From positions 1,778,874-1,842,873 of the forward strand of contig NC_013501.1 in the NCBI RefSeq assembly GCF_000024845.1: a stretch of 64,000 nucleotides of DNA, in the 5' to 3' direction. Source of the stretch: Rhodothermus marinus DSM 4252 (lineage in GTDB: Bacteria; Bacteroidota; Rhodothermia; Rhodothermales; Rhodothermaceae). How positions within the stretch are numbered: position 1 is the stretch's first letter; each line of letters starts with the position of its first letter. Below, one piece after another: positions 1 to 64,000 of the stretch. Position numbers and translations under genes: made by a program. The notes under the pieces were generated by a model. That model was given only the letters and a program-made list of their open reading frames with translations, ran no database searches and was not told the origin of the DNA.

Positions 1-936
1 TTCTTCGATCAGCATTTCCACAGCCCGACGGCCGATCTCGCGGGCCGGCTGCCGGACGCAGATGTGCGGATAGACGTAGAATTCGTTCAGACCGCCTTCG
101 CTGAACGAAATCAGTTGAATGCGCTCCAGCAGCGACGGATCGGTCTCGCGCATGGCCGCCCGAATGCCCAGCTCGACCGGGAACGTAACGGCAAAGATCA
201 CTTCGGGCAACTCTTTGCCCTGCAGCAGCCGCTTGAAGGCGTAGTAGCCATGCCACTCGTCGAATCCGCCTTCGATGATCCATTCCGGCCGGATCGGAAG
301 GCCGGCATCCCGAAGGGCGGCCTCATAGCCGGCCCGACGCTCACGGCCGATGAGCACTTCCGAAGTGCCCGCCACATGCGCAATCTTCCGGTATCCCTTG
401 CGGATCACGTACTCGATGGCCCGGTAGGCCCCTTCCCGGTCATCCACGATCACGCTGCTGAATCCCAGCCCTTCGATCGCGCGGTCAAAAAACACGAGCG
501 GCACGCCCATCTGCCGCACCCGCTCGTACACTTCGAGATGGGGCTCCTGCTGCGAGACCGACACGAGGAGCCCGTCGACGCGCATGGCCAGCAGGCGTTC
601 GATGTGCTGCCGCTCCAGATCGGCCCGCTCCTGCGAGACGGCCAACACAATGCCGTAGCCCCGCTGCGTGGCCGTCTCCTGAATGGCATCGACCACCGTG
701 GCCATGAACGCGTGCGCGATCTTCGGCACGACCACGCCCAGCGTGTAGGAACGCCGGGACGAAAGCGACCGGGCCAGCAGATTAGGCAAATAGCCCATCT
801 CGGCGGCCGTCTTCTTGACCAGCTCGCGTGTTTCCTTGGAAATGTCCGGGTGATCGCGAAGCGCTTTCGAGACGCTGACCTTGCTCAGATTCAGCCGCTC
901 GGCAATGTCGGCCAGTCGCACCCGTTTCTTTGCCAT
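1..936 (-). CDS. LacI-family transcriptional regulator (3' end outside window)
   Basis: The gene reads leftwards from an ATG at 934-936 and is still open at base 1, so only about 312 codons are visible. The N-terminus is a typical LacI helix-turn-helix (MAKKRVRLADIAERLNLSKV, then SVSKALRD), followed by the hinge and a periplasmic-binding-protein-like ligand domain (TLGVVVPKIAHAFM, VDGLLVSVS, VIVDDREGAY). It is divergent from an SDR oxidoreductase and a tagaturonate epimerase across a 191-bp gap. By position it probably controls those hexuronate genes, with a uronate or related sugar as effector; that role is inferred. Family assignment is firm; specificity is not. Confidence 0.9.
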   Translation of the reverse strand, partial: MAKKRVRLADIAERLNLSKVSVSKALRDHPDISKETRELVKKTAAEMGYLPNLLARSLSSRRSYTLGVVVPKIAHAFMATVVDAIQETATQRGYGIVLAVSQERADLERQHIERLLAMRVDGLLVSVSQQEPHLEVYERVRQMGVPLVFFDRAIEGLGFSSVIVDDREGAYRAIEYVIRKGYRKIAHVAGTSEVLIGRERRAGYEAALRDAGLPIRPEWIIEGGFDEWHGYYAFKRLLQGKELPEVIFAVTFPVELGIRAAMRETDPSLLERIQLISFSEGGLNEFYVYPHICVRQPAREIGRRAVEMLIEE

Positions 937-1096
937 GAGCCCCTGCCGGTTAATCCTCCAGATTTTGCAAAATTACGGCAAACACAACATCCGTGCCTGG
1001 TCTCGTTCAAAAATTTTGTGCAGATTGCGCGTTGCTTACGCGTTCGTCCCGATGCAGGTTTTGCACGGCATGATTATTTTGTTTTACTCGGTTGCG

Positions 1097-1105
1097 TAAC
1101 CGTTA
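1097..1105. promoter_or_regulatory. Candidate LacI-type operator in the divergent region
   Basis: TAACCGTTA is an inverted repeat (TAAC/GTTA around one base) 22 bp before the SDR start, in the gap between the LacI-type regulator and its divergent neighbours. LacI-family operators are often short inverted repeats with a central CG. This is a position-based suggestion only. Confidence 0.3.
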
Positions 1106-1127
1106 ACTTTTTCCGATCTTCAGCATC

Positions 1128-1961
1128 ATGGGCATGCATGCAGACCTCGTGCAGCAGTTCGATCTGAGCGGCCGGGTGGCGCTCGTCACCGGCGGTAGCG
1201 GCGCGCTCGGACGCGCCATGGCGCGCGGCCTGGCCATGGCCGGTGCCCGGGTGGCCCTGCTGGCCCGCCGACCGGAGCGCCTGCAGGAAGCCGTGGCCGA
1301 GATCGAGCAACTCGGCGGCGAAGCGCTGGCCCTTCCGGGCGACGTGCTGGATCGCGCTTCGCTCGAAAAGGCCCGGGAAACCCTGCTGAGCCACTGGGAT
1401 CGGCTCGACATCCTGGTCAACGGCGCCGGCGGCAACGTCCGGGAGGCCACGCTCGAACCCGGCCACACCGTCTTCGAGCTGACCGAAGAAGCCTTCCGCA
1501 GGGTCATCGACCTGAACCTGATGGGCACCATCCTTCCCACCCTGATCTTCGGGGAAGTGATGGCCCGGCAGCGGCGCGGCGTGATCGTCAACGTCTCGTC
1601 CATGGCCGCCACCCGCATCCTCACCCGCGTGGTGGGCTACAGCGCGGCCAAGGCCGCCGTGGAGAATTTCACGCGCTGGATGGCCGTGGAACTGGCCCGC
1701 ACCTACGGCGAAGGGCTTCGCGTCAATGCGATCGCGCCGGGCTTCTTCCTGGGCGAGCAGAACCGGCATCTGCTGCTCCGCGAAGACGGATCGCTGACCG
1801 AACGCGGCCAGGCGATCCTCGCGCATACCCCTATGGGACGCTTCGGCGAGGCCGATGATCTGATCGGCACGCTCGTCTGGCTGTGCAGCGACGCTTCGCG
1901 CTTTGTGACGGGCGTCGTGGTTCCTGTTGACGGAGGATTTTCCATCTACACCGGCATCTGA
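1128..1961 (+). CDS. SDR-family oxidoreductase, probable D-mannonate (fructuronate) oxidoreductase
   Basis: This is a classical short-chain dehydrogenase/reductase of 277 aa. It has the N-terminal cofactor motif TGGSGALG (about residues 21-28), the NGAGG structural motif, the catalytic Ser in NVSSM, the YSAAK Tyr-Lys pair, and the C-terminal VVPVDGGF typical of the family. It is followed by a tagaturonate epimerase and faces a LacI-type regulator, so an oxidoreductase interconverting fructuronate and mannonate is the most likely role. That substrate is inferred from context; the sequence alone supports only an NAD(P)-dependent SDR. A second in-frame ATG lies at 1134. Confidence 0.75.
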   Translation: MGMHADLVQQFDLSGRVALVTGGSGALGRAMARGLAMAGARVALLARRPERLQEAVAEIEQLGGEALALPGDVLDRASLEKARETLLSHWDRLDILVNGAGGNVREATLEPGHTVFELTEEAFRRVIDLNLMGTILPTLIFGEVMARQRRGVIVNVSSMAATRILTRVVGYSAAKAAVENFTRWMAVELARTYGEGLRVNAIAPGFFLGEQNRHLLLREDGSLTERGQAILAHTPMGRFGEADDLIGTLVWLCSDASRFVTGVVVPVDGGFSIYTGI

Positions 1962-1962
1962 A

Positions 1963-3522
1963 ATGGTAACGGTACTGCAAACCCTCCTGCAGCGCCCTCG
2001 GCCGCTGGCCGAAATCGACCGTGCGGCGCTGGCGCGCTTCCTGACCGACCTGATTCGCCAGCAGGTGTATCCGGCCTCCCTGGAGCCCACCTCGGAGGGC
2101 GTGTTTTTCCTGGCCCGCGACGGCCGGGAAAAGCGCCTGGGCATTCTTTCGGAAGCGGGCCTGCACGACTTCGAGGGCGCGCGGCACCAGCTCTCGCTCG
2201 ACGGCCGCACGCTGATCTTTCAGTCGTGCCCGCTCACGGCCGCCAATGCCCGGGCGCTGCGCCAGCACCTTGCCTGGACGGCTCCCCGTCCACTCGGGCT
2301 ACGTGCCTCGGTGGGCTGCGGCGATCGCCTGGGCCTGGCCACTCCGGGCCATGTACGGGCCGTGCGCAAGCATAAGCTGGCCCCTGTCTTCGCCCAGCAG
2401 TCGATTCGCGAAATGACGCGCACCGGCCGCACGCCCCAGCAGGTGCTCGACGAAGCCATGTGGGGCGTCTTCCAGGAAGGCTGGCGCCAGGGCTACGGCG
2501 CCGACGCCGACCACTTGAAGACCGAGGAAGACGCCGATCGCTGCATCGAGGCCGGCTTCACCTTCTTCACGATCGACCCGAGCGCCTACGTCGATAACGA
2601 GGTGGACACGGCCGACGCGGCGACCCTCGAAGCCAAGGTGGCCGCCCTCCCCTGGGACGCCCTCGAAACGACGCTCGCCGATCTGCGCCGGGCCTACCTC
2701 GGCCAGCATTTCCAGGTGGGTCCCTACGAACTGTCGTTCGAGGAGCGCACGCTGCTGCAGGCGCTGGCCAAGTACGGCGGCGCCATCGCCCACACGGCCC
2801 GCGTGTATCGCCATATTGCCGGCCGCATGGGCAACCGCCCCTTCGAACTGGAAATGTCCGTCGACGAAACCGAAGTGCCCACCTCCCCGGCGGAGCACTT
2901 CTTCGTGGCGCGCGAGCTACAGCGGCTGGGCGTGCGCTGGATCAGCCTGGCGCCCCGCTTCGTGGGCCGTCTGGAAAAGGGCGTCGATTACATCGGTGAT
3001 CTGGAAGAGTTCGAGGCCCACCTGAAGCTCCACGTGGCGATCGCCCGCACCCTGGGCCCCTACAAGTTGAGCCTGCATTCCGGGTCCGACAAGTTCGCGC
3101 TCTATCCGCTGTTTGCCCGCCACGCGGGTGAACTCTTTCACCTGAAGACGGCCGGCACTTCCTATCTGGAGGCGCTGCGGGCCGTGGCCGAGCTGGATCC
3201 GCCGCTGTTCCGGGAGATTCTGGACTTTGCCCGGGACCGCTACGAAACCGACCGGGCCACCTACCACGTATCGGCGCTGCTGGAGCGGGTCCCGAAGGCT
3301 TCCGACGTGCCCGACGACGCATTGCCGGCCCTGCTGGAGCAGTTCGATACCCGGCAGGTGCTGCACGTCACCTTCGGCTCGGTCCTGACGGCCACCGACG
3401 CAGACGGCCGTCCGCGCTTTCGGGATCGACTGCTGGCGGTTCTTCAGGAAAACGAAGAAACCTACTACCGGCTGCTGGAAGCCCACTTCGACCGCCACCT
3501 GGCTCCGTTCGACGCGAAATGA
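1963..3522 (+). CDS. uxaE: Tagaturonate epimerase (UxaE family)
   Basis: A 519-aa protein matching the UxaE family, cytosolic metal-dependent enzymes that interconvert tagaturonate and fructuronate and so link galacturonate and glucuronate breakdown. Recognisable stretches include GCGDRLGLATPGH, YGADADHLKTEED, FFTIDPSAYVD and LHSGSDKFALYP. The chosen ATG at 1963 lies 2 nt after the SDR stop codon. An in-frame TTG at 1927 would overlap the SDR gene and precede the only GGAGGA, so it is less likely. The gene closes a two-gene hexuronate operon and is followed by tRNA-Phe. Confidence 0.85.
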   Translation: MVTVLQTLLQRPRPLAEIDRAALARFLTDLIRQQVYPASLEPTSEGVFFLARDGREKRLGILSEAGLHDFEGARHQLSLDGRTLIFQSCPLTAANARALRQHLAWTAPRPLGLRASVGCGDRLGLATPGHVRAVRKHKLAPVFAQQSIREMTRTGRTPQQVLDEAMWGVFQEGWRQGYGADADHLKTEEDADRCIEAGFTFFTIDPSAYVDNEVDTADAATLEAKVAALPWDALETTLADLRRAYLGQHFQVGPYELSFEERTLLQALAKYGGAIAHTARVYRHIAGRMGNRPFELEMSVDETEVPTSPAEHFFVARELQRLGVRWISLAPRFVGRLEKGVDYIGDLEEFEAHLKLHVAIARTLGPYKLSLHSGSDKFALYPLFARHAGELFHLKTAGTSYLEALRAVAELDPPLFREILDFARDRYETDRATYHVSALLERVPKASDVPDDALPALLEQFDTRQVLHVTFGSVLTATDADGRPRFRDRLLAVLQENEETYYRLLEAHFDRHLAPFDAK

Positions 3523-3574
3523 GCGGGGCTTCCGCACCTTCAATCCTTCATGAAACCCGCCCGACGGCGCGACG

Positions 3575-3610
3575 TTTGTTGCCTCTGGCAGCGCAATCGG
3601 TGTATATTTG
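3575..3610 (+). promoter_or_regulatory. Bacteroidota-type promoter of tRNA-Phe
   Basis: A TTTGTTG element (3575-3581) and a TATATTTG element (3603-3610) are 21 nt apart. They match the -33 TTTG / -7 TAnnTTTG promoter known from Bacteroidota. The tRNA starts 13 nt further on. Confidence 0.7.
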
Positions 3611-3622
3611 AGCGCTGCGGAT

Positions 3623-3698
3623 GGTCAGGTAGCTCAGTTGGTAGAGCACGGGACTGAAAATCCCGGTGTCGGCGGTTCGATTCCGCCCCTGACCACCA
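3623..3698 (+). tRNA. tRNA-Phe (anticodon GAA)
   Basis: A 76-nt cloverleaf. The acceptor stem is GGTCAGG/CCTGACC with discriminator A and an encoded CCA (3696-3698). There is a standard D arm (GCTCAGTTGGTAGAGC), an anticodon stem CGGGA/TCCCG with loop CTGAAAA giving anticodon GAA, and a T arm GGCGG-TTCGATT-CCGCC. It stands alone with its own promoter and terminator. Confidence 0.97.
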
Positions 3699-3705
3699 GG
3701 ATATC

Positions 3706-3745
3706 AAAAAACCCCGCGATTCGGTTTGGAATCGCGGGGTTTTTA
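3706..3745 (+). terminator. Rho-independent terminator after tRNA-Phe
   Basis: A perfect 11-bp stem (3712-3722 with 3729-3739, CCCCGCGATTC/GAATCGCGGGG) and a 6-nt loop, preceded by A6 and followed by T5. The flanking A and T runs allow termination in either direction. The next gene on the other strand ends 140 bp away. Confidence 0.9.
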
Positions 3746-3885
3746 TATCTGGCGGGTAGGATATGGGTAAAAACTCCACTGCACGCCGAGTTGTGCATTC
3801 TCCAGAACCGCCTCCCACCTTTCCCGCGCTTCCGGTCGCTGCTCCACCCGAAGGCCGAATTCGCTGACATCCCGGCTGCGGCTCG

Positions 3886-4536
3886 CTATCGTTCACGCCC
3901 CCTTTCCCCCCGCGGACCCGGCGACACGTAGGGATTGGCGCGCACGAAAAAGCGCCAGAGGCGGTCGGTTCCGCGGGAAAGGCCGATCCGGGGTGAGGTG
4001 GCGACTTCGGCGTCCGACACCGGTTCACCGGCGGCAAAGTAGAGCGGTGGTGCCGTAAGCGGCTTTCGATGGTAGCGGCCGTCGATGTCGAAGGCCACGG
4101 TGAGCCGTCCCGGCCCACCGGTCAACTCGTGGGGCCTGCGGGCTTTCGGGCGGCGTGCTTTCAGGAAGTCGAGCCCGGCCACCGGCTCCACAGCCCGTAT
4201 GAGCACGGCCCCGCCCACGCCTTCCGGCTCGGTCACCACGTTCAGCAGCCAGTACATGCCGTAGTTCAAATACACGTAGGCCGTGCCCGGCGGCGCAAAC
4301 AGATCGTAGGCGCGTCCTTCGGGGCGCACCCTTCCGGTGGCCGGATCGACCAGCCGCCAGCCATGAAAGGCGGGATCGTCCTGGCGATAGGCTTCGGTTT
4401 CGACAATGCGTCCCACCAGACGCACCCCGCTCGGGTGCTCATGCACCAGCCACCGCCCCAGCAGATCCCGCGCCACTTCCAGCGTGGGCCGGTCGAAAAA
4501 CGACGCCGGCAGGGGAACGAGATTATTCAAATCCAT
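3886..4536 (-). CDS. 3-methyladenine DNA glycosylase, AAG/MPG family
   Basis: A 216-aa monofunctional DNA glycosylase that removes alkylated purines in base-excision repair. The family signature is clear: LARDLLGR-like start (VARDLLGRWL), the active-site region GRIVETEAY (about residues 42-50), a nucleotide-flipping region around YVYLNYGMYW, and the C-terminal PRIGLSRGTDRLWRFF. Length is normal for the bacterial family. It is divergent from a TPR gene and has no operon partner; 140 bp without a gene separate its end from the tRNA terminator. Confidence 0.9.
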   Translation of the reverse strand: MDLNNLVPLPASFFDRPTLEVARDLLGRWLVHEHPSGVRLVGRIVETEAYRQDDPAFHGWRLVDPATGRVRPEGRAYDLFAPPGTAYVYLNYGMYWLLNVVTEPEGVGGAVLIRAVEPVAGLDFLKARRPKARRPHELTGGPGRLTVAFDIDGRYHRKPLTAPPLYFAAGEPVSDAEVATSPRIGLSRGTDRLWRFFVRANPYVSPGPRGERGRER

Positions 4537-4593
4537 TGACTAAATGAAGACGTTGCCCTAAACTGTAGGGGTCCTCCAGCTAAGCTAACAGGA

Positions 4594-5169
4594 ATGCGCA
4601 TGCGACGCCTGACCGTTCTCTCTCTTTTGCTCGGAAGCGTGCTGGCGTTTGCGGTGGAAGCCCAGCCCGCGGACTGGTCCACGCTCTTCGTGCGTGCCAT
4701 GCGGCTGAAGGAAGCCGGGCAGTACGCCCAGGCCATCCCGCTGGCCGAGCAGGCGCTCACGCTGGCCCAGGCGCAGTACGGGCCCGAAAATCGGAGCGTG
4801 GGGCTGGCGCTGAACCTGCTGGGCCAGCTGTACACGGCGGAAGGAAAATACGACGAAGCGGAGGCGTTCCTGAAACGTGCACTGGACATCTACCACAGAT
4901 GGTTTGGCGCGCAGTCGCCGGAGAGCGCCGGCGTGCTGAACAACCTCGGCCGCCTGTACCTGGACCGCGGCCAGCCGGAACAGGCGGTATCGGTACTCCA
5001 GGAGGCGCTGGCCCGCTTCGAGCAGGCCTACGGGCCCGAAAGCCACCGTCTGCGCTACACGCTGGAACTGCTCGCCGAGGCCTATCAGGCCATGAACCGC
5101 CCGGACGAAGCCCGACGCTATGCGGCGCGGGCCGCCCAGCTTCCGCCTCCGCCGCAGGCGCAGCAGTAA
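4594..5169 (+). CDS. Secreted tetratricopeptide-repeat protein
   Basis: A 191-aa protein with an N-terminal signal peptide (MRMRRLTVLSLLLGSVLAFA) followed by about four kinesin-light-chain-like TPR units (for example AIPLAEQALTLAQAQYGPE, AEAFLKRALDIYHRWFG, AVSVLQEALARFEQAYGPE). TPR arrays bind other proteins; the partner is unknown. It is tail-to-tail with the thiolase gene with a single base between stop codons. A second in-frame ATG is at 4600. Confidence 0.75.
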   Translation: MRMRRLTVLSLLLGSVLAFAVEAQPADWSTLFVRAMRLKEAGQYAQAIPLAEQALTLAQAQYGPENRSVGLALNLLGQLYTAEGKYDEAEAFLKRALDIYHRWFGAQSPESAGVLNNLGRLYLDRGQPEQAVSVLQEALARFEQAYGPESHRLRYTLELLAEAYQAMNRPDEARRYAARAAQLPPPPQAQQ

Positions 5170-5170
5170 T

Positions 5171-6364
5171 TCACGCGAGGCGTTCCACCGCGACGGCCGT
5201 GCCGCCGCCCGTACCGTGACAGATGGCGGCCAGTCCCAGCGTGCCGTCGTGGCGGCGCAGCGCGTGCAGGAGCGTCACGATGATCCGCGCCCCCGAGCAG
5301 CCGATCGGGTGCCCCAGCGCAATGGCCCCGCCGTGCACGTTCAGCTTCTCGTAGGGCACGTCCAGCATGCGGTGAAACAGGATGCTGTTGATGGCGAAGG
5401 CCTCGTTGTTTTCGAACAGGTCGAAGTCTTCGATGCGGCGGCCCAGCCGATCCAGCAGCCGACGCACGGCCGGCACCGGCGCCTCCGGAAACCGCCACGG
5501 CTCGCCGGCCGCCCAGGCCCCGCCCAGAAGTCGGGCAATAGGCTGAAGGCCATGGCGCTCGACGGCCGCCCGGCTGGCCAGCAGGAGCGCGGCCGCTCCG
5601 TCGCTGATCTGACTGCTGTTGCCGGCCGTCAGCACCCCGTCTTTTCTGAAAGCAGGCTTCAGGGAGGCCAGCGCTTCGCGGGTCGTATCGGGCCGGATAC
5701 CTTCGTCCCGGTCCAGCGTTTTCGTCTCGCGCCGCTCCCGGTAGGTGATCGGCACGATCTCATCGGCAAAGTAGCAGCGTTCGGTGGCTTCGGCCGCCCG
5801 TCGGTGCGACATCAGCGCGATTTCGTCGAGTTCTTCGCGCGTAATGCCGTGTTCGGCGGCCAGGCGCTCGGTCTGCTCGCCCATCGCCTCGCCACTCATG
5901 GGATCGGTCAGGCCGTCATAGAGCAAGAGATCGACGAGCTGTTCCGGCGCCCCCAGCAGGAATTTGTAGCCCCAGCGTGCCCGCGCCGACAGGTAGAACC
6001 CGGCCTGCGACATCGACTCGACCCCGCCGGCCAGCAGCAGATCGGCCTCACCGGCGCGGATCATGGTGGCCGCCGTCATCACGCTGATCATGCCCGAGGA
6101 GCAGACCATGTCGACGGCCAGTCCGTCCACCTCTTTCGGAATGCCGGCCTTCAGCGCGGCCTGGCGCGGAATGAGCTGGCCGTGTCCCCCGCGCAACACG
6201 TTGCCGAAGATGTAGCCGTCCAAGTCTTTCCCTTCCACCCCGACCCGCTCCAGGGCGGCCTTCATCGCATGCGCGGCCAGATCGACCGGACTGTGGTCCT
6301 TCAGCGCACCGCCGAATTTGCCGATGGGCGTGCGTACAGCGGTAACGATATAGACGTCCTGCAT
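5171..6364 (-). CDS. Acetyl-CoA C-acyltransferase (thiolase)
   Basis: A 397-aa thiolase that cleaves 3-oxoacyl-CoA with CoA or runs the reverse condensation. The nucleophilic Cys is in MVCSSGM (C88), the catalytic His in NVHGGAIALGHPIGCSG, and the second Cys in ICHGTGGG. It resembles the PcaF/PaaJ and acetoacetyl-CoA thiolase group but carries CHGTGGG where many members have CxGxGxG. It sits 16 kb from the paa island. A GGAAGCGGTTTC palindrome upstream resembles sites in front of paa genes, so co-regulation is possible. Confidence 0.88.
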   Translation of the reverse strand: MQDVYIVTAVRTPIGKFGGALKDHSPVDLAAHAMKAALERVGVEGKDLDGYIFGNVLRGGHGQLIPRQAALKAGIPKEVDGLAVDMVCSSGMISVMTAATMIRAGEADLLLAGGVESMSQAGFYLSARARWGYKFLLGAPEQLVDLLLYDGLTDPMSGEAMGEQTERLAAEHGITREELDEIALMSHRRAAEATERCYFADEIVPITYRERRETKTLDRDEGIRPDTTREALASLKPAFRKDGVLTAGNSSQISDGAAALLLASRAAVERHGLQPIARLLGGAWAAGEPWRFPEAPVPAVRRLLDRLGRRIEDFDLFENNEAFAINSILFHRMLDVPYEKLNVHGGAIALGHPIGCSGARIIVTLLHALRRHDGTLGLAAICHGTGGGTAVAVERLA

Positions 6365-6382
6365 GGTGCGTTCGGATTGATT

Positions 6383-6394
6383 GGAAGCGGTTTC
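6383..6394. promoter_or_regulatory. GGAAGCGGTTTC, paa-like palindrome upstream of the thiolase
   Basis: A 12-bp imperfect palindrome 19 bp before the thiolase start codon. It resembles the sites near paaA, paaF/G and paaJ. No good -7 box could be placed next to it on the minus strand, so its role is less certain than that of the paa sites. The rest of 6365-6514 shows no gene. Confidence 0.35.
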
Positions 6395-6514
6395 GATGTG
6401 CTCGAAACGACCCCGCCGAAAAACGGGTTTCGCGCCACCGGCACCTTTGCGAGAGCTTAACGAATTTTAAGGCTACGTACAGGATTTTCGGGGCCGCCGC
6501 CTCCTTATTTTGTT

Positions 6515-6720
6515 CAGCGTGTAATATGGAATCGCTGATTTACCAGTGCATGGAGGGTACCACACCTGGAGTGGCGGACGTGATCCGGTGGGTATGATCG
6601 GGCGGACACAGGGGTCCGCCCCTACGTGGTAGGAAGGTCGTCGTTTGCCCGGTAGGGGTGCACCGCAGTGTGCGCCCGTGCTTTTTCACATGCACTATGA
6701 TTTCCCAGAAATCGTATAAC
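6515..6720 (+). repeat. Dispersed intergenic repeat, copy 1 (MITE-like)
   Basis: This about 205-bp non-coding element is repeated in inverted orientation at about 25050-25240. It carries short inverted ends AGTGCATG (6545-6552) and CATGCACT (6689-6696). Inside is a hairpin GGGCGGAC/GTCCGCCC (6600-6607 with 6614-6621) plus a second GC-rich imperfect palindrome around 6653-6677. Near the right end it has GATTTCCCAGAAATC followed by GTATAA. It fills the gap between the divergent thiolase and DUF2231 genes and stops 16 bp before the latter. No transposase is nearby. Confidence 0.8.
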
Positions 6721-6736
6721 CCGAACCGACAAAACC

Positions 6737-7810
6737 ATGCTTCCCGACTGGGCACCGAACCTGCACCCGCTGGTGGTGCATTTTCCCATCGCGCTGCTTT
6801 TTCTGGCCGTCGGATTCGACCTGGTCGCCTGGCTGCTGCGCCGGCCGGTGGCCCTGGTCCGGGTAACGGCCGTGCTTTACGCACTGGGGGCGCTTTCGGC
6901 GCTGGTGGCTTTTCTGACCGGACGGGCGGCGGCCGACAGCCTGGAGCTGCCCACAGCGGTCATTCCGGCCGTCACCACGCATGCCGACTGGGCCGAACGC
7001 GCCGTCTGGTTCTTCGGCGTCTTTGCCCTGATTCGACTGGCGCTGGCCTGGTGGCGCCGCCCGCTGGCCCGTGCCGCCTGGCTGCAGGGGCTGCTGCTTT
7101 TGCTGGGCGCCGGTGGCCTGTGGTTGCTCTACGAAACCGGCGAGCATGGTGCCGAGCTGGTCTATGCGCACGGGCTGGGCGTGGCGTCGGTGCGTACGCT
7201 TCAGGCCGAACGCGACGCGCTGGCGCAGGTGCTGCAACGCCAGCAGGCGGCCGCGCAGTTCGAACGCCTGACCGAGGGCGGCTGGCGCTGGACGCCCGGT
7301 CCCGGAGCCGAGCCGATCCTGACCGACACGTTCAAGGTACTGGACGGCACGCTTTCGGCCATCACGTGGACGCCTGGTTCGGAAGGTCTCCGGCTGACGC
7401 TTTCCGAGACCCCGCTGCTGCTGGTCGGCCCCGGCACGCTCTCCGGCACGGAGCTGCGCGCCCGCCTGCGGCTCGACAGCCTGGCGGGAAGCGTCCGGCT
7501 CGTTTATCACGTCCAGGATCCCCGGAACTACGACTTTCTGGAGCTTTACCGGGACCGGGTGCGCCAGGGGCGGCTCGAAGATGGCCGTGTGCGGATCTTC
7601 GACGAAGCACCGCTTGAAGCCAGCGGCTGGCTCGACGTGCGGGTCGTTGCCCACGGCACGCACCTCCGGGGCTACGTGAACGGCCGCCTTGTAACCCACG
7701 GACACGGCCCGGCCGCCCAACCCGGCCCGGCCGGGGTGCACCTGCAGGGCCCAGGTGTGCTGGATCTGGGCCTGCTCGGCGCCCAACCAATTACCACAAT
7801 GCAGATGTAG
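6737..7810 (+). CDS. DUF2231 membrane protein with C-terminal beta-sandwich domain
   Basis: A 357-aa protein. The N-terminal half (to about residue 135) is a four-helix DUF2231 domain beginning LHPLVVHFPIALLFL, whose conserved His residues suggest heme or metal binding. A coiled segment (about 145-175) leads to a C-terminal LamG/DUF1080-like beta-sandwich (about 185-350, for example GSVRLVYHVQDPRNYDFLELYRD). The fusion looks like a membrane anchor holding a soluble, possibly periplasmic, ligand domain. It precedes a methyltransferase, sigma factor and copper ATPase in the same direction, so a link to metal or redox stress is plausible. The function is not known. Confidence 0.7.
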   Translation: MLPDWAPNLHPLVVHFPIALLFLAVGFDLVAWLLRRPVALVRVTAVLYALGALSALVAFLTGRAAADSLELPTAVIPAVTTHADWAERAVWFFGVFALIRLALAWWRRPLARAAWLQGLLLLLGAGGLWLLYETGEHGAELVYAHGLGVASVRTLQAERDALAQVLQRQQAAAQFERLTEGGWRWTPGPGAEPILTDTFKVLDGTLSAITWTPGSEGLRLTLSETPLLLVGPGTLSGTELRARLRLDSLAGSVRLVYHVQDPRNYDFLELYRDRVRQGRLEDGRVRIFDEAPLEASGWLDVRVVAHGTHLRGYVNGRLVTHGHGPAAQPGPAGVHLQGPGVLDLGLLGAQPITTMQM

Positions 7811-7812
7811 GT

Positions 7813-7823
7813 GTAATCATTAC
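7813..7823. promoter_or_regulatory. Inverted repeat GTAATCATTAC before the metal-response genes
   Basis: A perfect 5-bp inverted repeat around one base, starting 3 nt after the DUF2231 stop and 51 nt before the methyltransferase start. Its size and place suit an operator for the downstream methyltransferase/sigma/ATPase run. No regulator is identified. Confidence 0.3.
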
Positions 7824-7873
7824 GGGTCGTCCCACGTCTATTTCCGTGGAAGACCACCAGACACAGAAAACCT

Positions 7874-8530
7874 ATGGAACGTGCTTACGATTACGGGCTC
7901 TGGCCCCTGGTCGTTGTTTCCTCCCTGATCTTCATCCTGTTTGCTATCAGTTTCACCCGCCCGCAGAGTCGATACGACTGGCGGGCCCTGGGCGCCTTCT
8001 CCGCCTTTGTGGTGGCCCTTTTTACGGAGATGTACGGAGTTCCTCTGACGCTGTACCTGCTCTCAGGCTGGCTCACGACCCGTTACCCGCAGCTTGATCT
8101 CTTTGCGCACGAGAACGGCCACCTCTGGCAAACGCTTTTTGGAATACAGGGCGATGCGCACTTCAGCGCATTGCATCTGATCAGCTATGGACTGATCGGC
8201 GGCGGGATGTGGCTCATTGCCACAGCCTGGCGTGTGTTGTATGCAGCCCAGCGCATGGGTACCCTTGCCACGACCGGACCGTACGCTTACCTGCGACATC
8301 CGCAATACACGGGCTTTTTGCTGGTGCTGCTGGGCTTTTTGATCCAGTGGCCGACCCTGCTGACCCTGCTCATGTTTCCCATCCTGGTGTTCATGTATCT
8401 ACGGCTGGCTCGACTGGAAGAGCAATACCTGCACCAGCAGTTTGGAGCAGCTTATGCCACCTATGCCGCCCAGGTCCCGGCCTTTCTTCCTCGGCCGGGC
8501 AGACGATACCGACCCGAATCGTCTTTTTGA
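7874..8530 (+). CDS. Isoprenylcysteine carboxyl methyltransferase (ICMT)-family membrane protein
   Basis: A 218-aa polytopic membrane protein. The C-terminal half carries the family signature TGPYAYLRHPQYTGFLLVLLG, the SAM-binding and membrane-interface region of ICMT/PEMT-like methyltransferases, and the following RLARLEEQYLHQQFG resembles the conserved EExxLxxxFGxxY motif. The substrate in bacteria is usually unknown. It starts a compact run, with 18 nt to an ECF sigma factor gene and 32 nt more to a copper-type ATPase. Members of this family often sit beside heavy-metal resistance genes, which fits here. Confidence 0.8.
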   Translation: MERAYDYGLWPLVVVSSLIFILFAISFTRPQSRYDWRALGAFSAFVVALFTEMYGVPLTLYLLSGWLTTRYPQLDLFAHENGHLWQTLFGIQGDAHFSALHLISYGLIGGGMWLIATAWRVLYAAQRMGTLATTGPYAYLRHPQYTGFLLVLLGFLIQWPTLLTLLMFPILVFMYLRLARLEEQYLHQQFGAAYATYAAQVPAFLPRPGRRYRPESSF

Positions 8531-8548
8531 AACCGGGAAGAACGAGCC

Positions 8549-9079
8549 ATGACTTCCATCGATCAACAACTGGAAGCATTACTTGCCGAAGGGCGTCAGC
8601 GTCTGTTGCAATACATTCAACACAAAGTATCCGATCCACAGGGGGCCGAAGATATCCTGCAAAACAGCCTGCTCAAGGCATTGCAGGCGGCACCAGGCCT
8701 CCGAAGCCGAGAAAAACTGGTGCCGTGGTTTTACCGCATTGTGCAGCATGCTATTGTGGATGCGCAGCGCCAACGCGCCCGCGAACAGCGTATCCATCAG
8801 GCCTATATGGCTGAACAGGAAGCAATCCCCCACGAAGATGCCACCCTGATTTGCGAGTGCTTTCGTGCGCTGCTTCCGTCCCTGAAAGAAGCGTACCGTT
8901 TGCTTATTGAGAAAATAGATCTTGAGGGTGAGGATCCCCGGGAGGTGGCGCAGCAACTGGGTATCACCCGCAACAACCTGCACGTGCGGCTTCACAGAGC
9001 ACGGCGTCAGCTGCGGGAGCGTCTGGAAGCGCTCTGCACGGCATGCACCACGCCGGATCATTCAGATTGTCGGTGCTGA
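8549..9079 (+). CDS. ECF-type RNA polymerase sigma factor with Cys/His-rich C-terminal tail
   Basis: A 176-aa sigma-70 family protein. Region 2 is at about residues 15-80 (AEDILQNSLLKALQ, WFYRIVQHAIVDAQR) and region 4 at about 105-160 (REVAQQLGITRNNLHVRLHRARRQLRE). The last 14 residues carry C163, C166, H171, C174 and C176, a likely metal-binding tail. No anti-sigma gene is adjacent. The tail could sense metal directly, as the Cys-rich tail of the CorE sigma factors does. It probably activates the adjoining ATPase gene; this is inferred from position. Confidence 0.88.
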   Translation: MTSIDQQLEALLAEGRQRLLQYIQHKVSDPQGAEDILQNSLLKALQAAPGLRSREKLVPWFYRIVQHAIVDAQRQRAREQRIHQAYMAEQEAIPHEDATLICECFRALLPSLKEAYRLLIEKIDLEGEDPREVAQQLGITRNNLHVRLHRARRQLRERLEALCTACTTPDHSDCRC

Positions 9080-9111
9080 ATTTTCCGAAAACATCAAACT
9101 TGAAAGCAGCC

Positions 9112-11211
9112 ATGGCAGCCCACGACAAATCGGCCCATTCGCATGCGCATCACGCGCACCAGCCTTCGACGTCCGTCCATCATGATCATAAACACCATGA
9201 TCACAAGGAGCATCACGCCCCTTCTCATCCCGCACACCACAAACACGGCCCCCATGATCACCACGCCCATCATGCGCACATGGTGGAGGACTTCCGGCGG
9301 CGCTTCTGGATTTCCCTGGTCCTGACGGTGCCGATTCTGGTGCTTTCGCCCATGATCCAGGCTTTTCTGGGGCTGGGCGAAGCGCTGCGCTTTCCGGGTG
9401 ACCTGTGGGTGCTCTGGGCGCTCTCGTCCGTCGTGTTCTTCTATGGAGGCTGGCCGTTCCTGAAAGGCATTGCCGAGGAGCTGCGCCAGCGCAATCCCGG
9501 CATGATGACACTGATCGCCATCGCCATCAGCGTGGCCTATCTCTACTCGAGCGCGGTGGTCTTCGGACTGGCCGGCAAAATCTTTTTCTGGGAGCTGGCC
9601 ACCCTGATCGATGTGATGCTGCTGGGGCACTGGATCGAAATGCGCTCGGTGCTGGGGGCGTCGCGGGCGCTGGAAGAGCTGGCCCGCCTGATGCCGACCG
9701 AAGCCCACAGGGTGATGCCGGATGGCTCGATCCAGGATGTGCCGCTCGATCAGCTGCAGGCGGGCGATCGCGTGCTGGTGCGCCCCGGCGAGAAAATTCC
9801 GGCCGACGGCGTGATCGTCGAAGGCCACACCACGGTCAACGAGGCGCTGCTTACCGGCGAATCGGCACCGGTCGAGAAAAAGGTCGGCGACACGGTGATC
9901 GGTGGCGCCATCAACGGCGAGGGGTCGCTCGTCGTGGAGGTGCAGAAAACCGGCGCCGAAAGCTACCTGTCGCAGGTCATCGAGCTGGTCCGTCAGGCAC
10001 AGGAGACGAAGTCCCGGACCCAGGACCTGGCCAACCGGGCCGCCCGCTGGCTCACCGTCGTGGCGCTGGGAGGCGGCGCGCTGACGCTGGCGGTCTGGAC
10101 GCTGGTCATGGGCCAGCCGTTCGACTTTGCGCTGGAGCGCATGGTGACCGTCATGGTGATCGCCTGCCCGCATGCGCTGGGGCTGGCCGTGCCGCTGGTG
10201 GTGGCCGTCTCGACCGCCCTGTCCGCCCAGAATGGGCTGCTGATCCGTGACCGTACGGCCTTCGAAAATGCGCGCAATCTGCAGGCGGTGATCTTCGACA
10301 AAACGGGCACGCTCACCGAAGGGCGTTTCGGCGTGACCGACACGCTGGTCTTTCAAGACGGGCTCTCCGAAGAGGAACTGCTGACACTTGCGGCGGCCGT
10401 CGAGCAGCATTCCGAGCACCCGATTGCCCGGGGCATCGTCGAGGCGGTGGCCCATCCCCCGGCCGCCGAGGATTTCGAAGCCATCCCGGGCAAAGGCGCG
10501 CGGGCCCGCGTCAATGGCGAGGAAGTCCGCGTGGTCAGTCCGGGCTACCTGCGCGAGCACGGGCTGGAGGTGCAGGACGAACGCGTAGACCGACTGGCCG
10601 AACAGGGCAAAACGGTGGTGTTTGTCGTGCGCGATGGCCGGGTCGCCGGCGCGATCGCCCTGGCCGACGTGATCCGTCCCGAATCGAAAGAGGCCGTGCG
10701 CCAGCTCAAAGCGATGGGCCTGCAGGTGATGATGCTCACCGGCGACAACCGCCGCGTGGCCGCCTGGGTCGCCCGCGAGATCGGCCTGGACGACTATTTC
10801 GCCGAAGTGCTTCCTGATCAGAAGGCGGCCAAGGTCAGGGAAGTGCAGCAGCGCGGGCTGCGCGTGGCCATGGTGGGCGACGGGATCAATGACGCGCCAG
10901 CCCTGGCACAGGCCGATGTGGGCATTGCCATCGGCGCCGGGACCGACGTGGCCATCGAGACGGCCGACATCGTGCTCGTGCGCAACGATCCACGCGACGT
11001 GGTGTCGATCCTGCGCCTGAGCCGTGCCACCTATCGCAAGATGGTGCAGAATCTCTGGTGGGCGGCCGGCTACAACATCGTCGCCATCCCGCTGGCCGCC
11101 GGCGTGCTCTACAACCTAGGCCTGCTATTGAGTCCGGCTGCTGGCGCCGCCCTTATGAGCCTGAGTACCGTCATCGTTGCCATCAATGCACGTTTTCTCA
11201 ACATCGTATAA
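9112..11211 (+). CDS. Copper/heavy-metal P1B-type ATPase, CopB-like (CPH motif)
   Basis: An inner-membrane metal exporter of 699 aa from the ATG at 9112. An upstream in-frame ATG (9043) lies inside the sigma gene and gives an unlikely N-terminus. About 60 His-rich residues ([21 protein letters not shown]) replace the usual CxxC domain. Key sites follow: TGES (248-251), the intramembrane metal site CPH (352-354), phosphorylated Asp in DKTGT (D396), SEHP, and [12 protein letters not shown] site with a His-rich N-terminus is typical of CopB (P1B-3) pumps for Cu(II), sometimes Cu(I) or Ag(I). The gene is last in the methyltransferase-sigma-ATPase run. Confidence 0.92.
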
Positions 11212-11294
11212 CCACGGACGCGCTTCGCTTCGTCTGGCTTGCAATTGCGGGGGAGGCATTGTAGTATGCGGGGCGAACCTGAGCGTCTGAAACC

Positions 11295-12965
11295 ATGCCT
11301 CCTGCTGTTGCCACGCGGGCGCGGCGGGCCCGCCAGATCGCCGAAGTGCTGCTCCGCCACGGCCTGGGCTATCTTGTGAGTATCTTCGGCCTGGAGCGCT
11401 TCGTGCCTTTGCATCGGGGTCTGCTGGGCCATCCGCGCCGCCCCGAACCCTATGCCGCGCCCGAGCACCTGCGCATGGCGCTCGAAGAGCTGGGCGCCGC
11501 CTGGATCAAGCTCGGCCAGTTTCTGGCCACCCGCGCCGACCTGCTTCCCCCTTCCTACCAGCGCGAACTGGCCCGTCTGCAGGATGCCGCCGCCCCCGTC
11601 CCGGGCGCGCAAATCCAGGCCGTCATCGAGGCCGAACTGGGACGCCCGGTCTCCGAGCTGTTCGCCCGCTTCGAGCCCGAACCACTGGCCGCCGCCTCGA
11701 TCGGCCAGGCCCACGCGGCCACCCTGCCCGACGGCACCGAGGTGGTCGTCAAGGTGCGACGCCCCGGTGTCGTCGAACAGGTCGAGCAGGACCTGGAGCT
11801 GCTGCTGACCCTGGCCCACACCGCCAGCCGCCACTGGGAACTGGCCGAAACCTACGACATCGTGGGCATCGTGCAGGAATTCGCGCTGACGCTCCGAGCC
11901 GAACTGGACTACCTGCGCGAAGGCCGCAATGCCGAACGCTTCGCCCATAACTTCGCCGGCAACCCGGCCGTCCACATCCCCCGCGTGTTCTGGGAGTACA
12001 CCACCTCGCGCGTGCTCACCCTGGAGCGCATCCGGGGCATCAAGATCGACAACCTGACCGCGCTCGACACCGCCGGCTTCGACCGCACCGAACTGGCCGG
12101 ACGCGTGGCGCGCATTCTGATGCAGATGGTCTTTGAGGACGGCTTTTTTCATGCCGATCCGCACCCCGGCAACTTTTTCGTCGAGTCTGACGGCACCATC
12201 GGACTGATCGACTTCGGCATGGTCGGCGTCGTAGACGGCCCCACGCAGGATCGGCTGGCGCAACTGCTGCTGGCGCTCGCACAGCAGGATCCGGATCGGC
12301 TGGTGGACGCCTTCCTGGAGCTAGGTGTGGCCCGACGGTATGTGGACCGCCTCGCGCTTCGCGAGGACCTGCGCCATTTCGTGCTGGCCTACTACGACCG
12401 CCCGCTGCGTGAGCTGCGCCTGGAGCCGCTGCTGAAGGAAGCACTGGCCATCGTTCGTCGCCATCACCTGCACCTGCCCACCAACCTGGTGCTGCTGGCG
12501 AAAACCATCATGATGGCCGAAGGGCTGGCCGCCCGGCTGGCCCCCGACTTTCAGGTGGCCACGCTATTGCCCGGCTACGTTCGCCGCCTGCTGTTGCACC
12601 GCTACCTGCCGCTGCGGTGGATTCGCCGGTTGAGCTGGACAGGCCTTGAGGCGGCCGAGTTCGGGCTGGAGCTTCCGCGCCAGCTCCGGCGCCTGCTGCA
12701 CGCGCTGGAGCAGGGCAACCTGCAACTGGGCATGCGGCCCGAAGGCTTCGAGCCGCTCATCGCCCGGCTGGAGCGACTGACCAACCGACTGGTGCTGGGC
12801 ATGATCACGGCCGCCTTCATCGTGGGCCTGGCCGTGCTGATGACGGCGTTTCGCCTGCCCGGCATCGAGCACCTGATCGGCCCGCTTTTCGGACTGGGCT
12901 TTCTGCTGACCGCCCTGCTGGCCGCCTACCTGATCTGGGTGATTCTGCGCTCCGGACGAATCTGA
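11295..12965 (+). CDS. ABC1/AarF/UbiB-family atypical kinase
   Basis: A 556-aa member of the UbiB/ABC1 family, membrane-associated ATPases/kinases needed for quinone biosynthesis or lipid homeostasis. The family marks are present: KLGQFLATRADLLP (the KxGQ region), an Ala-rich nucleotide loop in AAASIGQAHAA, VVVKVRRPGV, FHADPHPGNFFV and LIDFGMVG (catalytic and metal-binding). Two C-terminal transmembrane helices (about 505-550) anchor it. It stands alone, 9 bp from the convergent large protein gene. In this lineage a role in menaquinone metabolism is reasonable but unproven. Confidence 0.9.
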   Translation: MPPAVATRARRARQIAEVLLRHGLGYLVSIFGLERFVPLHRGLLGHPRRPEPYAAPEHLRMALEELGAAWIKLGQFLATRADLLPPSYQRELARLQDAAAPVPGAQIQAVIEAELGRPVSELFARFEPEPLAAASIGQAHAATLPDGTEVVVKVRRPGVVEQVEQDLELLLTLAHTASRHWELAETYDIVGIVQEFALTLRAELDYLREGRNAERFAHNFAGNPAVHIPRVFWEYTTSRVLTLERIRGIKIDNLTALDTAGFDRTELAGRVARILMQMVFEDGFFHADPHPGNFFVESDGTIGLIDFGMVGVVDGPTQDRLAQLLLALAQQDPDRLVDAFLELGVARRYVDRLALREDLRHFVLAYYDRPLRELRLEPLLKEALAIVRRHHLHLPTNLVLLAKTIMMAEGLAARLAPDFQVATLLPGYVRRLLLHRYLPLRWIRRLSWTGLEAAEFGLELPRQLRRLLHALEQGNLQLGMRPEGFEPLIARLERLTNRLVLGMITAAFIVGLAVLMTAFRLPGIEHLIGPLFGLGFLLTALLAAYLIWVILRSGRI

Positions 12966-12974
12966 ATCGCCTGC

Positions 12975-15900
12975 TCAGAACACGGCGCTCAGCTCCGCGC
13001 GCAGCGTGTGGCGAAAAGGCGCGGCCGTGCGCAGGCGGCCGTGGTAGCCCAGCGTCAGCTCCAGGTTGCCCGAGAGCGTCCGCTCCAGCTCGACGCCCCA
13101 GGTGGCGTTCCATCCGGGCGACAGTCCTTCGGTAAGCAGATAGGCGGCCAGGCCGCCGCCGGTCCCCTGCTGCCAGACGTGCGCCGGCTCGAAGCGCAGG
13201 CGCATCCGCTCGCGGCCCGGACGTGCCAGCTCGGCTTCGAGTGGCAGGCGAATCGTCCAGAGCCGCAACGGCTGCGGCATGGTCCGGCCATGCGCCACCT
13301 CCACCGCCCCACCCGCCCGTCCATGACCGATCGCCCGCTCCAGACCCAGGCGCGTCCGGTACCGGCGGAGCCGGTAGGTGCGGCCGCTCAACCCTTCGCT
13401 CGTCTGGTGGTCGCGCTGCACCTCGGCCTGCAGGTCCAGCACCCAGGGATCGACCACCCGATAACGGACGGCCAGATGCCCCTGCTGCATGCGTCGCGTC
13501 TCGCGTCCGGTAGCCCGACGGGCCAGCGTGCGCACGCCGACCAGCGAGAGCGTCAGGCTGTGATCCGGATGTCCCCGCCACAGGTAGAGGTCCTGCGTCA
13601 CGCGCAGCTGACCGTCCAGCGTGGCGGTGGTGAGCAGATGGGCCGGATCGAGCCACAGCAGACGGCCGAGCGCAGGATCCTGCGTGCGGTCGCGCAGCGT
13701 GACGGTCGTGCGCAGCGTGAGCGGACGGAGCGCCTCCCAGCGACGGCCCGGCGCCAGCTCCAGTTGCAGCCGCGCTTCGACTGAGGTCGCCGCCGTAAGC
13801 GAGTCGGAAGGTACCAGCACCCGCTCGTAGACGCCTTCGTCCGGCAACGTCTCGGGCACGAACTCGTCCACCTGCGGCAATCCATCGCCGTTGAAATCTT
13901 CCCACACGTACTGCCCGAATTCGGGACCGGTGCGCACGTACACCTCCTGTAACACCGGGGCGCGTTCGCTCTGCACGCCGTAGCGCCAGTTCAGCCCCAG
14001 CAGTCGTCCCGGGCTACGGAAAAAGCCGTCCCAGTGCAAAGCCAGCGTCTGATTCAGGGGGTACCGTGCGGCAAAGCGCGGGGGCGTGCGGCGACGCCGG
14101 TAGCCCAGCTCGGCCGTGGTGCCGAAGTGCGGACCGGGCGTGTACTGCAGCTGCCCCTGCAGCGTCCAGGTGCGACCGGAGGACAGGCGCCGCCCCTGCC
14201 ACATGTCGGCCTCCTGCCGCCAGGCCAGCGACACATCGGCCTGCAGCGCCGAACGCCGCCAGGCAAGGCCCGGACGTACTTCCAGATAGGCCGGCGAATC
14301 GGCGTGCAGGCTGTCGGTATGCAGCGCCTGCTGGCGGCGGTCTTCGTGCAACGCCGCGATGTAGGGCGTCAGTCCCGCGCCGAGCGGCACGGTCAGGCGG
14401 CCTTCCTGGCGGAGCCATCGGCCGCGTGCTCCGGCCACCTCATGGCGGCTCCGGATCAGCTCTCCGTGGTAGCGGAACTGCGTGGTAGTCTCGCGGCCCA
14501 GCGTCAGGCCGAGCGCCTGTCGTTCGCCCCGGAACTGCCCGGGGTGCTGCAGCCGCCCCAGCTCCAGATCGACCGCCGCGGTGTGGCCGAACCGCCAGTC
14601 CAGGCGAGCTTCGTCGCTCGTCTCTGCTACAGGTTGCACAGAGGCACCGCTGCTTTCGGCCAGATCGCGCACGTCCAGGTTCCAGCGACGGGCGAATTCG
14701 ACAGGCTGCAGGCGGTCAAACGCTGCGAAGTGGGCATCGAGATGCTGACGCCGGAGCGAGGCGGCAAGGCGTCCGACCGGCAGCGTGAGCGAATCGATCC
14801 GGAGGAACAGTCGATAGGCGCCGGCCAGGTCGTCGGCGGCGTCCAGCGGCGAAAGGCGGTTGGCGTCGTAGCGGGAGCGGGCCCATTCGCCGCCGAGCGT
14901 CCAGCCCGGTCGCGGGTGTATGCCAGCCCGCAGTCCGACCAGGTCGTGCCGCACCGGCGTGGGCAGCAGGCGTACGGGCTCGTAGTCGCCCTGTCCGGGG
15001 CCCCGATAGACATACACGATGCCGTTGACGGTCTGCCCGGCCCGCACGTAGCGCCCGCGTCCCGGTCCCACCCGGCTGAACGTGACGCGGTAGACCGGCG
15101 TGCCGGGCGGCGGCGCGCTCGTCAGCGCCACGTAGACCGTGTCGGTCGTGCCGTCGGGCAGCATCCGCACTTCGCGCGTGTAGAGCACGTACGGCGCTTC
15201 CGGGTCGAAGGGTACCTGTTCGGCGCCGGAGCGAACGGCCAGCCCGTCGCCGGCTTGCCGGAGCGCCAGCGAGTCGGCGCGTGTCAGGCCGAACGTCTCG
15301 CCGAAGCGCCGTCCGTCGGCTTCCCGGAGCGCGGCCACTTCCAGAAACGCCACCGGACGGCTACGCCCCAGCTCCAGATGCGCCTGCGAGGCGAGCAGCG
15401 AACGCGTACCGTTGCCCGTCGTGTACTCGAACTCCACGCTAATGCGACGCTCGGCCGTGATCAGATGGCGCGGCGTGAAGGTCAGCTCACCCGTCGCGTA
15501 ATCGATCACGTAGTCGGTGCCGCGGTCGAGCAACCGACCGTCCAGGTAGACGCGTTCGCTGCCCGGCAGCACCAGCACGAACGGTTCGCCGGCCGCGCCC
15601 GTAAGCCGGTAGGGTCCCTGCACGCCCTCGACAGGCACGATCGTCTGTCGCCGGTAGATGCCCTTCGAGACGGCGCCCGAAGCCTGGATCGTCAGGCGCC
15701 GGACCGGCCCCGCGCCCGGCAGTTGCGCCGCCAGCAGCGCCCCCTGCAGCTTGCGTTGCACGCCGAAAAGCGTTTCTTCGCCCAGCTTCAGGTCGTAGTC
15801 GCCCAGTTGCACGTGACCGCTCCGGGTCTGCAGGCGTACGTAGATCCGGTCGAATTCCCGCAGGCGTTGCGTGGTCCCTTCGGGGCTGAGCGGCACGTCG

Positions 15901-16445
15901 GCGTCGCTGAGCAGCGCCTCCAGCGTCACGCCTTCGGCCACCTCGCCGCTGAGTTCAAGCTGCAGCGCCGACGCGATGGATACGTCCTGGCGGTTGCCCG
16001 TCACAATGCCGCGCGTGATGCGCCCGCGCGGCTGCAGTCCGGAAGCGAACGGCGGATCGCTTGCCGAAGTGTTCCGGCGGGGTGGATCGGCCGGGATCGC
16101 GGCGGTGGGAGGCAGCGACCGGGCCCGGTACAGCTGGTAGACGGGCGGCACATCCAGCGGAAGCGTGCGATAGGCTACCACAAGGCGATCGCCCTGCAGG
16201 CTGTCGGCCAGCACGAGCACCCCCTGCGCGGCATCCAGTCGATAGGCGGTGCTGTCGAGCGGCTGATCGTCGAGCCAGACCTGCACCGTGCGCAGCAGCA
16301 TGAAGGGCCGGAGCACGAAGACCCGCGTGGTGCCCACCTGCAGCGTATCCTGCCAGGCGACCGTCCCCGGAAAAGTTTGCCCGCGAGCCGGTGCGATCGT
16401 TCCCAGCAGCAACACCCAGCCGACCAGCCCTGGCCAACGGCGCAC
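12975..16445 (-). CDS. Large secreted, probable outer-membrane beta-barrel protein of unknown function
   Basis: A 1156-aa protein with a signal peptide (MRRWPGLVGWVLLLGTIAPA, cleavage near RGQ). It has an N-terminal beta-rich part and then a long series of alternating-hydrophobicity strands up to a C-terminus ending in ELSAVF. That pattern suits an outer-membrane barrel whose last strand ends in Phe. Around residue 850 there is an EF-hand-like loop, DFNGDGLPQVDE, matching the Ca2+-binding spacing D-x-N-x-D-G-x5-E/D. No TonB plug or known enzyme domain was recognised. It is convergent with the UbiB-like gene and has no obvious partner. Confidence 0.7.
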   Translation of the reverse strand: MRRWPGLVGWVLLLGTIAPARGQTFPGTVAWQDTLQVGTTRVFVLRPFMLLRTVQVWLDDQPLDSTAYRLDAAQGVLVLADSLQGDRLVVAYRTLPLDVPPVYQLYRARSLPPTAAIPADPPRRNTSASDPPFASGLQPRGRITRGIVTGNRQDVSIASALQLELSGEVAEGVTLEALLSDADVPLSPEGTTQRLREFDRIYVRLQTRSGHVQLGDYDLKLGEETLFGVQRKLQGALLAAQLPGAGPVRRLTIQASGAVSKGIYRRQTIVPVEGVQGPYRLTGAAGEPFVLVLPGSERVYLDGRLLDRGTDYVIDYATGELTFTPRHLITAERRISVEFEYTTGNGTRSLLASQAHLELGRSRPVAFLEVAALREADGRRFGETFGLTRADSLALRQAGDGLAVRSGAEQVPFDPEAPYVLYTREVRMLPDGTTDTVYVALTSAPPPGTPVYRVTFSRVGPGRGRYVRAGQTVNGIVYVYRGPGQGDYEPVRLLPTPVRHDLVGLRAGIHPRPGWTLGGEWARSRYDANRLSPLDAADDLAGAYRLFLRIDSLTLPVGRLAASLRRQHLDAHFAAFDRLQPVEFARRWNLDVRDLAESSGASVQPVAETSDEARLDWRFGHTAAVDLELGRLQHPGQFRGERQALGLTLGRETTTQFRYHGELIRSRHEVAGARGRWLRQEGRLTVPLGAGLTPYIAALHEDRRQQALHTDSLHADSPAYLEVRPGLAWRRSALQADVSLAWRQEADMWQGRRLSSGRTWTLQGQLQYTPGPHFGTTAELGYRRRRTPPRFAARYPLNQTLALHWDGFFRSPGRLLGLNWRYGVQSERAPVLQEVYVRTGPEFGQYVWEDFNGDGLPQVDEFVPETLPDEGVYERVLVPSDSLTAATSVEARLQLELAPGRRWEALRPLTLRTTVTLRDRTQDPALGRLLWLDPAHLLTTATLDGQLRVTQDLYLWRGHPDHSLTLSLVGVRTLARRATGRETRRMQQGHLAVRYRVVDPWVLDLQAEVQRDHQTSEGLSGRTYRLRRYRTRLGLERAIGHGRAGGAVEVAHGRTMPQPLRLWTIRLPLEAELARPGRERMRLRFEPAHVWQQGTGGGLAAYLLTEGLSPGWNATWGVELERTLSGNLELTLGYHGRLRTAAPFRHTLRAELSAVF

Positions 16446-16671
16446 GGCGACTTCCGGTTCGTTCAGGAATGGTGGTTTACCCTTCTCGTAACCCTGCGCC
16501 CATGTACGCGGCGGTCGGTTCAGGCGGCTGCTTACGCGGAATATCGTAATTTACAAAGGGATCCTTCAAGCAACTCTGAAAGCCGTGCCGGTCGGCATGC
16601 ATGTTGTCGGCACATCCTGTTGTCCTTCGGAAAGGCTACCTCCCTGAACCTTCAAAGCCGTATTTTCCGCG

Positions 16672-16881
16672 ATGAGGATCGATGTTGGTGAACAGGCCCT
16701 GAAGGCGGCCGAGCAGCACATTCAGGAAAACCTCCGGTTTCTCCAGGCGCACGTTCGCAGCCTGAAGGATCGCATGCGGGCGCTGCGCAAGGCCAACCTA
16801 CTGACGCCGCGTCGCAAGTACAAGATCGTGGCCGAGATCCTGAGCACCACGGCCTACCTGCGTCCGGGCGCCGACAACTGA
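16672..16881 (+). CDS. Small conserved-looking helical protein, unknown function
   Basis: A 69-aa charged, mostly helical protein (KAAEQHIQENLRFLQAHVRSLKDRMRALRKANLL) with no membrane segment and no family I recognise. It has its own 226-bp upstream gap shared with the divergent large protein gene. Its last 28 bases overlap the tail of the NHL-type gene on the other strand. The start lacks a Shine-Dalgarno sequence, as elsewhere in the window. It is probably real because it has coding-like composition and no competing frame in front of it. Confidence 0.55.
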   Translation: MRIDVGEQALKAAEQHIQENLRFLQAHVRSLKDRMRALRKANLLTPRRKYKIVAEILSTTAYLRPGADN

Positions 16882-17726
16882 GCGCGGTAGAGTCGTTGCC
16901 GCGACAGCAGCCACCCGCGCCGGCCCTCCCATACCAGTCCCACCACGTCGAACGAAAGCTGGCCCACGGTTTCCAGGCGTCCGTCGGGCAGATAGCGCAC
17001 GAGCTTGCGATCGAGCACCACCCAGAGCGTATCGCCCTGCGCGGCCAGCGTGCGGGGTGTGCCGGGTAGCGTGGGCGTCCAGATCCGCTCGAAGGTGCCC
17101 CGCCGGTCGTAGGCAAGCACCACGCGTCGCGCCGCATCGGCGACCAGCAGCCGATCGCCGGGGCCGACCGCCAGCGCCACCGGAGCCTGCAGCGGTTCGT
17201 CGATGCCGGTGCCACCGACCGCCTGCCAGCTTCCGTCCGGTCCACGTCGCCAGAGTTGCCCTCCTGCCGCGTCCAGCACGAAAAGCCACCGGCCGAGCCA
17301 GCGCACGGCAATCGGGCTGACGCCGTCCGGAAGGGCGGCAATTTCCAGGGACATGCCCTGCCGGGTGAGCCGTTGCAGGCGTCGGTTTCCGGCCTCGGCC
17401 ACCCAGAACGACAGACCGGCCCGGGCATCGACGGCTACCGGCGTATCGAAGCGTCCCGGTGCGCTGCCCGGACCGCCCAGTTCCTCTTCGACGTGCCCCT
17501 CGGGCGTCAGCCGGACCACCACGTGCCGGGCCGCGTCGGCCACGTAGAGACGTCCGGTGGGATCGACGTCCAGCGCCCGGGCTTCGACGAAGGCCGCCCG
17601 CGGCTCCAGGTGCAGCGTGTCGGGCGTCTGCGCGGCGGCCAGCGAAGCCCCGAGCAACCAGCAGACCCACCGGCTACACCGAACCGGCCGTCGCCAGTCG
17701 CGCCAGCCCTTTCTGTCCGATGTCAC
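16854..17726 (-). CDS. Secreted NHL-repeat beta-propeller protein
   Basis: A 290-aa exported protein with signal peptide SRWVCWLLGASLAAA, then about five NHL-type blades (ALDVDPTGRLYVADAARHVVV, PVAVDARAGLSFWVAEAGNRRL, PVALAVGPGDRLLVADAARRVV). These propellers usually bind proteins or ligands. The only plausible ATG (17726) lies 53 bp inside the 3' end of purD on the same strand, so translation may be coupled to purD. Nothing ties it to purine synthesis; it probably follows purD for convenience of transcription. Confidence 0.72.
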   Translation of the reverse strand: MTSDRKGWRDWRRPVRCSRWVCWLLGASLAAAQTPDTLHLEPRAAFVEARALDVDPTGRLYVADAARHVVVRLTPEGHVEEELGGPGSAPGRFDTPVAVDARAGLSFWVAEAGNRRLQRLTRQGMSLEIAALPDGVSPIAVRWLGRWLFVLDAAGGQLWRRGPDGSWQAVGGTGIDEPLQAPVALAVGPGDRLLVADAARRVVLAYDRRGTFERIWTPTLPGTPRTLAAQGDTLWVVLDRKLVRYLPDGRLETVGQLSFDVVGLVWEGRRGWLLSRQRLYRAQLSAPGRR

Positions 17727-18975
17727 GACGGAAGTATTTCCCCTCGAACTGAATGGCTTCGACGGCCTCGTAGGCGCGGCGAATGGCCGCCGCCAGCGAT
17801 TCGGCCACGGCTGTCACGCCCAGCACGCGACCGCCGGCCGTCACCAGCCGTCCGTCGTCCGCACGCCGCGTGCCGGCCTGGAAGACGATCACGTCCGGCA
17901 GGGCCTCGGCCGCCTCCAGCCCTTCGATCGGCAGCCCCTTCCGGTAGCTGCCCGGGTAGCCCTCGGAGGCCAGCACCACACAGGCGGCCGCACGACGGGC
18001 GGGCGGCACCGAAAAGCCAGCCACCTGACCGGACGCCACGCGATCGAATACCTCCACCCAGTCCACCTCAGCCACCGGCAGCACCACCTGCGCCTCCGGA
18101 TCGCCCAGGCGACAGTTGAACTCGACCACCTTCGGCCCTTCGTCGGTGATCATCAGGCCGCAGTAGAGCACGCCCTGGTAGGGATGCCCTTCATCGGCCA
18201 TGCCGGCCAGCACGGGCTCGACGATCTCGCGGGCCACTCGCTCCAGCACGGCCTCGGTCACCACCGGGGCCGGCGCGTAGGCGCCCATACCGCCCGTATT
18301 GGGGCCCGTGTCGCCCTCCCCGATGCGTTTGTGGTCCTGCGCCGGAGCCAGCAGCACGTAATCGCGGCCGTCGGTCAGCGCAAAGACGCTGGCCTCTTCG
18401 CCCTCCATGAACTCCTCAATTACGACCTCATGGCCGGCCTTACCCAGGCCTCCTTCTTCCATCATCCAGCGCAACGTTCGGCGGGCCTCCTCCCGCGTGG
18501 CGCACACGACGGCGCCCTTGCCGGCCGCCAGTCCGCTGGCCTTGACGACCAGCGGCTCCGGGTGCCGGTCGATGTAGGCCAGCGCCTCGTCCAGTTGCTC
18601 GGCTGCGAACGTCCGGTAGGCGGCCGTCGGGATGCCGTGGCGCTGCATGAAGGCTTTGGCGAACGCCTTGCTTCCTTCCAGGCGAGCGGCGGCCGCCGAC
18701 GGTCCCACCACGCGCGCGCCTTCGGCACGGAGCGCGTCGGCCACCCCTTCGACCAGCGGCTGCTCCGGTCCGACCACGACCAGCTCGATGCCTTCGTCAC
18801 GCACCAGCTTGCGCAGGTTCGCCGCGTCGTTGGCCGCAATCGGGACGTTTCGGCCCAGCGCAGCCGTGCCGGGGTTGCCCGGCGCAATGAACAGATCCGG
18901 ACGCTGCGGGCTCTGCGCCAGCGCCCAGGTGATCGCATGCTCCCGTCCGCCACTTCCGAGCACTAAAATTCGCAT
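17674..18975 (-). CDS. purD: Phosphoribosylamine-glycine ligase (GAR synthetase)
   Basis: A 433-aa ATP-grasp enzyme, step 2 of de novo purine synthesis: phosphoribosylamine + glycine + ATP to GAR. The start MRILVLGSGGREHAI is diagnostic. The ATP-grasp core is also clear (PLVVKASGLAAGKGAVV, VVIEEFMEGEEASVFAL, DHKRIGEGDTGPNTGGMGAYAP, EFNCRLGDPEAQV). Length is normal. It lies 42 bp after the gamma-carbonic anhydrase gene in the mutS run and overlaps the NHL gene by 53 bp at its 3' end. The other pur genes are not in the window. Confidence 0.97.
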   Translation of the reverse strand: MRILVLGSGGREHAITWALAQSPQRPDLFIAPGNPGTAALGRNVPIAANDAANLRKLVRDEGIELVVVGPEQPLVEGVADALRAEGARVVGPSAAAARLEGSKAFAKAFMQRHGIPTAAYRTFAAEQLDEALAYIDRHPEPLVVKASGLAAGKGAVVCATREEARRTLRWMMEEGGLGKAGHEVVIEEFMEGEEASVFALTDGRDYVLLAPAQDHKRIGEGDTGPNTGGMGAYAPAPVVTEAVLERVAREIVEPVLAGMADEGHPYQGVLYCGLMITDEGPKVVEFNCRLGDPEAQVVLPVAEVDWVEVFDRVASGQVAGFSVPPARRAAACVVLASEGYPGSYRKGLPIEGLEAAEALPDVIVFQAGTRRADDGRLVTAGGRVLGVTAVAESLAAAIRRAYEAVEAIQFEGKYFRRDIGQKGLARLATAGSV

Positions 18976-19017
18976 GGCTTCTTTTTTCGCGGGTTGATGG
19001 TCTGGCAGGGCCCGGCG

Positions 19018-19587
19018 CTAACCCGAGTGGCCGTCGGGGGTTTCCGATGGATCGTAGAACGGGTTGCGCTCGGGCTGCACCTCGCCACGATAGATGGCGC
19101 TGTATTCCAGGTAGTTCTGCGCGTAGCGGGCGATGCCGGCCACCTCCTCGTCGGTGAGCGTGCGCACCACACGTCCCGGCACGCCCAGCACCAGCGAGCG
19201 CGGCGGCACCTTCATGCCGGGCGGCACGAGCGCCCGCGCTCCAATGATCGTATCGCGTCCGATGACGGCGCCGTCGAGCACCACGGCGCCGATTCCAATC
19301 AGTACATTTTCCTCCACGGTACAGCCGTGCAGCACGGCGCCGTGCCCCACCGTCACGCGCGGCCCGATCAGCGTAGGGGCCGTCCCGCGCGTTACGTGGA
19401 TGATCGCGCCGTCCTGGATGTTCGAGGCCTCGCCGATCCGGATCCAGTTCACGTCGGCCCGGACGACGGCGCCGTACCAGATGCTGGCGTAGGGCTCCAG
19501 CGTCACGTCGCCAATGACCACGGCGTTCGGCGCGATGAAGTTGGTGGCGTCGAATCGGGGGTAGGCGCCCAGAAAATCACGAATCAT
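19018..19587 (-). CDS. Gamma-class carbonic anhydrase-like protein (left-handed beta-helix)
   Basis: A 189-aa hexapeptide-repeat protein (IAPNAVVIGDVTLEPYASIWYGAVVRADVNWIRIG, NIQDGAIIHV, VTVGHGAVLHGCTV). The His residues in IIHV, VGHG and VLHG are the zinc ligands of gamma-carbonic anhydrases. The ATG at 19587 is preferred; it overlaps the mutS stop region by 11 bp, suggesting coupling. An in-frame TTG at 19599 would add four residues. A paralogue, PaaY, is encoded in the paa island at 34443. Activity may be true CO2 hydration or an acyl-CoA hydrolase role. Confidence 0.88.
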   Translation of the reverse strand: MIRDFLGAYPRFDATNFIAPNAVVIGDVTLEPYASIWYGAVVRADVNWIRIGEASNIQDGAIIHVTRGTAPTLIGPRVTVGHGAVLHGCTVEENVLIGIGAVVLDGAVIGRDTIIGARALVPPGMKVPPRSLVLGVPGRVVRTLTDEEVAGIARYAQNYLEYSAIYRGEVQPERNPFYDPSETPDGHSG

Positions 19588-22273
19588 GGCGTTCCACAAG
19601 CCGCTTGAGTTCGTCGAGCAGGAGCAGGGCCTCGATGGGCGTCATGCGGTTGGGATCGATCCGGCGCAGCCGCTCTTTGAGCTCCTCGGCAACCGGATCG
19701 GGCTCGGGTTGCGCAAAGAGCGAAAGCTGGAAGGCCGACGTGTCGGCGGGAATGCGTTCGGCCCGTCGTGCCCGCACGGGACGCACGGGCTCGCCGTCGC
19801 CGGCCGGTGCTTCGACCACAAGGTGCTGCGCCTCCAGATGGCGCAGGATCTCACGGGCGCGCGCAATGACCGGCTCGGGCAATCCGGCCATGCGGGCCAC
19901 CTCGATGCCGTAGGAATGGTCGGCCCCGCCCGGCACCAGTTTGTGCAGAAAGATCACCCGGCCGTCGTGCTCCTCGACCTGCACGCGGAAGTTCTTCACG
20001 CGCGGGAAGCGTTCGGCCAGTTCGTTCAGTTCGTGGTAGTGCGTGGCGAACAGCGTGCGCGCGGCCACCGAGGGCGTCTCGTGCAGGTACTCGACAAGCG
20101 CCCAGGCGATCGACAGCCCGTCGAACGTCGAAGTACCCCGCCCCACCTCGTCGAGCAGGATCAGCGAGCGCGGCGTGGCATTGTTGAGAATGTTGGCCGT
20201 CTCGTTCATTTCGACGAGAAACGTACTCTCGCCGGCGGCCAGGTTGTCCGAAGCGCCCACACGCGTGAAGATGCGATCGACGATCCCGATGCGGGCGCGG
20301 CGGGCCGGCACGAACGAACCGATCTGCGCCAGCAGTACGATCAGGCCGGTCTGGCGCAGCACCACGCTCTTGCCGGCCATGTTCGGTCCCGTGATGATCA
20401 GGATCTGCTGCGCGTGCGTGTCGAGGTAGATGTCGTTCGGGATGAACGGCTCGCCGGGCGGTAGCGTACGCTCGACCACCGGATGGCGGCCTTCTTCGAT
20501 GAGCAGCTCGGTGCCCTCGTGCAGTTCCGGTCGCGTGTAGCCGTAACGATCGGCCACTTCGGCCAGGCTGCAGAACACATCGAGCATGGCCAGCAGCGAC
20601 GCGTTGAGCTGCAGCTCGGCCGTCGCCTCGGCCACCTCCAGACGCAACCGGTTGAACAACTCGGCCTCCAGGCTGGCGATCTTCTCCTCGGCCGAGAGAA
20701 TTTTTTCCTCGTACTCTTTCAGCTCCGGCGTGATGTAGCGCTCGGCATTGACCAGCGTCTGCTTGCGGATGTAATGCGGCGGGATTTTGTTGCGGTGGGC
20801 GTTGGTGACTTCGATGTAATAGCCGAACACCTTGTTGAAGCCCACCTTGAGCGACGGGATGCCCGTGCGCTCGATCTCTTTCTGCTGCAGGCGAGCGATG
20901 AAGTCCTTACCGGAGCGGGCGATCTCGCGCAGTTCATCCAGCTCGGCGCTGAAGCCGTCGCGGATCACGCCACCGTCGCTCAGCGAGGCCGGCGGATCAT
21001 CGACAAGCGCCTGGCGGATGCGCTCGACCACCTGCGTACAGAGCGTGAGCTGTTCGGCCAGGCGGCGCAGCGTGTCGCAGGACACGTCGGCGAGCACCTG
21101 CTTGATGGGGGGAATCTGCTCGAGTGTCAGCCGCAGGTGCATCAGGTCGCGCGGGGTGGCACGTCCGGTGCAGACGCGGGCGGCCAGCCGCTCCAGGTCG
21201 CCCACCTGGCGCAGCTCTTCGCGCAGGCGTTCGCGCAGTCGGCGGTCGCGCACGAGCGCCTCGACGGCATCCAGGCGCTTTTCGATCTGGCGCACGTTTT
21301 TGAGCGGCCGCAGCAGCCAGCGCCGGAGCAGTCGCCCGCCCATCGGCGTGAGCGTCTCGTCGAGGATCTGTACGAGCGAGCCTTCCTGCGTACCGTCCTG
21401 CAGCGAGGCGACCAGCTCCAGGTTGCGCTTCGTCTGCGGATCGAGCACCATGTATTCGTCGGTGACGTAGCGCGTCAGCCGACGCACGTGGGGCAGCCGG
21501 CCCTTCTGCGTCTCGCCCAGGTAGTGCAGGGCTGCTCCGGCCGCCTGGAGTCCCAGCCGCAGGTCATCGACGCCAAAGCCCTTGAGCGAGTGCGTCTTGA
21601 AGTGCCGGAGCAGCACTTCGTAGGCATAGTCAAAGCTGAAGACCCAGTCTTCCTGGGGCGTAACGACAAACGAAAGGCCCCGCACGCCCTGCAGCCGGTC
21701 ACGCTGGCGTTTATCGACGAGCACCTCGGCCGGCTGGATCGTCTGCAGCAGATCTTCCAGGCGATGGGCCGGCGCCTCCGTCACTGAAAACTCGCCCGTC
21801 GAGGCATCGAGAAAGGCAAAGCCGATACGGTCACGCTCGCCTCGTTCGGTGCCCCAGACCACGGCGGCCAGGTAGTTGGCCCGTTTGGGATCGAGCAGGT
21901 GTTCGTGGAACGAGACGCCCGGGGTGACGACCTCGACGACGTCGCGCTTGACGACCTTGCGGGCGAATTTGGGATCTTCGAGTTGCTCGCAGATGGCCAC
22001 CCGGTAGCCGGCCCGCACCAGCTTCGGCAGGTAGTTGTCCAGTGCGTGGTGCGGAAAGCCCGCCAGCGGCACGTCGGCCGCCTGGCCGTTGGACCGCTTC
22101 GTCAGCGTGATGCCCAGCACGCGGCTGACGATGTGCGCGTCTTCGTCGAAGGTCTCGTAGAAGTCCCCCATCCGAAACAGCAGGATGGCGTTCGGATAGC
22201 GGGACTTGATCTTGTAGTACTGCCGCATGAGCGGCGTCTGCCCCACCTGTTTCTCCGCTTCCCTGGAAGCCAT
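19577..22273 (-). CDS. mutS: DNA mismatch repair protein MutS
   Basis: An 898-aa MutS. The mismatch-recognition domain starts TPLMRQYYKIKSRYP and has the Phe wedge context ILLFRMGDFYETF. The ATPase domain shows Walker A GPNMAGKS, Walker B LILLDEVGRGTSTFDG and the signature STFLVEMNE. A C-terminal extension carries the usual beta-clamp/tetramer region. It leads a minus-strand run with the gamma-carbonic anhydrase gene, purD and the NHL gene. A Bacteroidota-type promoter is visible 40-70 bp upstream. Confidence 0.98.
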   Translation of the reverse strand: MASREAEKQVGQTPLMRQYYKIKSRYPNAILLFRMGDFYETFDEDAHIVSRVLGITLTKRSNGQAADVPLAGFPHHALDNYLPKLVRAGYRVAICEQLEDPKFARKVVKRDVVEVVTPGVSFHEHLLDPKRANYLAAVVWGTERGERDRIGFAFLDASTGEFSVTEAPAHRLEDLLQTIQPAEVLVDKRQRDRLQGVRGLSFVVTPQEDWVFSFDYAYEVLLRHFKTHSLKGFGVDDLRLGLQAAGAALHYLGETQKGRLPHVRRLTRYVTDEYMVLDPQTKRNLELVASLQDGTQEGSLVQILDETLTPMGGRLLRRWLLRPLKNVRQIEKRLDAVEALVRDRRLRERLREELRQVGDLERLAARVCTGRATPRDLMHLRLTLEQIPPIKQVLADVSCDTLRRLAEQLTLCTQVVERIRQALVDDPPASLSDGGVIRDGFSAELDELREIARSGKDFIARLQQKEIERTGIPSLKVGFNKVFGYYIEVTNAHRNKIPPHYIRKQTLVNAERYITPELKEYEEKILSAEEKIASLEAELFNRLRLEVAEATAELQLNASLLAMLDVFCSLAEVADRYGYTRPELHEGTELLIEEGRHPVVERTLPPGEPFIPNDIYLDTHAQQILIITGPNMAGKSVVLRQTGLIVLLAQIGSFVPARRARIGIVDRIFTRVGASDNLAAGESTFLVEMNETANILNNATPRSLILLDEVGRGTSTFDGLSIAWALVEYLHETPSVAARTLFATHYHELNELAERFPRVKNFRVQVEEHDGRVIFLHKLVPGGADHSYGIEVARMAGLPEPVIARAREILRHLEAQHLVVEAPAGDGEPVRPVRARRAERIPADTSAFQLSLFAQPEPDPVAEELKERLRRIDPNRMTPIEALLLLDELKRLVERHDS

Positions 22274-22313
22274 AGGATCTTCAGCCGGTTCGGTTCGGCA
22301 TCCTTTATTTTGC

Positions 22314-22345
22314 TAAAGGTACCAACACCAGACCTCCTCATGCAA
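22314..22345 (-). promoter_or_regulatory. Bacteroidota-type promoter of mutS
   Basis: On the minus strand TTG (22345-22343) and TACCTTTA (22321-22314) are 21 nt apart, a 7/8 match to TAnnTTTG. The predicted start of transcription is about 35 nt before the mutS ATG. Confidence 0.55.
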
Positions 22346-22397
22346 CGACGCCTTCCAGGAACACTGGTACCAGCCGGTCGGTTGTTTTTGAGGATTG

Positions 22398-22445
22398 CTT
22401 GAAACGCAGGCAATTGTTTTTTTAGTTTGAATCGGAAGCGTTTCC
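22398..22445 (+). promoter_or_regulatory. paaA promoter with overlapping palindrome
   Basis: CTTG (22398-22401) and TTAGTTTG (22422-22429) are 20 nt apart, a near match to the Bacteroidota promoter. GGAAGCGTTTCC (22434-22445) follows 4 nt later and would cover the transcription start, a natural place for a repressor. The same layout recurs in front of paaG. Confidence 0.5.
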
Positions 22446-22461
22446 AACCAGTGTTTTCACC

Positions 22462-23427
22462 ATGAAAGACGAAGCTATCCTGGAAGCCGAATTTCAGGCG
22501 CGTATCGACGCGGATGAGAAGATCGAACCGAAAGACTGGATGCCGGAGCGCTATCGGCGCCAGCTCGTCCGCATGATGTCGCAGCACGCCCATTCGGAAA
22601 TCGTGGGCATGTTGCCCGAAGGCAACTGGATCACGCGGGCACCCACGCTGCGCCGCAAAATGGCCCTGCTGGCCAAGGTGCAGGACGAAGCCGGCCACGG
22701 CCTCTACCTCTACAGTGCCACCGAGACGCTTGGTGTCGATCGCTACCAGCTCATTCGCGACCTGCTCGAAGGCCGGGCCAAATATTCGAACATTTTCAAC
22801 TACCCCACACTCACCTGGGCCGACGTGGGCGTCATCGGGTGGTTCGTCGACGGCGCGGCGATCGTCAACCAGACGATGCTGGCCAAAAGCTCCTACGGCC
22901 CCTACGCCCGCGCCATGATCCGCATCTGCAAGGAAGAAGCCTTCCACAAGCGACAGGGCTACGAGATCTGCGTGACGCTGGCGCGGGGCACGCCCGAGCA
23001 GCGCCGGATGCTCCAGGACGCCATCAACCGCTGGTGGTGGCCCACGCTGATGATGTTCGGCCCGCCGGACGACCAGTCGCCCAACAGCGCCGAACTGCTG
23101 CGCTGGAAGGTCAAGCGCAAGACGAACGACGAGCTGCGCCAGCACTTCATCAACATCACCGTGCCGCAGGTGCTGGCACTGGGGATGGCGATTCCCGATC
23201 CGGAGCTGCGCTACGACGAAAAGACGGGCAACTGGCTGATCGGACCGATCGACTGGGACGAATTCTGGCGGGTGATCCGCGGCCACGGCCCCTGCAACCG
23301 GGAACGGCTGCAGGCCCGCCGCAAAGCCCATGAAGAGGGCGCCTGGGTTCGCGAGGCCGTGCAGGCCTATGCCCGCAAACGCCAACAGCAAGCTGCCTCA
23401 ACCGCTGCAGAAGTAAGCCATGGCTGA
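22462..23427 (+). CDS. paaA: 1,2-phenylacetyl-CoA epoxidase, catalytic subunit A
   Basis: A 321-aa ferritin-like di-iron protein, the oxygenase subunit that epoxidises the ring of phenylacetyl-CoA with O2. Family segments are clear: [18 protein letters not shown], the metal-binding [15 protein letters not shown] (ExxH) and [14 protein letters not shown] (second ExxH), and [12 protein letters not shown]. It starts the paaABCD operon and overlaps paaB by 8 bp. The start lacks a Shine-Dalgarno sequence. Confidence 0.97.
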
Positions 23428-23713
23428 AATGGAAAACGGCATGCGGCTGTGGGAAGTGTTCGTGCAGCCGCGCACGGGCGCTCCCCATGAGCATGCGGGC
23501 AGTGTGCGAGCTACCCATGCCGAGATGGCCCTCCAGCACGCCCGCGACGTGTATGCCCGCCGGGGCCCGGTCGTCAGCATCTGGGTGGTTCCCACCGACG
23601 CGATCTACGCCACCAGGCCCGGAGATGAGGGGCCGTTCTTCGATCCGGCCGACAACAAGCCGTATCGCCACCCGCTCTTTTACAAGGTGCCCCACGGTGT
23701 AAAAAACATCTGA
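23420..23713 (+). CDS. paaB: 1,2-phenylacetyl-CoA epoxidase subunit B
   Basis: A 97-aa PaaB family protein ([39 protein letters not shown]). PaaB bridges PaaAC heterodimers in the epoxidase complex. Length and order are normal; it overlaps paaA by 8 bp and lies 9 bp before paaC. Confidence 0.95.
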
Positions 23714-23722
23714 GTCCCGTTT

Positions 23723-24505
23723 ATGACGCTCGAAACGCTGGATGCGGCGCTGCGCCCGGCGCTGTTTGAATACCTGCTGCGCCTGGGTGACGATGCGCTG
23801 ATTCTGGGCCACAGGCTTTCGGAGTGGTGTGGCCACGGCCCGTACCTCGAAGAAGACATTGCGCTGGCCAACCTGGCGCTCGACTGCCTGGGTCATGCCG
23901 AGGCGCTGCTGACGCTGGCCGGCGAGGTCGAGGGCCGGGGCCGTACGGCCGACGACCTGGCCTTTCTCCGGGATGCGTACGACTTCCGCAACGTGCAGAT
24001 GGTTGAGCTGCCCCGGGGCGATTTTGCCTTCACGATCACGCGCCAGTTTCTGTTTGCCACTTACGCCTGCCTGCTCTACGAAGCGCTGCAGCAGAGCGCC
24101 TTCGAGCCGCTGGCGGGGATTGCGGCCAAGGCGCACAAAGAAATGCGCTACCACCTGCGCCACAGCAGCGAATGGATGCGTTGCCTGGGCGACGGCACCG
24201 ACGAGAGCCACCGGCGCGCGCAGACGGCCCTCGACGAACTCTGGATGTACACGGGCGAACTGTTCGAGGTGGACGACACGCTTCGCACGCTCACCGAAGC
24301 CCGCATTGCGCCCGATATGGCCGCCCTGCAACCGAAATGGCGGGAGCAGGTCGAGGCCGTCCTCCGCGAGGCCACGCTGACCGTTCCGGAAGATCCGCCC
24401 TACATGGCCACAGGCGGGCGACGCGGCCATCACACGGAGCACCTGGGCCACCTGCTGGCCGAGATGCAGTTTCTCCAGCGGGCCTACCCGGGCGCTCAGT
24501 GGTAG
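23723..24505 (+). CDS. paaC: 1,2-phenylacetyl-CoA epoxidase, structural subunit C
   Basis: A 260-aa PaaC family protein. It has the ferritin-like fold of PaaA without catalytic iron and supports PaaA (YLLRLGDDALILGHRLSEWCGHGPYLEEDIALANLALDCLGHA, KAHKEMRYHLRHSSEW). It is the third gene of the epoxidase operon. Confidence 0.95.
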   Translation: MTLETLDAALRPALFEYLLRLGDDALILGHRLSEWCGHGPYLEEDIALANLALDCLGHAEALLTLAGEVEGRGRTADDLAFLRDAYDFRNVQMVELPRGDFAFTITRQFLFATYACLLYEALQQSAFEPLAGIAAKAHKEMRYHLRHSSEWMRCLGDGTDESHRRAQTALDELWMYTGELFEVDDTLRTLTEARIAPDMAALQPKWREQVEAVLREATLTVPEDPPYMATGGRRGHHTEHLGHLLAEMQFLQRAYPGAQW

Positions 24506-24527
24506 CCCTCCAGACCATCCGCCGACC

Positions 24528-25028
24528 ATGACGCCTGCTGAAATCCGCAAAGCGCTGACCGAAGTCCGGGACCCGGAGATTCCGGTCCTGAACATCGTGG
24601 AGATGGGCATCGTGCGCGACGTGCGCCTCGAAGGCGACACGGTGCACGTCGAGATCACCCCGACCTACACCGGCTGCCCGGCCATGCGCACCATCGAGGA
24701 GTCCATTGTGCAGACCCTCCGCGGCCGGGGCTTCCAGAAAGTGATCGTGCATAAAGTGTTTCGCGAGCCCTGGACCACGGATTGGATGACCGACGAAGCC
24801 CGCGAAAAACTCCGGGCCTACGGCATCGCCCCGCCACCGCCCCGGGCGGACGACGCGCCCGATCTGATCCCGCTTCCCTTCTCCGTGGCCCGTGGCCCCA
24901 CCGTACCCTGTCCCTTCTGCGGCTCCGAGCAGACGCGCCAGACCAGTGCCTTCGGTTCGACCGCCTGCAAAGCCCTCTTCTTCTGCGAAGCCTGCCGCCA
25001 GCCCTTCGAGTACTTCAAGGCGATCTGA
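24528..25028 (+). CDS. paaD: Epoxidase maturation protein PaaD (MIP18 fold plus zinc ribbon)
   Basis: A 166-aa PaaD. The N-terminal DUF59/MIP18 domain (IRKALTEVRDPEIPVLNIVEMGIVRDV, ITPTYTGCPAM) is linked to Fe-S cluster assembly. The C-terminal zinc ribbon has CPFCGSEQT and FFCEACRQP. PaaD helps mature the Fe-S reductase PaaE in known systems, so its presence implies a PaaE partner. None follows here: the gene is succeeded by a dispersed repeat. Confidence 0.95.
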   Translation: MTPAEIRKALTEVRDPEIPVLNIVEMGIVRDVRLEGDTVHVEITPTYTGCPAMRTIEESIVQTLRGRGFQKVIVHKVFREPWTTDWMTDEAREKLRAYGIAPPPPRADDAPDLIPLPFSVARGPTVPCPFCGSEQTRQTSAFGSTACKALFFCEACRQPFEYFKAI

Positions 25029-25049
25029 CAATTTTGAGAGCTGTAATAG

Positions 25050-25240
25050 GGCTTATACGATTTCCGGGAAATCACAGTGCATGCGAGAAAGCGCGGGCGC
25101 ACACGGCAGTGCGCCCCTACCAGATCCCTGACGTTTTCTCTATCCCGTAGGGGCGGACCCCTGTGTCCGCCGGATCACGTCCGCCAAACGGGGTGCGGCT
25201 CCGTCATGCACCGGTAAATCGGCAATCCTATATACGCTGT
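25050..25240 (-). repeat. Dispersed intergenic repeat, copy 2 (inverted)
   Basis: This is the reverse complement of the 6515-6720 element. It runs from TTATACGATTTCCGGGAAATC, shared next to one end, through AGTGCATG (25076-25083), GGGCGCAC/GTGCGCCC and GGGGCGGACCCCTGTGTCCGCC, to CATGCACC (25205-25212). Compared with copy 1 it lacks about 15-20 bp in the middle. It lies after paaD, where the order of a complete paa operon is interrupted. Confidence 0.8.
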
Positions 25241-25266
25241 TGCATGCGTCTGGCGAACGCCCCGCT

Positions 25267-25659
25267 TCACCGTAGCAGCGCAAACAACGCCACGATCACC
25301 CCGATCTGCCCCGCCCAGAAAATGAACATCCACCGCACCAGACTCGCATACCGCTCACTGAGCGCTACTTTCACCTCGATGATTTGCTTTTCCAGCCGCG
25401 ACACCTCCTCCGTGATCCGATGATCCAGACGCTTTTCTACCTCGGCCATCTGGACCTCCAGCCGCTTCTCCACCTCGGCCATCTGGACCTCCAGCCGTTT
25501 CCCCTCCTCCGTCACCCGCCGTTCGAAACGCTCGGCCAGAATGCCCAGCAGGTTGTCCCGTTCGTGATGGGCCGCCTCGTTGAGCAATGCAATCAGCGCC
25601 TCGACGCCCTCGTCGCCGAGCTTTTCACGCAAAACTTTCGGGACCGTCAGAATCGCCAT
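25267..25659 (-). CDS. Coiled-coil protein with C-terminal membrane anchor
   Basis: A 130-aa protein starting MAILTVPKVLREKLGDEG. Tandem 11-residue coiled-coil units (RLEVQMAEVEK twice, then related RLDHRITEEVS and RLEKQIIEVKV) are followed by one C-terminal transmembrane helix (WMFIFWAGQIGVIVALFALL). The start at 25659 fits the conserved-looking N-terminus; an upstream in-frame extension to 25734 is Cys/Pro-rich and unlikely. Small proteins of this build are often encoded in many copies in thermophile genomes, with no known function. It is tail-on to paaD across the repeat. Confidence 0.65.
   Translation of the reverse strand: MAILTVPKVLREKLGDEGVEALIALLNEAAHHERDNLLGILAERFERRVTEEGKRLEVQMAEVEKRLEVQMAEVEKRLDHRITEEVSRLEKQIIEVKVALSERYASLVRWMFIFWAGQIGVIVALFALLR
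25441..25506. repeat. 33-bp tandem repeat inside the coiled-coil gene
   Basis: Two adjacent 33-bp units (25441-25473, 25474-25506) share an identical 24-nt core starting CTCGGCCATCTGGACCTCCA. They encode the repeated 11-residue coiled-coil unit. The upstream 10 bp are a partial third copy. Slippage here would change coiled-coil length in frame. Confidence 0.85.
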
Positions 25660-25902
25660 GAGCGGAAAAGGATGGCTCCGCGCGAAAAGGCAAACTCCGC
25701 GAGGCGTGCAACAGGTTCCCGGGCCAGCGCCCATCCCACGGCACCGCTGAGCCTGAAAGGCGCGACCCGGGACGGCACGCCGCTCCGTGCCTGACCACGA
25801 GCGCGCTGTGCTTCAAACGGCGGACTACAAAGGTTTACCGGTCGCAACCGCGAACCGCTTCGCAACTGTTCTTTGGATGATTTCTAATGCAACGAGTGTG
25901 GT

Positions 25903-27585
25903 TCACTTGATCCGATACCCTCCTTCTTCGTTCGCGAAGATCCAGGCCACGACTTCGCCGATCTCGATCGTGTCGTGCAGGTAGGTGGTGCGGGTGATCG
26001 AGGCGGTGCCCTGCGTGTGCAGGAACGGCTTGGCGGCCATCATACGCTCGAAGCGTTCCTGCCAGCGACGCATGTTCACCGGCCGGAGGTCCACCCAGCC
26101 CTTGCGCGCCCATCGGTCGATGTCTTCCGGCGTGACCGGCACCTCGTCGTAAATGCTTTCGGGGATGTTGATGAACGGCCCCCGGATGAGCTGCTGGCCG
26201 TCCGGTGCCAGAATGGGCACGCCGATCGATATAATTTGATTGCGAAGCGTCGCGTCCGTCTCCAGGTAGCGGTAGAGCGTGTCGGCCACCGTTTCGGCGG
26301 GCGTCTGACAGACGGCCTTCAGCGTCTTAAAGTTGAGCCGGAGCAGGTGCGCTTCGTAGAGCAGCTTGGAGAGCTCGGGCGGTCCGAGTTGTCCAAGCGC
26401 CACGCTGTGGCCGTTGGATTCCCGTTCGAGCTGGCGCAGTCGTCGAAGCGCCGTGTGCCGCAACACGCCGGCCCGGTAGCTCGGCACCATCACGTTGCTG
26501 TCGATGCCCGCGATGATGTCGTGCCCGGTGTTGCTCCCCTTGATCTCCAGCACCACCTGCTCGGCGATCTCTTCGGGCGTGAGGAATTCCATCTGCCCGA
26601 TGTGCGTGATCGTCTCGAACTCGCCGCGGGCAAAGAAGCCGTTCTCGCCGGTATCGACCCCGGCCATCACCAGCTCGCCCTGCTTGCGATAGCGGCACTC
26701 GTCTTCGCGCAGCACCAGGCGATCCTGCAGCGGCTCCCGGCGACCTTCATAGACGAACTGCGGACGCCCACGCCGACGCACCGGCTGCAGCGCCACGCGC
26801 CGGTAGCCGATCATGGCGGCCGGCTTCACCTCCTTGACCAGCGGCCCGCCGGGCGTGCGCGCCATCAGAAACAGCAGGCCCGTGTGCGCAAAGGCCATGG
26901 CCGTCTTCATCATGAGCGGCACGCTGGGCCGATCCTCGCTGTGCGTGTAGGGGATGTTCAAGCCCATGCCACCGGTGCCCGTCGTGCCGATCTTCACGTA
27001 GACGCGCGTGCCCACCTCGCACATGGCCCGATGCAACAGGCGAATGTGCCGGATGAGCTGAAGCGCCGCCTGCGAGATGAGCAGCGTCTCGACATCGGTG
27101 GCCAGCGTCTCGCGCACCGACGGTTCGTCGGGCGCCTGCTGAAGCTGGCGTAGGGCATCGTGCGTCTTGAGGCTCAGCGGTTCGACTTCCTGATAGCTGA
27201 GTGCGGTGGCCGTGTTGATGCAGTCCACGATCACATCGGGCCGGTGCGTGCGAATCATCCGCACGAGCACCGAGCGTTCGTAGGCAGCGTCGATGTCGCC
27301 GAACAGATCCTCGTAGAGCGCCTCGCGGTAGGCCGGATTGCCGAGCAGCTGCTCCCGCGACAGCTCCCGGAATTCTTCCCGCACGAATACGTTGCCCCAC
27401 TCGCCCACAAATTCCACCTCCGGAAATTCCTGCCGCACTTCCGAGAGCAGTTCCTCGACCTCCTCGCGGAAGAGACTGGCCACCACCACCTTGCGGGGCT
27501 GCAACTGACGGCTCACCTCACGCACAATCTGGGAGCCGACCAGCCCGGCCCCGCCCAGTACGAGAAAACTTTCGTCACGCACCAT
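25903..27585 (-). CDS. Uncharacterised NAD(P)-binding Rossmann-fold protein
   Basis: A 560-aa protein with an N-terminal dinucleotide-binding motif (FLVLGGAGLVGSQIV, GxxGxxG at about residues 11-16) and an extended-SDR-like first half (VDCINTATALSY, VYVKIGTTGTGGMGLNIPY). The second half is a long domain I cannot assign (EFLTPEEIAEQVVLEIKGSNTGHDIIAGIDSNVMVPSY). It follows the E1 dehydrogenase gene by 24 bp and so sits in the paaF-E1 minus-strand operon inside the paa island. A redox or epimerase-like role on a CoA- or acid-linked substrate is possible, but the function is not known. Confidence 0.65.
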   Translation of the reverse strand: MVRDESFLVLGGAGLVGSQIVREVSRQLQPRKVVVASLFREEVEELLSEVRQEFPEVEFVGEWGNVFVREEFRELSREQLLGNPAYREALYEDLFGDIDAAYERSVLVRMIRTHRPDVIVDCINTATALSYQEVEPLSLKTHDALRQLQQAPDEPSVRETLATDVETLLISQAALQLIRHIRLLHRAMCEVGTRVYVKIGTTGTGGMGLNIPYTHSEDRPSVPLMMKTAMAFAHTGLLFLMARTPGGPLVKEVKPAAMIGYRRVALQPVRRRGRPQFVYEGRREPLQDRLVLREDECRYRKQGELVMAGVDTGENGFFARGEFETITHIGQMEFLTPEEIAEQVVLEIKGSNTGHDIIAGIDSNVMVPSYRAGVLRHTALRRLRQLERESNGHSVALGQLGPPELSKLLYEAHLLRLNFKTLKAVCQTPAETVADTLYRYLETDATLRNQIISIGVPILAPDGQQLIRGPFINIPESIYDEVPVTPEDIDRWARKGWVDLRPVNMRRWQERFERMMAAKPFLHTQGTASITRTTYLHDTIEIGEVVAWIFANEEGGYRIK

Positions 27586-27609
27586 GACGGTCTTTCGTTT
27601 GTTTACGGC

Positions 27610-29742
27610 TCAAAAAGCAACCAGCGCCTGCATGGCCTCGGCAATCTGCGCCACCTCCGGCACGGTGGCCTCCAGCAACTGCGGGTTGTAGGGAATCGGG
27701 ATGTCCGGGACGGCCAGCCGCTCGACGGGCGCATCCAGGTAGGTGAAGGCGTCGCGGGCCAGTACGGCGGCAATCTCCGCGCCGAAGCCTGCCGTGAGCG
27801 TGTCTTCGTGCACGATCAGACACCGATTGGTTTTCTGCACCGAATGCAGCACGGCCGTTCGATCCCAGGGTCGCAGCGTGCGCAGGTCGATGATCTCGGC
27901 GTCCACGCCCGCAGCTTCGGCCGCCTCTTCGCAGCGATGGACCATGGCGCCCCAGGTGACCACGGTGAGCGCCTCGCCGGAGCGAACGATGCGGGCACGC
28001 CCGAACGGCAACACGTAGTCGTCGCCGGGATAGGGACGCCGGGCGGCCGGATGGTCCAGCAGCAGCCGGTGTTCGAAGAAGATGGTGGGATCGAGCGCCC
28101 GCATGGCCGCCCGGAGCAGCCCGACGGCGTCCTCGGCATTCGACGGATAGGCCACCTGCCAGCCGATCGCGTGCACCCAGCGCACCTCGTCGGAAACGCT
28201 GTGCCAGGGATCGCCCACGCGGGCAAACCCGCCGGGCATGCGCACCACGATCGGCGCGGCAAAGCGGTTGGCCGTGCGCCAGCGGATCGTACCGCAGTTG
28301 TTGAGCTGCTCGGTGGCCGGATCGGCGTATTTCCGAAATTGAATCTCGGCCACCGGCATCAACCCGGCCAGCGCCATGCCGACGGCCCGTCCGACAATCC
28401 CTTCTTCGGACAGGCTGGTGTCGAACACGCGCGCTTCGCCGAACGCCTCCTGCAACCCGAGCGTGGCCGTGTGCACCCCGCCTTTTTTGCCCACGTCTTC
28501 GCCGAAGACCACCACGCGCGGGTTGATGCGCAGCTCGTGGGCCAGCGTTCGACGAATCGCCTCCACCATGTTGATGCGTGGCGGCTCCGGTCGGGGTCGG
28601 TCGGTGCCCTTCGGTAGCGTCACGCCTTCCGGTGCCATGCCGCCGGCCTGCTGGAGCTCCGGTGTGCCGTCGGGTCCCACCTCGGCAAAGACGTAGCGGG
28701 TCACCCGGGACGGGTCCGGATCCGGACGGGCAAGCGCCGCCTCCAGGGCCGCCTCCACCTCGCGAGCCACCTCCGCCTCCAGCTCGGCCCAGGCTTCGGG
28801 CGACAGCACCGCAGGCACCAGAAATGCCCGAAGCGCCGGGAGCGGATCGCGCGCCCGCTCGGCCTCCAGCACCTCCGGCGGCTTGTAGGCCTGATTGTCG
28901 TGGCCGGAGTGGCCCGAAAGCCGGGGCATCGTCAGGCGCAACAGCACCGGTCCCTCGCCGGATCGAACGCGTTGCACCGCTTCGTGCAACAGCCGGGCGG
29001 CCTCCTCCGGCCGCGCGCCGTCGCCGTCAAGCACCTGCAGGTTCTGAAACGAAGCCAGATTCTTCGAGATGTTGCCGCCCGGCGTCTGCAGTTCGCGCGG
29101 GACCGAAATGGCGTAGCCGTTGTCTTCGATGTAGAAAAGCACGGGCAGTCGGAGCGTCGTGGCGATGTTCAGCGCGGCCCAGAAGCCGTTGGTCGCCACC
29201 GAACCCTCACCCCCGTGCACCACGGCCAGCGCGCCCCGGTAGGCTTCTTCTCGAAGCACGTCGCGTCGGTAGCAGATGGCCTGCGCCCAGCCGACGCCCG
29301 GCGTGTACTGCGAACCCACGTCGCCCGCCATGGGCAGCACGGTGGGACCGTTGCGGCCGGGCAGGTTGCAGACCACTCCCACGTCGCGGCCGTCGCTGTA
29401 GGCGCCTGCCTTGCCCAGCGAGGCGGCCAGCGCTTCTTCGGGCGAGACGCCCAGCGCCAGCATCAGCGGCCGCGAGCGGTAGTAGGTGCTGACGCCGTCC
29501 TTCGGGTGCGTCAGGAGCTGCCCGAGCAGGACCTGCGCCAGCTCGTGCCCCTTCGCCGAAAACTGATAGCGCACCCTGCGCTCAGGCAGCAGGCGCGTCT
29601 CTTCCAGATCGTCGAGATAGCGAGAGGTCAGCACCAGACGGGCCACGCGCAGCCAGTCGAAAGCCGCATCCGGCGTGGTGGCCGGCAAGCTCCTGCGCGT
29701 CTTGCGCCGGGTGGTAGCAGCGCGTTTTTTCTCTCCCATCAC
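27610..29742 (-). CDS. Fused alpha-beta E1 component of a branched-chain-type 2-oxoacid dehydrogenase
   Basis: A 710-aa thiamine-diphosphate enzyme. Residues about 1-365 are the E1-alpha domain (TYYRSRPLMLALG, VHGGEGSVATNGFWAALNIA, FYIEDNGYAISV) and about 375-710 the E1-beta domain (INMVEAIRRTLAHEL, FGEDVGKKGGVHTATLGLQ, FFEHRLLLDHP). Such fusions occur for 2-oxoisovalerate dehydrogenases in Bacteroidota. No E2 or E3 gene is adjacent. It begins 3 bp after paaF and is followed by the Rossmann gene, so these three are one operon. Substrate (branched-chain or aromatic 2-oxoacid) cannot be fixed from sequence. Confidence 0.88.
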   Translation of the reverse strand: MMGEKKRAATTRRKTRRSLPATTPDAAFDWLRVARLVLTSRYLDDLEETRLLPERRVRYQFSAKGHELAQVLLGQLLTHPKDGVSTYYRSRPLMLALGVSPEEALAASLGKAGAYSDGRDVGVVCNLPGRNGPTVLPMAGDVGSQYTPGVGWAQAICYRRDVLREEAYRGALAVVHGGEGSVATNGFWAALNIATTLRLPVLFYIEDNGYAISVPRELQTPGGNISKNLASFQNLQVLDGDGARPEEAARLLHEAVQRVRSGEGPVLLRLTMPRLSGHSGHDNQAYKPPEVLEAERARDPLPALRAFLVPAVLSPEAWAELEAEVAREVEAALEAALARPDPDPSRVTRYVFAEVGPDGTPELQQAGGMAPEGVTLPKGTDRPRPEPPRINMVEAIRRTLAHELRINPRVVVFGEDVGKKGGVHTATLGLQEAFGEARVFDTSLSEEGIVGRAVGMALAGLMPVAEIQFRKYADPATEQLNNCGTIRWRTANRFAAPIVVRMPGGFARVGDPWHSVSDEVRWVHAIGWQVAYPSNAEDAVGLLRAAMRALDPTIFFEHRLLLDHPAARRPYPGDDYVLPFGRARIVRSGEALTVVTWGAMVHRCEEAAEAAGVDAEIIDLRTLRPWDRTAVLHSVQKTNRCLIVHEDTLTAGFGAEIAAVLARDAFTYLDAPVERLAVPDIPIPYNPQLLEATVPEVAQIAEAMQALVAF

Positions 29743-29745
29743 GTT

Positions 29746-30531
29746 TCAGGATTTACGCGCACGCCGACGCTCCAGGAAGGCGGACATGCGCCGGTACTTT
29801 TCCTCGTCCTCGAAAAGGACGGCCTGCATGATCGTCTCCAGGGTCAGCGCGGCGTCGGTACTCATCTCGGCGGCGGCGTTCAGCGCCATTTTGGCAAAGC
29901 GTACGGCCAGCGGACTCCCTTCGGCGATCGCTTCGGCCAGCGCCCGTGCTTTTGCCAGCACCTCGTCGTCCGGCACCACGTAATTGACCAGCCCGATCGC
30001 GAGCGCTTCCGAGGCGTCGATGATGCGTCCGGTGAAAATCAGCTCCCGGGCCCTGCCCATACCCACCAGGCGCGGCAGCCGGTACGTGGCTCCGGCGCCC
30101 GGAATGATGCCCAGCCGGACTTCGGGCTGGCCGAATCGAGCACTCTCACCGGCCACGCGCAGGTCGCAGGCCATGGCCAGTTCGCATCCACCGCCCAGCG
30201 CCCAGCCGCGCACGGCCGCAATGGTCGGGACCGGAAACTGCTCGATCTCCCGGAACAGGCTGTTGTTGATCCGCTGCAACGCCTCGGCCCGTCCGCGTTC
30301 CCGGAGTTCGGCAATGTCGGCTCCGCTGACAAACGCCTGCCCGCCGGCTCCGGTGAAGATCAGCGCGCGCACCTCATCCCGGGCGGCCAGCTGCTCGAGC
30401 AACCGGCGCACCTCCTGGACCATTTCCAGGTTGAGCGCATTGCGCACCTCCGGACGATTGAAGGTGCAGCACACGATACCCCGGTCGTCCGCCTCAACCT
30501 GCAGCGTGGCAAAAGTAAAAGGCTCGCTCAT
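29746..30531 (-). CDS. paaF: Enoyl-CoA hydratase, probable PaaF
   Basis: A 261-aa crotonase-fold enzyme. The oxyanion hole lies in AFVSGADIAEL and VRGWALGGGCELAMACDLR, and the catalytic Glu pair is expected in the region FGQPEVRLGIIPGAGATYRLPRLVG. It hydrates a double bond of an enoyl-CoA. Its place next to paaGHIJ suggests the 2,3-dehydroadipyl-CoA step (PaaF). It is divergent from paaG across a 180-bp promoter region and heads the minus-strand operon with the E1 and Rossmann genes. A more general beta-oxidation role is possible. Confidence 0.85.
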   Translation of the reverse strand: MSEPFTFATLQVEADDRGIVCCTFNRPEVRNALNLEMVQEVRRLLEQLAARDEVRALIFTGAGGQAFVSGADIAELRERGRAEALQRINNSLFREIEQFPVPTIAAVRGWALGGGCELAMACDLRVAGESARFGQPEVRLGIIPGAGATYRLPRLVGMGRARELIFTGRIIDASEALAIGLVNYVVPDDEVLAKARALAEAIAEGSPLAVRFAKMALNAAAEMSTDAALTLETIMQAVLFEDEEKYRRMSAFLERRRARKS

Positions 30532-30545
30532 GCTCTTCTCCGGCT

Positions 30546-30557
30546 GGAAGCGCTTCT
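30546..30557. promoter_or_regulatory. Palindrome GGAAGCGCTTCT before paaF
   Basis: A 10-bp perfect palindrome GAAGCGCTTC 15 bp upstream of the paaF start. On the minus strand it directly follows TATAATAG, a possible promoter box. It resembles the sites at paaA, paaG and paaJ. Confidence 0.4.
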
Positions 30558-30650
30558 ATTATACCAAACCGCCGGGGCTTTCTTCAAGCCGACCGCACAC
30601 GCCCGGCAATTTTCGAACGGCATTCGCATACGTGCGAACCGCAGCGGGAC

Positions 30651-30697
30651 TTTCCATTCTGGGCGCGCTTTTCATAAGTTTGCCCGGAACCGCTTTC
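30651..30697 (+). promoter_or_regulatory. paaG promoter with adjacent palindrome
   Basis: TTTC (30651-30654) and TAAGTTTG (30675-30682), a full match to TAnnTTTG, are 20 nt apart. Three nt later comes GGAACCGCTTTC (30686-30697), in the same place relative to the promoter as the paaA palindrome. The ATG of paaG follows 14 nt later, giving a very short leader. Confidence 0.6.
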
Positions 30698-30711
30698 AAA
30701 CCGAACGTGCC

Positions 30712-31503
30712 ATGAACTACCAGTACATCCGCTACGAAGTCGACGACGGCGTGGCCACGCTGACGCTGAACCGGCCGGACGTGCTCAACAGCTTCCACCG
30801 GCTCATGGCCGACGAAACGATCGATGCGCTCCGGCGCGCCGCCGACGATCCGGCCGTCCGCGCCGTCGTGCTGACAGGCGCCGGCCGTGCCTTCTGCGCG
30901 GGTCAGGATCTGCAGGCCGTGCTGCCCCGCGAAGGCGAACCGGCGCCGGATCTCGGAGAGATCGTCCGCGCCCAGTACAACCCGATCATCCGACGCATTC
31001 GCCACACCGAAAAGCCGTTCGTGGCGGCCGTCAACGGTGCGGCTGCCGGAGCCGGCGCCAACATCGCGCTGGCCTGCGATTTTGTGGTGGCCGCCGAAAA
31101 TGCCTCCTTTATTCAGGCGTTCTCGCGCATCGGTTTGATTCCTGACAGCGGCGGCACGTTCCTGCTCCCCCGCCTGGTCGGTCTGGCCCGGGCCACGGCC
31201 CTGACGATGCTGGCCGAAAAGCTTCTGGCCCCCGAAGCACACGCCATGGGACTCATCTACCGGGTGTGTCCGGCCGATCGCCTGATGGACGAGGCGCTGG
31301 CACTGGCCCGCCGGCTGGCAGCGATGCCCACCCGGGCGCTGGGCATGATCAAGCGGGCGCTGAACCGCTCGTTCACGAACGATCTGGACGCCCAGCTCGA
31401 ACTGGAAGCCGAGCTGCAGGCCGAAGCCGGCCGCACCCACGACTATCAGGAAGGCGTGGCCGCCTTTCTGGAAAAACGCGCTCCGGTCTTTCAGGGACGG
31501 TAG
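30712..31503 (+). CDS. paaG: Ring-1,2-epoxyphenylacetyl-CoA isomerase, crotonase family
   Basis: A 263-aa crotonase-fold enzyme that turns the epoxide into oxepin-CoA and can also shift double bonds later in the pathway. Family marks are AGRAFCAGQDLQAVLP, AVNGAAAGAGANIALACDF and FSRIGLIPDSGGTFLLPRLVG; the Asp in IPDSGG is the usual isomerase acid/base. The ATG at 30712 follows the promoter directly; the frame stays open far upstream, but that extension is antisense to paaF and the E1 gene. It leads paaGHIJYZ. Confidence 0.93.
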   Translation: MNYQYIRYEVDDGVATLTLNRPDVLNSFHRLMADETIDALRRAADDPAVRAVVLTGAGRAFCAGQDLQAVLPREGEPAPDLGEIVRAQYNPIIRRIRHTEKPFVAAVNGAAAGAGANIALACDFVVAAENASFIQAFSRIGLIPDSGGTFLLPRLVGLARATALTMLAEKLLAPEAHAMGLIYRVCPADRLMDEALALARRLAAMPTRALGMIKRALNRSFTNDLDAQLELEAELQAEAGRTHDYQEGVAAFLEKRAPVFQGR

Positions 31504-31505
31504 TC

Positions 31506-32702
31506 ATGACGCAACCGCTCACCACCGCCACGCCGATCGGCGTCGTCGGTGCCGGCACCATGGGCCGCGGCATTGCCCAGGTGGCCGCCACCGTCGGCCA
31601 TCCGGTGCTGCTTCACGACAGTAATCCACGAGCGCTCGAAGACGCCCGCGCCTTCCTTACGCGCATGCTGGGGCGCCTCGTAGAAAAAGGAAAACTAGCC
31701 CCCGGACGGGACGCCGAAATCCTGGGCCGCATCACGTTCCTGCACGACCAGCTGCAGCCACTGGCTTCCTGTGGACTGATCATCGAAGCCATTGTCGAGG
31801 ACCTCGCGGCCAAACAGGCCCTTTTTGCCCAGTTGGAACGCCTGGTGACGCCGGAAGCCATCCTGGCCACCAACACCTCGTCGCTCTCGGTGACGGCCAT
31901 TGCCGCCGCCTGTCAGCGCCCGGAGCGCGTGCTCGGGTTGCATTTTTTCAATCCGGCGCCCCTGATGCCGCTCGTCGAGGTAGTGCCCGGTGTGGCCACC
32001 GCCGCCGACGTGGTTGCCCAGGCCCGCGCGCTGATGGAGATCTGGGGCAAGTCGCCGGTTGTCGCCCGCGACACGCCGGGCTTCATCGTCAACCGGGTGG
32101 CCCGCCCGTTCTACGGCGAGGCGCTGCGCATCCTGGAAGAAGGCATCGCCGACGTGCCCACCATCGACTGGGCCATGCGCACGATCGGCGGCTTCCGGAT
32201 GGGGCCCTTCGAACTGATGGACCTGATCGGCAACGACGTCAACTTCCGGGTAACCGAAACGCTCTGGAAGGCTTTTTTCTACGAGCCCCGCTACCGGCCT
32301 TCGTTCACCCAGCAGCGCATGGTCGAGGCGGGACGGCTGGGCCGCAAGACCGGACGCGGCTTCTATGACTACAGGGAAGGTGCCACCAACCCCGAACCCA
32401 CCACCGATCCGGCCCTCGGCGAGCGCATTTTTCGGCGCATCCTGGCCATGCTGATCAACGAAGCCGTCGACGCCGTCTTCTGGCGCGTGGCCTCGCCGGC
32501 CGACATTGACCGGGCCATGCAACTGGGCGTAAACTATCCGAAGGGCCTGCTGCACTGGGCCGACGAGCTGGGCCTGGAAACCGTGCTGGGCTGGATGGAG
32601 ACGCTCTATGAGACGTACCGGGAAGACCGCTATCGCCCCAGCCCGCTCTTTCGCCAGATGATCGAGCGGGGCGCTCGCTTTTTCGAGGAGGCTGCGTCCT
32701 GA
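31506..32702 (+). CDS. paaH: 3-hydroxyacyl-CoA dehydrogenase PaaH
   Basis: A 398-aa NAD-dependent dehydrogenase that oxidises 3-hydroxyadipyl-CoA to 3-oxoadipyl-CoA. The Rossmann motif GVVGAGTMGRGIAQ is at about residues 12-25. It is followed by ATNTSSLSVTAIA, the catalytic His in LGLHFFNPAPLMPLVEVV, and two C-terminal 3HCDH domains (DTPGFIVNRVARPF, LINEAVDAVFWRVASPADID). The ATG at 31506 follows the paaG stop by 2 nt. Confidence 0.93.
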   Translation: MTQPLTTATPIGVVGAGTMGRGIAQVAATVGHPVLLHDSNPRALEDARAFLTRMLGRLVEKGKLAPGRDAEILGRITFLHDQLQPLASCGLIIEAIVEDLAAKQALFAQLERLVTPEAILATNTSSLSVTAIAAACQRPERVLGLHFFNPAPLMPLVEVVPGVATAADVVAQARALMEIWGKSPVVARDTPGFIVNRVARPFYGEALRILEEGIADVPTIDWAMRTIGGFRMGPFELMDLIGNDVNFRVTETLWKAFFYEPRYRPSFTQQRMVEAGRLGRKTGRGFYDYREGATNPEPTTDPALGERIFRRILAMLINEAVDAVFWRVASPADIDRAMQLGVNYPKGLLHWADELGLETVLGWMETLYETYREDRYRPSPLFRQMIERGARFFEEAAS

Positions 32703-32729
32703 ATACACCGAACGAAACGCAACCGTTTT

Positions 32730-33170
32730 ATGCCTGCCCAAGCCGATAACGAAACGGCCGAGCAGCGTGCTCGCCAGATCGTGGATCAGATGATGGCCCG
32801 CGATGCCTTCAGCCGGTGGCTGGGCATCGAGGTGCTGGAAGTCACCCCGGGCCGAGCCGTCGTGCGCATGACCGTGCGTCCGGAGATGCTCAACGGCTTT
32901 GCCGTGGCGCATGGCGGGATTGCCTTTGCGCTCGCCGACAGTGCGCTGGCTTTTGCCTCGAACACCTGTGGCATGGTGACCATGACGCTGGAAAGCTCAA
33001 TCTTTTTTGCCACGCCCGTTCGCGCCGGTGATGTGCTCACCGCCACGGCCGAAGAGACCTCGGCCGGCAACCGCGTGGCGCTCTACGACGTGGTGGTCAC
33101 GCGCGCCGACGGTACCCGCGTGGCCTTCGTGCGCGGCACCGCCTACCGCACGAAACAGGCCCACGACTGA
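32730..33170 (+). CDS. paaI: Hydroxyphenylacetyl-CoA thioesterase PaaI (hotdog fold)
   Basis: A 146-aa hotdog thioesterase. The typical PaaI motif NGFAVAHGGIAFALADSALAFASN holds the catalytic Asp, and SIFFATPVRAGDVLTATAEE follows. PaaI hydrolyses dead-end aromatic CoA esters and frees trapped CoA. It lies 27 bp after paaH. Confidence 0.92.
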   Translation: MPAQADNETAEQRARQIVDQMMARDAFSRWLGIEVLEVTPGRAVVRMTVRPEMLNGFAVAHGGIAFALADSALAFASNTCGMVTMTLESSIFFATPVRAGDVLTATAEETSAGNRVALYDVVVTRADGTRVAFVRGTAYRTKQAHD

Positions 33171-33181
33171 TCCGTTTCTTC

Positions 33182-33193
33182 GGAAGCGCTTTC
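33182..33193. promoter_or_regulatory. Palindrome GGAAGCGCTTTC before paaJ
   Basis: Near-perfect 12-bp palindrome in the 51-bp paaI-paaJ gap, 28 bp before the paaJ ATG. A weak TCCGTTTC box ends 3 bp before it, the same spacing as at paaG, so it may mark an internal regulated promoter. Confidence 0.4.
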
Positions 33194-33221
33194 TATTCGA
33201 ACGCAAACCCTCCCCGGTTGT

Positions 33222-34430
33222 ATGCGGGACGCCTATATCATCGACGGCGTACGGACGCCTATCGGCCGCCTGGGCGGCGCCCTGGCCACCGTCCGGGCCG
33301 ACGACCTGGCCGCCCACGTGCTGCGTGCCCTGCTGGATCGCCATCCTGAGATCGACCCGGCCGCCATCGACGACGTGTACATGGGCTGCGCCAACCAGGC
33401 CGGCGAAGACAACCGCAACGTGGCCCGTATGGCGCTGCTGCTGGCCGACCTGCCGCCCAGCGTGCCGGGTGTTACGATCAACCGCCTCTGCGCCTCCGGC
33501 ATGAGCGCCGTCGTGGAGGCGGCACGGGCCATCCGGGCAGGCGACGGCGATCTCTACCTGGCCGGCGGCATCGAGCACATGACGCGTGCGCCCTTCGTGC
33601 TCTCCAAAGCCAGCCGCCCCTTCGGGCGCGACGTCGAACTCTACGACACCAGCCTGGGCTGGCGCTTCGTCAACCCCAGAATGGAGGCCCGCTACGGCGC
33701 CGAGCCCATGGGCTGCACCGCCGAAAACCTCGTGGAACTATACGACATCGCCCGTGAGGACCAGGATCTGTTCGCCTACCGCTCGCACAAAAAGGCAGCC
33801 GCCGCCCGCGAGCAAGGGCGCTTCGCGCTGGAGATCGTGCCCGTCGAAGCCCCCCAGCACAAGGCACCGCCCCGGCTGGTAAAAGACGACGAGCACATTC
33901 GCCCGGACACCACGCTCGAAGCGCTCGCCAAGCTGCCGCCCGTTTTCCGCAAAGGGGGCACCGTGACGGCGGGCAACTCCTCCGGCCTCAACGACGGCGC
34001 CTGCGCGCTGCTGCTGGCCTCGGAGGAGGCCGTCCGTCGCTTCAACCTGAAGCCGAAGGCCCGCATCGTCAGCTCGGCCGTCGTCGGTGTGGAGCCACGC
34101 ATCATGGGCATCGGACCGGTCGAAGCCGCCCGCCGCGCCCTCCGACGGGCCGGCCTGAGTTTCGACGATCTGGACGTTATCGAACTCAACGAAGCCTTTG
34201 CCGCCCAGGTGCTGGCCTGCACGCGGCAATGGGGACTGGCCGACGACGACCCGCGCCTGAATCCCAACGGCGGCGCCATCGCACTCGGCCACCCGCTGGG
34301 CATGTCGGGCGCCCGGCTGATCCTGACGGCCACCGTCGAGCTGGAGCAACGACAGGCCCGCTACGCGCTCTGCACGCTCTGCGTGGGCGTCGGACAGGGT
34401 ATGGCGACCGTGATCGAACGTGTGGCTTAA
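33222..34430 (+). CDS. paaJ: 3-oxoadipyl-CoA / 3-oxo-5,6-dehydrosuberyl-CoA thiolase
   Basis: A 402-aa thiolase of the PcaF/PaaJ group. It has the nucleophile in NRLCASGM (C90), DVIELNEAFAAQ, the His in NPNGGAIALGHPLGMSGA, and the second Cys in TLCVGVGQG. It produces acetyl-CoA and succinyl-CoA (or the shortened acyl-CoA) in the last steps of phenylacetate breakdown. It is followed directly by paaY. Confidence 0.94.
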   Translation: MRDAYIIDGVRTPIGRLGGALATVRADDLAAHVLRALLDRHPEIDPAAIDDVYMGCANQAGEDNRNVARMALLLADLPPSVPGVTINRLCASGMSAVVEAARAIRAGDGDLYLAGGIEHMTRAPFVLSKASRPFGRDVELYDTSLGWRFVNPRMEARYGAEPMGCTAENLVELYDIAREDQDLFAYRSHKKAAAAREQGRFALEIVPVEAPQHKAPPRLVKDDEHIRPDTTLEALAKLPPVFRKGGTVTAGNSSGLNDGACALLLASEEAVRRFNLKPKARIVSSAVVGVEPRIMGIGPVEAARRALRRAGLSFDDLDVIELNEAFAAQVLACTRQWGLADDDPRLNPNGGAIALGHPLGMSGARLILTATVELEQRQARYALCTLCVGVGQGMATVIERVA

Positions 34431-34442
34431 ATGGAAAGCGCT

Positions 34443-35060
34443 ATGGCCAACATCTTTGAATTTGAAGGCTTTCGCCCCGTCATCCACGAAAGTGCCTTCA
34501 TTCATCCCAACGCGACGGTGATCGGCAACGTCATCATCGGCCGCAACGTGTACGTGGCGGCCGGTGCCGTCATCCGGGGCGACTGGGGCGAGATCATCAT
34601 CGAAGACGGCTGCAACGTACAGGAAAACTGCGTCATCCACATGTTTCCCGGCGTGACCGTCTACCTGGAAGAATCCGCGCACATCGGCCACGGCGCCATC
34701 ATTCATGGCGCCCGCATCGGCCGCAATGCGCTGGTGGGCATGAACGCCGTCGTCATGGATCACGCCGTGGTGGGCGCGGGGAGCATCGTAGGCGCCCTCT
34801 GTCTGGTCCCGGAGCGCATGGAGATCCCCGAGCGCAAGATTGCCGTGGGCGTTCCGGCCCGCATCGTGGGCGACGTGAGCGACGAGCGTCTGGCCTGGAA
34901 GACGGCCGGCACCCGGCTCTACCAGCAGCTTCCGGAGCAACTGCGCCGGAGCCTGCGCCCCTGCGAACCCCTGCGCGAAGTGCCGCCCGACCGCCCGAAA
35001 ATGGAAGCCATCTACAAGACGTTCCGCGAAACCATCGCCGAACTCCGACAGGACACATAG
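34443..35060 (+). CDS. paaY: PaaY, gamma-carbonic-anhydrase-like thioesterase
   Basis: A 205-aa left-handed beta-helix protein (FIHPNATVIGNVIIGRNVYVAAGAVIRGDWGEIIIEDG, NCVIHMFPGVTVYLEESAHIGHGAIIHGARIG). PaaY hydrolyses inhibitory ring-derived CoA esters. The ATG at 34443 is preferred because GGAAAG lies 9 nt before it; an ATG at 34431, 0 nt after the paaJ stop, would add four residues. Confidence 0.92.
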   Translation: MANIFEFEGFRPVIHESAFIHPNATVIGNVIIGRNVYVAAGAVIRGDWGEIIIEDGCNVQENCVIHMFPGVTVYLEESAHIGHGAIIHGARIGRNALVGMNAVVMDHAVVGAGSIVGALCLVPERMEIPERKIAVGVPARIVGDVSDERLAWKTAGTRLYQQLPEQLRRSLRPCEPLREVPPDRPKMEAIYKTFRETIAELRQDT

Positions 35061-35088
35061 ACGCCCGAAACCAACCCGCCTGATCGCC

Positions 35089-37161
35089 ATGGAGACGACC
35101 GTCTATCTCGGCAAAGTGCAGAGCTTCGCCCAGGGCCGCTGGCACACACCTGCAGGCGAAGGTCGCCCGGTATTCCATGCCGTCACCGGCGAACCCATCG
35201 CCGAAATTTCCAGCGAAGGACTGGATTTCAAGGGCATGCTGGACTATGCCCGCACCGTAGGCGGCCCGAAGCTACGCCAGATGACCTTCCACGAACGCGC
35301 CCGCATGCTCAAGGCGCTGGCCCTTTACCTCAACGAACACAGGGCCGAGCTGTACGAGCTCTCGCGGGCTACCGGCGCCACGAAGCAGGACGCCTGGCTC
35401 GACATCGACGGCGGCATCGGAACGTTCTTCGTCTATGCCAGCAAAGGCCGCCGCGAGCTGCCCGACGAGCGCTTCCTGCTCGAGGGCGAACCCGAACGCA
35501 TCTCGCGCGGCGGGACTTTTCTGGGCCACCACCTGCTCGTGCCGCTCGAAGGCGTGGCCATCCACATCAACGCCTTCAACTTCCCCTGCTGGGGCATGCT
35601 TGAAAAACTGGCCCCCACCTTTCTGGCCGGCATGCCCGCCATCGTCAAGCCGGCTTCGGTAACGGCCTACGTGGCCGAGCGGGTCGTCCGACTCATGCTC
35701 GAGTCCGGCATCCTGCCCGAAGGCGCCCTCCAGCTCATCTGCGGGGGCGTGGGCGATCTGTTCGACCACCTGACCGGCCAGGACGTCGTGACCTTCACGG
35801 GATCGGCCGAAACCGGTCTGCGGCTGAAGTCGCACCCCACCATCCTGCGCGAAACGGTGCGCTTCAACATGGAAGCCGACTCGCTCAACTTCTCCATGCT
35901 CGGCCCCGACGTCACGCCCGACCTGCCGGAGTTCGAGCTGTTCATCAACGAGGTGGTCCGGGAGATGACGATCAAGACGGGCCAGCGCTGCACGGCGATC
36001 CGTCGCACGCTGGTGCCGGCCGATCGGGTGGACGCGGTGCTCGAAGCGCTCACCAGGCGCCTGCGCGAAGTGGTGGTGGGCGACCCGGCCAACGAGCAGG
36101 TGCAAATGGGACCGCTCGTGAGCCGCGATCAGGTGGCCGAGGTGCAGGCCCGCCTGGAAGAGCTGGCCGCGGCCGGCGAGATCGTCTGCGGCCGCGACGG
36201 CTTTTCCGTGATAGACGCCGACCCCGAACGCGGCGCTTTCTTCCCGCCCACCCTTCTCTACTGCGCCCGTCCCTTCGAGCACACGGCGCCGCACGAAGTG
36301 GAAGCTTTCGGGCCGGTCAACACGGTCATGCCCTATCGGGATCTGGACGAAGCCATCCGTCTGGCCCGCATGGGCCGCGGGAGCCTGGTGGGCTCGATGG
36401 TGACGGCCGATCCGGACGTGGCCCGCACGGTCGTGTTCGGCACGGCACCTTACCACGGCCGCCTGCTGATCCTCAACCGGGAATGCGCCAAAGAAAACAC
36501 GGGCCACGGCTCCCCGCTCCCCCATCTGGTGCATGGCGGCCCCGGCCGCGCGGGCGGCGGCGAGGAAATGGGCGGCATCCGCGGGCTCTATCGCTACATG
36601 CAGCGCACCGCCATCCAGGGCTCGCCCGACATGCTGACGGCCATCGGCAACCAGTGGATGCCCGGTGCCTCCCGACCGGAAGCCGACGTACATCCCTTCC
36701 GCAAGTACTTCGACGAGCTGCGCATCGGCGAGACCTACACGACCGCCCGACGCACCGTCACCGAGGCCGACATCGTCAATTTTGCGGGCGTCAGCGGCGA
36801 CTTCTTCTACGCGCACATGGACGAGCTGGCCGCCCGCGAAAGTGAGGTGTTCCAGGGACGCGTGGCGCACGGCTACTTCGTGCTCTCGGCCGCGGCCGGC
36901 CTGTTTGTCGATCCGCGGCCGGGCCCGGTGCTGGCCAACTACGGTCTGGAGAACCTGCGCTTCACGAAGCCGGTCCGTCCGGGCGACACGATCCAGGCCC
37001 GGCTGACCGTGAAGCAGAAAATTCCCCGCGAAGCCCGCGAGGGCGAGCGGCCCGGCGGCGTCGTCCGCTGGCACGTGGACGTGACGAACCAGGACGACGA
37101 GCTGGTCGCCACCTACGATATCCTGACCCTCGTGGCACGCCGCCCCGAATCGGAAGCCTGA
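35089..37161 (+). CDS. paaZ: PaaZ, oxepin-CoA hydrolase / semialdehyde dehydrogenase fusion
   Basis: A 690-aa bifunctional enzyme. Residues about 1-525 are an aldehyde dehydrogenase ([38 protein letters not shown], catalytic Cys in [15 protein letters not shown]). Residues about 540-690 are a MaoC-like hydratase ([37 protein letters not shown]) that opens the oxepin ring. Together they yield 3-oxo-5,6-dehydrosuberyl-CoA. It is the last gene of the operon and is followed by a strong terminator. Confidence 0.96.
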
Positions 37162-37178
37162 GCCGTTTACCGCTCAGG

Positions 37179-37234
37179 AGCCCCCACCGTGCGTGCGCTA
37201 TAGCCCCTCACACGGTGGGGGCTTTTTTTTTTTT
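37179..37234 (+). terminator. Rho-independent terminator of the paaG-paaZ operon
   Basis: A perfect 13-bp stem (37179-37191 with 37211-37223, AGCCCCCACCGTG/CACGGTGGGGGCT), a 19-nt loop and a run of 12 T (37223-37234), starting 17 bp after the paaZ stop. Confidence 0.95.
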
Positions 37235-37265
37235 GCAACTATGGACGGCTACGTAACATATTCGA

Positions 37266-37298
37266 TTTGAACCTGCGGTGCTTCGTGTTGTACATTTC
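37266..37298 (+). promoter_or_regulatory. Bacteroidota-type promoter of the 37321 gene
   Basis: TTTG (37266-37269) and TACATTTC (37291-37298), a 7/8 match to TAnnTTTG, are 21 nt apart. The start codon is 23 bp further on, which also supports ATG 37321 over an upstream TTG at 37267. Confidence 0.55.
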
Positions 37299-37320
37299 AT
37301 TGAAAGCTCTTCCGCCTGCA

Positions 37321-37875
37321 ATGCCAGACCTCCTGTTTGAAGACCTGCAGATGCTCCGGCACCTTCGCCGGCGGGCGGCATGGACGGTGGTCGTTGCCGC
37401 GATCGGCTTCGTAGGGGGTCTGGTGCTGCTGAGCGCACTCAGCCGTCATCGCATCGCGGATCTCTCCGTGGCCGGACTCCTCTGCCTGGTGTGGGGTAGC
37501 CTGACGGCCTGGGCGGCGCTGCGACTCTATCGCCTGCAACACCAGGTCTGGCGCCTGCACCTTTCCGAGTCCAGACTGATCGGCTATGACTACGGCCGTC
37601 ATGCCTGGACGATCGACTGGGTGCATGTCGATCGGCTGAACCTGACCGACGAAGGGTTGCGCGTGGAGACGCTCGACGGTCGGCATCTGCTCGTCCCGAA
37701 CTGGCACGCCGACTTTTCCGCACTCGGCCATGCGCTGCTCGACTATGCGGAACACCTTGGCTGTCCCCTTTACCTGAACGGGCGGCCTTTTGAAGCGGTC
37801 GATCTGCGCACGCTGCTGCCGCTGCCGCCCGACGTGGCCGTCCCGACCGATTCGCCCCGCCAGCCCTCCCGTTAA
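37321..37875 (+). CDS. Small two-helix membrane protein, unknown function
   Basis: A 184-aa protein starting MPDLLFEDLQMLRHL. Two transmembrane helices (AAWTVVVAAIGFVGGLVLLSA and VAGLLCLVWGSLTAWAALRL) precede a soluble C-terminal part of beta-strands (RLIGYDYGRHAWTIDWVHVD) that looks like a bacterial PH-type domain. It has its own promoter just after the paa terminator and precedes a DUF454 gene by 77 bp. No specific function can be assigned. Confidence 0.6.
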   Translation: MPDLLFEDLQMLRHLRRRAAWTVVVAAIGFVGGLVLLSALSRHRIADLSVAGLLCLVWGSLTAWAALRLYRLQHQVWRLHLSESRLIGYDYGRHAWTIDWVHVDRLNLTDEGLRVETLDGRHLLVPNWHADFSALGHALLDYAEHLGCPLYLNGRPFEAVDLRTLLPLPPDVAVPTDSPRQPSR

Positions 37876-37952
37876 ACGGCAACGAAAAGCGCCTCCGAGG
37901 GGAAACGCCGGGTTGTTCCGGGCGTAGGGACCTCTCGATCCTCAATTCCGCG

Positions 37953-38372
37953 ATGTATCCGGCCATGCGGCTCCTTCGACTCGGCAGCGGACTGCTCTGC
38001 ACCGGCCTGGGCTTTCTGGGCATCGTGCTGCCTGTGCTGCCGGCCACGCCGTTCTTTCTGCTGGCTGCCTATTTTTTCGCCCGGAGCAGCCCACGGCTCG
38101 AACAGTGGCTGCTGGATCTGCCCCGAATCGGCCCCTCGATCCGCGCCTACCGCGCCGGTCTTGGCATTCCGCGCCGCACCAAGTGGTGGGCGACGGCGAT
38201 CATCGTCGTTTCGATTCTGCTTAGCGCCTGGCGACTGCCCGTGCCGGCCGCCCGGGTGCTGGTGATCGTGCTCGGCGCTATCGGCATCTGGTACATTCTC
38301 CGGCGCGTCCCTACCCGCGAAGACGTGCTGGCCCGACGCGACCCGAACGATCTGCCCGACCTGCCCGGCTAA
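37953..38372 (+). CDS. DUF454 (YbaN-like) inner-membrane protein
   Basis: A 139-aa membrane protein with the DUF454 signature: GLGFLGIVLPVLPATPFFLLAAYFFARSSPRLEQWLL, then a second helical pair with WWATAIIVVSILLSA and VLVIVLGAIGIWYIL. Function in bacteria is unknown. It ends 4 bp inside the tail of the convergent polysaccharide-deacetylase-like gene. A second ATG at 37965 is possible. Confidence 0.82.
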   Translation: MYPAMRLLRLGSGLLCTGLGFLGIVLPVLPATPFFLLAAYFFARSSPRLEQWLLDLPRIGPSIRAYRAGLGIPRRTKWWATAIIVVSILLSAWRLPVPAARVLVIVLGAIGIWYILRRVPTREDVLARRDPNDLPDLPG

Positions 38373-39805
38373 CACCAGCTTCTGATCGCCGATTGTAGAT
38401 CGGCGATGAAAGCCCCCATTGCGTCGGCCTGCTGCAGCGTCCGCTCAAAGTGGACGCCCCAGCCGGGAAAGTCGCGCTCGTCCCAGAGCGTGTTGTGCCA
38501 GAGCGCCACGCACACGCCCCCATAGCGTCGGCAGGCCTCGAGCAGCGCCTCGGTTGCCCGGAGCGCTTCGTCCGGTCCCAGCTCGCGCCGCACGAACAGC
38601 ACCGACTCCATGACGGCCAGCGGCATTTCCCAGAGCGGCAGCGGCGCATTGGCCGCTACGTCGAAGAGCTGAAACGGCAGGCAGGTGCCCCGCCGGAATC
38701 CTTCGTGATCGGGCCAGCCCAGCGTGCTGTCGATCTGGAAACCGGCCGCGGCCAGGATCCGGGGCGTCGTCGGCTCGACCCAGCGGAGGTAGTGCGTGCG
38801 CACCAACAGCGGCGGACGGTCCAGCAGGGCCGCCAGGCGATCGCGCTCGCGCCTCAGGTGTCCGAGATGCAGGGCGGCGTGGTAGCTCGGATGCAGACCG
38901 ACCTCCATGCCGGCCTCCCGGAGCGCCCCCAGCCATCGGCGGGCCGTTCGCCCCAGCGGATAGCCCACGTCATGAGCGCTCGTGGCCCCGGCTTTAAAGA
39001 AAAAAGTGCCCGTCCCGAGCGCGCGGAGCTGCGCAAGAATTCGCCGGAAAGCGGTGCGAAACGGATCTGCGCGCCCGAGCATTTCGCCGGTCACTCCAAG
39101 CAGCCGCTTCAGGCGGGCGCCCGGCGATTGGCGCGAAAGGTTGCGCACCGGGTACAGAAAAAACTCCCGGTAGAGAATGCCCGGCCGCCATTTCCGGAGA
39201 TAATCGATGTCGATCGTCGGGCAGAGCGCCCAGGGCCGTCCGTGCCAGCGACGCGGCCGCACCGGCACCCCGCGTTGCATCAGCATCCGGGCCAGTGCCG
39301 CGCGGGTGACCTCGACAGGCGGTCGCGTGGCGATGCCCAGCCTTGCCTGCAGCGAATCGGCAAAGCGCACGCGGCCGTGCTCGTCGCGCCTCCGGTTCGT
39401 GTGCTCCTGCCAGCCTGCCAGCCAGAAAAAGACGGAGGCGACCGGGTCGTCGGCCGAGCCGTCCGGGTGTCCGAACAGCGTCGGCCAGCGCTCCGTGCCG
39501 TTCCACCGCCAGCGGACGCGCGCGGCCGCATAGGGCACGCCGGCAGCAAAATAGGCCGGGGTCGTTTCGTGAAGCGGAAGCGCCAGCACCCCGTCTGGCC
39601 AGCCCGTAGCAACCGGCCCGTAGTAGATGCCCGTGCCCAGCGCCCTCAGCGAGGGGCGATCGACCCAGCGCGGTGCCCAGCCCAGCGGCAGCAGCAGCAT
39701 CCGGAGCGCATAGGCCGCCTTCGGTAGCCAGTCCGCCGGCCCTTCCACACAGCAGGGCAGGTAGCCGAGCGTTGGAGCGGGGTCGAAGGGCACGGGGCCG
39801 GCCAT
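38369..39805 (-). CDS. Polysaccharide deacetylase-like protein
   Basis: A 478-aa protein resembling the large deacetylase-like proteins common in Bacteroidota. An N-terminal domain of about 190 residues is followed by a NodB-like fold: Asp pair in CPTIDIDYL, putative zinc-binding His in GLHPSYHA, and a C-terminal CVALWHNTLWD. It probably acts on a surface or cell-wall glycan. There is no signal peptide, so it may be cytoplasmic or exported another way. It lies 13 bp downstream of alaS on the same strand. Confidence 0.72.
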   Translation of the reverse strand: MAGPVPFDPAPTLGYLPCCVEGPADWLPKAAYALRMLLLPLGWAPRWVDRPSLRALGTGIYYGPVATGWPDGVLALPLHETTPAYFAAGVPYAAARVRWRWNGTERWPTLFGHPDGSADDPVASVFFWLAGWQEHTNRRRDEHGRVRFADSLQARLGIATRPPVEVTRAALARMLMQRGVPVRPRRWHGRPWALCPTIDIDYLRKWRPGILYREFFLYPVRNLSRQSPGARLKRLLGVTGEMLGRADPFRTAFRRILAQLRALGTGTFFFKAGATSAHDVGYPLGRTARRWLGALREAGMEVGLHPSYHAALHLGHLRRERDRLAALLDRPPLLVRTHYLRWVEPTTPRILAAAGFQIDSTLGWPDHEGFRRGTCLPFQLFDVAANAPLPLWEMPLAVMESVLFVRRELGPDEALRATEALLEACRRYGGVCVALWHNTLWDERDFPGWGVHFERTLQQADAMGAFIADLQSAIRSWC

Positions 39806-39818
39806 ACGGGACGTGCGC

Positions 39819-42680
<2,862 letters not shown>

Positions 42681-42820
42681 GGGCTGCGTTTCCTCGCGCT
42701 GATGGCCATTGTTCAAGCCGAAAGGAAACGCTGCATCCTCCGCCGAAGTGCCCGTCGGTCTCACCGCTCCTTACAACCTTCCCTTATCTACTCACAGCCA
42801 CCGTTGAGCTTTTATCACGC

Positions 42821-43810
42821 TCAGCGTTGCCTCAGGCGGAGCACGGCGACGAGCGTATCATCCAGCACATATACGCGATCTCCTCCTAAAAGCGCTCCAA
42901 GGGGGGCGTTAGCGACTTCTATCGAGTGCACGTATCGTCCCTCTGGCAGCAGATAGGCATCGATGAAAAGCCGCCGAACAGGTTTCCTGTACGCCGTATG
43001 GACATAGAGTTGATTTTCTTCAACAAGAATATTGCGGTTCAAAGTGTCAGAAGTAGGCGCTATATAAAGCCGTCCCTCCGGGCGGTCTTCAACGCGCGAA
43101 TCCGGGAAAGGCCGCTCGTCGAGCAATGGAAATCGACCCCGAAGCGTTCCGGTCGTATCAAAGATGAACGCATACCCGGCCATCAGGGGCACAAAAACAA
43201 AAGCCGTATCGCCCAGACTGGCAAGCTGACCGGACATCCCGATCTTCTTCGCATACTGTCGGTCGGTCACGATTCCGAAACGACGGTGAAAACGACCGGA
43301 GGTGTCGTACTGTACAAACAGCTCCTCGAAGGGCCCCAATCCGAGTACGATGAGGTATGGACCAACCTGCACAATCCGTAAAGGATGTATCTCCGGTACC
43401 TGAACCTCTCCAAGATACCGTCCCGTCGCTACATCAAAATGCAAAATACGCCGCTGACGGACATCGGCAATCCAGAGATTGTTTTCGTGGATCGAGAAAT
43501 CTACGATCGATTGCAATTCACCCGGCCCTTCACCGCGTATACCTCCGTAGCGACGCAATAATTTTCCGTTCGGGTCGAATTTCTTGATGGACAGGTCACC
43601 TTGATCGGCCACGTACAGCGCATGGTCATACCCCTTGAAAAGCAGGGCGTCATAGAGGACCACATCACCGCCGTGACCGATCCAACCGATCGTGTCCTGT
43701 GCTACAGCGATAAGAGAACGGGCGGCCTCGTGCCGTGCTGGCCGTACCCACCACAGCACGAGGCCAGTCAAAACAACTAGCAGCGTTGTAACAAAGACTT
43801 TTTTACTCAT
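42821..43810 (-). CDS. Membrane-anchored 6-bladed beta-propeller protein
   Basis: A 329-aa protein with one N-terminal membrane segment (VFVTTLLVVLTGLVLWWV) and a 6-bladed propeller (ALYVADQGDLSIKKFDPNGKLLRRYGG, GEGPGELQSIVDFSIHENNLWIADVRQRRILHFD). The GxGPGEL and FD-G-K-L patterns match the TolB/NHL-like propellers that Bacteroidota encode beside NVEALA-type small peptides. Here the gene overlaps such a peptide gene by 4 bp (ATGA at 43807-43810), so the two are translationally coupled. It likely faces the periplasm and may bind or process the peptide; this is inference. The region is visibly AT-richer than its neighbours. Confidence 0.78.
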   Translation of the reverse strand: MSKKVFVTTLLVVLTGLVLWWVRPARHEAARSLIAVAQDTIGWIGHGGDVVLYDALLFKGYDHALYVADQGDLSIKKFDPNGKLLRRYGGIRGEGPGELQSIVDFSIHENNLWIADVRQRRILHFDVATGRYLGEVQVPEIHPLRIVQVGPYLIVLGLGPFEELFVQYDTSGRFHRRFGIVTDRQYAKKIGMSGQLASLGDTAFVFVPLMAGYAFIFDTTGTLRGRFPLLDERPFPDSRVEDRPEGRLYIAPTSDTLNRNILVEENQLYVHTAYRKPVRRLFIDAYLLPEGRYVHSIEVANAPLGALLGGDRVYVLDDTLVAVLRLRQR

Positions 43811-44022
43811 ACACGAATAGCCACCTTACTCTTCATACAGAGTTCCGTACCGTTACCACAGTCCATATAGGTACAGGGTTCTGTACTGTTGTCTCCGCAA
43901 CCCGCATCCTGACAGTATCCGTCTTCATGGCATGACTGCGCATAGCTCGGGCTTTCGGAGAAGAAGATGGGAGCAGCTAACAGCGAACCGAGCAGAAACA
44001 AGATGCGAAGATGCCGCTTCAT
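43807..44022 (-). CDS. Small secreted six-cysteine peptide (NVEALA-like)
   Basis: A 71-aa precursor with a signal peptide (HLRILFLLGSLLAAPIFF, cleavage near SYA28) and a 43-residue mature part. Six cysteines at positions 31, 37, 42, 50, 55 and 62 (spacing C-x5-C-x4-C-x7-C-x4-C-x6-C) suggest up to three disulfides. Size, signal and coupling to a propeller gene recall the NVEALA peptides of Bacteroidota, whose role is unclear. It starts 48 bp from the poly(A) run. A secreted structural, signalling or toxin-like role is possible. Confidence 0.72.
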   Translation of the reverse strand: MKRHLRILFLLGSLLAAPIFFSESPSYAQSCHEDGYCQDAGCGDNSTEPCTYMDCGNGTELCMKSKVAIRV

Positions 44023-44067
44023 GGCCCTTCTCTGTTTGTTTGGTTAGAAGATTTCCCCTGATAAGAG

Positions 44068-44116
<49 letters not shown>

Positions 44117-44133
44117 CTATGTCAAGGGGCCTT

Positions 44134-44592
44134 TCATGCTACTTGTAGAATGAAGTCGCATAATCCCCTCGTGATCTCTCCATCACGAAGCAACGAAGCC
44201 CGGCAACACTCCTGAGCCCCCATCCGCAGCCCCCGTTGCAGCAGGATCATAGCGTCTTCGTAGGCGCGGGCGACGTACACGACGAAGTCGAGTGTGCGCT
44301 CTCGGTCGCGGCACCAGACTTCCCGGCCCGAGATCGCCTCGAACTGCAGGAACGGATGGGCCTCGTTGAGCACCACCAGATCGATGGCGTCCACGCCGGT
44401 CGCTTCCTGCAGACAGGCCCGCAGCTCGGCCAGCGCGTCCCAGGCATGGGGATCCTCCACCAGCACGCCGATGTCCAGGTCGCCGCCCGGCCGCACCGTC
44501 CCCTCCCGGGCCGAGCCGAACACCCACCCGGCCAGCACGTTCGGATCGCGTGCCAGCACCCGCCCGATCGCTTCGAAATCAACCACCGGCAT
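44134..44592 (-). CDS. MntA-like nucleotidyltransferase-fold protein (orphan)
   Basis: A 152-aa protein with the minimal nucleotidyltransferase core: GS at 26-27 in AGWVFGSAREG and the metal-binding Asp pair in GGDLDIGV (D38, D40). Family members normally have SD instead of GD at this spot. Such proteins usually pair with a HEPN toxin (HepT) as an antitoxin or AMPylating partner. The C-terminal part (ERTLDFVVYVARAYEDAMILLQRGL) has a helical, HEPN-like look, so part of the partner could be fused. No separate HEPN gene lies on either side. Confidence 0.7.
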   Translation of the reverse strand: MPVVDFEAIGRVLARDPNVLAGWVFGSAREGTVRPGGDLDIGVLVEDPHAWDALAELRACLQEATGVDAIDLVVLNEAHPFLQFEAISGREVWCRDRERTLDFVVYVARAYEDAMILLQRGLRMGAQECCRASLLRDGEITRGLCDFILQVA

Positions 44593-44650
44593 GGCTTTTC
44601 GGACGCTGCAATGTCTGCTTTACCCTGTGTATAGAAGGCTGTTTCAAAAC

Positions 44651-44687
44651 AAAACGGGGCGAGCCCGGAAGCCCGCCCCGCCGTTTT
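44651..44687 (-). terminator. Terminator of the ba3 oxidase operon
   Basis: On the minus strand CGGGGCG (44680-44674) pairs with CGCCCCG (44661-44655), with an inner GGC/GCC extension, followed by TTTTGTTTT. It lies 15-50 bp after the subunit I stop. Confidence 0.8.
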
Positions 44688-44702
44688 CAAGTCCGGGTCA
44701 AC

Positions 44703-46388
44703 TCAGAAAATCCGGAAGCCCGGCGAAACGTAATTGGGCGGCAGGTAGCTCAGGAAGAACGGTCCGTAGGCGATCACGATCAGGATGATCGCCACGATTA
44801 CCCAAAAGCCGATCCGGTCCAGGCGGGTTGCCCAGCCGTTTTTGGCCGGCTCGATGAGCGTTTCGGACCAGGGAATGTCCTTCGGCGCCTCGCCGGCTTT
44901 GCCCTTCCAGACGGTCATGGCGATCACCACGAAAAACAGCGCGATGCCCACGAACATGAGCGTGCCGCCCACGCCGGTCAGGATGCGGCCCACGAGCCAG
45001 TCGGGATCCATGTAGGGCGCCTGCGCAAGGAACGTCCGGCGCGGCATGCCCTCCAGACCGGCCGAGATCATCCCGCGGGCGAAGATCAGCAGGCCGATCG
45101 TGTAGATCCAGTTCGAAGCCAAGGCCACCTTGCGCCCCCAGAGCTTCTTGCCGGTCAGGTAGGGCACCATCCAGTAGGCCACGCCCATGAACGTCATGGC
45201 GACGGCGCTTCCGACCGTCATGTGAAAGTGCCCCGGCACCCAGGTCGTGTTGTGGACGACCTGGTTCATCGTGAACGAGGCGTTGATCAGGCCCGTGATG
45301 CCGCCAAAAACGAACGTGATCATAGCCAGCAACTGGGCCGAGAGCGACGGATCGCCCCAGGGGAGCTTCGGAATCCAGCCCAGCAGGCCCCGGCCGCCGT
45401 GCGCCCGGCCGCCCATCTCCAGCGAGGCCATCACGCTGAAGGCCGTGATCAGGCTCGGGAAGAACACGCCGAAGGTCAGGATGGCGTGGACGAACTTGAA
45501 CCCTTCGTGAATGCCGGGGTCCGTGTACTGGTGGTGAAAGCCCGTCGGGATCGACAGCAGCAGAAAGAGAATGAACACCAGCCGCGTGAGCGAGTCGCTC
45601 ACAATTTTACCGCCCGCCTGGCGCGGCACCAGCGCGTACCACGACACGTAGGCCGGCAACAGCCAGGCGTACACGATGGCGTGGCCGGTGAACCAGAAGA
45701 GCGTACGCGTCAGCAGCGGATCGGTCCGCTCCACCCAGCCGAACGACCAGGGAATCAGGAAAAACAGAAACTCGACGGCAATGGGCAGCGAGGCCAGAAA
45801 CCACATCACGTAGGAGACGATCGAGATGTGGGCCAGCAGCGGCATGCGCACACCTGGATTTTCCCGCTTCCAGCCCCGCCAGGTCAGCAACATGTTCAGC
45901 AGGGCCAGCCAGGTGCTGATCACGACGAAAACCAGCCCCACGTAATAGGTCCAGTGCGCCTGCAGCGGTGCGTACGAGGTGTAAAGCACGCTGGCCTTGT
46001 TCGTGACCACCGCGTAGATCACGAGCAGGTTGCCCAGCACCAGCGTGCCGAAGCTGGCCCAAAGCAGCCGCTCGTCCAGGCGACGCGAGAGCGCCCGCGC
46101 CACCATGAGCGGCAGAAAGGCGTTTGCAAAAGAGAACGTAAAGATGATGGCGTTGGCCACGCCGTGGGCCGTCAGGCCCTGGTAGTAGCTGCGCAGGGCC
46201 GGGAAATAGCCCAGAATGTCGATACCCGCGTACGAGAGGGCCTGTGCCAGTCCATGAAAGATGCCGGCCGTCAGCGCCGCATAGCCCACGTACAGCGTCC
46301 AGCGCAGCAGGCGACGCTGCGTTTCGGGCAGCGTAAACGGGGTCGGATCGGCCACGACCGGCGTCGAGGCTGCAATGTGCTCTGCCAT
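44703..46388 (-). CDS. cbaA: Cytochrome c oxidase subunit I, ba3 type (heme-copper family B)
   Basis: A 561-aa, 13-helix terminal oxidase subunit that reduces O2 to water and pumps protons. Ligands are visible: low-spin heme His in TAHGVAN (H75), the CuB His with cross-linked Tyr in GHAIVYAW (H236, Y240), the CuB pair in TGFHHQ (H285, H286), and the heme pair in VPGHFHM (H387, H389). The IVY spacing and lack of a D-channel signature place it in family B with the Thermus ba3 enzyme. It follows subunit II by 3 bp. Confidence 0.95.
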   Translation of the reverse strand: MAEHIAASTPVVADPTPFTLPETQRRLLRWTLYVGYAALTAGIFHGLAQALSYAGIDILGYFPALRSYYQGLTAHGVANAIIFTFSFANAFLPLMVARALSRRLDERLLWASFGTLVLGNLLVIYAVVTNKASVLYTSYAPLQAHWTYYVGLVFVVISTWLALLNMLLTWRGWKRENPGVRMPLLAHISIVSYVMWFLASLPIAVEFLFFLIPWSFGWVERTDPLLTRTLFWFTGHAIVYAWLLPAYVSWYALVPRQAGGKIVSDSLTRLVFILFLLLSIPTGFHHQYTDPGIHEGFKFVHAILTFGVFFPSLITAFSVMASLEMGGRAHGGRGLLGWIPKLPWGDPSLSAQLLAMITFVFGGITGLINASFTMNQVVHNTTWVPGHFHMTVGSAVAMTFMGVAYWMVPYLTGKKLWGRKVALASNWIYTIGLLIFARGMISAGLEGMPRRTFLAQAPYMDPDWLVGRILTGVGGTLMFVGIALFFVVIAMTVWKGKAGEAPKDIPWSETLIEPAKNGWATRLDRIGFWVIVAIILIVIAYGPFFLSYLPPNYVSPGFRIF

Positions 46389-46391
46389 GGC

Positions 46392-46859
46392 TTATTCCAC
46401 AATGATTTTTCCGTACATGTTGTGATGCCCGGCGCCACAGTATTCGTGGCAGATGATCAGGTACTCGCCCGGCTTGCGGAACCGGTAGGTCAGGCGCGAG
46501 ATCTGGCCGGGGATGAGCATCATGTTGACGCGCGTCCCCTCGATGTGAAAGCCGTGAATCACATCGAAGGTCGTCGCAATGAAGTTCAGCTCGGCCCCGA
46601 CCGGCACGCGGATCTCGGTAGGATGAAAGCGCCAGGCCTGACCGATAATGACCACATCGTACTGGTTGGGTCCGGTCTGGTGAACCCCCGGATTGTCGAA
46701 GGGCGGCGTCGTGAAGACCTTGCCGGGCTCGATCTCGCCGGCGCGTCCGGGCAGGTGAATGCCCATGGCCACCGTGGCATAGACGAGCGCGGCCATACAC
46801 AGCACCAGCAGCACGCCGCCCAGCGCCATAAAGGCCCGTTCGTAGGTGTGTACTTTCAT
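46392..46859 (-). CDS. cbaB: Cytochrome c oxidase subunit II (CuA), ba3 type
   Basis: A 155-aa subunit with one N-terminal membrane helix (FMALGGVLLVLCMAALVYA) and a CuA cupredoxin domain. The CuA ligands are H102, C137, E139, C141, H145 and M148 in ICHEYCGAGHHNM. It takes electrons from cytochrome c or a HiPIP. The short single-helix form is typical of ba3 oxidases. Confidence 0.95.
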   Translation of the reverse strand: MKVHTYERAFMALGGVLLVLCMAALVYATVAMGIHLPGRAGEIEPGKVFTTPPFDNPGVHQTGPNQYDVVIIGQAWRFHPTEIRVPVGAELNFIATTFDVIHGFHIEGTRVNMMLIPGQISRLTYRFRKPGEYLIICHEYCGAGHHNMYGKIIVE

Positions 46860-46863
46860 AGCC

Positions 46864-47007
46864 TCACCGGTTTAGCAGCAGATAGTAGACGATCACCCAG
46901 AAACCCACGACCATTGCCAGAAAGATCATGGTCAGAAAGAGCGTGCCCCGCACATCAGGCTCTTCCGGCGGTGCAGTCTGACTCCCTTTGGGTTGCTGTT
47001 CGGCCAT
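46864..47007 (-). CDS. Cytochrome c oxidase subunit IIa
   Basis: A 47-aa protein from the ATG at 47007 (MAEQQPKGSQ) with one C-terminal membrane helix (LTMIFLAMVVGFWVIVYYLL). Small single-helix subunit IIa proteins complete the ba3 complex in Thermus; size and position 4 bp before subunit II match. The frame extends upstream to 47097, but that part overlaps the neighbouring gene and is implausible. Confidence 0.8.
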   Translation of the reverse strand: MAEQQPKGSQTAPPEEPDVRGTLFLTMIFLAMVVGFWVIVYYLLLNR

Positions 47008-47038
47008 AGCTCCCGTCCCATTTTGTTGTTGATTGGAT

Positions 47039-47275
47039 TCAGCTCCCTGCCTCCATCCAGCGCTGCGTCTGCCGTCCCAACCACCGCAGCCAGACAACGA
47101 AGACCACCAGCAACGGCAGCGAGATCAGCAGGCGCGTCGGATTCACATGGAGCGCCAGCAACTGGTTGAGCGTCTCCCACAGATAGGCTACCACGGGCAC
47201 CCCCAGCAACACGACCACCCCCATCCGAATCATCGCCCGTGTGGTCGATACCGAAGTATGCGTTTTCTGCATCAT
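47039..47275 (-). CDS. Small two-helix membrane protein heading the oxidase operon
   Basis: A 78-aa protein with two hydrophobic segments (MGVVVLLGVPVVAYLWETL and LLISLPLLVVFVVWLRWLG). It is 31 bp upstream of subunit IIa and transcribed with the oxidase genes. No family is recognised; an accessory subunit or assembly factor is a reasonable guess from position. Confidence 0.6.
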   Translation of the reverse strand: MMQKTHTSVSTTRAMIRMGVVVLLGVPVVAYLWETLNQLLALHVNPTRLLISLPLLVVFVVWLRWLGRQTQRWMEAGS

Positions 47276-47411
47276 ATACCGTCAGGTCTGGTAACAAGCA
47301 GGAGTACAAAAAAAGCGTTCTGGATCTTTAAATCAACAGTCCTTTTTTAAGGAAAATGTAACATTTGAATGAATAAAAGATATAAAAGATACAGTATTCC
47401 TTTGTCCTAAA

Positions 47412-47427
47412 TTTATTTGCAAATAAA
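47412..47427. promoter_or_regulatory. 16-bp perfect palindrome TTTATTTGCAAATAAA
   Basis: An exact inverted repeat in the AT-rich spacer between metG's terminator and the oxidase operon. It could be a binding site controlling the oxidase genes, whose first start codon is about 140 bp away. It partly merges with the T-tract of the metG terminator, so it may be incidental. Confidence 0.35.
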
Positions 47428-47452
47428 AACGGGCCCCGGAGGGCCCGCGTTC
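47424..47452 (-). terminator. Terminator of metG
   Basis: On the minus strand CGGGCCC (47447-47441), loop TCCG, GGGCCCG (47436-47430), then TTTTTATTT. It lies about 25 bp after the metG stop. Confidence 0.85.
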
Positions 47453-47473
47453 ATACCCCTTTGATTTCTTGCT

Positions 47474-49573
47474 TCACCGCACCACGGCGCCGGGCTCGCT
47501 CTCGGCCGTGACGGGCACCAGGCGGCCCTCTCGATCCTCGGCCATGAGCAGCATGCCCTGGCTCTCGAGTCCCATCATCTTGCGGGGCTTCAGGTTGGCC
47601 ACCACCACCACGCGCCGCCCCTCCAGGTCTTCGGGTGCCATCTGCTCGGCCACTCCGGCCAGAATCTGGCGCTTTTCAAAGCCCAGGTCCACCTCCAGAC
47701 GCAGCAGCTTTTTAGATTTTGGCACGCGCTCGGCTTTTTCGACGCGTCCTACCCTAAGATCCAGGCGGTCGAAGTCGTCGTAGACGATCTCCGGCTTGAG
47801 CGGCGCGTACGGCGGCCCGTCGGTCTTTGCGGCCGCCTGCTGCGCCCGCGCTTCCAGACGGGCAATCTGACGTTCGATCACTTCATCTTCGATCTTGGTA
47901 AACAGAATCTCCGGCCGACCGATTTCGTGGCCTTCGGGCAGAAGCGGCCGGGCGGCATCGTCCCACCCCAGCTGACCCTCCCCACCCGGCGTGCTGGACC
48001 GCACGCCTTCGAGCCGGAGCATTTCGCGCAGCCGCGCAGCGGCAAACGGCAACACCGGCTCCATCAGAATGCCGAGCGCTGCGCAGATCTGCAGCGAGAC
48101 GTGGATCGTGTTGGCGCAGGCCTGCGGATCGGTCTTGCGCGTGTGCCAGGGTTCGGTATCGTTGAAGTACTTGTTGCCCAGCCGCGCCAGATTCATCGTC
48201 TCCTGCACGGCTTCCCGGAAGCGGAACTGCTCGTAGGCCGAGCCGATGCGCTCCGGGAAGGTGGCCAGCTCCCGGAGCACCTCCTCGTCCACCGATCGCG
48301 GATTGCGCAGCGGCGGCACCCGCCTTTCGGCAAACCGCTGCGCGAAGGTCAGCGTGCGGTGCACGAAGTTGCCCAGAATGTCGGCCAGCTCCGCATTGAC
48401 GCGCTGCTGAAACTCCTTCCAGCTGAAGTCCGCGTCGCGCGTCTCCGGCAGCATGGTTGCCAGCGCATAGCGGAGCAGGTCCGGCGGAAACTCCTCCAGG
48501 TATTCGTGCAGCCAGACGGCCCAGCCGCGGCTGGTCGAGAGCTTGCGGCCTTCCAGGTTCAGAAACTCGTTGGCCGGCACGTTGTCGGGCAGCACGAATT
48601 CGCCATGCGCCATGAGCATGGCGGGAAACATCAGACAGTGAAAGACGATGTTGTCTTTCCCGATGAAATGAATCAGCCGCGTGCGCTCGTCCTGCCAGTA
48701 GCGCCGCCAGGCTTCGGGGTCGCCTTTCTGCTGCGCCCACTCGCGCGTGGCCGAGATGTAACCGATGGGCGCGTCGAACCAGACGTAGAGCACCTTGCCT
48801 TCGGCCGGGACGCCGTGCCGACGGGCCACGTCTTCGGGCACCGGCACGCCCCAGGGGATGTCGCGCGTGACGGCCCGATCGCGCAGCCCCTGCTGGAGCC
48901 AGCTCCGCACCTGTCCCAGCACGTTCGGCTTCCACTCCGGATGCGTGGCGATCCAGGCCTCGAGCTTCGGCTGAAAGTCGCCCAGCGGCAGGTACCAGTG
49001 CGTGGTCTCTCGCAGCTCGGGCGTGGCGTTCGAAAGCACACTGCGCGGGTTGATCAGGTCGGTCGGGCTCAGCGACGAGCCGCAGCGCTCGCACTGATCG
49101 CCGTAGGCGTCTTCGTAGCCACAGATCGGACAGGTGCCCCGCACGAACCGGTCGGCCAGAAAGATACCGGCCTCCGGGTCGTAGAGCTGCTTTTCGGTTT
49201 TCAGTTTGAAGACGCCTTTTTCGTCCAGCCGTCGGAAGAAGTCCTGGCTCGTTTCGAAGTGCACGGGCGAGGTGGTGCGCCCGTAGTAATCGAAGCTCAT
49301 CCCGAAGCGGGCGAAGCTGTCGCGGATCATCGGGTGATAGCGATCCACGATGGCCTGCGGGGTGGTGCCCTCTTCGAGCGCCCGCATCAGGATGGCCACG
49401 CCCAGTTCGTCCGATCCGCAGATGAACAGCACGTCGCGGCCCTTGAGGCGCTGGTAGCGGCAGTACAGATCGGCCGGCAGGTAGGCCCCGGCCAGATGGC
49501 CGATGTGAATGGGACCGTTCGCATAAGGCAGGGCCGCCGTTACCAGAATGCGGTCGAATCGGGTTTCGTCCAT
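47474..49573 (-). CDS. metG: Methionine-tRNA ligase
   Basis: A 699-aa class I synthetase from ATG 49573. It has HIGH as PIHIGHLAGAYLPAD, a zinc knuckle CPICGYEDAYGDQCERCGS, and KLSTSRGWAVW for the KMSKS loop (here KLSTS). A C-terminal Trbp111-like tRNA-binding domain (DLRVGRVEKAERVPKSKKLLRLEVD) is fused, as in many bacterial MetRS. No SAM or T-box leader was seen upstream. Confidence 0.97.
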   Translation of the reverse strand: MDETRFDRILVTAALPYANGPIHIGHLAGAYLPADLYCRYQRLKGRDVLFICGSDELGVAILMRALEEGTTPQAIVDRYHPMIRDSFARFGMSFDYYGRTTSPVHFETSQDFFRRLDEKGVFKLKTEKQLYDPEAGIFLADRFVRGTCPICGYEDAYGDQCERCGSSLSPTDLINPRSVLSNATPELRETTHWYLPLGDFQPKLEAWIATHPEWKPNVLGQVRSWLQQGLRDRAVTRDIPWGVPVPEDVARRHGVPAEGKVLYVWFDAPIGYISATREWAQQKGDPEAWRRYWQDERTRLIHFIGKDNIVFHCLMFPAMLMAHGEFVLPDNVPANEFLNLEGRKLSTSRGWAVWLHEYLEEFPPDLLRYALATMLPETRDADFSWKEFQQRVNAELADILGNFVHRTLTFAQRFAERRVPPLRNPRSVDEEVLRELATFPERIGSAYEQFRFREAVQETMNLARLGNKYFNDTEPWHTRKTDPQACANTIHVSLQICAALGILMEPVLPFAAARLREMLRLEGVRSSTPGGEGQLGWDDAARPLLPEGHEIGRPEILFTKIEDEVIERQIARLEARAQQAAAKTDGPPYAPLKPEIVYDDFDRLDLRVGRVEKAERVPKSKKLLRLEVDLGFEKRQILAGVAEQMAPEDLEGRRVVVVANLKPRKMMGLESQGMLLMAEDREGRLVPVTAESEPGAVVR

Positions 49574-49650
49574 ACGAAGTTTCGTTTTTTGAGAAAATCG
49601 CCGAATTCCGAAATCTACAGTAGCGTAGCGCTTCAAACTTTAAGAAATTT

Positions 49651-49679
49651 GCACTGCACGCGCGGCGTGCAAACAGTGC
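49651..49679. other. Hairpin upstream of hisB
   Basis: Perfect 7-bp stem TGCACGC/GCGTGCA (49655-49661 with 49665-49671), extended by GCACT/AGTGC with a 3-nt bulge. It lies 34 bp before the hisB start, in the divergent metG-hisB gap. It may be an operator or an mRNA leader hairpin; no histidine-rich leader peptide was seen. Confidence 0.35.
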
Positions 49680-49712
49680 GTAGCGAAACGCCCCAATCAG
49701 CCTTTCGGTTCG

Positions 49713-50321
49713 ATGGCTGCCACGCCGACTTTTACGCCCCGCACGGCTTCCCGTCGCCGCACTACCGGCGAAACCGATGTCGAGGTCTCGCTCACGCTCG
49801 ACGGTACCGGCCGCTCCGACTGCCAGACCGGCGTCGGGTTTCTGGACCACATGCTGACGCTGTGGGCGCACCACGGCGGCTTCGACCTTGCCGTCCGCTG
49901 CCAGGGCGATCTGCACGTAGACGAGCACCACTCGGTTGAGGACGTGGCGATCACGCTGGGCCAGACCTTTGCCGAAGCGCTGGGCGACAAGGCCTACATT
50001 GCCCGCTACGGTCACGCCTACGTGCCGATGGACGAGACACTGGCCCGGGCCGTCGTGGACCTTTCCGGCCGCTTTTACTTTGTGTTTGCGGCCGACTTCG
50101 ATCGGCCCACGGTCGGTGACCTGGCCACCGAACTGGTCTCGCACTTCTGGTATTCCTTTGCGGAACAGGTGCGCTGCAACCTCCATATTCAGGTGCTCTA
50201 CGGCCAGAACACGCACCATAAGATCGAAGCCATTTTCAAAGCCGTTGCGCGCGCACTGCGCGAGGCCGTGCGGCGCGACGTGCAATTCGGTTCGGTACGC
50301 TCAACCAAAGGGGTCCTATGA
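49713..50321 (+). CDS. hisB: Imidazoleglycerol-phosphate dehydratase
   Basis: A 202-aa monofunctional IGPD (no phosphatase domain), step 6 of histidine synthesis. Mn-binding His motifs are in DHMLTLWAHHGGFD, DEHHSVEDVAITLG and NTHHKIEAIFKA. It is the first gene of hisB-proC-hisH-hisA-hisF and overlaps proC by 4 bp. Confidence 0.96.
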   Translation: MAATPTFTPRTASRRRTTGETDVEVSLTLDGTGRSDCQTGVGFLDHMLTLWAHHGGFDLAVRCQGDLHVDEHHSVEDVAITLGQTFAEALGDKAYIARYGHAYVPMDETLARAVVDLSGRFYFVFAADFDRPTVGDLATELVSHFWYSFAEQVRCNLHIQVLYGQNTHHKIEAIFKAVARALREAVRRDVQFGSVRSTKGVL

Positions 50322-51163
50322 GCACAGCCCTGCAACTGGCCAATCAGACGATTGCCATCATCGGCGCTGGCAACATCGGCCGTGCTTTGATCGGCGGCCT
50401 GCTGCGCGGCCACGAACTGGCCCCCGAGCAGATCCGCGCCACACGGCGCAATCCGGCTGCCCTCGAAGCGCTGCAGGAGGAATTTCCGGGCATCCAGACC
50501 ACCACGAACAACCTGCTGGCCGTGCGCGACGCCACGCTGGTGGTACTGGCCGTCAAGCCACAGAACGCCCGGGAAGTGATCGAGGAAATCCGGGCGCACG
50601 TGCAGCCCGAAGCGCTGATCCTCTCGGTGCTGGCGGGCCTGACGACGGCCACCATCGAGCGGCTTTTCGGGCGGCCGCTGCCGATCGTGCGGGCCATGCC
50701 CAACACGCCCGCGCTCGTCGATGAAGGCGCCACGGCGCTGGCGGCCGGCGCCCATGCCCGGCCCGAACACCTGGAGCTCTGCCGCCAGATTTTCGAGGCG
50801 GTCGGCAAGGTCGAAATCGTGCCCGAGTACCTGATGGACGCCGTCACCGGGCTTTCCGGAAGCGGCCCGGCCTACGTGTTCATGTTCATCGAAGCGCTGA
50901 CCGACGCGGGCGTCAAGCAGGGGCTGCCCCGCCCGGTCGCCTTCCGGCTGGCGGCACAGACCGTCTACGGCGCGGCCAAGCTCGTGCTGGAAACCGGCCG
51001 CCATCCGGCCATCCTGCGCGACGAGGTGACCACGCCGGGCGGTACGGCCATCGCGGCCGTGGCCGAACTCGAAGCGCACGGGTTGCGCACCATGCTGATC
51101 AACGCCGTCGCCACGGCCACGCGCCGCTCCCAGGAGCTGAGCCAGCTCAACAACCACGACTGA
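50318..51163 (+). CDS. proC: Pyrroline-5-carboxylate reductase
   Basis: A 281-aa NAD(P)H-dependent last enzyme of proline synthesis. It has the Rossmann motif IIGAGNIGRALIGGLLRG, MPNTPALVDEGATAL, and the C-terminal signature GLSGSGPAYVFMFIEALTDAG with VTTPGGTAIAAVAELE. Its ATGA overlap with hisB places it firmly inside the his operon, an unusual coupling of proline and histidine genes. Confidence 0.95.
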   Translation: MSTALQLANQTIAIIGAGNIGRALIGGLLRGHELAPEQIRATRRNPAALEALQEEFPGIQTTTNNLLAVRDATLVVLAVKPQNAREVIEEIRAHVQPEALILSVLAGLTTATIERLFGRPLPIVRAMPNTPALVDEGATALAAGAHARPEHLELCRQIFEAVGKVEIVPEYLMDAVTGLSGSGPAYVFMFIEALTDAGVKQGLPRPVAFRLAAQTVYGAAKLVLETGRHPAILRDEVTTPGGTAIAAVAELEAHGLRTMLINAVATATRRSQELSQLNNHD

Positions 51164-51171
51164 GCGGCCGC

Positions 51172-51798
51172 ATGGTCACGATCATCGACTACGGGATCGG
51201 CAACCTGCGCTCGCTGGAGAAAGCCTTCCAGGCGGTCGGCGCCGAGGTGCTGCGCACCGATCGCCCCGACGACCTGTTGCAGGCCGAGCGCCTGGTGCTG
51301 CCGGGCGTCGGAGCCTTCGGGGCCTGCATGGCGGAATTGCGCCGCCGCGGGCTGATCGCGCCGATCCACGAAGCCGTCCGCCGGGGCATTCCGCTGCTGG
51401 GCGTCTGCGCCGGCCTGCAGTTGCTTTTCGAGGAAAGTGAAGAGCATGGCCGCCATGAAGGGCTGAGGCTGCTGCCGGGACGCGTCGTGCGCTTTCCCGA
51501 AACCACGGCGGACGGCCGGCGGCTGAAAGTGCCCCACATGGGCTGGAATACGATCGCCCATCACCGTCCTTCTCCCCTGCTCGAAGGCATCCCCGACGGC
51601 GCCTACTTCTACTTCGTACACTCCTACCACGCCGTGGCCGAAAACCCCGACGACGTGCTGGCCGTCACCACCTACGGCGATGTGACCTTCCCGGCCATCG
51701 TCGGGCGCGGTCGCGTTTTCGGCGTACAGTTTCACCCCGAAAAGAGCCAGCAGCACGGCCTCCGGATCCTGAAGAATTTTCTGGATCTATCTGCATGA
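51172..51798 (+). CDS. hisH: Imidazole glycerol phosphate synthase, glutaminase subunit
   Basis: A 208-aa class I glutamine amidotransferase. The nucleophile is in LLGVCAGLQLLFEES and the His/Glu pair in GVQFHPEKSQQHG. It supplies ammonia to HisF. It lies 8 bp after proC. Confidence 0.96.
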   Translation: MVTIIDYGIGNLRSLEKAFQAVGAEVLRTDRPDDLLQAERLVLPGVGAFGACMAELRRRGLIAPIHEAVRRGIPLLGVCAGLQLLFEESEEHGRHEGLRLLPGRVVRFPETTADGRRLKVPHMGWNTIAHHRPSPLLEGIPDGAYFYFVHSYHAVAENPDDVLAVTTYGDVTFPAIVGRGRVFGVQFHPEKSQQHGLRILKNFLDLSA

Positions 51799-51846
51799 AC
51801 GGGCTTTAGACCTGATAGATCACATACCTGATTGTTTTCAGAAGCA

Positions 51847-52647
51847 ATGCTACTGGTCATTCCGGCCATCGACATTCGCGGCGGGCGTTGCGTGCGGCTC
51901 TACCAGGGGTCGTACGAGCGGGAGACGGTCTATTTCGACGATCCGGTCAAGATGGCCTGCCTGTGGCGGGTGCAGAACGCCCGGGTGCTCCACGTCGTGG
52001 ACCTGGACGCGGCGCGCGGTCAGGGCCACAATCGTGAAGTGATTGGCGCCATCTGCCGCACGGTGGACATCCCGATCCAGGTGGGCGGCGGTGTGCGGAC
52101 GCTCGAAGACATCGAGGCCCTGCTGCAGGTCGGCGTCTACCGAGTGGTGCTGGGCACGGCGGCCGTTCGCGAGCCGGAGCTGGTCTCGGAAGCGATCGCC
52201 CGCTACGGCTGCAGCCGCGTCGTGGTGGGCATCGACGCGCGCGACGGCGAGGTGCGCGTGCAGGGCTGGACCGAGGGCACGGGAGTCGATGCCGTCGAAC
52301 TGGCGCTCGACATGGAACGGCGCGGCGTGCGCCGCTTCGTCTACACGGACATCAGCCGCGACGGTACGCTCGAAGGGCCCAACGTCGAGATGTACCGCAC
52401 GCTGGGCCTGCACCTGAAAAAAGCACGCATTACGGCCTCGGGCGGCGTTAGCGGTTACCGTGACCTGATGCGGCTGCAGGAGCTGGAGCCCTACCGGGTC
52501 GACTCGGTCATAATCGGCCGGGCGCTCTACGAAAACCGATTCCCCTGCCAGCAGTTCTGGTGCTGGCACGACAAGGAGAACGTGGACCTGACCCGCTTTT
52601 CGACGGCTCCCCTGAAACGCGAAATCAAACTACCCACCGCCGAATAG
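51847..52647 (+). CDS. hisA: ProFAR isomerase
   Basis: A 266-aa (beta/alpha)8 barrel isomerase from ATG 51847. Catalytic Asp residues are in [18 protein letters not shown] and [14 protein letters not shown]. About 20 residues at the C-terminus ([18 protein letters not shown] and on) extend past the usual end. It is followed by hisF after 1 nt. Confidence 0.95.
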
Positions 52648-52648
52648 C

Positions 52649-53440
52649 ATGCCGCTGGCCCGTCGCATTATTCCCTGCCTGGATGTTGACCGCGGGCGCG
52701 TGGTCAAAGGGGTAAATTTTGTCGATCTGGTCGATGCCGGCGATCCGGTCGAGCAGGCCCGCTTCTACGATCAGGCCGGCGCCGACGAGCTGGTCTTTCT
52801 GGACATCACGGCCACGCACGAAGGTCGCGCCATCATGCACGAGGTGGTGCGACGCACGGCCGACCAGGTCTTCATCCCGCTGACGGTGGGAGGTGGCCTG
52901 CGCACGCTCGAAGACATGCGGGCCATGCTGCAGGCCGGCGCCGACAAGGTATCGATCAACTCAGCCGCGATTCGCAATCCGGAGCTGATCACGGCCGGGG
53001 CCGAGGCGTTCGGAAGCCAGTGCATCGTGGTGGCCATCGACGCCCGACGTGTGTCGGACGATCCGCCCCGCTGGGAGGTCTACACGCACGGCGGCCGCCG
53101 TCCTACCGGTATCGACGCCATCGAGTGGGCCCAGGAGGCCGAGGCGCGCGGCGCCGGCGAGCTGCTGGTAACCTCGATGGATCGGGATGGCACGAAGGAC
53201 GGCTACGATCTGGAGCTGCTGCGGACCATCAGTTCGCGCGTTTCGATCCCGGTCATCGCCTCCGGGGGCGCCGGCACACTGGAGCACCTCCGCCAGGCGT
53301 TCGTCGAGGGCCAGGCCGACGCCGTGCTGGCCGCGTCGATCTTTCACTTCCGCATCTACACGATCCAGGAGGCCAAGGCCTACCTGCTCCGCGCCGGAAT
53401 CCCCGTACGCCTGACCGAACCTGTCGATGTCGTCGCCTGA
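52649..53440 (+). CDS. hisF: Imidazole glycerol phosphate synthase, cyclase subunit
   Basis: A 263-aa HisF barrel. Catalytic Asp residues lie in [19 protein letters not shown] and [18 protein letters not shown], and phosphate-binding loops in [10 protein letters not shown] and [11 protein letters not shown]. With HisH it forms IGP and AICAR. It is the last his gene in the window; hisG, D, C, I and E are elsewhere. Confidence 0.96.
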
Positions 53441-53753
53441 AGTTCGCCGGACCGTCTGGTTGCTGCGCGGCGCCGCGCTGGTGTTCGGCGTGCTGGGGCT
53501 GAGCATTGCGCTCTGGCTGGCCGACAAAGCCGTGCGCTACCCGCACATCCTGGCGCGCCAGGGTAGTGCCGAAGCGCCCCTCTGGATTCCCATGCTTATG
53601 TTCGTGTTGGTCTGCATGGGCGCCAGCATTTTTCTCTTTCTGCGGGCAGCCGCCCGCGTGGCACGTGGCGAGGACCTCTACGCCCGACGCCACCGTCGTC
53701 ATCCGTCCGAGCGCCTCGCCAGCGAGCGAAACAGCGCGGCCAGCACCTCGTAG
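53427..53753 (+). CDS. Small two-helix membrane protein
   Basis: A 108-aa protein with helices at about 11-32 ([21 protein letters not shown]) and 51-71 ([21 protein letters not shown]). It starts 14 bp inside hisF and its last 55 bp overlap the tail of the SLOG-type gene on the other strand. The hydrophobic pattern supports a real gene; function unknown. Confidence 0.6.
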
Positions 53754-54193
53754 GCCCGGCGGTAGATGCCCGGCGCCTGACTTTCGCGCGGGCCGGCCAC
53801 GTTGAGCACGCGAATGTTTTCGGTCTCCAGCCAGCGGCGAATTTCACGCACCAGCTCCTCGACGGGACGGTCCAGCGTCAGCACCAGACAGGGTTTCCCC
53901 ATCCGACGCGCGGCCAGTTCGGTCTGCGCCGTACCACCCCGAAGCGGACCGCCCGGGTGCAGGATGAGCGTGCCGTCGCTGTCACGGACGTTCCAGGTGG
54001 TGCGGACGATGGGATCCGGCGAAGGGGTCTCCTGGAGCGGATAGTCGTTGGGAAGCGGGCCATCCTCGGCCCACCGGCCCTTCGGACACCAGCCGCCGAT
54101 GGGAACCCCGGCCGCCCGCGCGGCGTCGAGCGCCGCACGATCGACCCCGGTCTGCCCACCGGAAACGACACGTTCGAGTTGCCAGCTTTCCAT
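53699..54193 (-). CDS. SLOG-fold protein, putative molybdenum carrier family
   Basis: A 164-aa Rossmann-like protein with the family start VVSGGQTGVDRAALDAA, followed by IGGWCPKGRWAEDGPLP, RTTWNVRDSDGTLIL and GGTAQTELAARRMGKP. Related proteins bind molybdenum cofactor or nucleotides; the true ligand is not clear. Its start codon shares the CATG at 54191-54194 with the divergent thpR gene, so the two transcripts must cross. Confidence 0.78.
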   Translation of the reverse strand: MESWQLERVVSGGQTGVDRAALDAARAAGVPIGGWCPKGRWAEDGPLPNDYPLQETPSPDPIVRTTWNVRDSDGTLILHPGGPLRGGTAQTELAARRMGKPCLVLTLDRPVEELVREIRRWLETENIRVLNVAGPRESQAPGIYRRAYEVLAALFRSLARRSDG

Positions 54194-54731
54194 GTTGCGT
54201 CTGTTTGTTGCACTGGACCTGCCGGAAGATCATCGCCGCCGGCTCTATGCCCTGCGCGATCCCTCCTGGAAAGCACGCTGGGCCACGCCGGACCAGTTTC
54301 ACCTGACGTTGCGCTTTCTGGGTCCCGTCGAGGAAGACCTGCTACCTGAGCTCACGCGGACGCTGGCCGAAATCGAAGCCCCGGCCTTCGAACTGGCGCC
54401 CCGGGGCCTGATGGTCCTGCCCTCCCTGACCCGTCCGCGCGTGCTGGCCGCGGCCGTCGATCCAGTGCCGGAACTGCACGCGCTGCAGGCCGAAATCGAA
54501 CGGCGCGTGGTCGATCTGGGTTTTACGCCGGAAGATCGGCCGTTCCGGCCGCACATCACGCTGGCCCGCCTGAAGCAGGTCCCGACCGCCGCCGTACGGT
54601 CGTTCCTGCAGCGACATCGCGACTTTGCGCTGACGCCGTTTCCGGTGCGGGCCTTTCATCTGTACGAAAGCCATCTGCATCCCGATGGGGCACGCTATGA
54701 AATTCTCCACCGTTTTCCGCTTCAGCCTTAA
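54192..54731 (+). CDS. thpR: RNA 2',3'-cyclic phosphodiesterase (2H family)
   Basis: A 179-aa 2H phosphoesterase starting MLRLFVALDLPEDHRR. The two HxT motifs are HLTLRF (about 40-45) and HITLAR (about 129-134). It hydrolyses 2',3'-cyclic phosphates on RNA ends. It overlaps the start of lolA by 35 bp and shares a CATG start with the opposite SLOG gene. Confidence 0.93.
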   Translation: MLRLFVALDLPEDHRRRLYALRDPSWKARWATPDQFHLTLRFLGPVEEDLLPELTRTLAEIEAPAFELAPRGLMVLPSLTRPRVLAAAVDPVPELHALQAEIERRVVDLGFTPEDRPFRPHITLARLKQVPTAAVRSFLQRHRDFALTPFPVRAFHLYESHLHPDGARYEILHRFPLQP

Positions 54732-55359
54732 CCACCTGCTGCTTCTGGGGCTCTGTTGCAGCTTCTGGACGGCGGCCGCGGCACAGGATGCCGCCCGCCA
54801 GCTCATGGAGCGGCTGCGTGCGCGGTACCAGCAGATCGACGCACTGCAGGCGTCGTTCGTGCAGATCCTGCAGACGCCCTATGCCGAGCGACCCGACACG
54901 CTGCGCGGGCGGCTCTGGCTGCAGGGCGACCGCTACCGCGTCGAGACCCCGCGCCAGACGATCGTCACCGACGGCCGCACCACCTGGGTCTACCTGCCCG
55001 ACACACGCCAGGTACTCATCAACGACTACGTGCCCGATGAGACCGGCTTTTCGCTCAATGAATTTCTGCTCCACTACAGCGATCGCTACGAGGTGCTTGG
55101 CGGAGAGGCCATTACCTATCAGAACACGGCGTATCACCGATTGCGCCTGCGTCCGCTCCGGCCGGAAGCGCCGTTTCAGGAGGTGGTGCTCTGGGTGCGC
55201 GACCGGGACCTGCTCGTTACCCGCGTGGACGTGCGCGACGTGAACGACACGCGCATGACCTTTCTGCTGTCCGATCTGGTGCTGAACCCTGCGCTCTCGC
55301 CCGAACTGTTCACGTTTAGCCCGCCGGACGGGGTCGAAGTAGTGGACCTGCGCCAGTGA
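54697..55359 (+). CDS. lolA: LolA-family outer-membrane lipoprotein carrier
   Basis: A 220-aa periplasmic chaperone from ATG 54697 (54685 is also possible). A signal peptide (LNHLLLLGLCCSFWTAAAA) is followed by the LolA fold (YQQIDALQASFVQILQTPY, DGRTTWVYLPDTRQVLIND, LVTRVDVRDVNDTRMTFLL). It carries lipoproteins from the inner to the outer membrane. It overlaps thpR upstream and lies 3 bp before the flippase-like gene. Confidence 0.88.
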   Translation: MKFSTVFRFSLNHLLLLGLCCSFWTAAAAQDAARQLMERLRARYQQIDALQASFVQILQTPYAERPDTLRGRLWLQGDRYRVETPRQTIVTDGRTTWVYLPDTRQVLINDYVPDETGFSLNEFLLHYSDRYEVLGGEAITYQNTAYHRLRLRPLRPEAPFQEVVLWVRDRDLLVTRVDVRDVNDTRMTFLLSDLVLNPALSPELFTFSPPDGVEVVDLRQ

Positions 55360-55362
55360 TTC

Positions 55363-56433
55363 ATGAGCCGTACCGAAAAGCTCCGCACGCTGCTTTTCCG
55401 TCTCGGAAGTTTTGCACTGGGCCTCGGTCTGCTCTATCTGGCCCTGCGCGGCGCCGATCTGCGGCTGATCTGGGAGGATCTGAAGCAGGCCGACTATCGC
55501 TGGCTGGTCCCCCTTGTGGTGCTGACGCTGCTGAGCCACCTGATCCGGGCCTGGCGCTGGCGGCTGCTGCTGGAAGCCCTGCCCGATGCAAACGGCCGGC
55601 ACCGTCTCACCATCGCCCGCGCTTTTCAGGCGCTCATGATCGGCTACATGGTCAACTATGCGGCCCCCCGGCTGGGCGAGCTGGCCCGGGCGGCCAGCCT
55701 GAGCCGTACCACCGGACTGCGCCTCAGCAGCGTGCTGGGCACGGTGGTGGCCGAGCGCCTGCTGGATCTGCTGGTGCTCGTGCTGGCCCTGCTTAGCGTA
55801 ATGGTCATGCTACTGGATCGGTGGGCGGAACTGCATCGCCTTTTCGTGGCGCCCTGGTTTCAGAGCGAATCCCTGCAGCTTCTGGCGGTAGGTGCCCTGC
55901 TTGTGCTGCTGCTTCTCGGGCTCGGTGTCTATCTGGGACGTCGGACGCCCCTGCTCCGGCGCATCGGTCGGCGACTACGTGGACCGCTTGCCGCATTCAA
56001 ACACGGACTGTTCACCGTGCATCGCACGCATCGGCCGGTGGCTCTGACGCTCAGCACGCTGCTGATGTGGGCCTGTTACTGGGGCATGGCCTATCTACCG
56101 CTGGTCATGCTCCACCTGAGCCGGCCCTACGGGCTGGGACCGGCCGAGGCCTGGATCCTGCTGGTGCTGGGCGCCGTAGGCGTGGCCCTTCCATCGCCCG
56201 GCGGACTGGGCTCCTACCACTACATCACGGTGCAGGTTATGGTTCACCTGCTGACAGTCCCTCAGGCGGCGGCCGCCACCTATGCCGTGCTGACGCACGG
56301 TGCCCAGATGGTGCTCTACACGCTGATCGGCTTTGTCTGTCTGGTGCTGCAGGGTGGTCACTGGCGGCCGCCGAGCGATACCGGTTTAGAAGCGCTTCCA
56401 GCCACATTTCGAACCCCTTCCACGTCTCCCTGA
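55363..56433 (+). CDS. UPF0104 / AglD-type integral membrane protein (flippase-like)
   Basis: A 356-aa polytopic protein with about eight helices and the family motifs LRGADLRLIWEDL, LLSHLIRAWRWRLLL, MIGYMVNYAAPRLGELARAASLSRTTG, VLGTVVAERLLDLL and LPSPGGLGSYHY. Relatives include MprF-like and AglD-like proteins that move or modify lipid-linked substrates. The partner after lolA suggests an envelope role. Exact substrate is unknown. Confidence 0.85.
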   Translation: MSRTEKLRTLLFRLGSFALGLGLLYLALRGADLRLIWEDLKQADYRWLVPLVVLTLLSHLIRAWRWRLLLEALPDANGRHRLTIARAFQALMIGYMVNYAAPRLGELARAASLSRTTGLRLSSVLGTVVAERLLDLLVLVLALLSVMVMLLDRWAELHRLFVAPWFQSESLQLLAVGALLVLLLLGLGVYLGRRTPLLRRIGRRLRGPLAAFKHGLFTVHRTHRPVALTLSTLLMWACYWGMAYLPLVMLHLSRPYGLGPAEAWILLVLGAVGVALPSPGGLGSYHYITVQVMVHLLTVPQAAAATYAVLTHGAQMVLYTLIGFVCLVLQGGHWRPPSDTGLEALPATFRTPSTSP

Positions 56434-56584
56434 ACAACGGATCAGTAGCGCTTCCTTTCCATTGATTTCAAAAAATCGACCGTTCACCCAGTTGCTTCTG
56501 CGAAGCCCTACGGATTCATGTAGACTTTGTACCAGTCGCGCAGCCACACGTACCCGGGTTCTTTCACAATCAGCAGCCGGACCT

Positions 56585-56839
56585 ATGGAAGCCCTTGTCA
56601 AACACCGCAACCCGCTGGCCGATCTGATCAGCGACGAGGTGTACCAGTTGCTGGTCGAGCATAATCTGCTGGATGCCAAAAGCGTCCGCGACTATCAGAT
56701 CCGCAAACGCTTTCGGCAATTACGCGCTCAGAACGTGCCCGCCTACGACGCCATCGAGCGGATCCAGGAGGAGTACCCCTATCTGCAATTCGATACGATC
56801 CGGAAGATCGTCTATCGGGGCAACGGCGCGCGTCACTGA
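56585..56839 (+). CDS. Small HTH-like protein, unknown function
   Basis: An 84-aa soluble protein starting MEALVKHRNPLADLISDEVYQ. Its middle (HNLLDAKSVRDYQIRKRFRQL) and end (AIERIQEEYPYLQFDTIRKIVY) are helical and basic, as in small DNA- or RNA-binding regulators. The 151-bp upstream gap and a 7-bp tail overlap with the rRNA methyltransferase gene suggest an independent gene. Family not recognised. Confidence 0.6.
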   Translation: MEALVKHRNPLADLISDEVYQLLVEHNLLDAKSVRDYQIRKRFRQLRAQNVPAYDAIERIQEEYPYLQFDTIRKIVYRGNGARH

Positions 56840-57591
56840 CGCGTGCGGGTGGCCGCAAAGAGCAGGATGCCGGCGGCCACCGAGACGTTAAGCGATTCGA
56901 CGGGGCCGCGCAGCGGGATCGAGACGAGCAGATCGCACGCCTGGGCCACACCGGGGCGTAGTCCGCGCCCTTCGTTGCCCAGCACAAGCACCAGGGGCCG
57001 GTGCCAGTCCATTTCCCACACGGAAACCTCGCCGGAAGGGCTGGCGCCGGCCACCCAGAACCCGTGCGCTTTGAGCGACTCCAGTGCCCGGGTCAGGTTC
57101 GTTACGCGGGCGATGGGTATGCGCAGGGCTGCGCCGGCGCTGGCTTTCAGGGCGGCGGCGTTCAGCGGGGCCATGTGGTGCCTCGGCACCAGCACCCCGG
57201 CCACGCCGGCCGCTGCAGCCGTTCGCAAAATGGCGCCGTAATTGTGCGGGTCTTCGATCTGGTCCAGCGCCACCAGCAGCGGCAGGCGCTCCCGGACGGC
57301 CTCCGGCGAAGGGGCTACTTCGTCCAGCAGCTCTTCCAGCGTTCGGTAACGCACCGGCGCCACGAAGGCCACCACGCCCTGGTGTACGGCTCCGGCGGCC
57401 AGCCGGTCCAGCCGGGCTTTCGGAACCATCTGCACGGGAACGCCATGCGCCCGTGCCGCCCGCCGAATTGCCTCGAGCGCCGGCCCGCCGGCTCCTTCCT
57501 GAAGCAATACCTTCTCCACGCGGGTTTCCTCCTGCTCCAGCGCCTCCCGCACCGGATTGCGTCCCACCAGCCGATCAATCGCCTCGTTCAT
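56833..57591 (-). CDS. rlmB: TrmH/SpoU-family RNA 2'-O-methyltransferase (RlmB-like)
   Basis: A 252-aa enzyme. An N-terminal substrate-binding domain (RLVGRNPVREALE) leads to the knotted SpoU domain with LVALDQIEDPHNYGAILRTAAAAG, LVLGNEGRGLRPGV and IPLRGPVESLNVSVAAGI. These match RlmB, which methylates the 23S rRNA P-loop guanosine, although other group 3 TrmH targets are possible. It overlaps the decarboxylase gene stop by 4 bp (ATGA), so the two are coupled. Confidence 0.9.
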   Translation of the reverse strand: MNEAIDRLVGRNPVREALEQEETRVEKVLLQEGAGGPALEAIRRAARAHGVPVQMVPKARLDRLAAGAVHQGVVAFVAPVRYRTLEELLDEVAPSPEAVRERLPLLVALDQIEDPHNYGAILRTAAAAGVAGVLVPRHHMAPLNAAALKASAGAALRIPIARVTNLTRALESLKAHGFWVAGASPSGEVSVWEMDWHRPLVLVLGNEGRGLRPGVAQACDLLVSIPLRGPVESLNVSVAAGILLFAATRTRQ

Positions 57592-59015
57592 GCTTTTGTC
57601 GCGGTCTGAATGCGGCGGGCCAGTTGTTCGAGTCGCTCGTGCAGATGGGGCACGTACGTTTCATGATCCGGCTTCATCAGCACGCTTCGTAGCACGCGGA
57701 CTTCCGGCCGGTCTGCCTGCAACGTCGGCCAGCGATGCCGAAGCGCCTCGGTGCGCAGCCGCAGCACACTGAGAAATACCGGATCGTCTGCGTCCTGCAT
57801 GGCCTCCTGAAAAAGCCGCTGACTGGCCGCGTCCACGGCCGAGGCCGTGGAAGTCAATGGCACGGGATAGAACGTCAGAATGTCCAGCTCGGGCCGTTGC
57901 ACCAATCGGAGTACCTCCGAGGTCTCCAGCAACGCGGCCCAGCGGCGGGCGGCCCGCAGACAGGCAGCCAGGATCGGCCCCAGTCCGCGATCGGCCGCCA
58001 GCGGCAACACCTGCAGCGTGAGCCAGAGCGCCCCGGCGGCCGCTCCTGCCCGCGAGCACTCCAGGCTGATCTCGCCCAGATGCAGCGCGTCGGACGTGAA
58101 ATAGGTGTAGGGCGAATCGTGCCGGTAGAACCGGCCTACCGTCGGATCCCGGAAAAGAATGGCCCCGCAGCCGTACGGCTGCAGGCCGTGCTTGTGGGGG
58201 TCGATCGCCACCGAGTCGCAGTCGGCTATGGCCTTCAGGTGACGCCGGGTGTCCGGGGCCAGCTCCGGCGCATCGGCATGGGCCAGCAGCGCAAAAAAGC
58301 CGCCGTAGGCGGCGTCGACGTGCACCCGGCAGCCGTATCGACGGCAGAGCGGCAGCGCGTCGGCGATCGGATCGACCACCCCACGCCCCGTCGTGCCGGC
58401 CGTCAGCACGACGGTACCGATGCGCCCGGTGCGCAGCACCGCTTCAAGCGCCTCGAGGTCCATGCGCCCTTCGGCATCGGTGGGCACCTCCACGGCCTCG
58501 AGTTGCAGGACACCGCTCATGCGGCCGTGGGTGTAGTGCGCTTCCCGTGAAAACGCCACGCCCCGGTCCGGATGCAGGCAGCGCGCCACCCAGAGCGCCT
58601 CCAGGTTGGCCATGGTGCCCCCGCCGGTCAGGTGGCCGAGCGTGGTCTCGGGCAGGTGCAACATGGCGGCCAGCGCCCGCACCACTTCTTTTTCCATTTC
58701 ACCGGTGGGCGGTCCGCCGTCCAGCGCGTGGTTGTTCGGGTTGATGAGCTGAGCCGCCAGGTAGCCGATCACGGCGACCGGATGGGGTGGCTTGAGCATC
58801 TGCCCGGCATAGCGGGGATGAAAGAAGGGATAGTTTCCCCGCAGACGCTCCAGGTAGCGGCTCAGTGCCGTCTCCAGCTCGTGCGGGTCAACCTGCAGAG
58901 ACGGATGCGGCGGGTAAGGTCCCCAGGACGCCTCCCAGTCCCGAATGGCATCGACCACGCGCGCAAGCCAGGGCTTCAGGTCCATCTCAGGCGTCAGGTT
59001 TCCGGTGTGCGCCAT
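57588..59015 (-). CDS. PLP-dependent decarboxylase (group II, aromatic/glutamate type)
   Basis: A 475-aa enzyme with LTGGGTMANLEALWVAR, VHVDAAYGGFF and the PLP-binding Lys in VAIDPHKHGLQPYGCGA. The group II family decarboxylates aromatic amino acids, glutamate or related substrates. It is somewhat closer in pattern to L-2,4-diaminobutyrate/tyrosine decarboxylases than to GadB, but the substrate is not fixed. It overlaps a DUF3592 gene by 22 bp upstream and rlmB by 4 bp downstream. Confidence 0.85.
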   Translation of the reverse strand: MAHTGNLTPEMDLKPWLARVVDAIRDWEASWGPYPPHPSLQVDPHELETALSRYLERLRGNYPFFHPRYAGQMLKPPHPVAVIGYLAAQLINPNNHALDGGPPTGEMEKEVVRALAAMLHLPETTLGHLTGGGTMANLEALWVARCLHPDRGVAFSREAHYTHGRMSGVLQLEAVEVPTDAEGRMDLEALEAVLRTGRIGTVVLTAGTTGRGVVDPIADALPLCRRYGCRVHVDAAYGGFFALLAHADAPELAPDTRRHLKAIADCDSVAIDPHKHGLQPYGCGAILFRDPTVGRFYRHDSPYTYFTSDALHLGEISLECSRAGAAAGALWLTLQVLPLAADRGLGPILAACLRAARRWAALLETSEVLRLVQRPELDILTFYPVPLTSTASAVDAASQRLFQEAMQDADDPVFLSVLRLRTEALRHRWPTLQADRPEVRVLRSVLMKPDHETYVPHLHERLEQLARRIQTATKA

Positions 59016-59500
59016 GCCGGGTCACCCTGCCGGCGCAGCAGTCGGTTCCACCAGGCCACGCCGACGGCAAAAAGCACCCCGCCCAGCAGACTCATGACGG
59101 CCTGAATCAGGGCCATGCGCCACTGGGCTCGGGCCAGTTCCACGATGACCACGTCCTCCGGGTTTTCCGGCCGGATTCGCACCTCGACCGAGTCGCGTCC
59201 GCGCAGCAATGGCGCCAGCGTGTGCGGCAGGCTCAGCCGGTTGCGTTCCAGCACCCGCCCGTCCGGCAACCGGATGCGCAGGTTCACATAGTCGTACGTC
59301 ACGTCCACCCGCTGCGAGATCTCCAGCTCGGTGATTTCGGCCACGGCCGAAATGCCTTCCTGCCAGGTGCGGTGCATCCGGTAGGCCGACCAGCCCAGGT
59401 ACAGCCCCAGCGCGAACAACAGGACGGGCGCCAGCCAGAGCACCCGGGCGATCCACAACGAAAGCGACAGTTTCCGCAAGACAATGGTCTGTTTGATCAA
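58994..59500 (-). CDS. DUF3592-like membrane protein
   Basis: A 168-aa protein with helices at the N-terminus (VLWLAPVLLFALGLYLGWSAY) and C-terminus (MALIQAVMSLLGGVLFAVGVAWW) around a beta-rich loop (VTYDYVNLRIRLPDGRVLERNRL, DSVEVRIRPENPEDVVI), the usual DUF3592 layout. Function unknown. It is the first gene of a coupled run with the decarboxylase and rlmB. Confidence 0.7.
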   Translation of the reverse strand: MIKQTIVLRKLSLSLWIARVLWLAPVLLFALGLYLGWSAYRMHRTWQEGISAVAEITELEISQRVDVTYDYVNLRIRLPDGRVLERNRLSLPHTLAPLLRGRDSVEVRIRPENPEDVVIVELARAQWRMALIQAVMSLLGGVLFAVGVAWWNRLLRRQGDPAWRTPET

Positions 59501-59568
59501 CCAGCGTGGGAGTCCAAACGTCCCAGCAAGCCTCCGGTTTTGCGCCTTGCGGATTCTTTGCAGGCCCG

Positions 59569-60069
59569 CTATGCCATGAACAGATACGGTTTCCAGGCGT
59601 CGTCGATCGTGCCCACAAAATCCCGGATGAACATGATGTGGCTGGGACGGAACGGCCGGCTCCGCAGCTTCATGCCGGCCTCCTCGGGCGTGCGGTTTCC
59701 TTTCCGGTTATTGCAGCGCGTGCAGGCCGTAACCAGGTTCTCCCAGGTGTCGCGTCCGCCCCGCGAGCGCGGGATGATGTGATCGACGGTCAGGTTTTCC
59801 CGGCTACCGCAATACTGGCACCGGTAGCCATCCCGGCGCAGGATGTTACGCCGGTTCAGCATGATGTGCTTGTAGGGCACCCGGACGTACCACTTGAGCC
59901 GCACCACGCTGGGCCAGGGAAGCTGCATGCTGGGCGAGCGCACAAAGCGACCGGGACGTGCCGCCACCACTTCGGCCTTGCGCAGCAGCACCAGTACGAC
60001 GGCGCGCTCTACACTGCAAACGGTCAGCGCGCTGAAATCCTGGTTCAAAACCAGTACCTGCCCTTTCAT
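59569..60069 (-). CDS. HNH endonuclease family protein
   Basis: A 166-aa protein from ATG 60069 (MKGQVLVLNQDFSALTVC). The HNH core is complete: CQYCGSRENLTVDHIIPRSRGGRDTWENLVTACTRCNNRKGNRTPEEAG, with two CxxC zinc pairs, the DH general base and the N and H positions. This free-standing, conserved subgroup is widespread in bacteria with unknown cellular function; it need not be mobile. The promoter is about 160 nt upstream. Confidence 0.9.
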   Translation of the reverse strand: MKGQVLVLNQDFSALTVCSVERAVVLVLLRKAEVVAARPGRFVRSPSMQLPWPSVVRLKWYVRVPYKHIMLNRRNILRRDGYRCQYCGSRENLTVDHIIPRSRGGRDTWENLVTACTRCNNRKGNRTPEEAGMKLRSRPFRPSHIMFIRDFVGTIDDAWKPYLFMA

Positions 60070-60234
60070 GGCACCCACCGACGGGCTGAAATGCACCGAA
60101 CGACCCGAACCGTCACGGTGTGCCCGCAGGCGCGTGCCGTAGGCCGTGGCCCTATGTGCGTGTTGCGATACGGGAAGGCTTTTTTAGGGTTGCCATAACG
60201 GAATTACACGCCCCGGACACCCCGGGATTCGGCA

Positions 60235-60266
60235 GAAATTTACAACAAAAACACCGAACTACCAAG
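60235..60266 (-). promoter_or_regulatory. Candidate promoter of the HNH gene
   Basis: Minus strand CTTG (60266-60263) and TAAATTTC (60242-60235), a 7/8 match to TAnnTTTG, are 20 nt apart. The start codon is about 165 nt downstream, leaving a long leader that carries only a 14-codon reading frame. Confidence 0.45.
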
Positions 60267-60333
60267 CGCAATAACAAACCTTTACCTTCTGTTTAAGCCA
60301 GGCTGTACACGCAGCCCGGATCGTTTCGTTCCG

Positions 60334-60606
60334 TCACACCTGGCGCTGCACCAGCCCCTCCTGCTCCAGCTCCTCCAGAAACGCCCGCACCTGACGCTCG
60401 GCCTCCTCCTGCGTCACCTCGTAGTGGTCCAGCAACGCCGCCACCAGCGCTTCGATCGTCCGGCGACCGGCTTCCAGCTGCTCCCAGATGAATACGCCCG
60501 TCGCGTTCAGCGTGTAGTACGATTTGGTCTCCAGGTGCAGCAGCACCCCTTCGCCTTCGTCGAACCGCGTGAAGTTCACGCGCGGATCCGGCTCGTAGCG
60601 TGCCAT
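60334..60606 (-). CDS. PqqD-family peptide-binding protein (RRE-like)
   Basis: A 90-aa PqqD homologue (VNFTRFDEGEGVLLHLETKSYYTLNATGVFIWEQLEAG, then VTQEEAERQVRAFLEELEQEGL). PqqD-like RRE proteins hold leader peptides for modification enzymes. It is the last gene of a four-gene run, 3 bp after an HprK-like kinase gene. This pairing matches the HPr-rel-A type systems described by family-building work; no precursor was found. Confidence 0.9.
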   Translation of the reverse strand: MARYEPDPRVNFTRFDEGEGVLLHLETKSYYTLNATGVFIWEQLEAGRRTIEALVAALLDHYEVTQEEAERQVRAFLEELEQEGLVQRQV

Positions 60607-60609
60607 GCC

Positions 60610-61590
60610 TTACGCACTGGTCTGGTGAACCGATACCGATGATTCCGGGAAGGCGGCCGCCAGCATTTGCTCCAGCCGCCCGGGCCGATCGAGCAGGTCC
60701 GGACCGGCCTCCAGCAGGTAAGCCGGTGCCTGGCAGACCAACCGCCCCATCACGTCAAGCAAACGGCGTTCCGCGGGATCATCCGCGCGCCCGAGCAGCA
60801 GACTGGCCTGCACCAGTCGCCCGAAGGCCTCGCTGCGCCGAAGCGGCACCAGCCGACTTTCCGGAATATCGGCAAGTTCTGGAAAAATCAACAGCACCGG
60901 ACGACACCGCGGCTGAAACCGCCCGGGATGCAGCCGGTCCATCCGCACGCGCAACTTCGCCGGATCGGTGGGTTGCCGATCCGGACAGACGGCTACCTCG
61001 GGAAAATAGCGCACGCTTTCCGGATCGAGCCCGAAATCCTCCCGAAAGGAAACCGCCACAATGTCCTCCCCGCTTCGATGCACCAGCACGGCGTCGTCGG
61101 TCAGATAGGACCACCCACGCCGGACCAGGCTGTAGGTCAGCGTCGATTTGCCCGAATCGCTGCGCCCCACCAGCAGCACGCCCTTGCCCCGCCAGACCAG
61201 CCCGGCCGCATGCAGACCGAACCATCCCTTTTCGCGCAATAACAGACTCAAGACCAGCACCAGCCCGAAGGTAAACGCGGGCAACTTTTCCGTACCGGGC
61301 GGAACGTAGCCCTGCAGCGTTGCACCCCGCGCCTCGAAAGCCACCGGCCCGTACCGGAGCCACCAGCCCGACGCCTCCGCCAGCAGGCGACAGGAAGCCG
61401 TCTCGAACACGACGGGCCAGGCCGGATCGTCACGGGTCGCCGAAAAAAGGCGAAGCGTCCAGTCCGGGGTGGCGTTCTGCTGTCCGGGCCTGAAGCGATG
61501 GTAGCGCAGCACCCGATCGGCCTGCTGCAGTGCGGGAAGCCCACCCTCCAGCAGCAGAACGAATCGCTCGAAACTGTAAATCGTCTTCAT
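60610..61590 (-). CDS. HprK-related kinase (HPr-rel-A type)
   Basis: A 326-aa protein whose C-terminal half is HprK-like: Walker A VGRSDSGKST (142-150 core GRSDSGKST), LHAAG upstream (H127), and LTDDAVLVHR (D165, D166). The N-terminal half is a non-HPr domain. Related kinases phosphorylate Ser of peptides or proteins rather than HPr, as in lasso-peptide tailoring. It overlaps the B2-type gene by 4 bp and precedes the PqqD gene. Confidence 0.85.
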   Translation of the reverse strand: MKTIYSFERFVLLLEGGLPALQQADRVLRYHRFRPGQQNATPDWTLRLFSATRDDPAWPVVFETASCRLLAEASGWWLRYGPVAFEARGATLQGYVPPGTEKLPAFTFGLVLVLSLLLREKGWFGLHAAGLVWRGKGVLLVGRSDSGKSTLTYSLVRRGWSYLTDDAVLVHRSGEDIVAVSFREDFGLDPESVRYFPEVAVCPDRQPTDPAKLRVRMDRLHPGRFQPRCRPVLLIFPELADIPESRLVPLRRSEAFGRLVQASLLLGRADDPAERRLLDVMGRLVCQAPAYLLEAGPDLLDRPGRLEQMLAAAFPESSVSVHQTSA

Positions 61591-62129
61591 GCGCGGTGCC
61601 CGTCAGGTGGGTGCGTGTAGGTAATGGCAAATTGCTGCCGCGGATCGACGGCTTCGGCCACCGGCCGTCCTTCCCACTCCACCCAGGCGTGTCCCCGCAG
61701 CTGGCCGTTTTCGCGCGCCACACCAAAGCGGATGCAGACAGGCATTCCGGCCCGTCGGTAGAAGTGATACAGCAGCAACGCCTGCTTCATGCAGAAGTCG
61801 CGCCCGTAAAGCCGTCGGAGCACCGCCAGCGTCAGGCGTTCGACGCGCCGGAGTTCATCTTCCCCGAGGGGCGCGTCCTCCGGATCGGGTTCAAACAGCG
61901 CCAGCAGGGCCGGCAGCGGAAGGCGTCGTTGATTTCGTTCGACCCGGACGATCAGCCGAAAAATCTGTCGGAGCCACCGCAGATCGCCTCGCCGCCATTT
62001 GCGCCAGACGCGATGCCGCCAGCTCAACCGGAGCAGCCGTCGGAGCGAAGGCGGCTGTACCATGTCGGGCGTGGCGGGTGCCTGCTGCACACGTCCCTGA
62101 TGCTGCACTTTACGCAAACGGGTCAGCAT
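61587..62129 (-). CDS. Lasso peptide biosynthesis B2-type transglutaminase-like protease
   Basis: A 180-aa protein with a papain/transglutaminase-like triad: C113 in GRDFCMKQALLLYHF, H147 in RGHAWVEW and D162 in EAVDPRQQF. B2 proteins cut the leader of lasso peptides with help from a PqqD-like B1. Here the PqqD, kinase and B2 genes share one operon but no asparagine-synthetase-like cyclase is present, so a different product is likely. The start may instead be the ATG at 62063. Confidence 0.85.
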   Translation of the reverse strand: MLTRLRKVQHQGRVQQAPATPDMVQPPSLRRLLRLSWRHRVWRKWRRGDLRWLRQIFRLIVRVERNQRRLPLPALLALFEPDPEDAPLGEDELRRVERLTLAVLRRLYGRDFCMKQALLLYHFYRRAGMPVCIRFGVARENGQLRGHAWVEWEGRPVAEAVDPRQQFAITYTHPPDGHRA

Positions 62130-62136
62130 ACGTCCC

Positions 62137-63204
62137 TCAATGTTGAATGCCCAGCAGCGGGCGCGTCGTGTAAAAAAGTGGCGTCAGCAGCAGGTAGCGC
62201 AGCCGCGCGGCCGGGTGCTCCCGGCACTGCACGTGGAAAGCAAAGCGTTGCCAGAAAGATCGCCAGGCGTCCGGGTGTCCGATTCCGTCCAGAACGCGCC
62301 GGGCCAGTCGTTCCACGCGCCGGTCCTGCCGAACGATCCGGAGCGTCTCCGTCGGCAACGCAACGCCCAGCCCCTCGTGCACCAGCCACAACCCCAGCCG
62401 TACCATACGCTGGCATTGCCACTGCCGGGCTACCCGCCAGACACGATCCCAGTCGAGCCCCGGAGCGTGCCGCAGCAAGCCGGCCACGTCGCCCATCCAC
62501 TTCAGGCTGCGCCACTGATGTTTGGCGCTGTGCAGGCAGAGCAGCGGCAGCAACGCTTCGACCGGGAGCGTCCGCACCGCCTGGCCCTCCAGGTCTACAT
62601 GCCGGGCCTCCGCCAGCAATACCCGTACATCCGGCTGGGGTGCAAAGCGCCAGGGTGCCGTGCCCGTGTGCAGATCGACCATCAGCAGACGGTCCGGCGT
62701 CCGGTATGGATGCTCGCGCTGCAACCGCAGGTACAGCCTGCGCACCATGCCCCGATGCGGCACGTCCCGATGGTACCCCAGTTCGAGCACCACCGCCTCG
62801 GCCCGTGCGAAGTCGGACGCGGCCACCAGCAGATCGATGTCGGATGCCGGACGCAATGCCGGATCGCCGTAGGCCATCCGTCCCAGCACGACCCCTTTGT
62901 AGAACAGGACGGGCACGCCGGCCGCTTCAAACGCTCGTTGCAGGCGCTGCACCTCCCGAACCTGCAGGCCGGCCTGTGCCACCGCCGCCAGATAATGCGG
63001 CCGCAGGGCCGCCAGCAGCACCTCGGGAACCTTCGCCGGGGAAGCCGCCTTCAGCGCCCGGTACAGCAGCGGTCCCACACCCTGCTGCACGGCCAGCCGG
63101 GCCACTTCGGCCGGATCCGCCAGACCTGCCGGCGCGGGCATCGGCGCGCCCTGCCAGTAGGCCCGCAGGCAGGCCTGAAGGTAGCATTGCGCCGCGTTGC
63201 TCAT
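62137..63204 (-). CDS. Nucleotidyltransferase-family protein of RiPP/EPS-associated type
   Basis: A 355-aa protein of the NTP_transf_5 kind, with the nucleotidyltransferase core LFYKGVVLGRMAYGDPALRPASDIDLLV (GR and SDID) and the long helical C-terminus with LCLHSAKHQWRSLKWMGDV. Such proteins accompany PqqD/HprK-like/B2 sets in several phyla, role unknown. It starts the operon, divergent from the Sua5/TsaC gene over 111 bp. Confidence 0.82.
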   Translation of the reverse strand: MSNAAQCYLQACLRAYWQGAPMPAPAGLADPAEVARLAVQQGVGPLLYRALKAASPAKVPEVLLAALRPHYLAAVAQAGLQVREVQRLQRAFEAAGVPVLFYKGVVLGRMAYGDPALRPASDIDLLVAASDFARAEAVVLELGYHRDVPHRGMVRRLYLRLQREHPYRTPDRLLMVDLHTGTAPWRFAPQPDVRVLLAEARHVDLEGQAVRTLPVEALLPLLCLHSAKHQWRSLKWMGDVAGLLRHAPGLDWDRVWRVARQWQCQRMVRLGLWLVHEGLGVALPTETLRIVRQDRRVERLARRVLDGIGHPDAWRSFWQRFAFHVQCREHPAARLRYLLLTPLFYTTRPLLGIQH

Positions 63205-63315
63205 GGCCGAACGGTGCCGGTGCAGCAGGATCGAAGCGTGCCGTTATAAAAACGCGAAAACCACTGCCGGCCGGGATCCGCTTTTGGCGCAAGCCGCCCC
63301 CGACGATTGACGCGT

Positions 63316-64000
63316 ATGGCTTCCAGAGAAACCCTGCTGACGACCGACGTGCACGAGGCGGCCGCCCTGATTCGCCGGGGCGAGCTGGTGGCTTTTCCCA
63401 CCGAGACGGTCTACGGGCTCGGGGCCGATGCGTTCAACCCGGAGGCCGTCCGTAAAATTTTTGAAGCCAAAGGCCGACCGCTCGACAACCCGCTCATCGT
63501 GCACATTGTCCATCTCGATCAGCTTGCGCACCTGGTGCGCGACGTGCCGGAGGCCGCCCGGCGCTTCATGGAGCGGTTCTTTCCCGGTCCGTTGACACTG
63601 GTGCTGCCGCGCCACCCGGACGTGCCCGACGAGGTGACAGCCGGGCTGCCCACGGTAGGCGTACGCATGCCCCGTCATCCGGTAGCGCAGGCGTTTCTGG
63701 AAGCCTGCGGCACACCCGTGGCCGCGCCGTCGGCCAACCGCTCCGGCCGCCCCAGCCCGACCCGCTGGGAGGCCGTCTACGCCGACCTGAACGGCCGCAT
63801 CGCCTGCATTCTGCAGGGTGACCGGAGCGACATGGGTCTGGAATCGACCGTCGTGGACTGTACCGGATCGGAGCCGGTGGTACTCCGGGCCGGCGCCGTC
63901 CCCCTGGAGGCGCTCCGTGAAGTGGTGCCCGAAACGCGCCTGGTGGGCGATGAAACGTCGCTCAAAGCGCGCAGCCCGGGCACACGTTATCGCCACTATG
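63316..64000 (+). CDS. Threonylcarbamoyl-AMP synthase, Sua5/YrdC/YciO family (3' end outside window)
   Basis: The gene starts at ATG 63316 and is open to the end of the window, so about 228 residues are visible. It shows the YrdC core: AFPTETVYGLGADAFNPEAVRKIFEAKGRP, PLIVHI, FFPGPLTLVLP, VGVRMPRHP, APSANRSGRPSPT and ESTVVDCTG. It makes threonylcarbamoyl-AMP for the t6A37 tRNA modification. Visible sequence past residue 200 suggests the longer Sua5 form with a C-terminal domain beyond the edge, but this cannot be seen. Confidence 0.93.
   Translation, partial: MASRETLLTTDVHEAAALIRRGELVAFPTETVYGLGADAFNPEAVRKIFEAKGRPLDNPLIVHIVHLDQLAHLVRDVPEAARRFMERFFPGPLTLVLPRHPDVPDEVTAGLPTVGVRMPRHPVAQAFLEACGTPVAAPSANRSGRPSPTRWEAVYADLNGRIACILQGDRSDMGLESTVVDCTGSEPVVLRAGAVPLEALREVVPETRLVGDETSLKARSPGTRYRHY

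Follow-up and report, generated by a model that had tools for sequence, protein, structure and literature searches.

We analyzed a window of 64,000 nucleotides from Rhodothermus marinus DSM 4252 (G000:C1:1778874-1842873), in which contig C1 accounts for 3,261,604 of the 3,386,737 bases of the two-contig genome (completeness, 99.98). Genome-wide statements derive from profile searches of genomes. Four consecutive genes on the minus strand form a compact cassette. The first encodes a nucleotidyltransferase (NTase; 62137..63204, 355 aa) of the NTP_transf_5 family (PF14907; Pfam, 4e-57). It is followed by a B2-type leader peptidase (61587..62129, 180 aa) that matches Transglut_core3 (PF13471; 2e-20) and lasso_biosyn_B2 (NF033537; 76.9 bits, with a cut-off of 33). 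Next come an HprK-like peptide kinase, K1 (60610..61590, 326 aa), with an Hpr_kinase_C match just under the cut-off (1.4e-7), and PqqD1 (60334..60606, 90 aa), a PqqD-type discrete RRE (PqqD, 8.5e-24; PF05402, 84 bits) that scores under the cut-offs of both lasso-specific PqqD models (NF033536 and NF033530). The NTase and B2 genes are separated by a 7-bp gap, the B2 and kinase genes overlap by 4 bp, and the kinase and PqqD1 genes are separated by a 3-bp gap. The first-pass annotation had these positions and spacings exactly right, and its reading of the cassette as RiPP parts is borne out by Pfam or NCBIfam matches for the RRE, B2, kinase, and NTase. The four genes are genuine and intact, and their dN/dS of 0.08 to 0.32 between Rhodothermus species shows that purifying selection acts on them.

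As that annotation had also noted, neither a cyclase nor a precursor adjoins the cassette. In none of the Rhodothermus genomes did the surroundings of the cassette yield a convincing leader peptide, and the cassette contains no transporter. Neither a SipW-like signal peptidase nor an MsbA-like transporter is present in its neighborhood, where the B2 peptidase stands instead. In line with the claim that the product and role of the set are undescribed, we did not find this arrangement described in the open-licence literature searched.

The catalytic residues of the kinase and the carboxylates of the NTase are retained. In K1, which had been called a Ser-kinase-like enzyme with a Walker A motif, the P-loop (GKST) is indeed intact, and the His-Lys-Asp-Asp residues (H127, K148, D165, and D166; residues as in PMC9266682 and PMC10368454) are invariant in the alignment. 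By these residues, K1 resembles lasso precursor kinases of the PadeK/ThcoK/BsfK type. The claim of an intact C-H-D triad in B2 held only in part: Cys113 and His147 are invariant among the 32 aligned B2 proteins, but the acid is variable, since D162 is replaced by Asn in one Rhodothermus genome (G046); E159 is kept in all Rhodothermus. A structure search with B2 returned weak papain- or transglutaminase-like matches (best E, 0.075), and no sequence relatives of B2 or the NTase were found in the PDB. The NTase has a Pol-beta-like fold with a conserved D122-x-D124 and an acid at position 177; the best PDB matches of its AlphaFold model (pLDDT, 83) were MenT1, ANT(2''), and, more weakly, FKRP. The nearest solved relative of PqqD1 is the lasso RRE TbiB1.

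Searches of the genome with both PF13471 and NF033537 detected a single B2, that of the cassette. A lasso locus (L024) lies 738 kb away at C1:1,098-1,105 kb and has no B2. It contains a cyclase (NF033535; 838 bits, with a cut-off of 525), a second HprK-like kinase (K2), a second PqqD (PqqD2), an ABC transporter, two rhodolasso precursors matching NF033534 (L024:8586-8735 and 8790-8945, or about 1,101.6-1,101.9 kb of C1), and a third leader peptide, A3 (L024:9114-9332; orthologues in L059, L060, L061, L063, and L065). The rhodolasso leader is of the WxxP type. The cyclase and precursors are conserved in all Rhodothermus species, and the cyclase evolves under constraint (dN/dS, 0.12 to 0.28). 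Of the papers in the open-licence literature that mention both Rhodothermus and a lasso peptide, none has a title concerned with lasso peptides of Rhodothermus.

With the core set by the T(-2)/-17 rule, rhodolasso cores lack Asp or Glu at positions 7 to 9, so any ring would be unusual. The same cores have conserved acids at positions 13 and 15 (alternating between D and E), two Cys residues, and a C-terminal LSDCR. The A3 core is rich in Gly, His, Pro, and Trp, likewise lacks Asp or Glu at positions 7 to 9, and ends in LSG[LP]; A3 has no NF033534 match.

The split between a cyclase locus and a single over-cut-off B2, always located in the cassette, was found in all seven Rhodothermus genomes; in G151 the two loci share a contig, with about 161 kb between them. 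Elsewhere in the order, by our reading, every over-cut-off cyclase is accompanied by a B2 no more than about 13 kb away (13 genomes, contigs permitting).

To place the cassette enzymes, we used maximum-likelihood trees of 30 to 36 proteins each, in which the lasso-cluster enzymes were those of the same order. The Rhodothermus B2 grouped with the cyclase-free B2s of five other genomes (G026, G404, G428, G429, and G441) and with an orphan from Roseithermus (98/99). K1 fell with cyclase-free kinases (100/99), and K2 with lasso kinases; neither the cassette B2 nor its kinase grouped with the lasso-cluster enzymes of the order. Rhodothermus PqqD1 lay outside the lasso RRE group (93/93), a weaker placement with long branches, and the NTase tree did not resolve cyclase-free from lasso grouping. 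Given the cyclase-free affinity of B2 and K1, these trees indicate that the cassette is a distinct cyclase-free type coexisting with lasso clusters and not a piece broken off one of them. On the same grounds, we rejected a detached lasso fragment as the whole story.

Short ORFs beside cyclase-free cassettes encode a leader of the form [FY]xPPx[LIV]xxxGx[LV]xxx[TA]G exactly 17 residues ahead of the predicted core, which is the spacing of lasso precursors. The first-pass annotation had proposed searching the genome for short genes with conserved leaders, and such a profile search yielded one distant candidate ORF in R. marinus. The profile was blind, being built from four peptides of which none came from Rhodothermus. 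Its best R. marinus match had an E value of 4.4e-5 (next match, 0.80), and orthologous ORFs were its best matches in G003, G394, G395, and G054 (E, 0.01 to 0.05). The candidate precursor (G000:C1:1106904-1107059, minus strand; 51 aa) is an ORF call with six orthologues. Its leader carries FEPPRL, its predicted core is GSFNFS, and the peptide reads FEPPRLKYQGRLTEQTG; no signal sequence is evident. The orthologue in G151 is divergent, with the core GSFDFS. Over six species the core reads G-x-F-x-F-S with an invariant terminal Ser, and other peptide subgroups have a single invariant core Ser (S1 or S4).

A profile of six peptides matched 11 of the 114 genomes of the order (E<1e-4), 10 of which are among the 13 genomes with a cassette-type B2 (hypergeometric, 4.5e-11; this value is inflated, as six positives supplied the training peptides and the genomes are related). 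Among the positives outside the training set are G441 and a second copy each from G404, G428, and G429. The first-pass annotation had named as a refuting case a cyclase and a lasso precursor encoded at another site of the genome. Both are present at L024; the idea of a separate system without a cyclase still stands, in modified form, since the cassette groups with cyclase-free cassettes in the trees and has a candidate precursor of its own elsewhere.

Only 24 bp separate the candidate precursor gene from the gene before it, which encodes a secreted beta-helix-like protein ending in a T9SS-type sorting tail. With TIGR04183, the R. marinus tail falls slightly short of the cut-off (20.4 versus 23), and the tails in G151 and the other peptide-upstream loci scanned score above it. 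In 9 of 10 independent loci with a visible neighbor, the gene directly ahead of the peptide gene encodes a T9SS type A sorting tail, against a background rate of 3.6% for such genes; excluding the five loci that lay behind the tail model, the pattern remains in 5 of 6 (binomial, 3.7e-7). The neighborhood pattern is strong and unexplained. We tentatively raise the possibility that Rhodothermales have a new class of linear RiPPs, in which dispersed [FY]xPP precursors, mostly behind genes for T9SS-sorted surface proteins, serve in trans as substrates of a single RRE-kinase-B2(-NTase) cassette, and the decorated peptides join or assist the surface display of the cargo. The open-licence literature contained no paper that we could find joining type IX secretion and a lasso peptide. 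At L175, L177, L163, L176, L134, and L132, leader-like [FY]xPP peptides lie just 3' of T9SS-tail genes, and several of these T9SS-tail genes share NAWINEFHYDN N termini.

Decay of the cassette in relatives, which had also been proposed as counterevidence, was seen in two Rhodothermus species for the kinase and NTase, but PqqD1 and B2 persist in all seven genomes. In G046, K1 is missing between B2 and PqqD1 and the NTase is reduced to several low-identity fragments (L030:8691-9592). The retained genes are constrained relative to the window copy (dN/dS, 0.08 for PqqD1 and 0.13 for B2) and occur beside an intact lasso locus; a profile search of this genome did not detect the candidate precursor. 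G151 lacks both K1 and the cassette NTase and still has the peptide. This led us to drop the rule that the peptide occurs if and only if K1 and the NTase do: either both enzymes are not essential to the peptide or K2 substitutes. The comparison genomes include fragmented MAGs, and Roseithermus sacchariphilus (G175) offers a complete chromosome. Its lasso locus (L078; see also L033 and L070) has a PqqD, cyclase, precursor, kinase, transporter, and NTase without a B2, and its only detected B2 is a lone cassette-type gene about 1.7 Mb away. G046, with constrained PqqD1 and B2 and no detected peptide, and Roseithermus, with its orphan B2, are the best evidence that the cassette B2 may serve the lasso pathway. 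A contig scan with the B2 alignment found four loci only, two of them in Rhodothermus.

We lean, by a little, toward the view that the cassette supplies the enzymes of a RiPP pathway that is related to lasso pathways but has no cyclase and acts on a distant precursor, with its B2 also serving the lasso locus. From the gene content, the sole B2, the tree grouping, the leader family, and the selection on the genes, we infer the following substrate, chemistry, step order, and action of B2 in trans. The unlinked 51-aa ORF would be the most likely substrate in Rhodothermus. PqqD1 would grip the [FY]xPPx[LV] leader, and K1 would phosphorylate the conserved Ser of the short core. PadeK modifies a C-terminal Ser (PMC9266682), and by analogy the C-terminal Ser may be the K1 site; for BsfK and the LPP kinase, the site is Ser3 of the core. 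The NTase-fold enzyme may then extend the phosphate, as PsmN appears to do, being reported to add hexoses (PMC9266682). B2, together with the RRE, would cut after the leader (T at position -2) and release a linear modified peptide, with no cyclase step. PadeB1 and PadeB2 suffice for leader cleavage without a cyclase (PMC5067487). As the cassette holds the only detected B2 and the cyclase locus has none of its own, this B2 would also remove the leaders of rhodolasso precursors made 738 kb away, unless a peptidase of another family could serve that locus.

Another reading, which we regard as rather unlikely, is that the cassette only serves the rhodolasso and A3 precursors in trans, supplying B2 and an extra RRE, kinase, and NTase, with the FEPP peptide being incidental. 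It would account for a sole B2 that always accompanies a cyclase (7/7 genomes) and for the retention of PqqD1 and B2 where K1 and the NTase are lost. Moreover, the conserved LS motifs at the ends of the lasso precursors are possible kinase sites, and known lasso clusters contain the same tailoring enzymes (PMC10368454, PMC9266682). It fits poorly, however, with the position of B2 and K1 in the cyclase-free clade, with a lasso locus that already has its own RRE and kinase, and with a specific leader peptide that tracks the cassette type across the order. The opposite view, that the cassette is a separate linear-phosphopeptide system and nothing more and that rhodolasso is cut by another protease or is nonfunctional, seems improbable to us. 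Conservation of the cyclase and its precursors, with the cyclase constrained in every species, speaks against it, as do the survival of the cassette-type B2 beyond most or all of the cassette in G046 and Roseithermus and the proximity of B2 to the cyclase elsewhere in the order. The tree placement and the leader-peptide family are nevertheless what this view predicts, and rhodolasso cores without Asp or Glu at positions 7 to 9 would give an odd product anyway.

The first-pass annotation had seen a resemblance to HPr-rel-A systems, which likewise combine an HprK-like kinase with a PqqD-like protein. This did not hold up: the kinase scores 45.1 for TIGR04352 (cut-off, 200) and PqqD1 scores 31.7 for TIGR04353 (cut-off, 35), and we rejected the identity on these scores. 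The HprK-like fold and these weak similarities are what would suggest an HPr-rel-A-type or other non-RiPP signaling or glycan system, with the kinase acting on HPr or another protein. B2 scores at twice the lasso cut-off, B2 and the NTase fit lasso tailoring better, and related cassettes adjoin leader peptides, making such a system highly improbable in our view. PqqD1 was likewise rejected as a PQQ PqqD (TIGR03859, 27.6; cut-off, 46).

Closest in logic to the cassette are the LPPs of Bacillota, peptides that stay linear and phosphorylated (PMC13381572, 2026). Both systems have a discrete RRE, an HprK-like kinase, and an NTP transferase without a macrolactam cyclase; the LPP leader contains a comparable [Y/W]xxP motif, and LPP genomes often also make lasso peptides (PMC13381572), just as a lasso locus accompanies the cassette here. 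LPP systems rely on a signal-peptidase-like protease of archaeal type together with an MsbA-like transporter, whereas the cassette has a B2 cysteine peptidase of the lasso type and lacks a transporter. The LPP motif is YxxPxVLxHQxIxFETxxS, and the candidate family ([FY]xPPx[LV]xxxGxL) lacks HQxIxFET; here, unlike in LPP systems, precursors are scattered behind T9SS cargo genes. The cassette suggests that leader peptidases of the lasso type also work where no cyclase takes part, so that linear tailored peptides would arise outside Bacillota through a protease unlike that of LPPs. It also points toward a link, so far unexplored, between RiPPs and the cargo of type IX secretion.

The paeninodin, pseudomycoidin, and Bsf lasso clusters also combine an RRE, B2, HprK-like kinase, and NTase, with the -17 leader spacing and T at -2 (PMC9266682, PMC10368454). 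They have a cyclase and a precursor, and the cassette has neither; the clade split described above is with the lasso enzymes of its own order only. The NF033535 (rhodolasso) locus shares the organism and would have to share the only detected B2, but unlike the cassette it has a WxxP leader and its own RRE, kinase, cyclase, and transporter. One B2 possibly acting on two leader types (W-type and F/Y-type) would be a natural example that bears on how RREs separate pathways. The arrangement is also a worked case in which precursors and enzymes come from distant loci, a layout that escapes genome mining based on gene clusters. With cores as short as GSFNFS, each proposed step is testable in E. coli.

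Two other cassettes combine a kinase, NTase, PqqD, and B2 with an adjacent precursor whose core begins AEYGGLD and no cyclase nearby (L040:3844-6973 in G131 and L036:9065-12556 in G179). These resemble close parallels, but we set them apart, as both B2s group with the lasso clade and the cores might cyclize, with a possible 7-residue ring; a cyclase was undetected in G131, and only a distant homologue was found in G179. A different layout occurs at L120 and L112 (G422 and G421), where B2 is on the strand opposite PqqD and the kinase and a weaker cyclase homologue is nearby.
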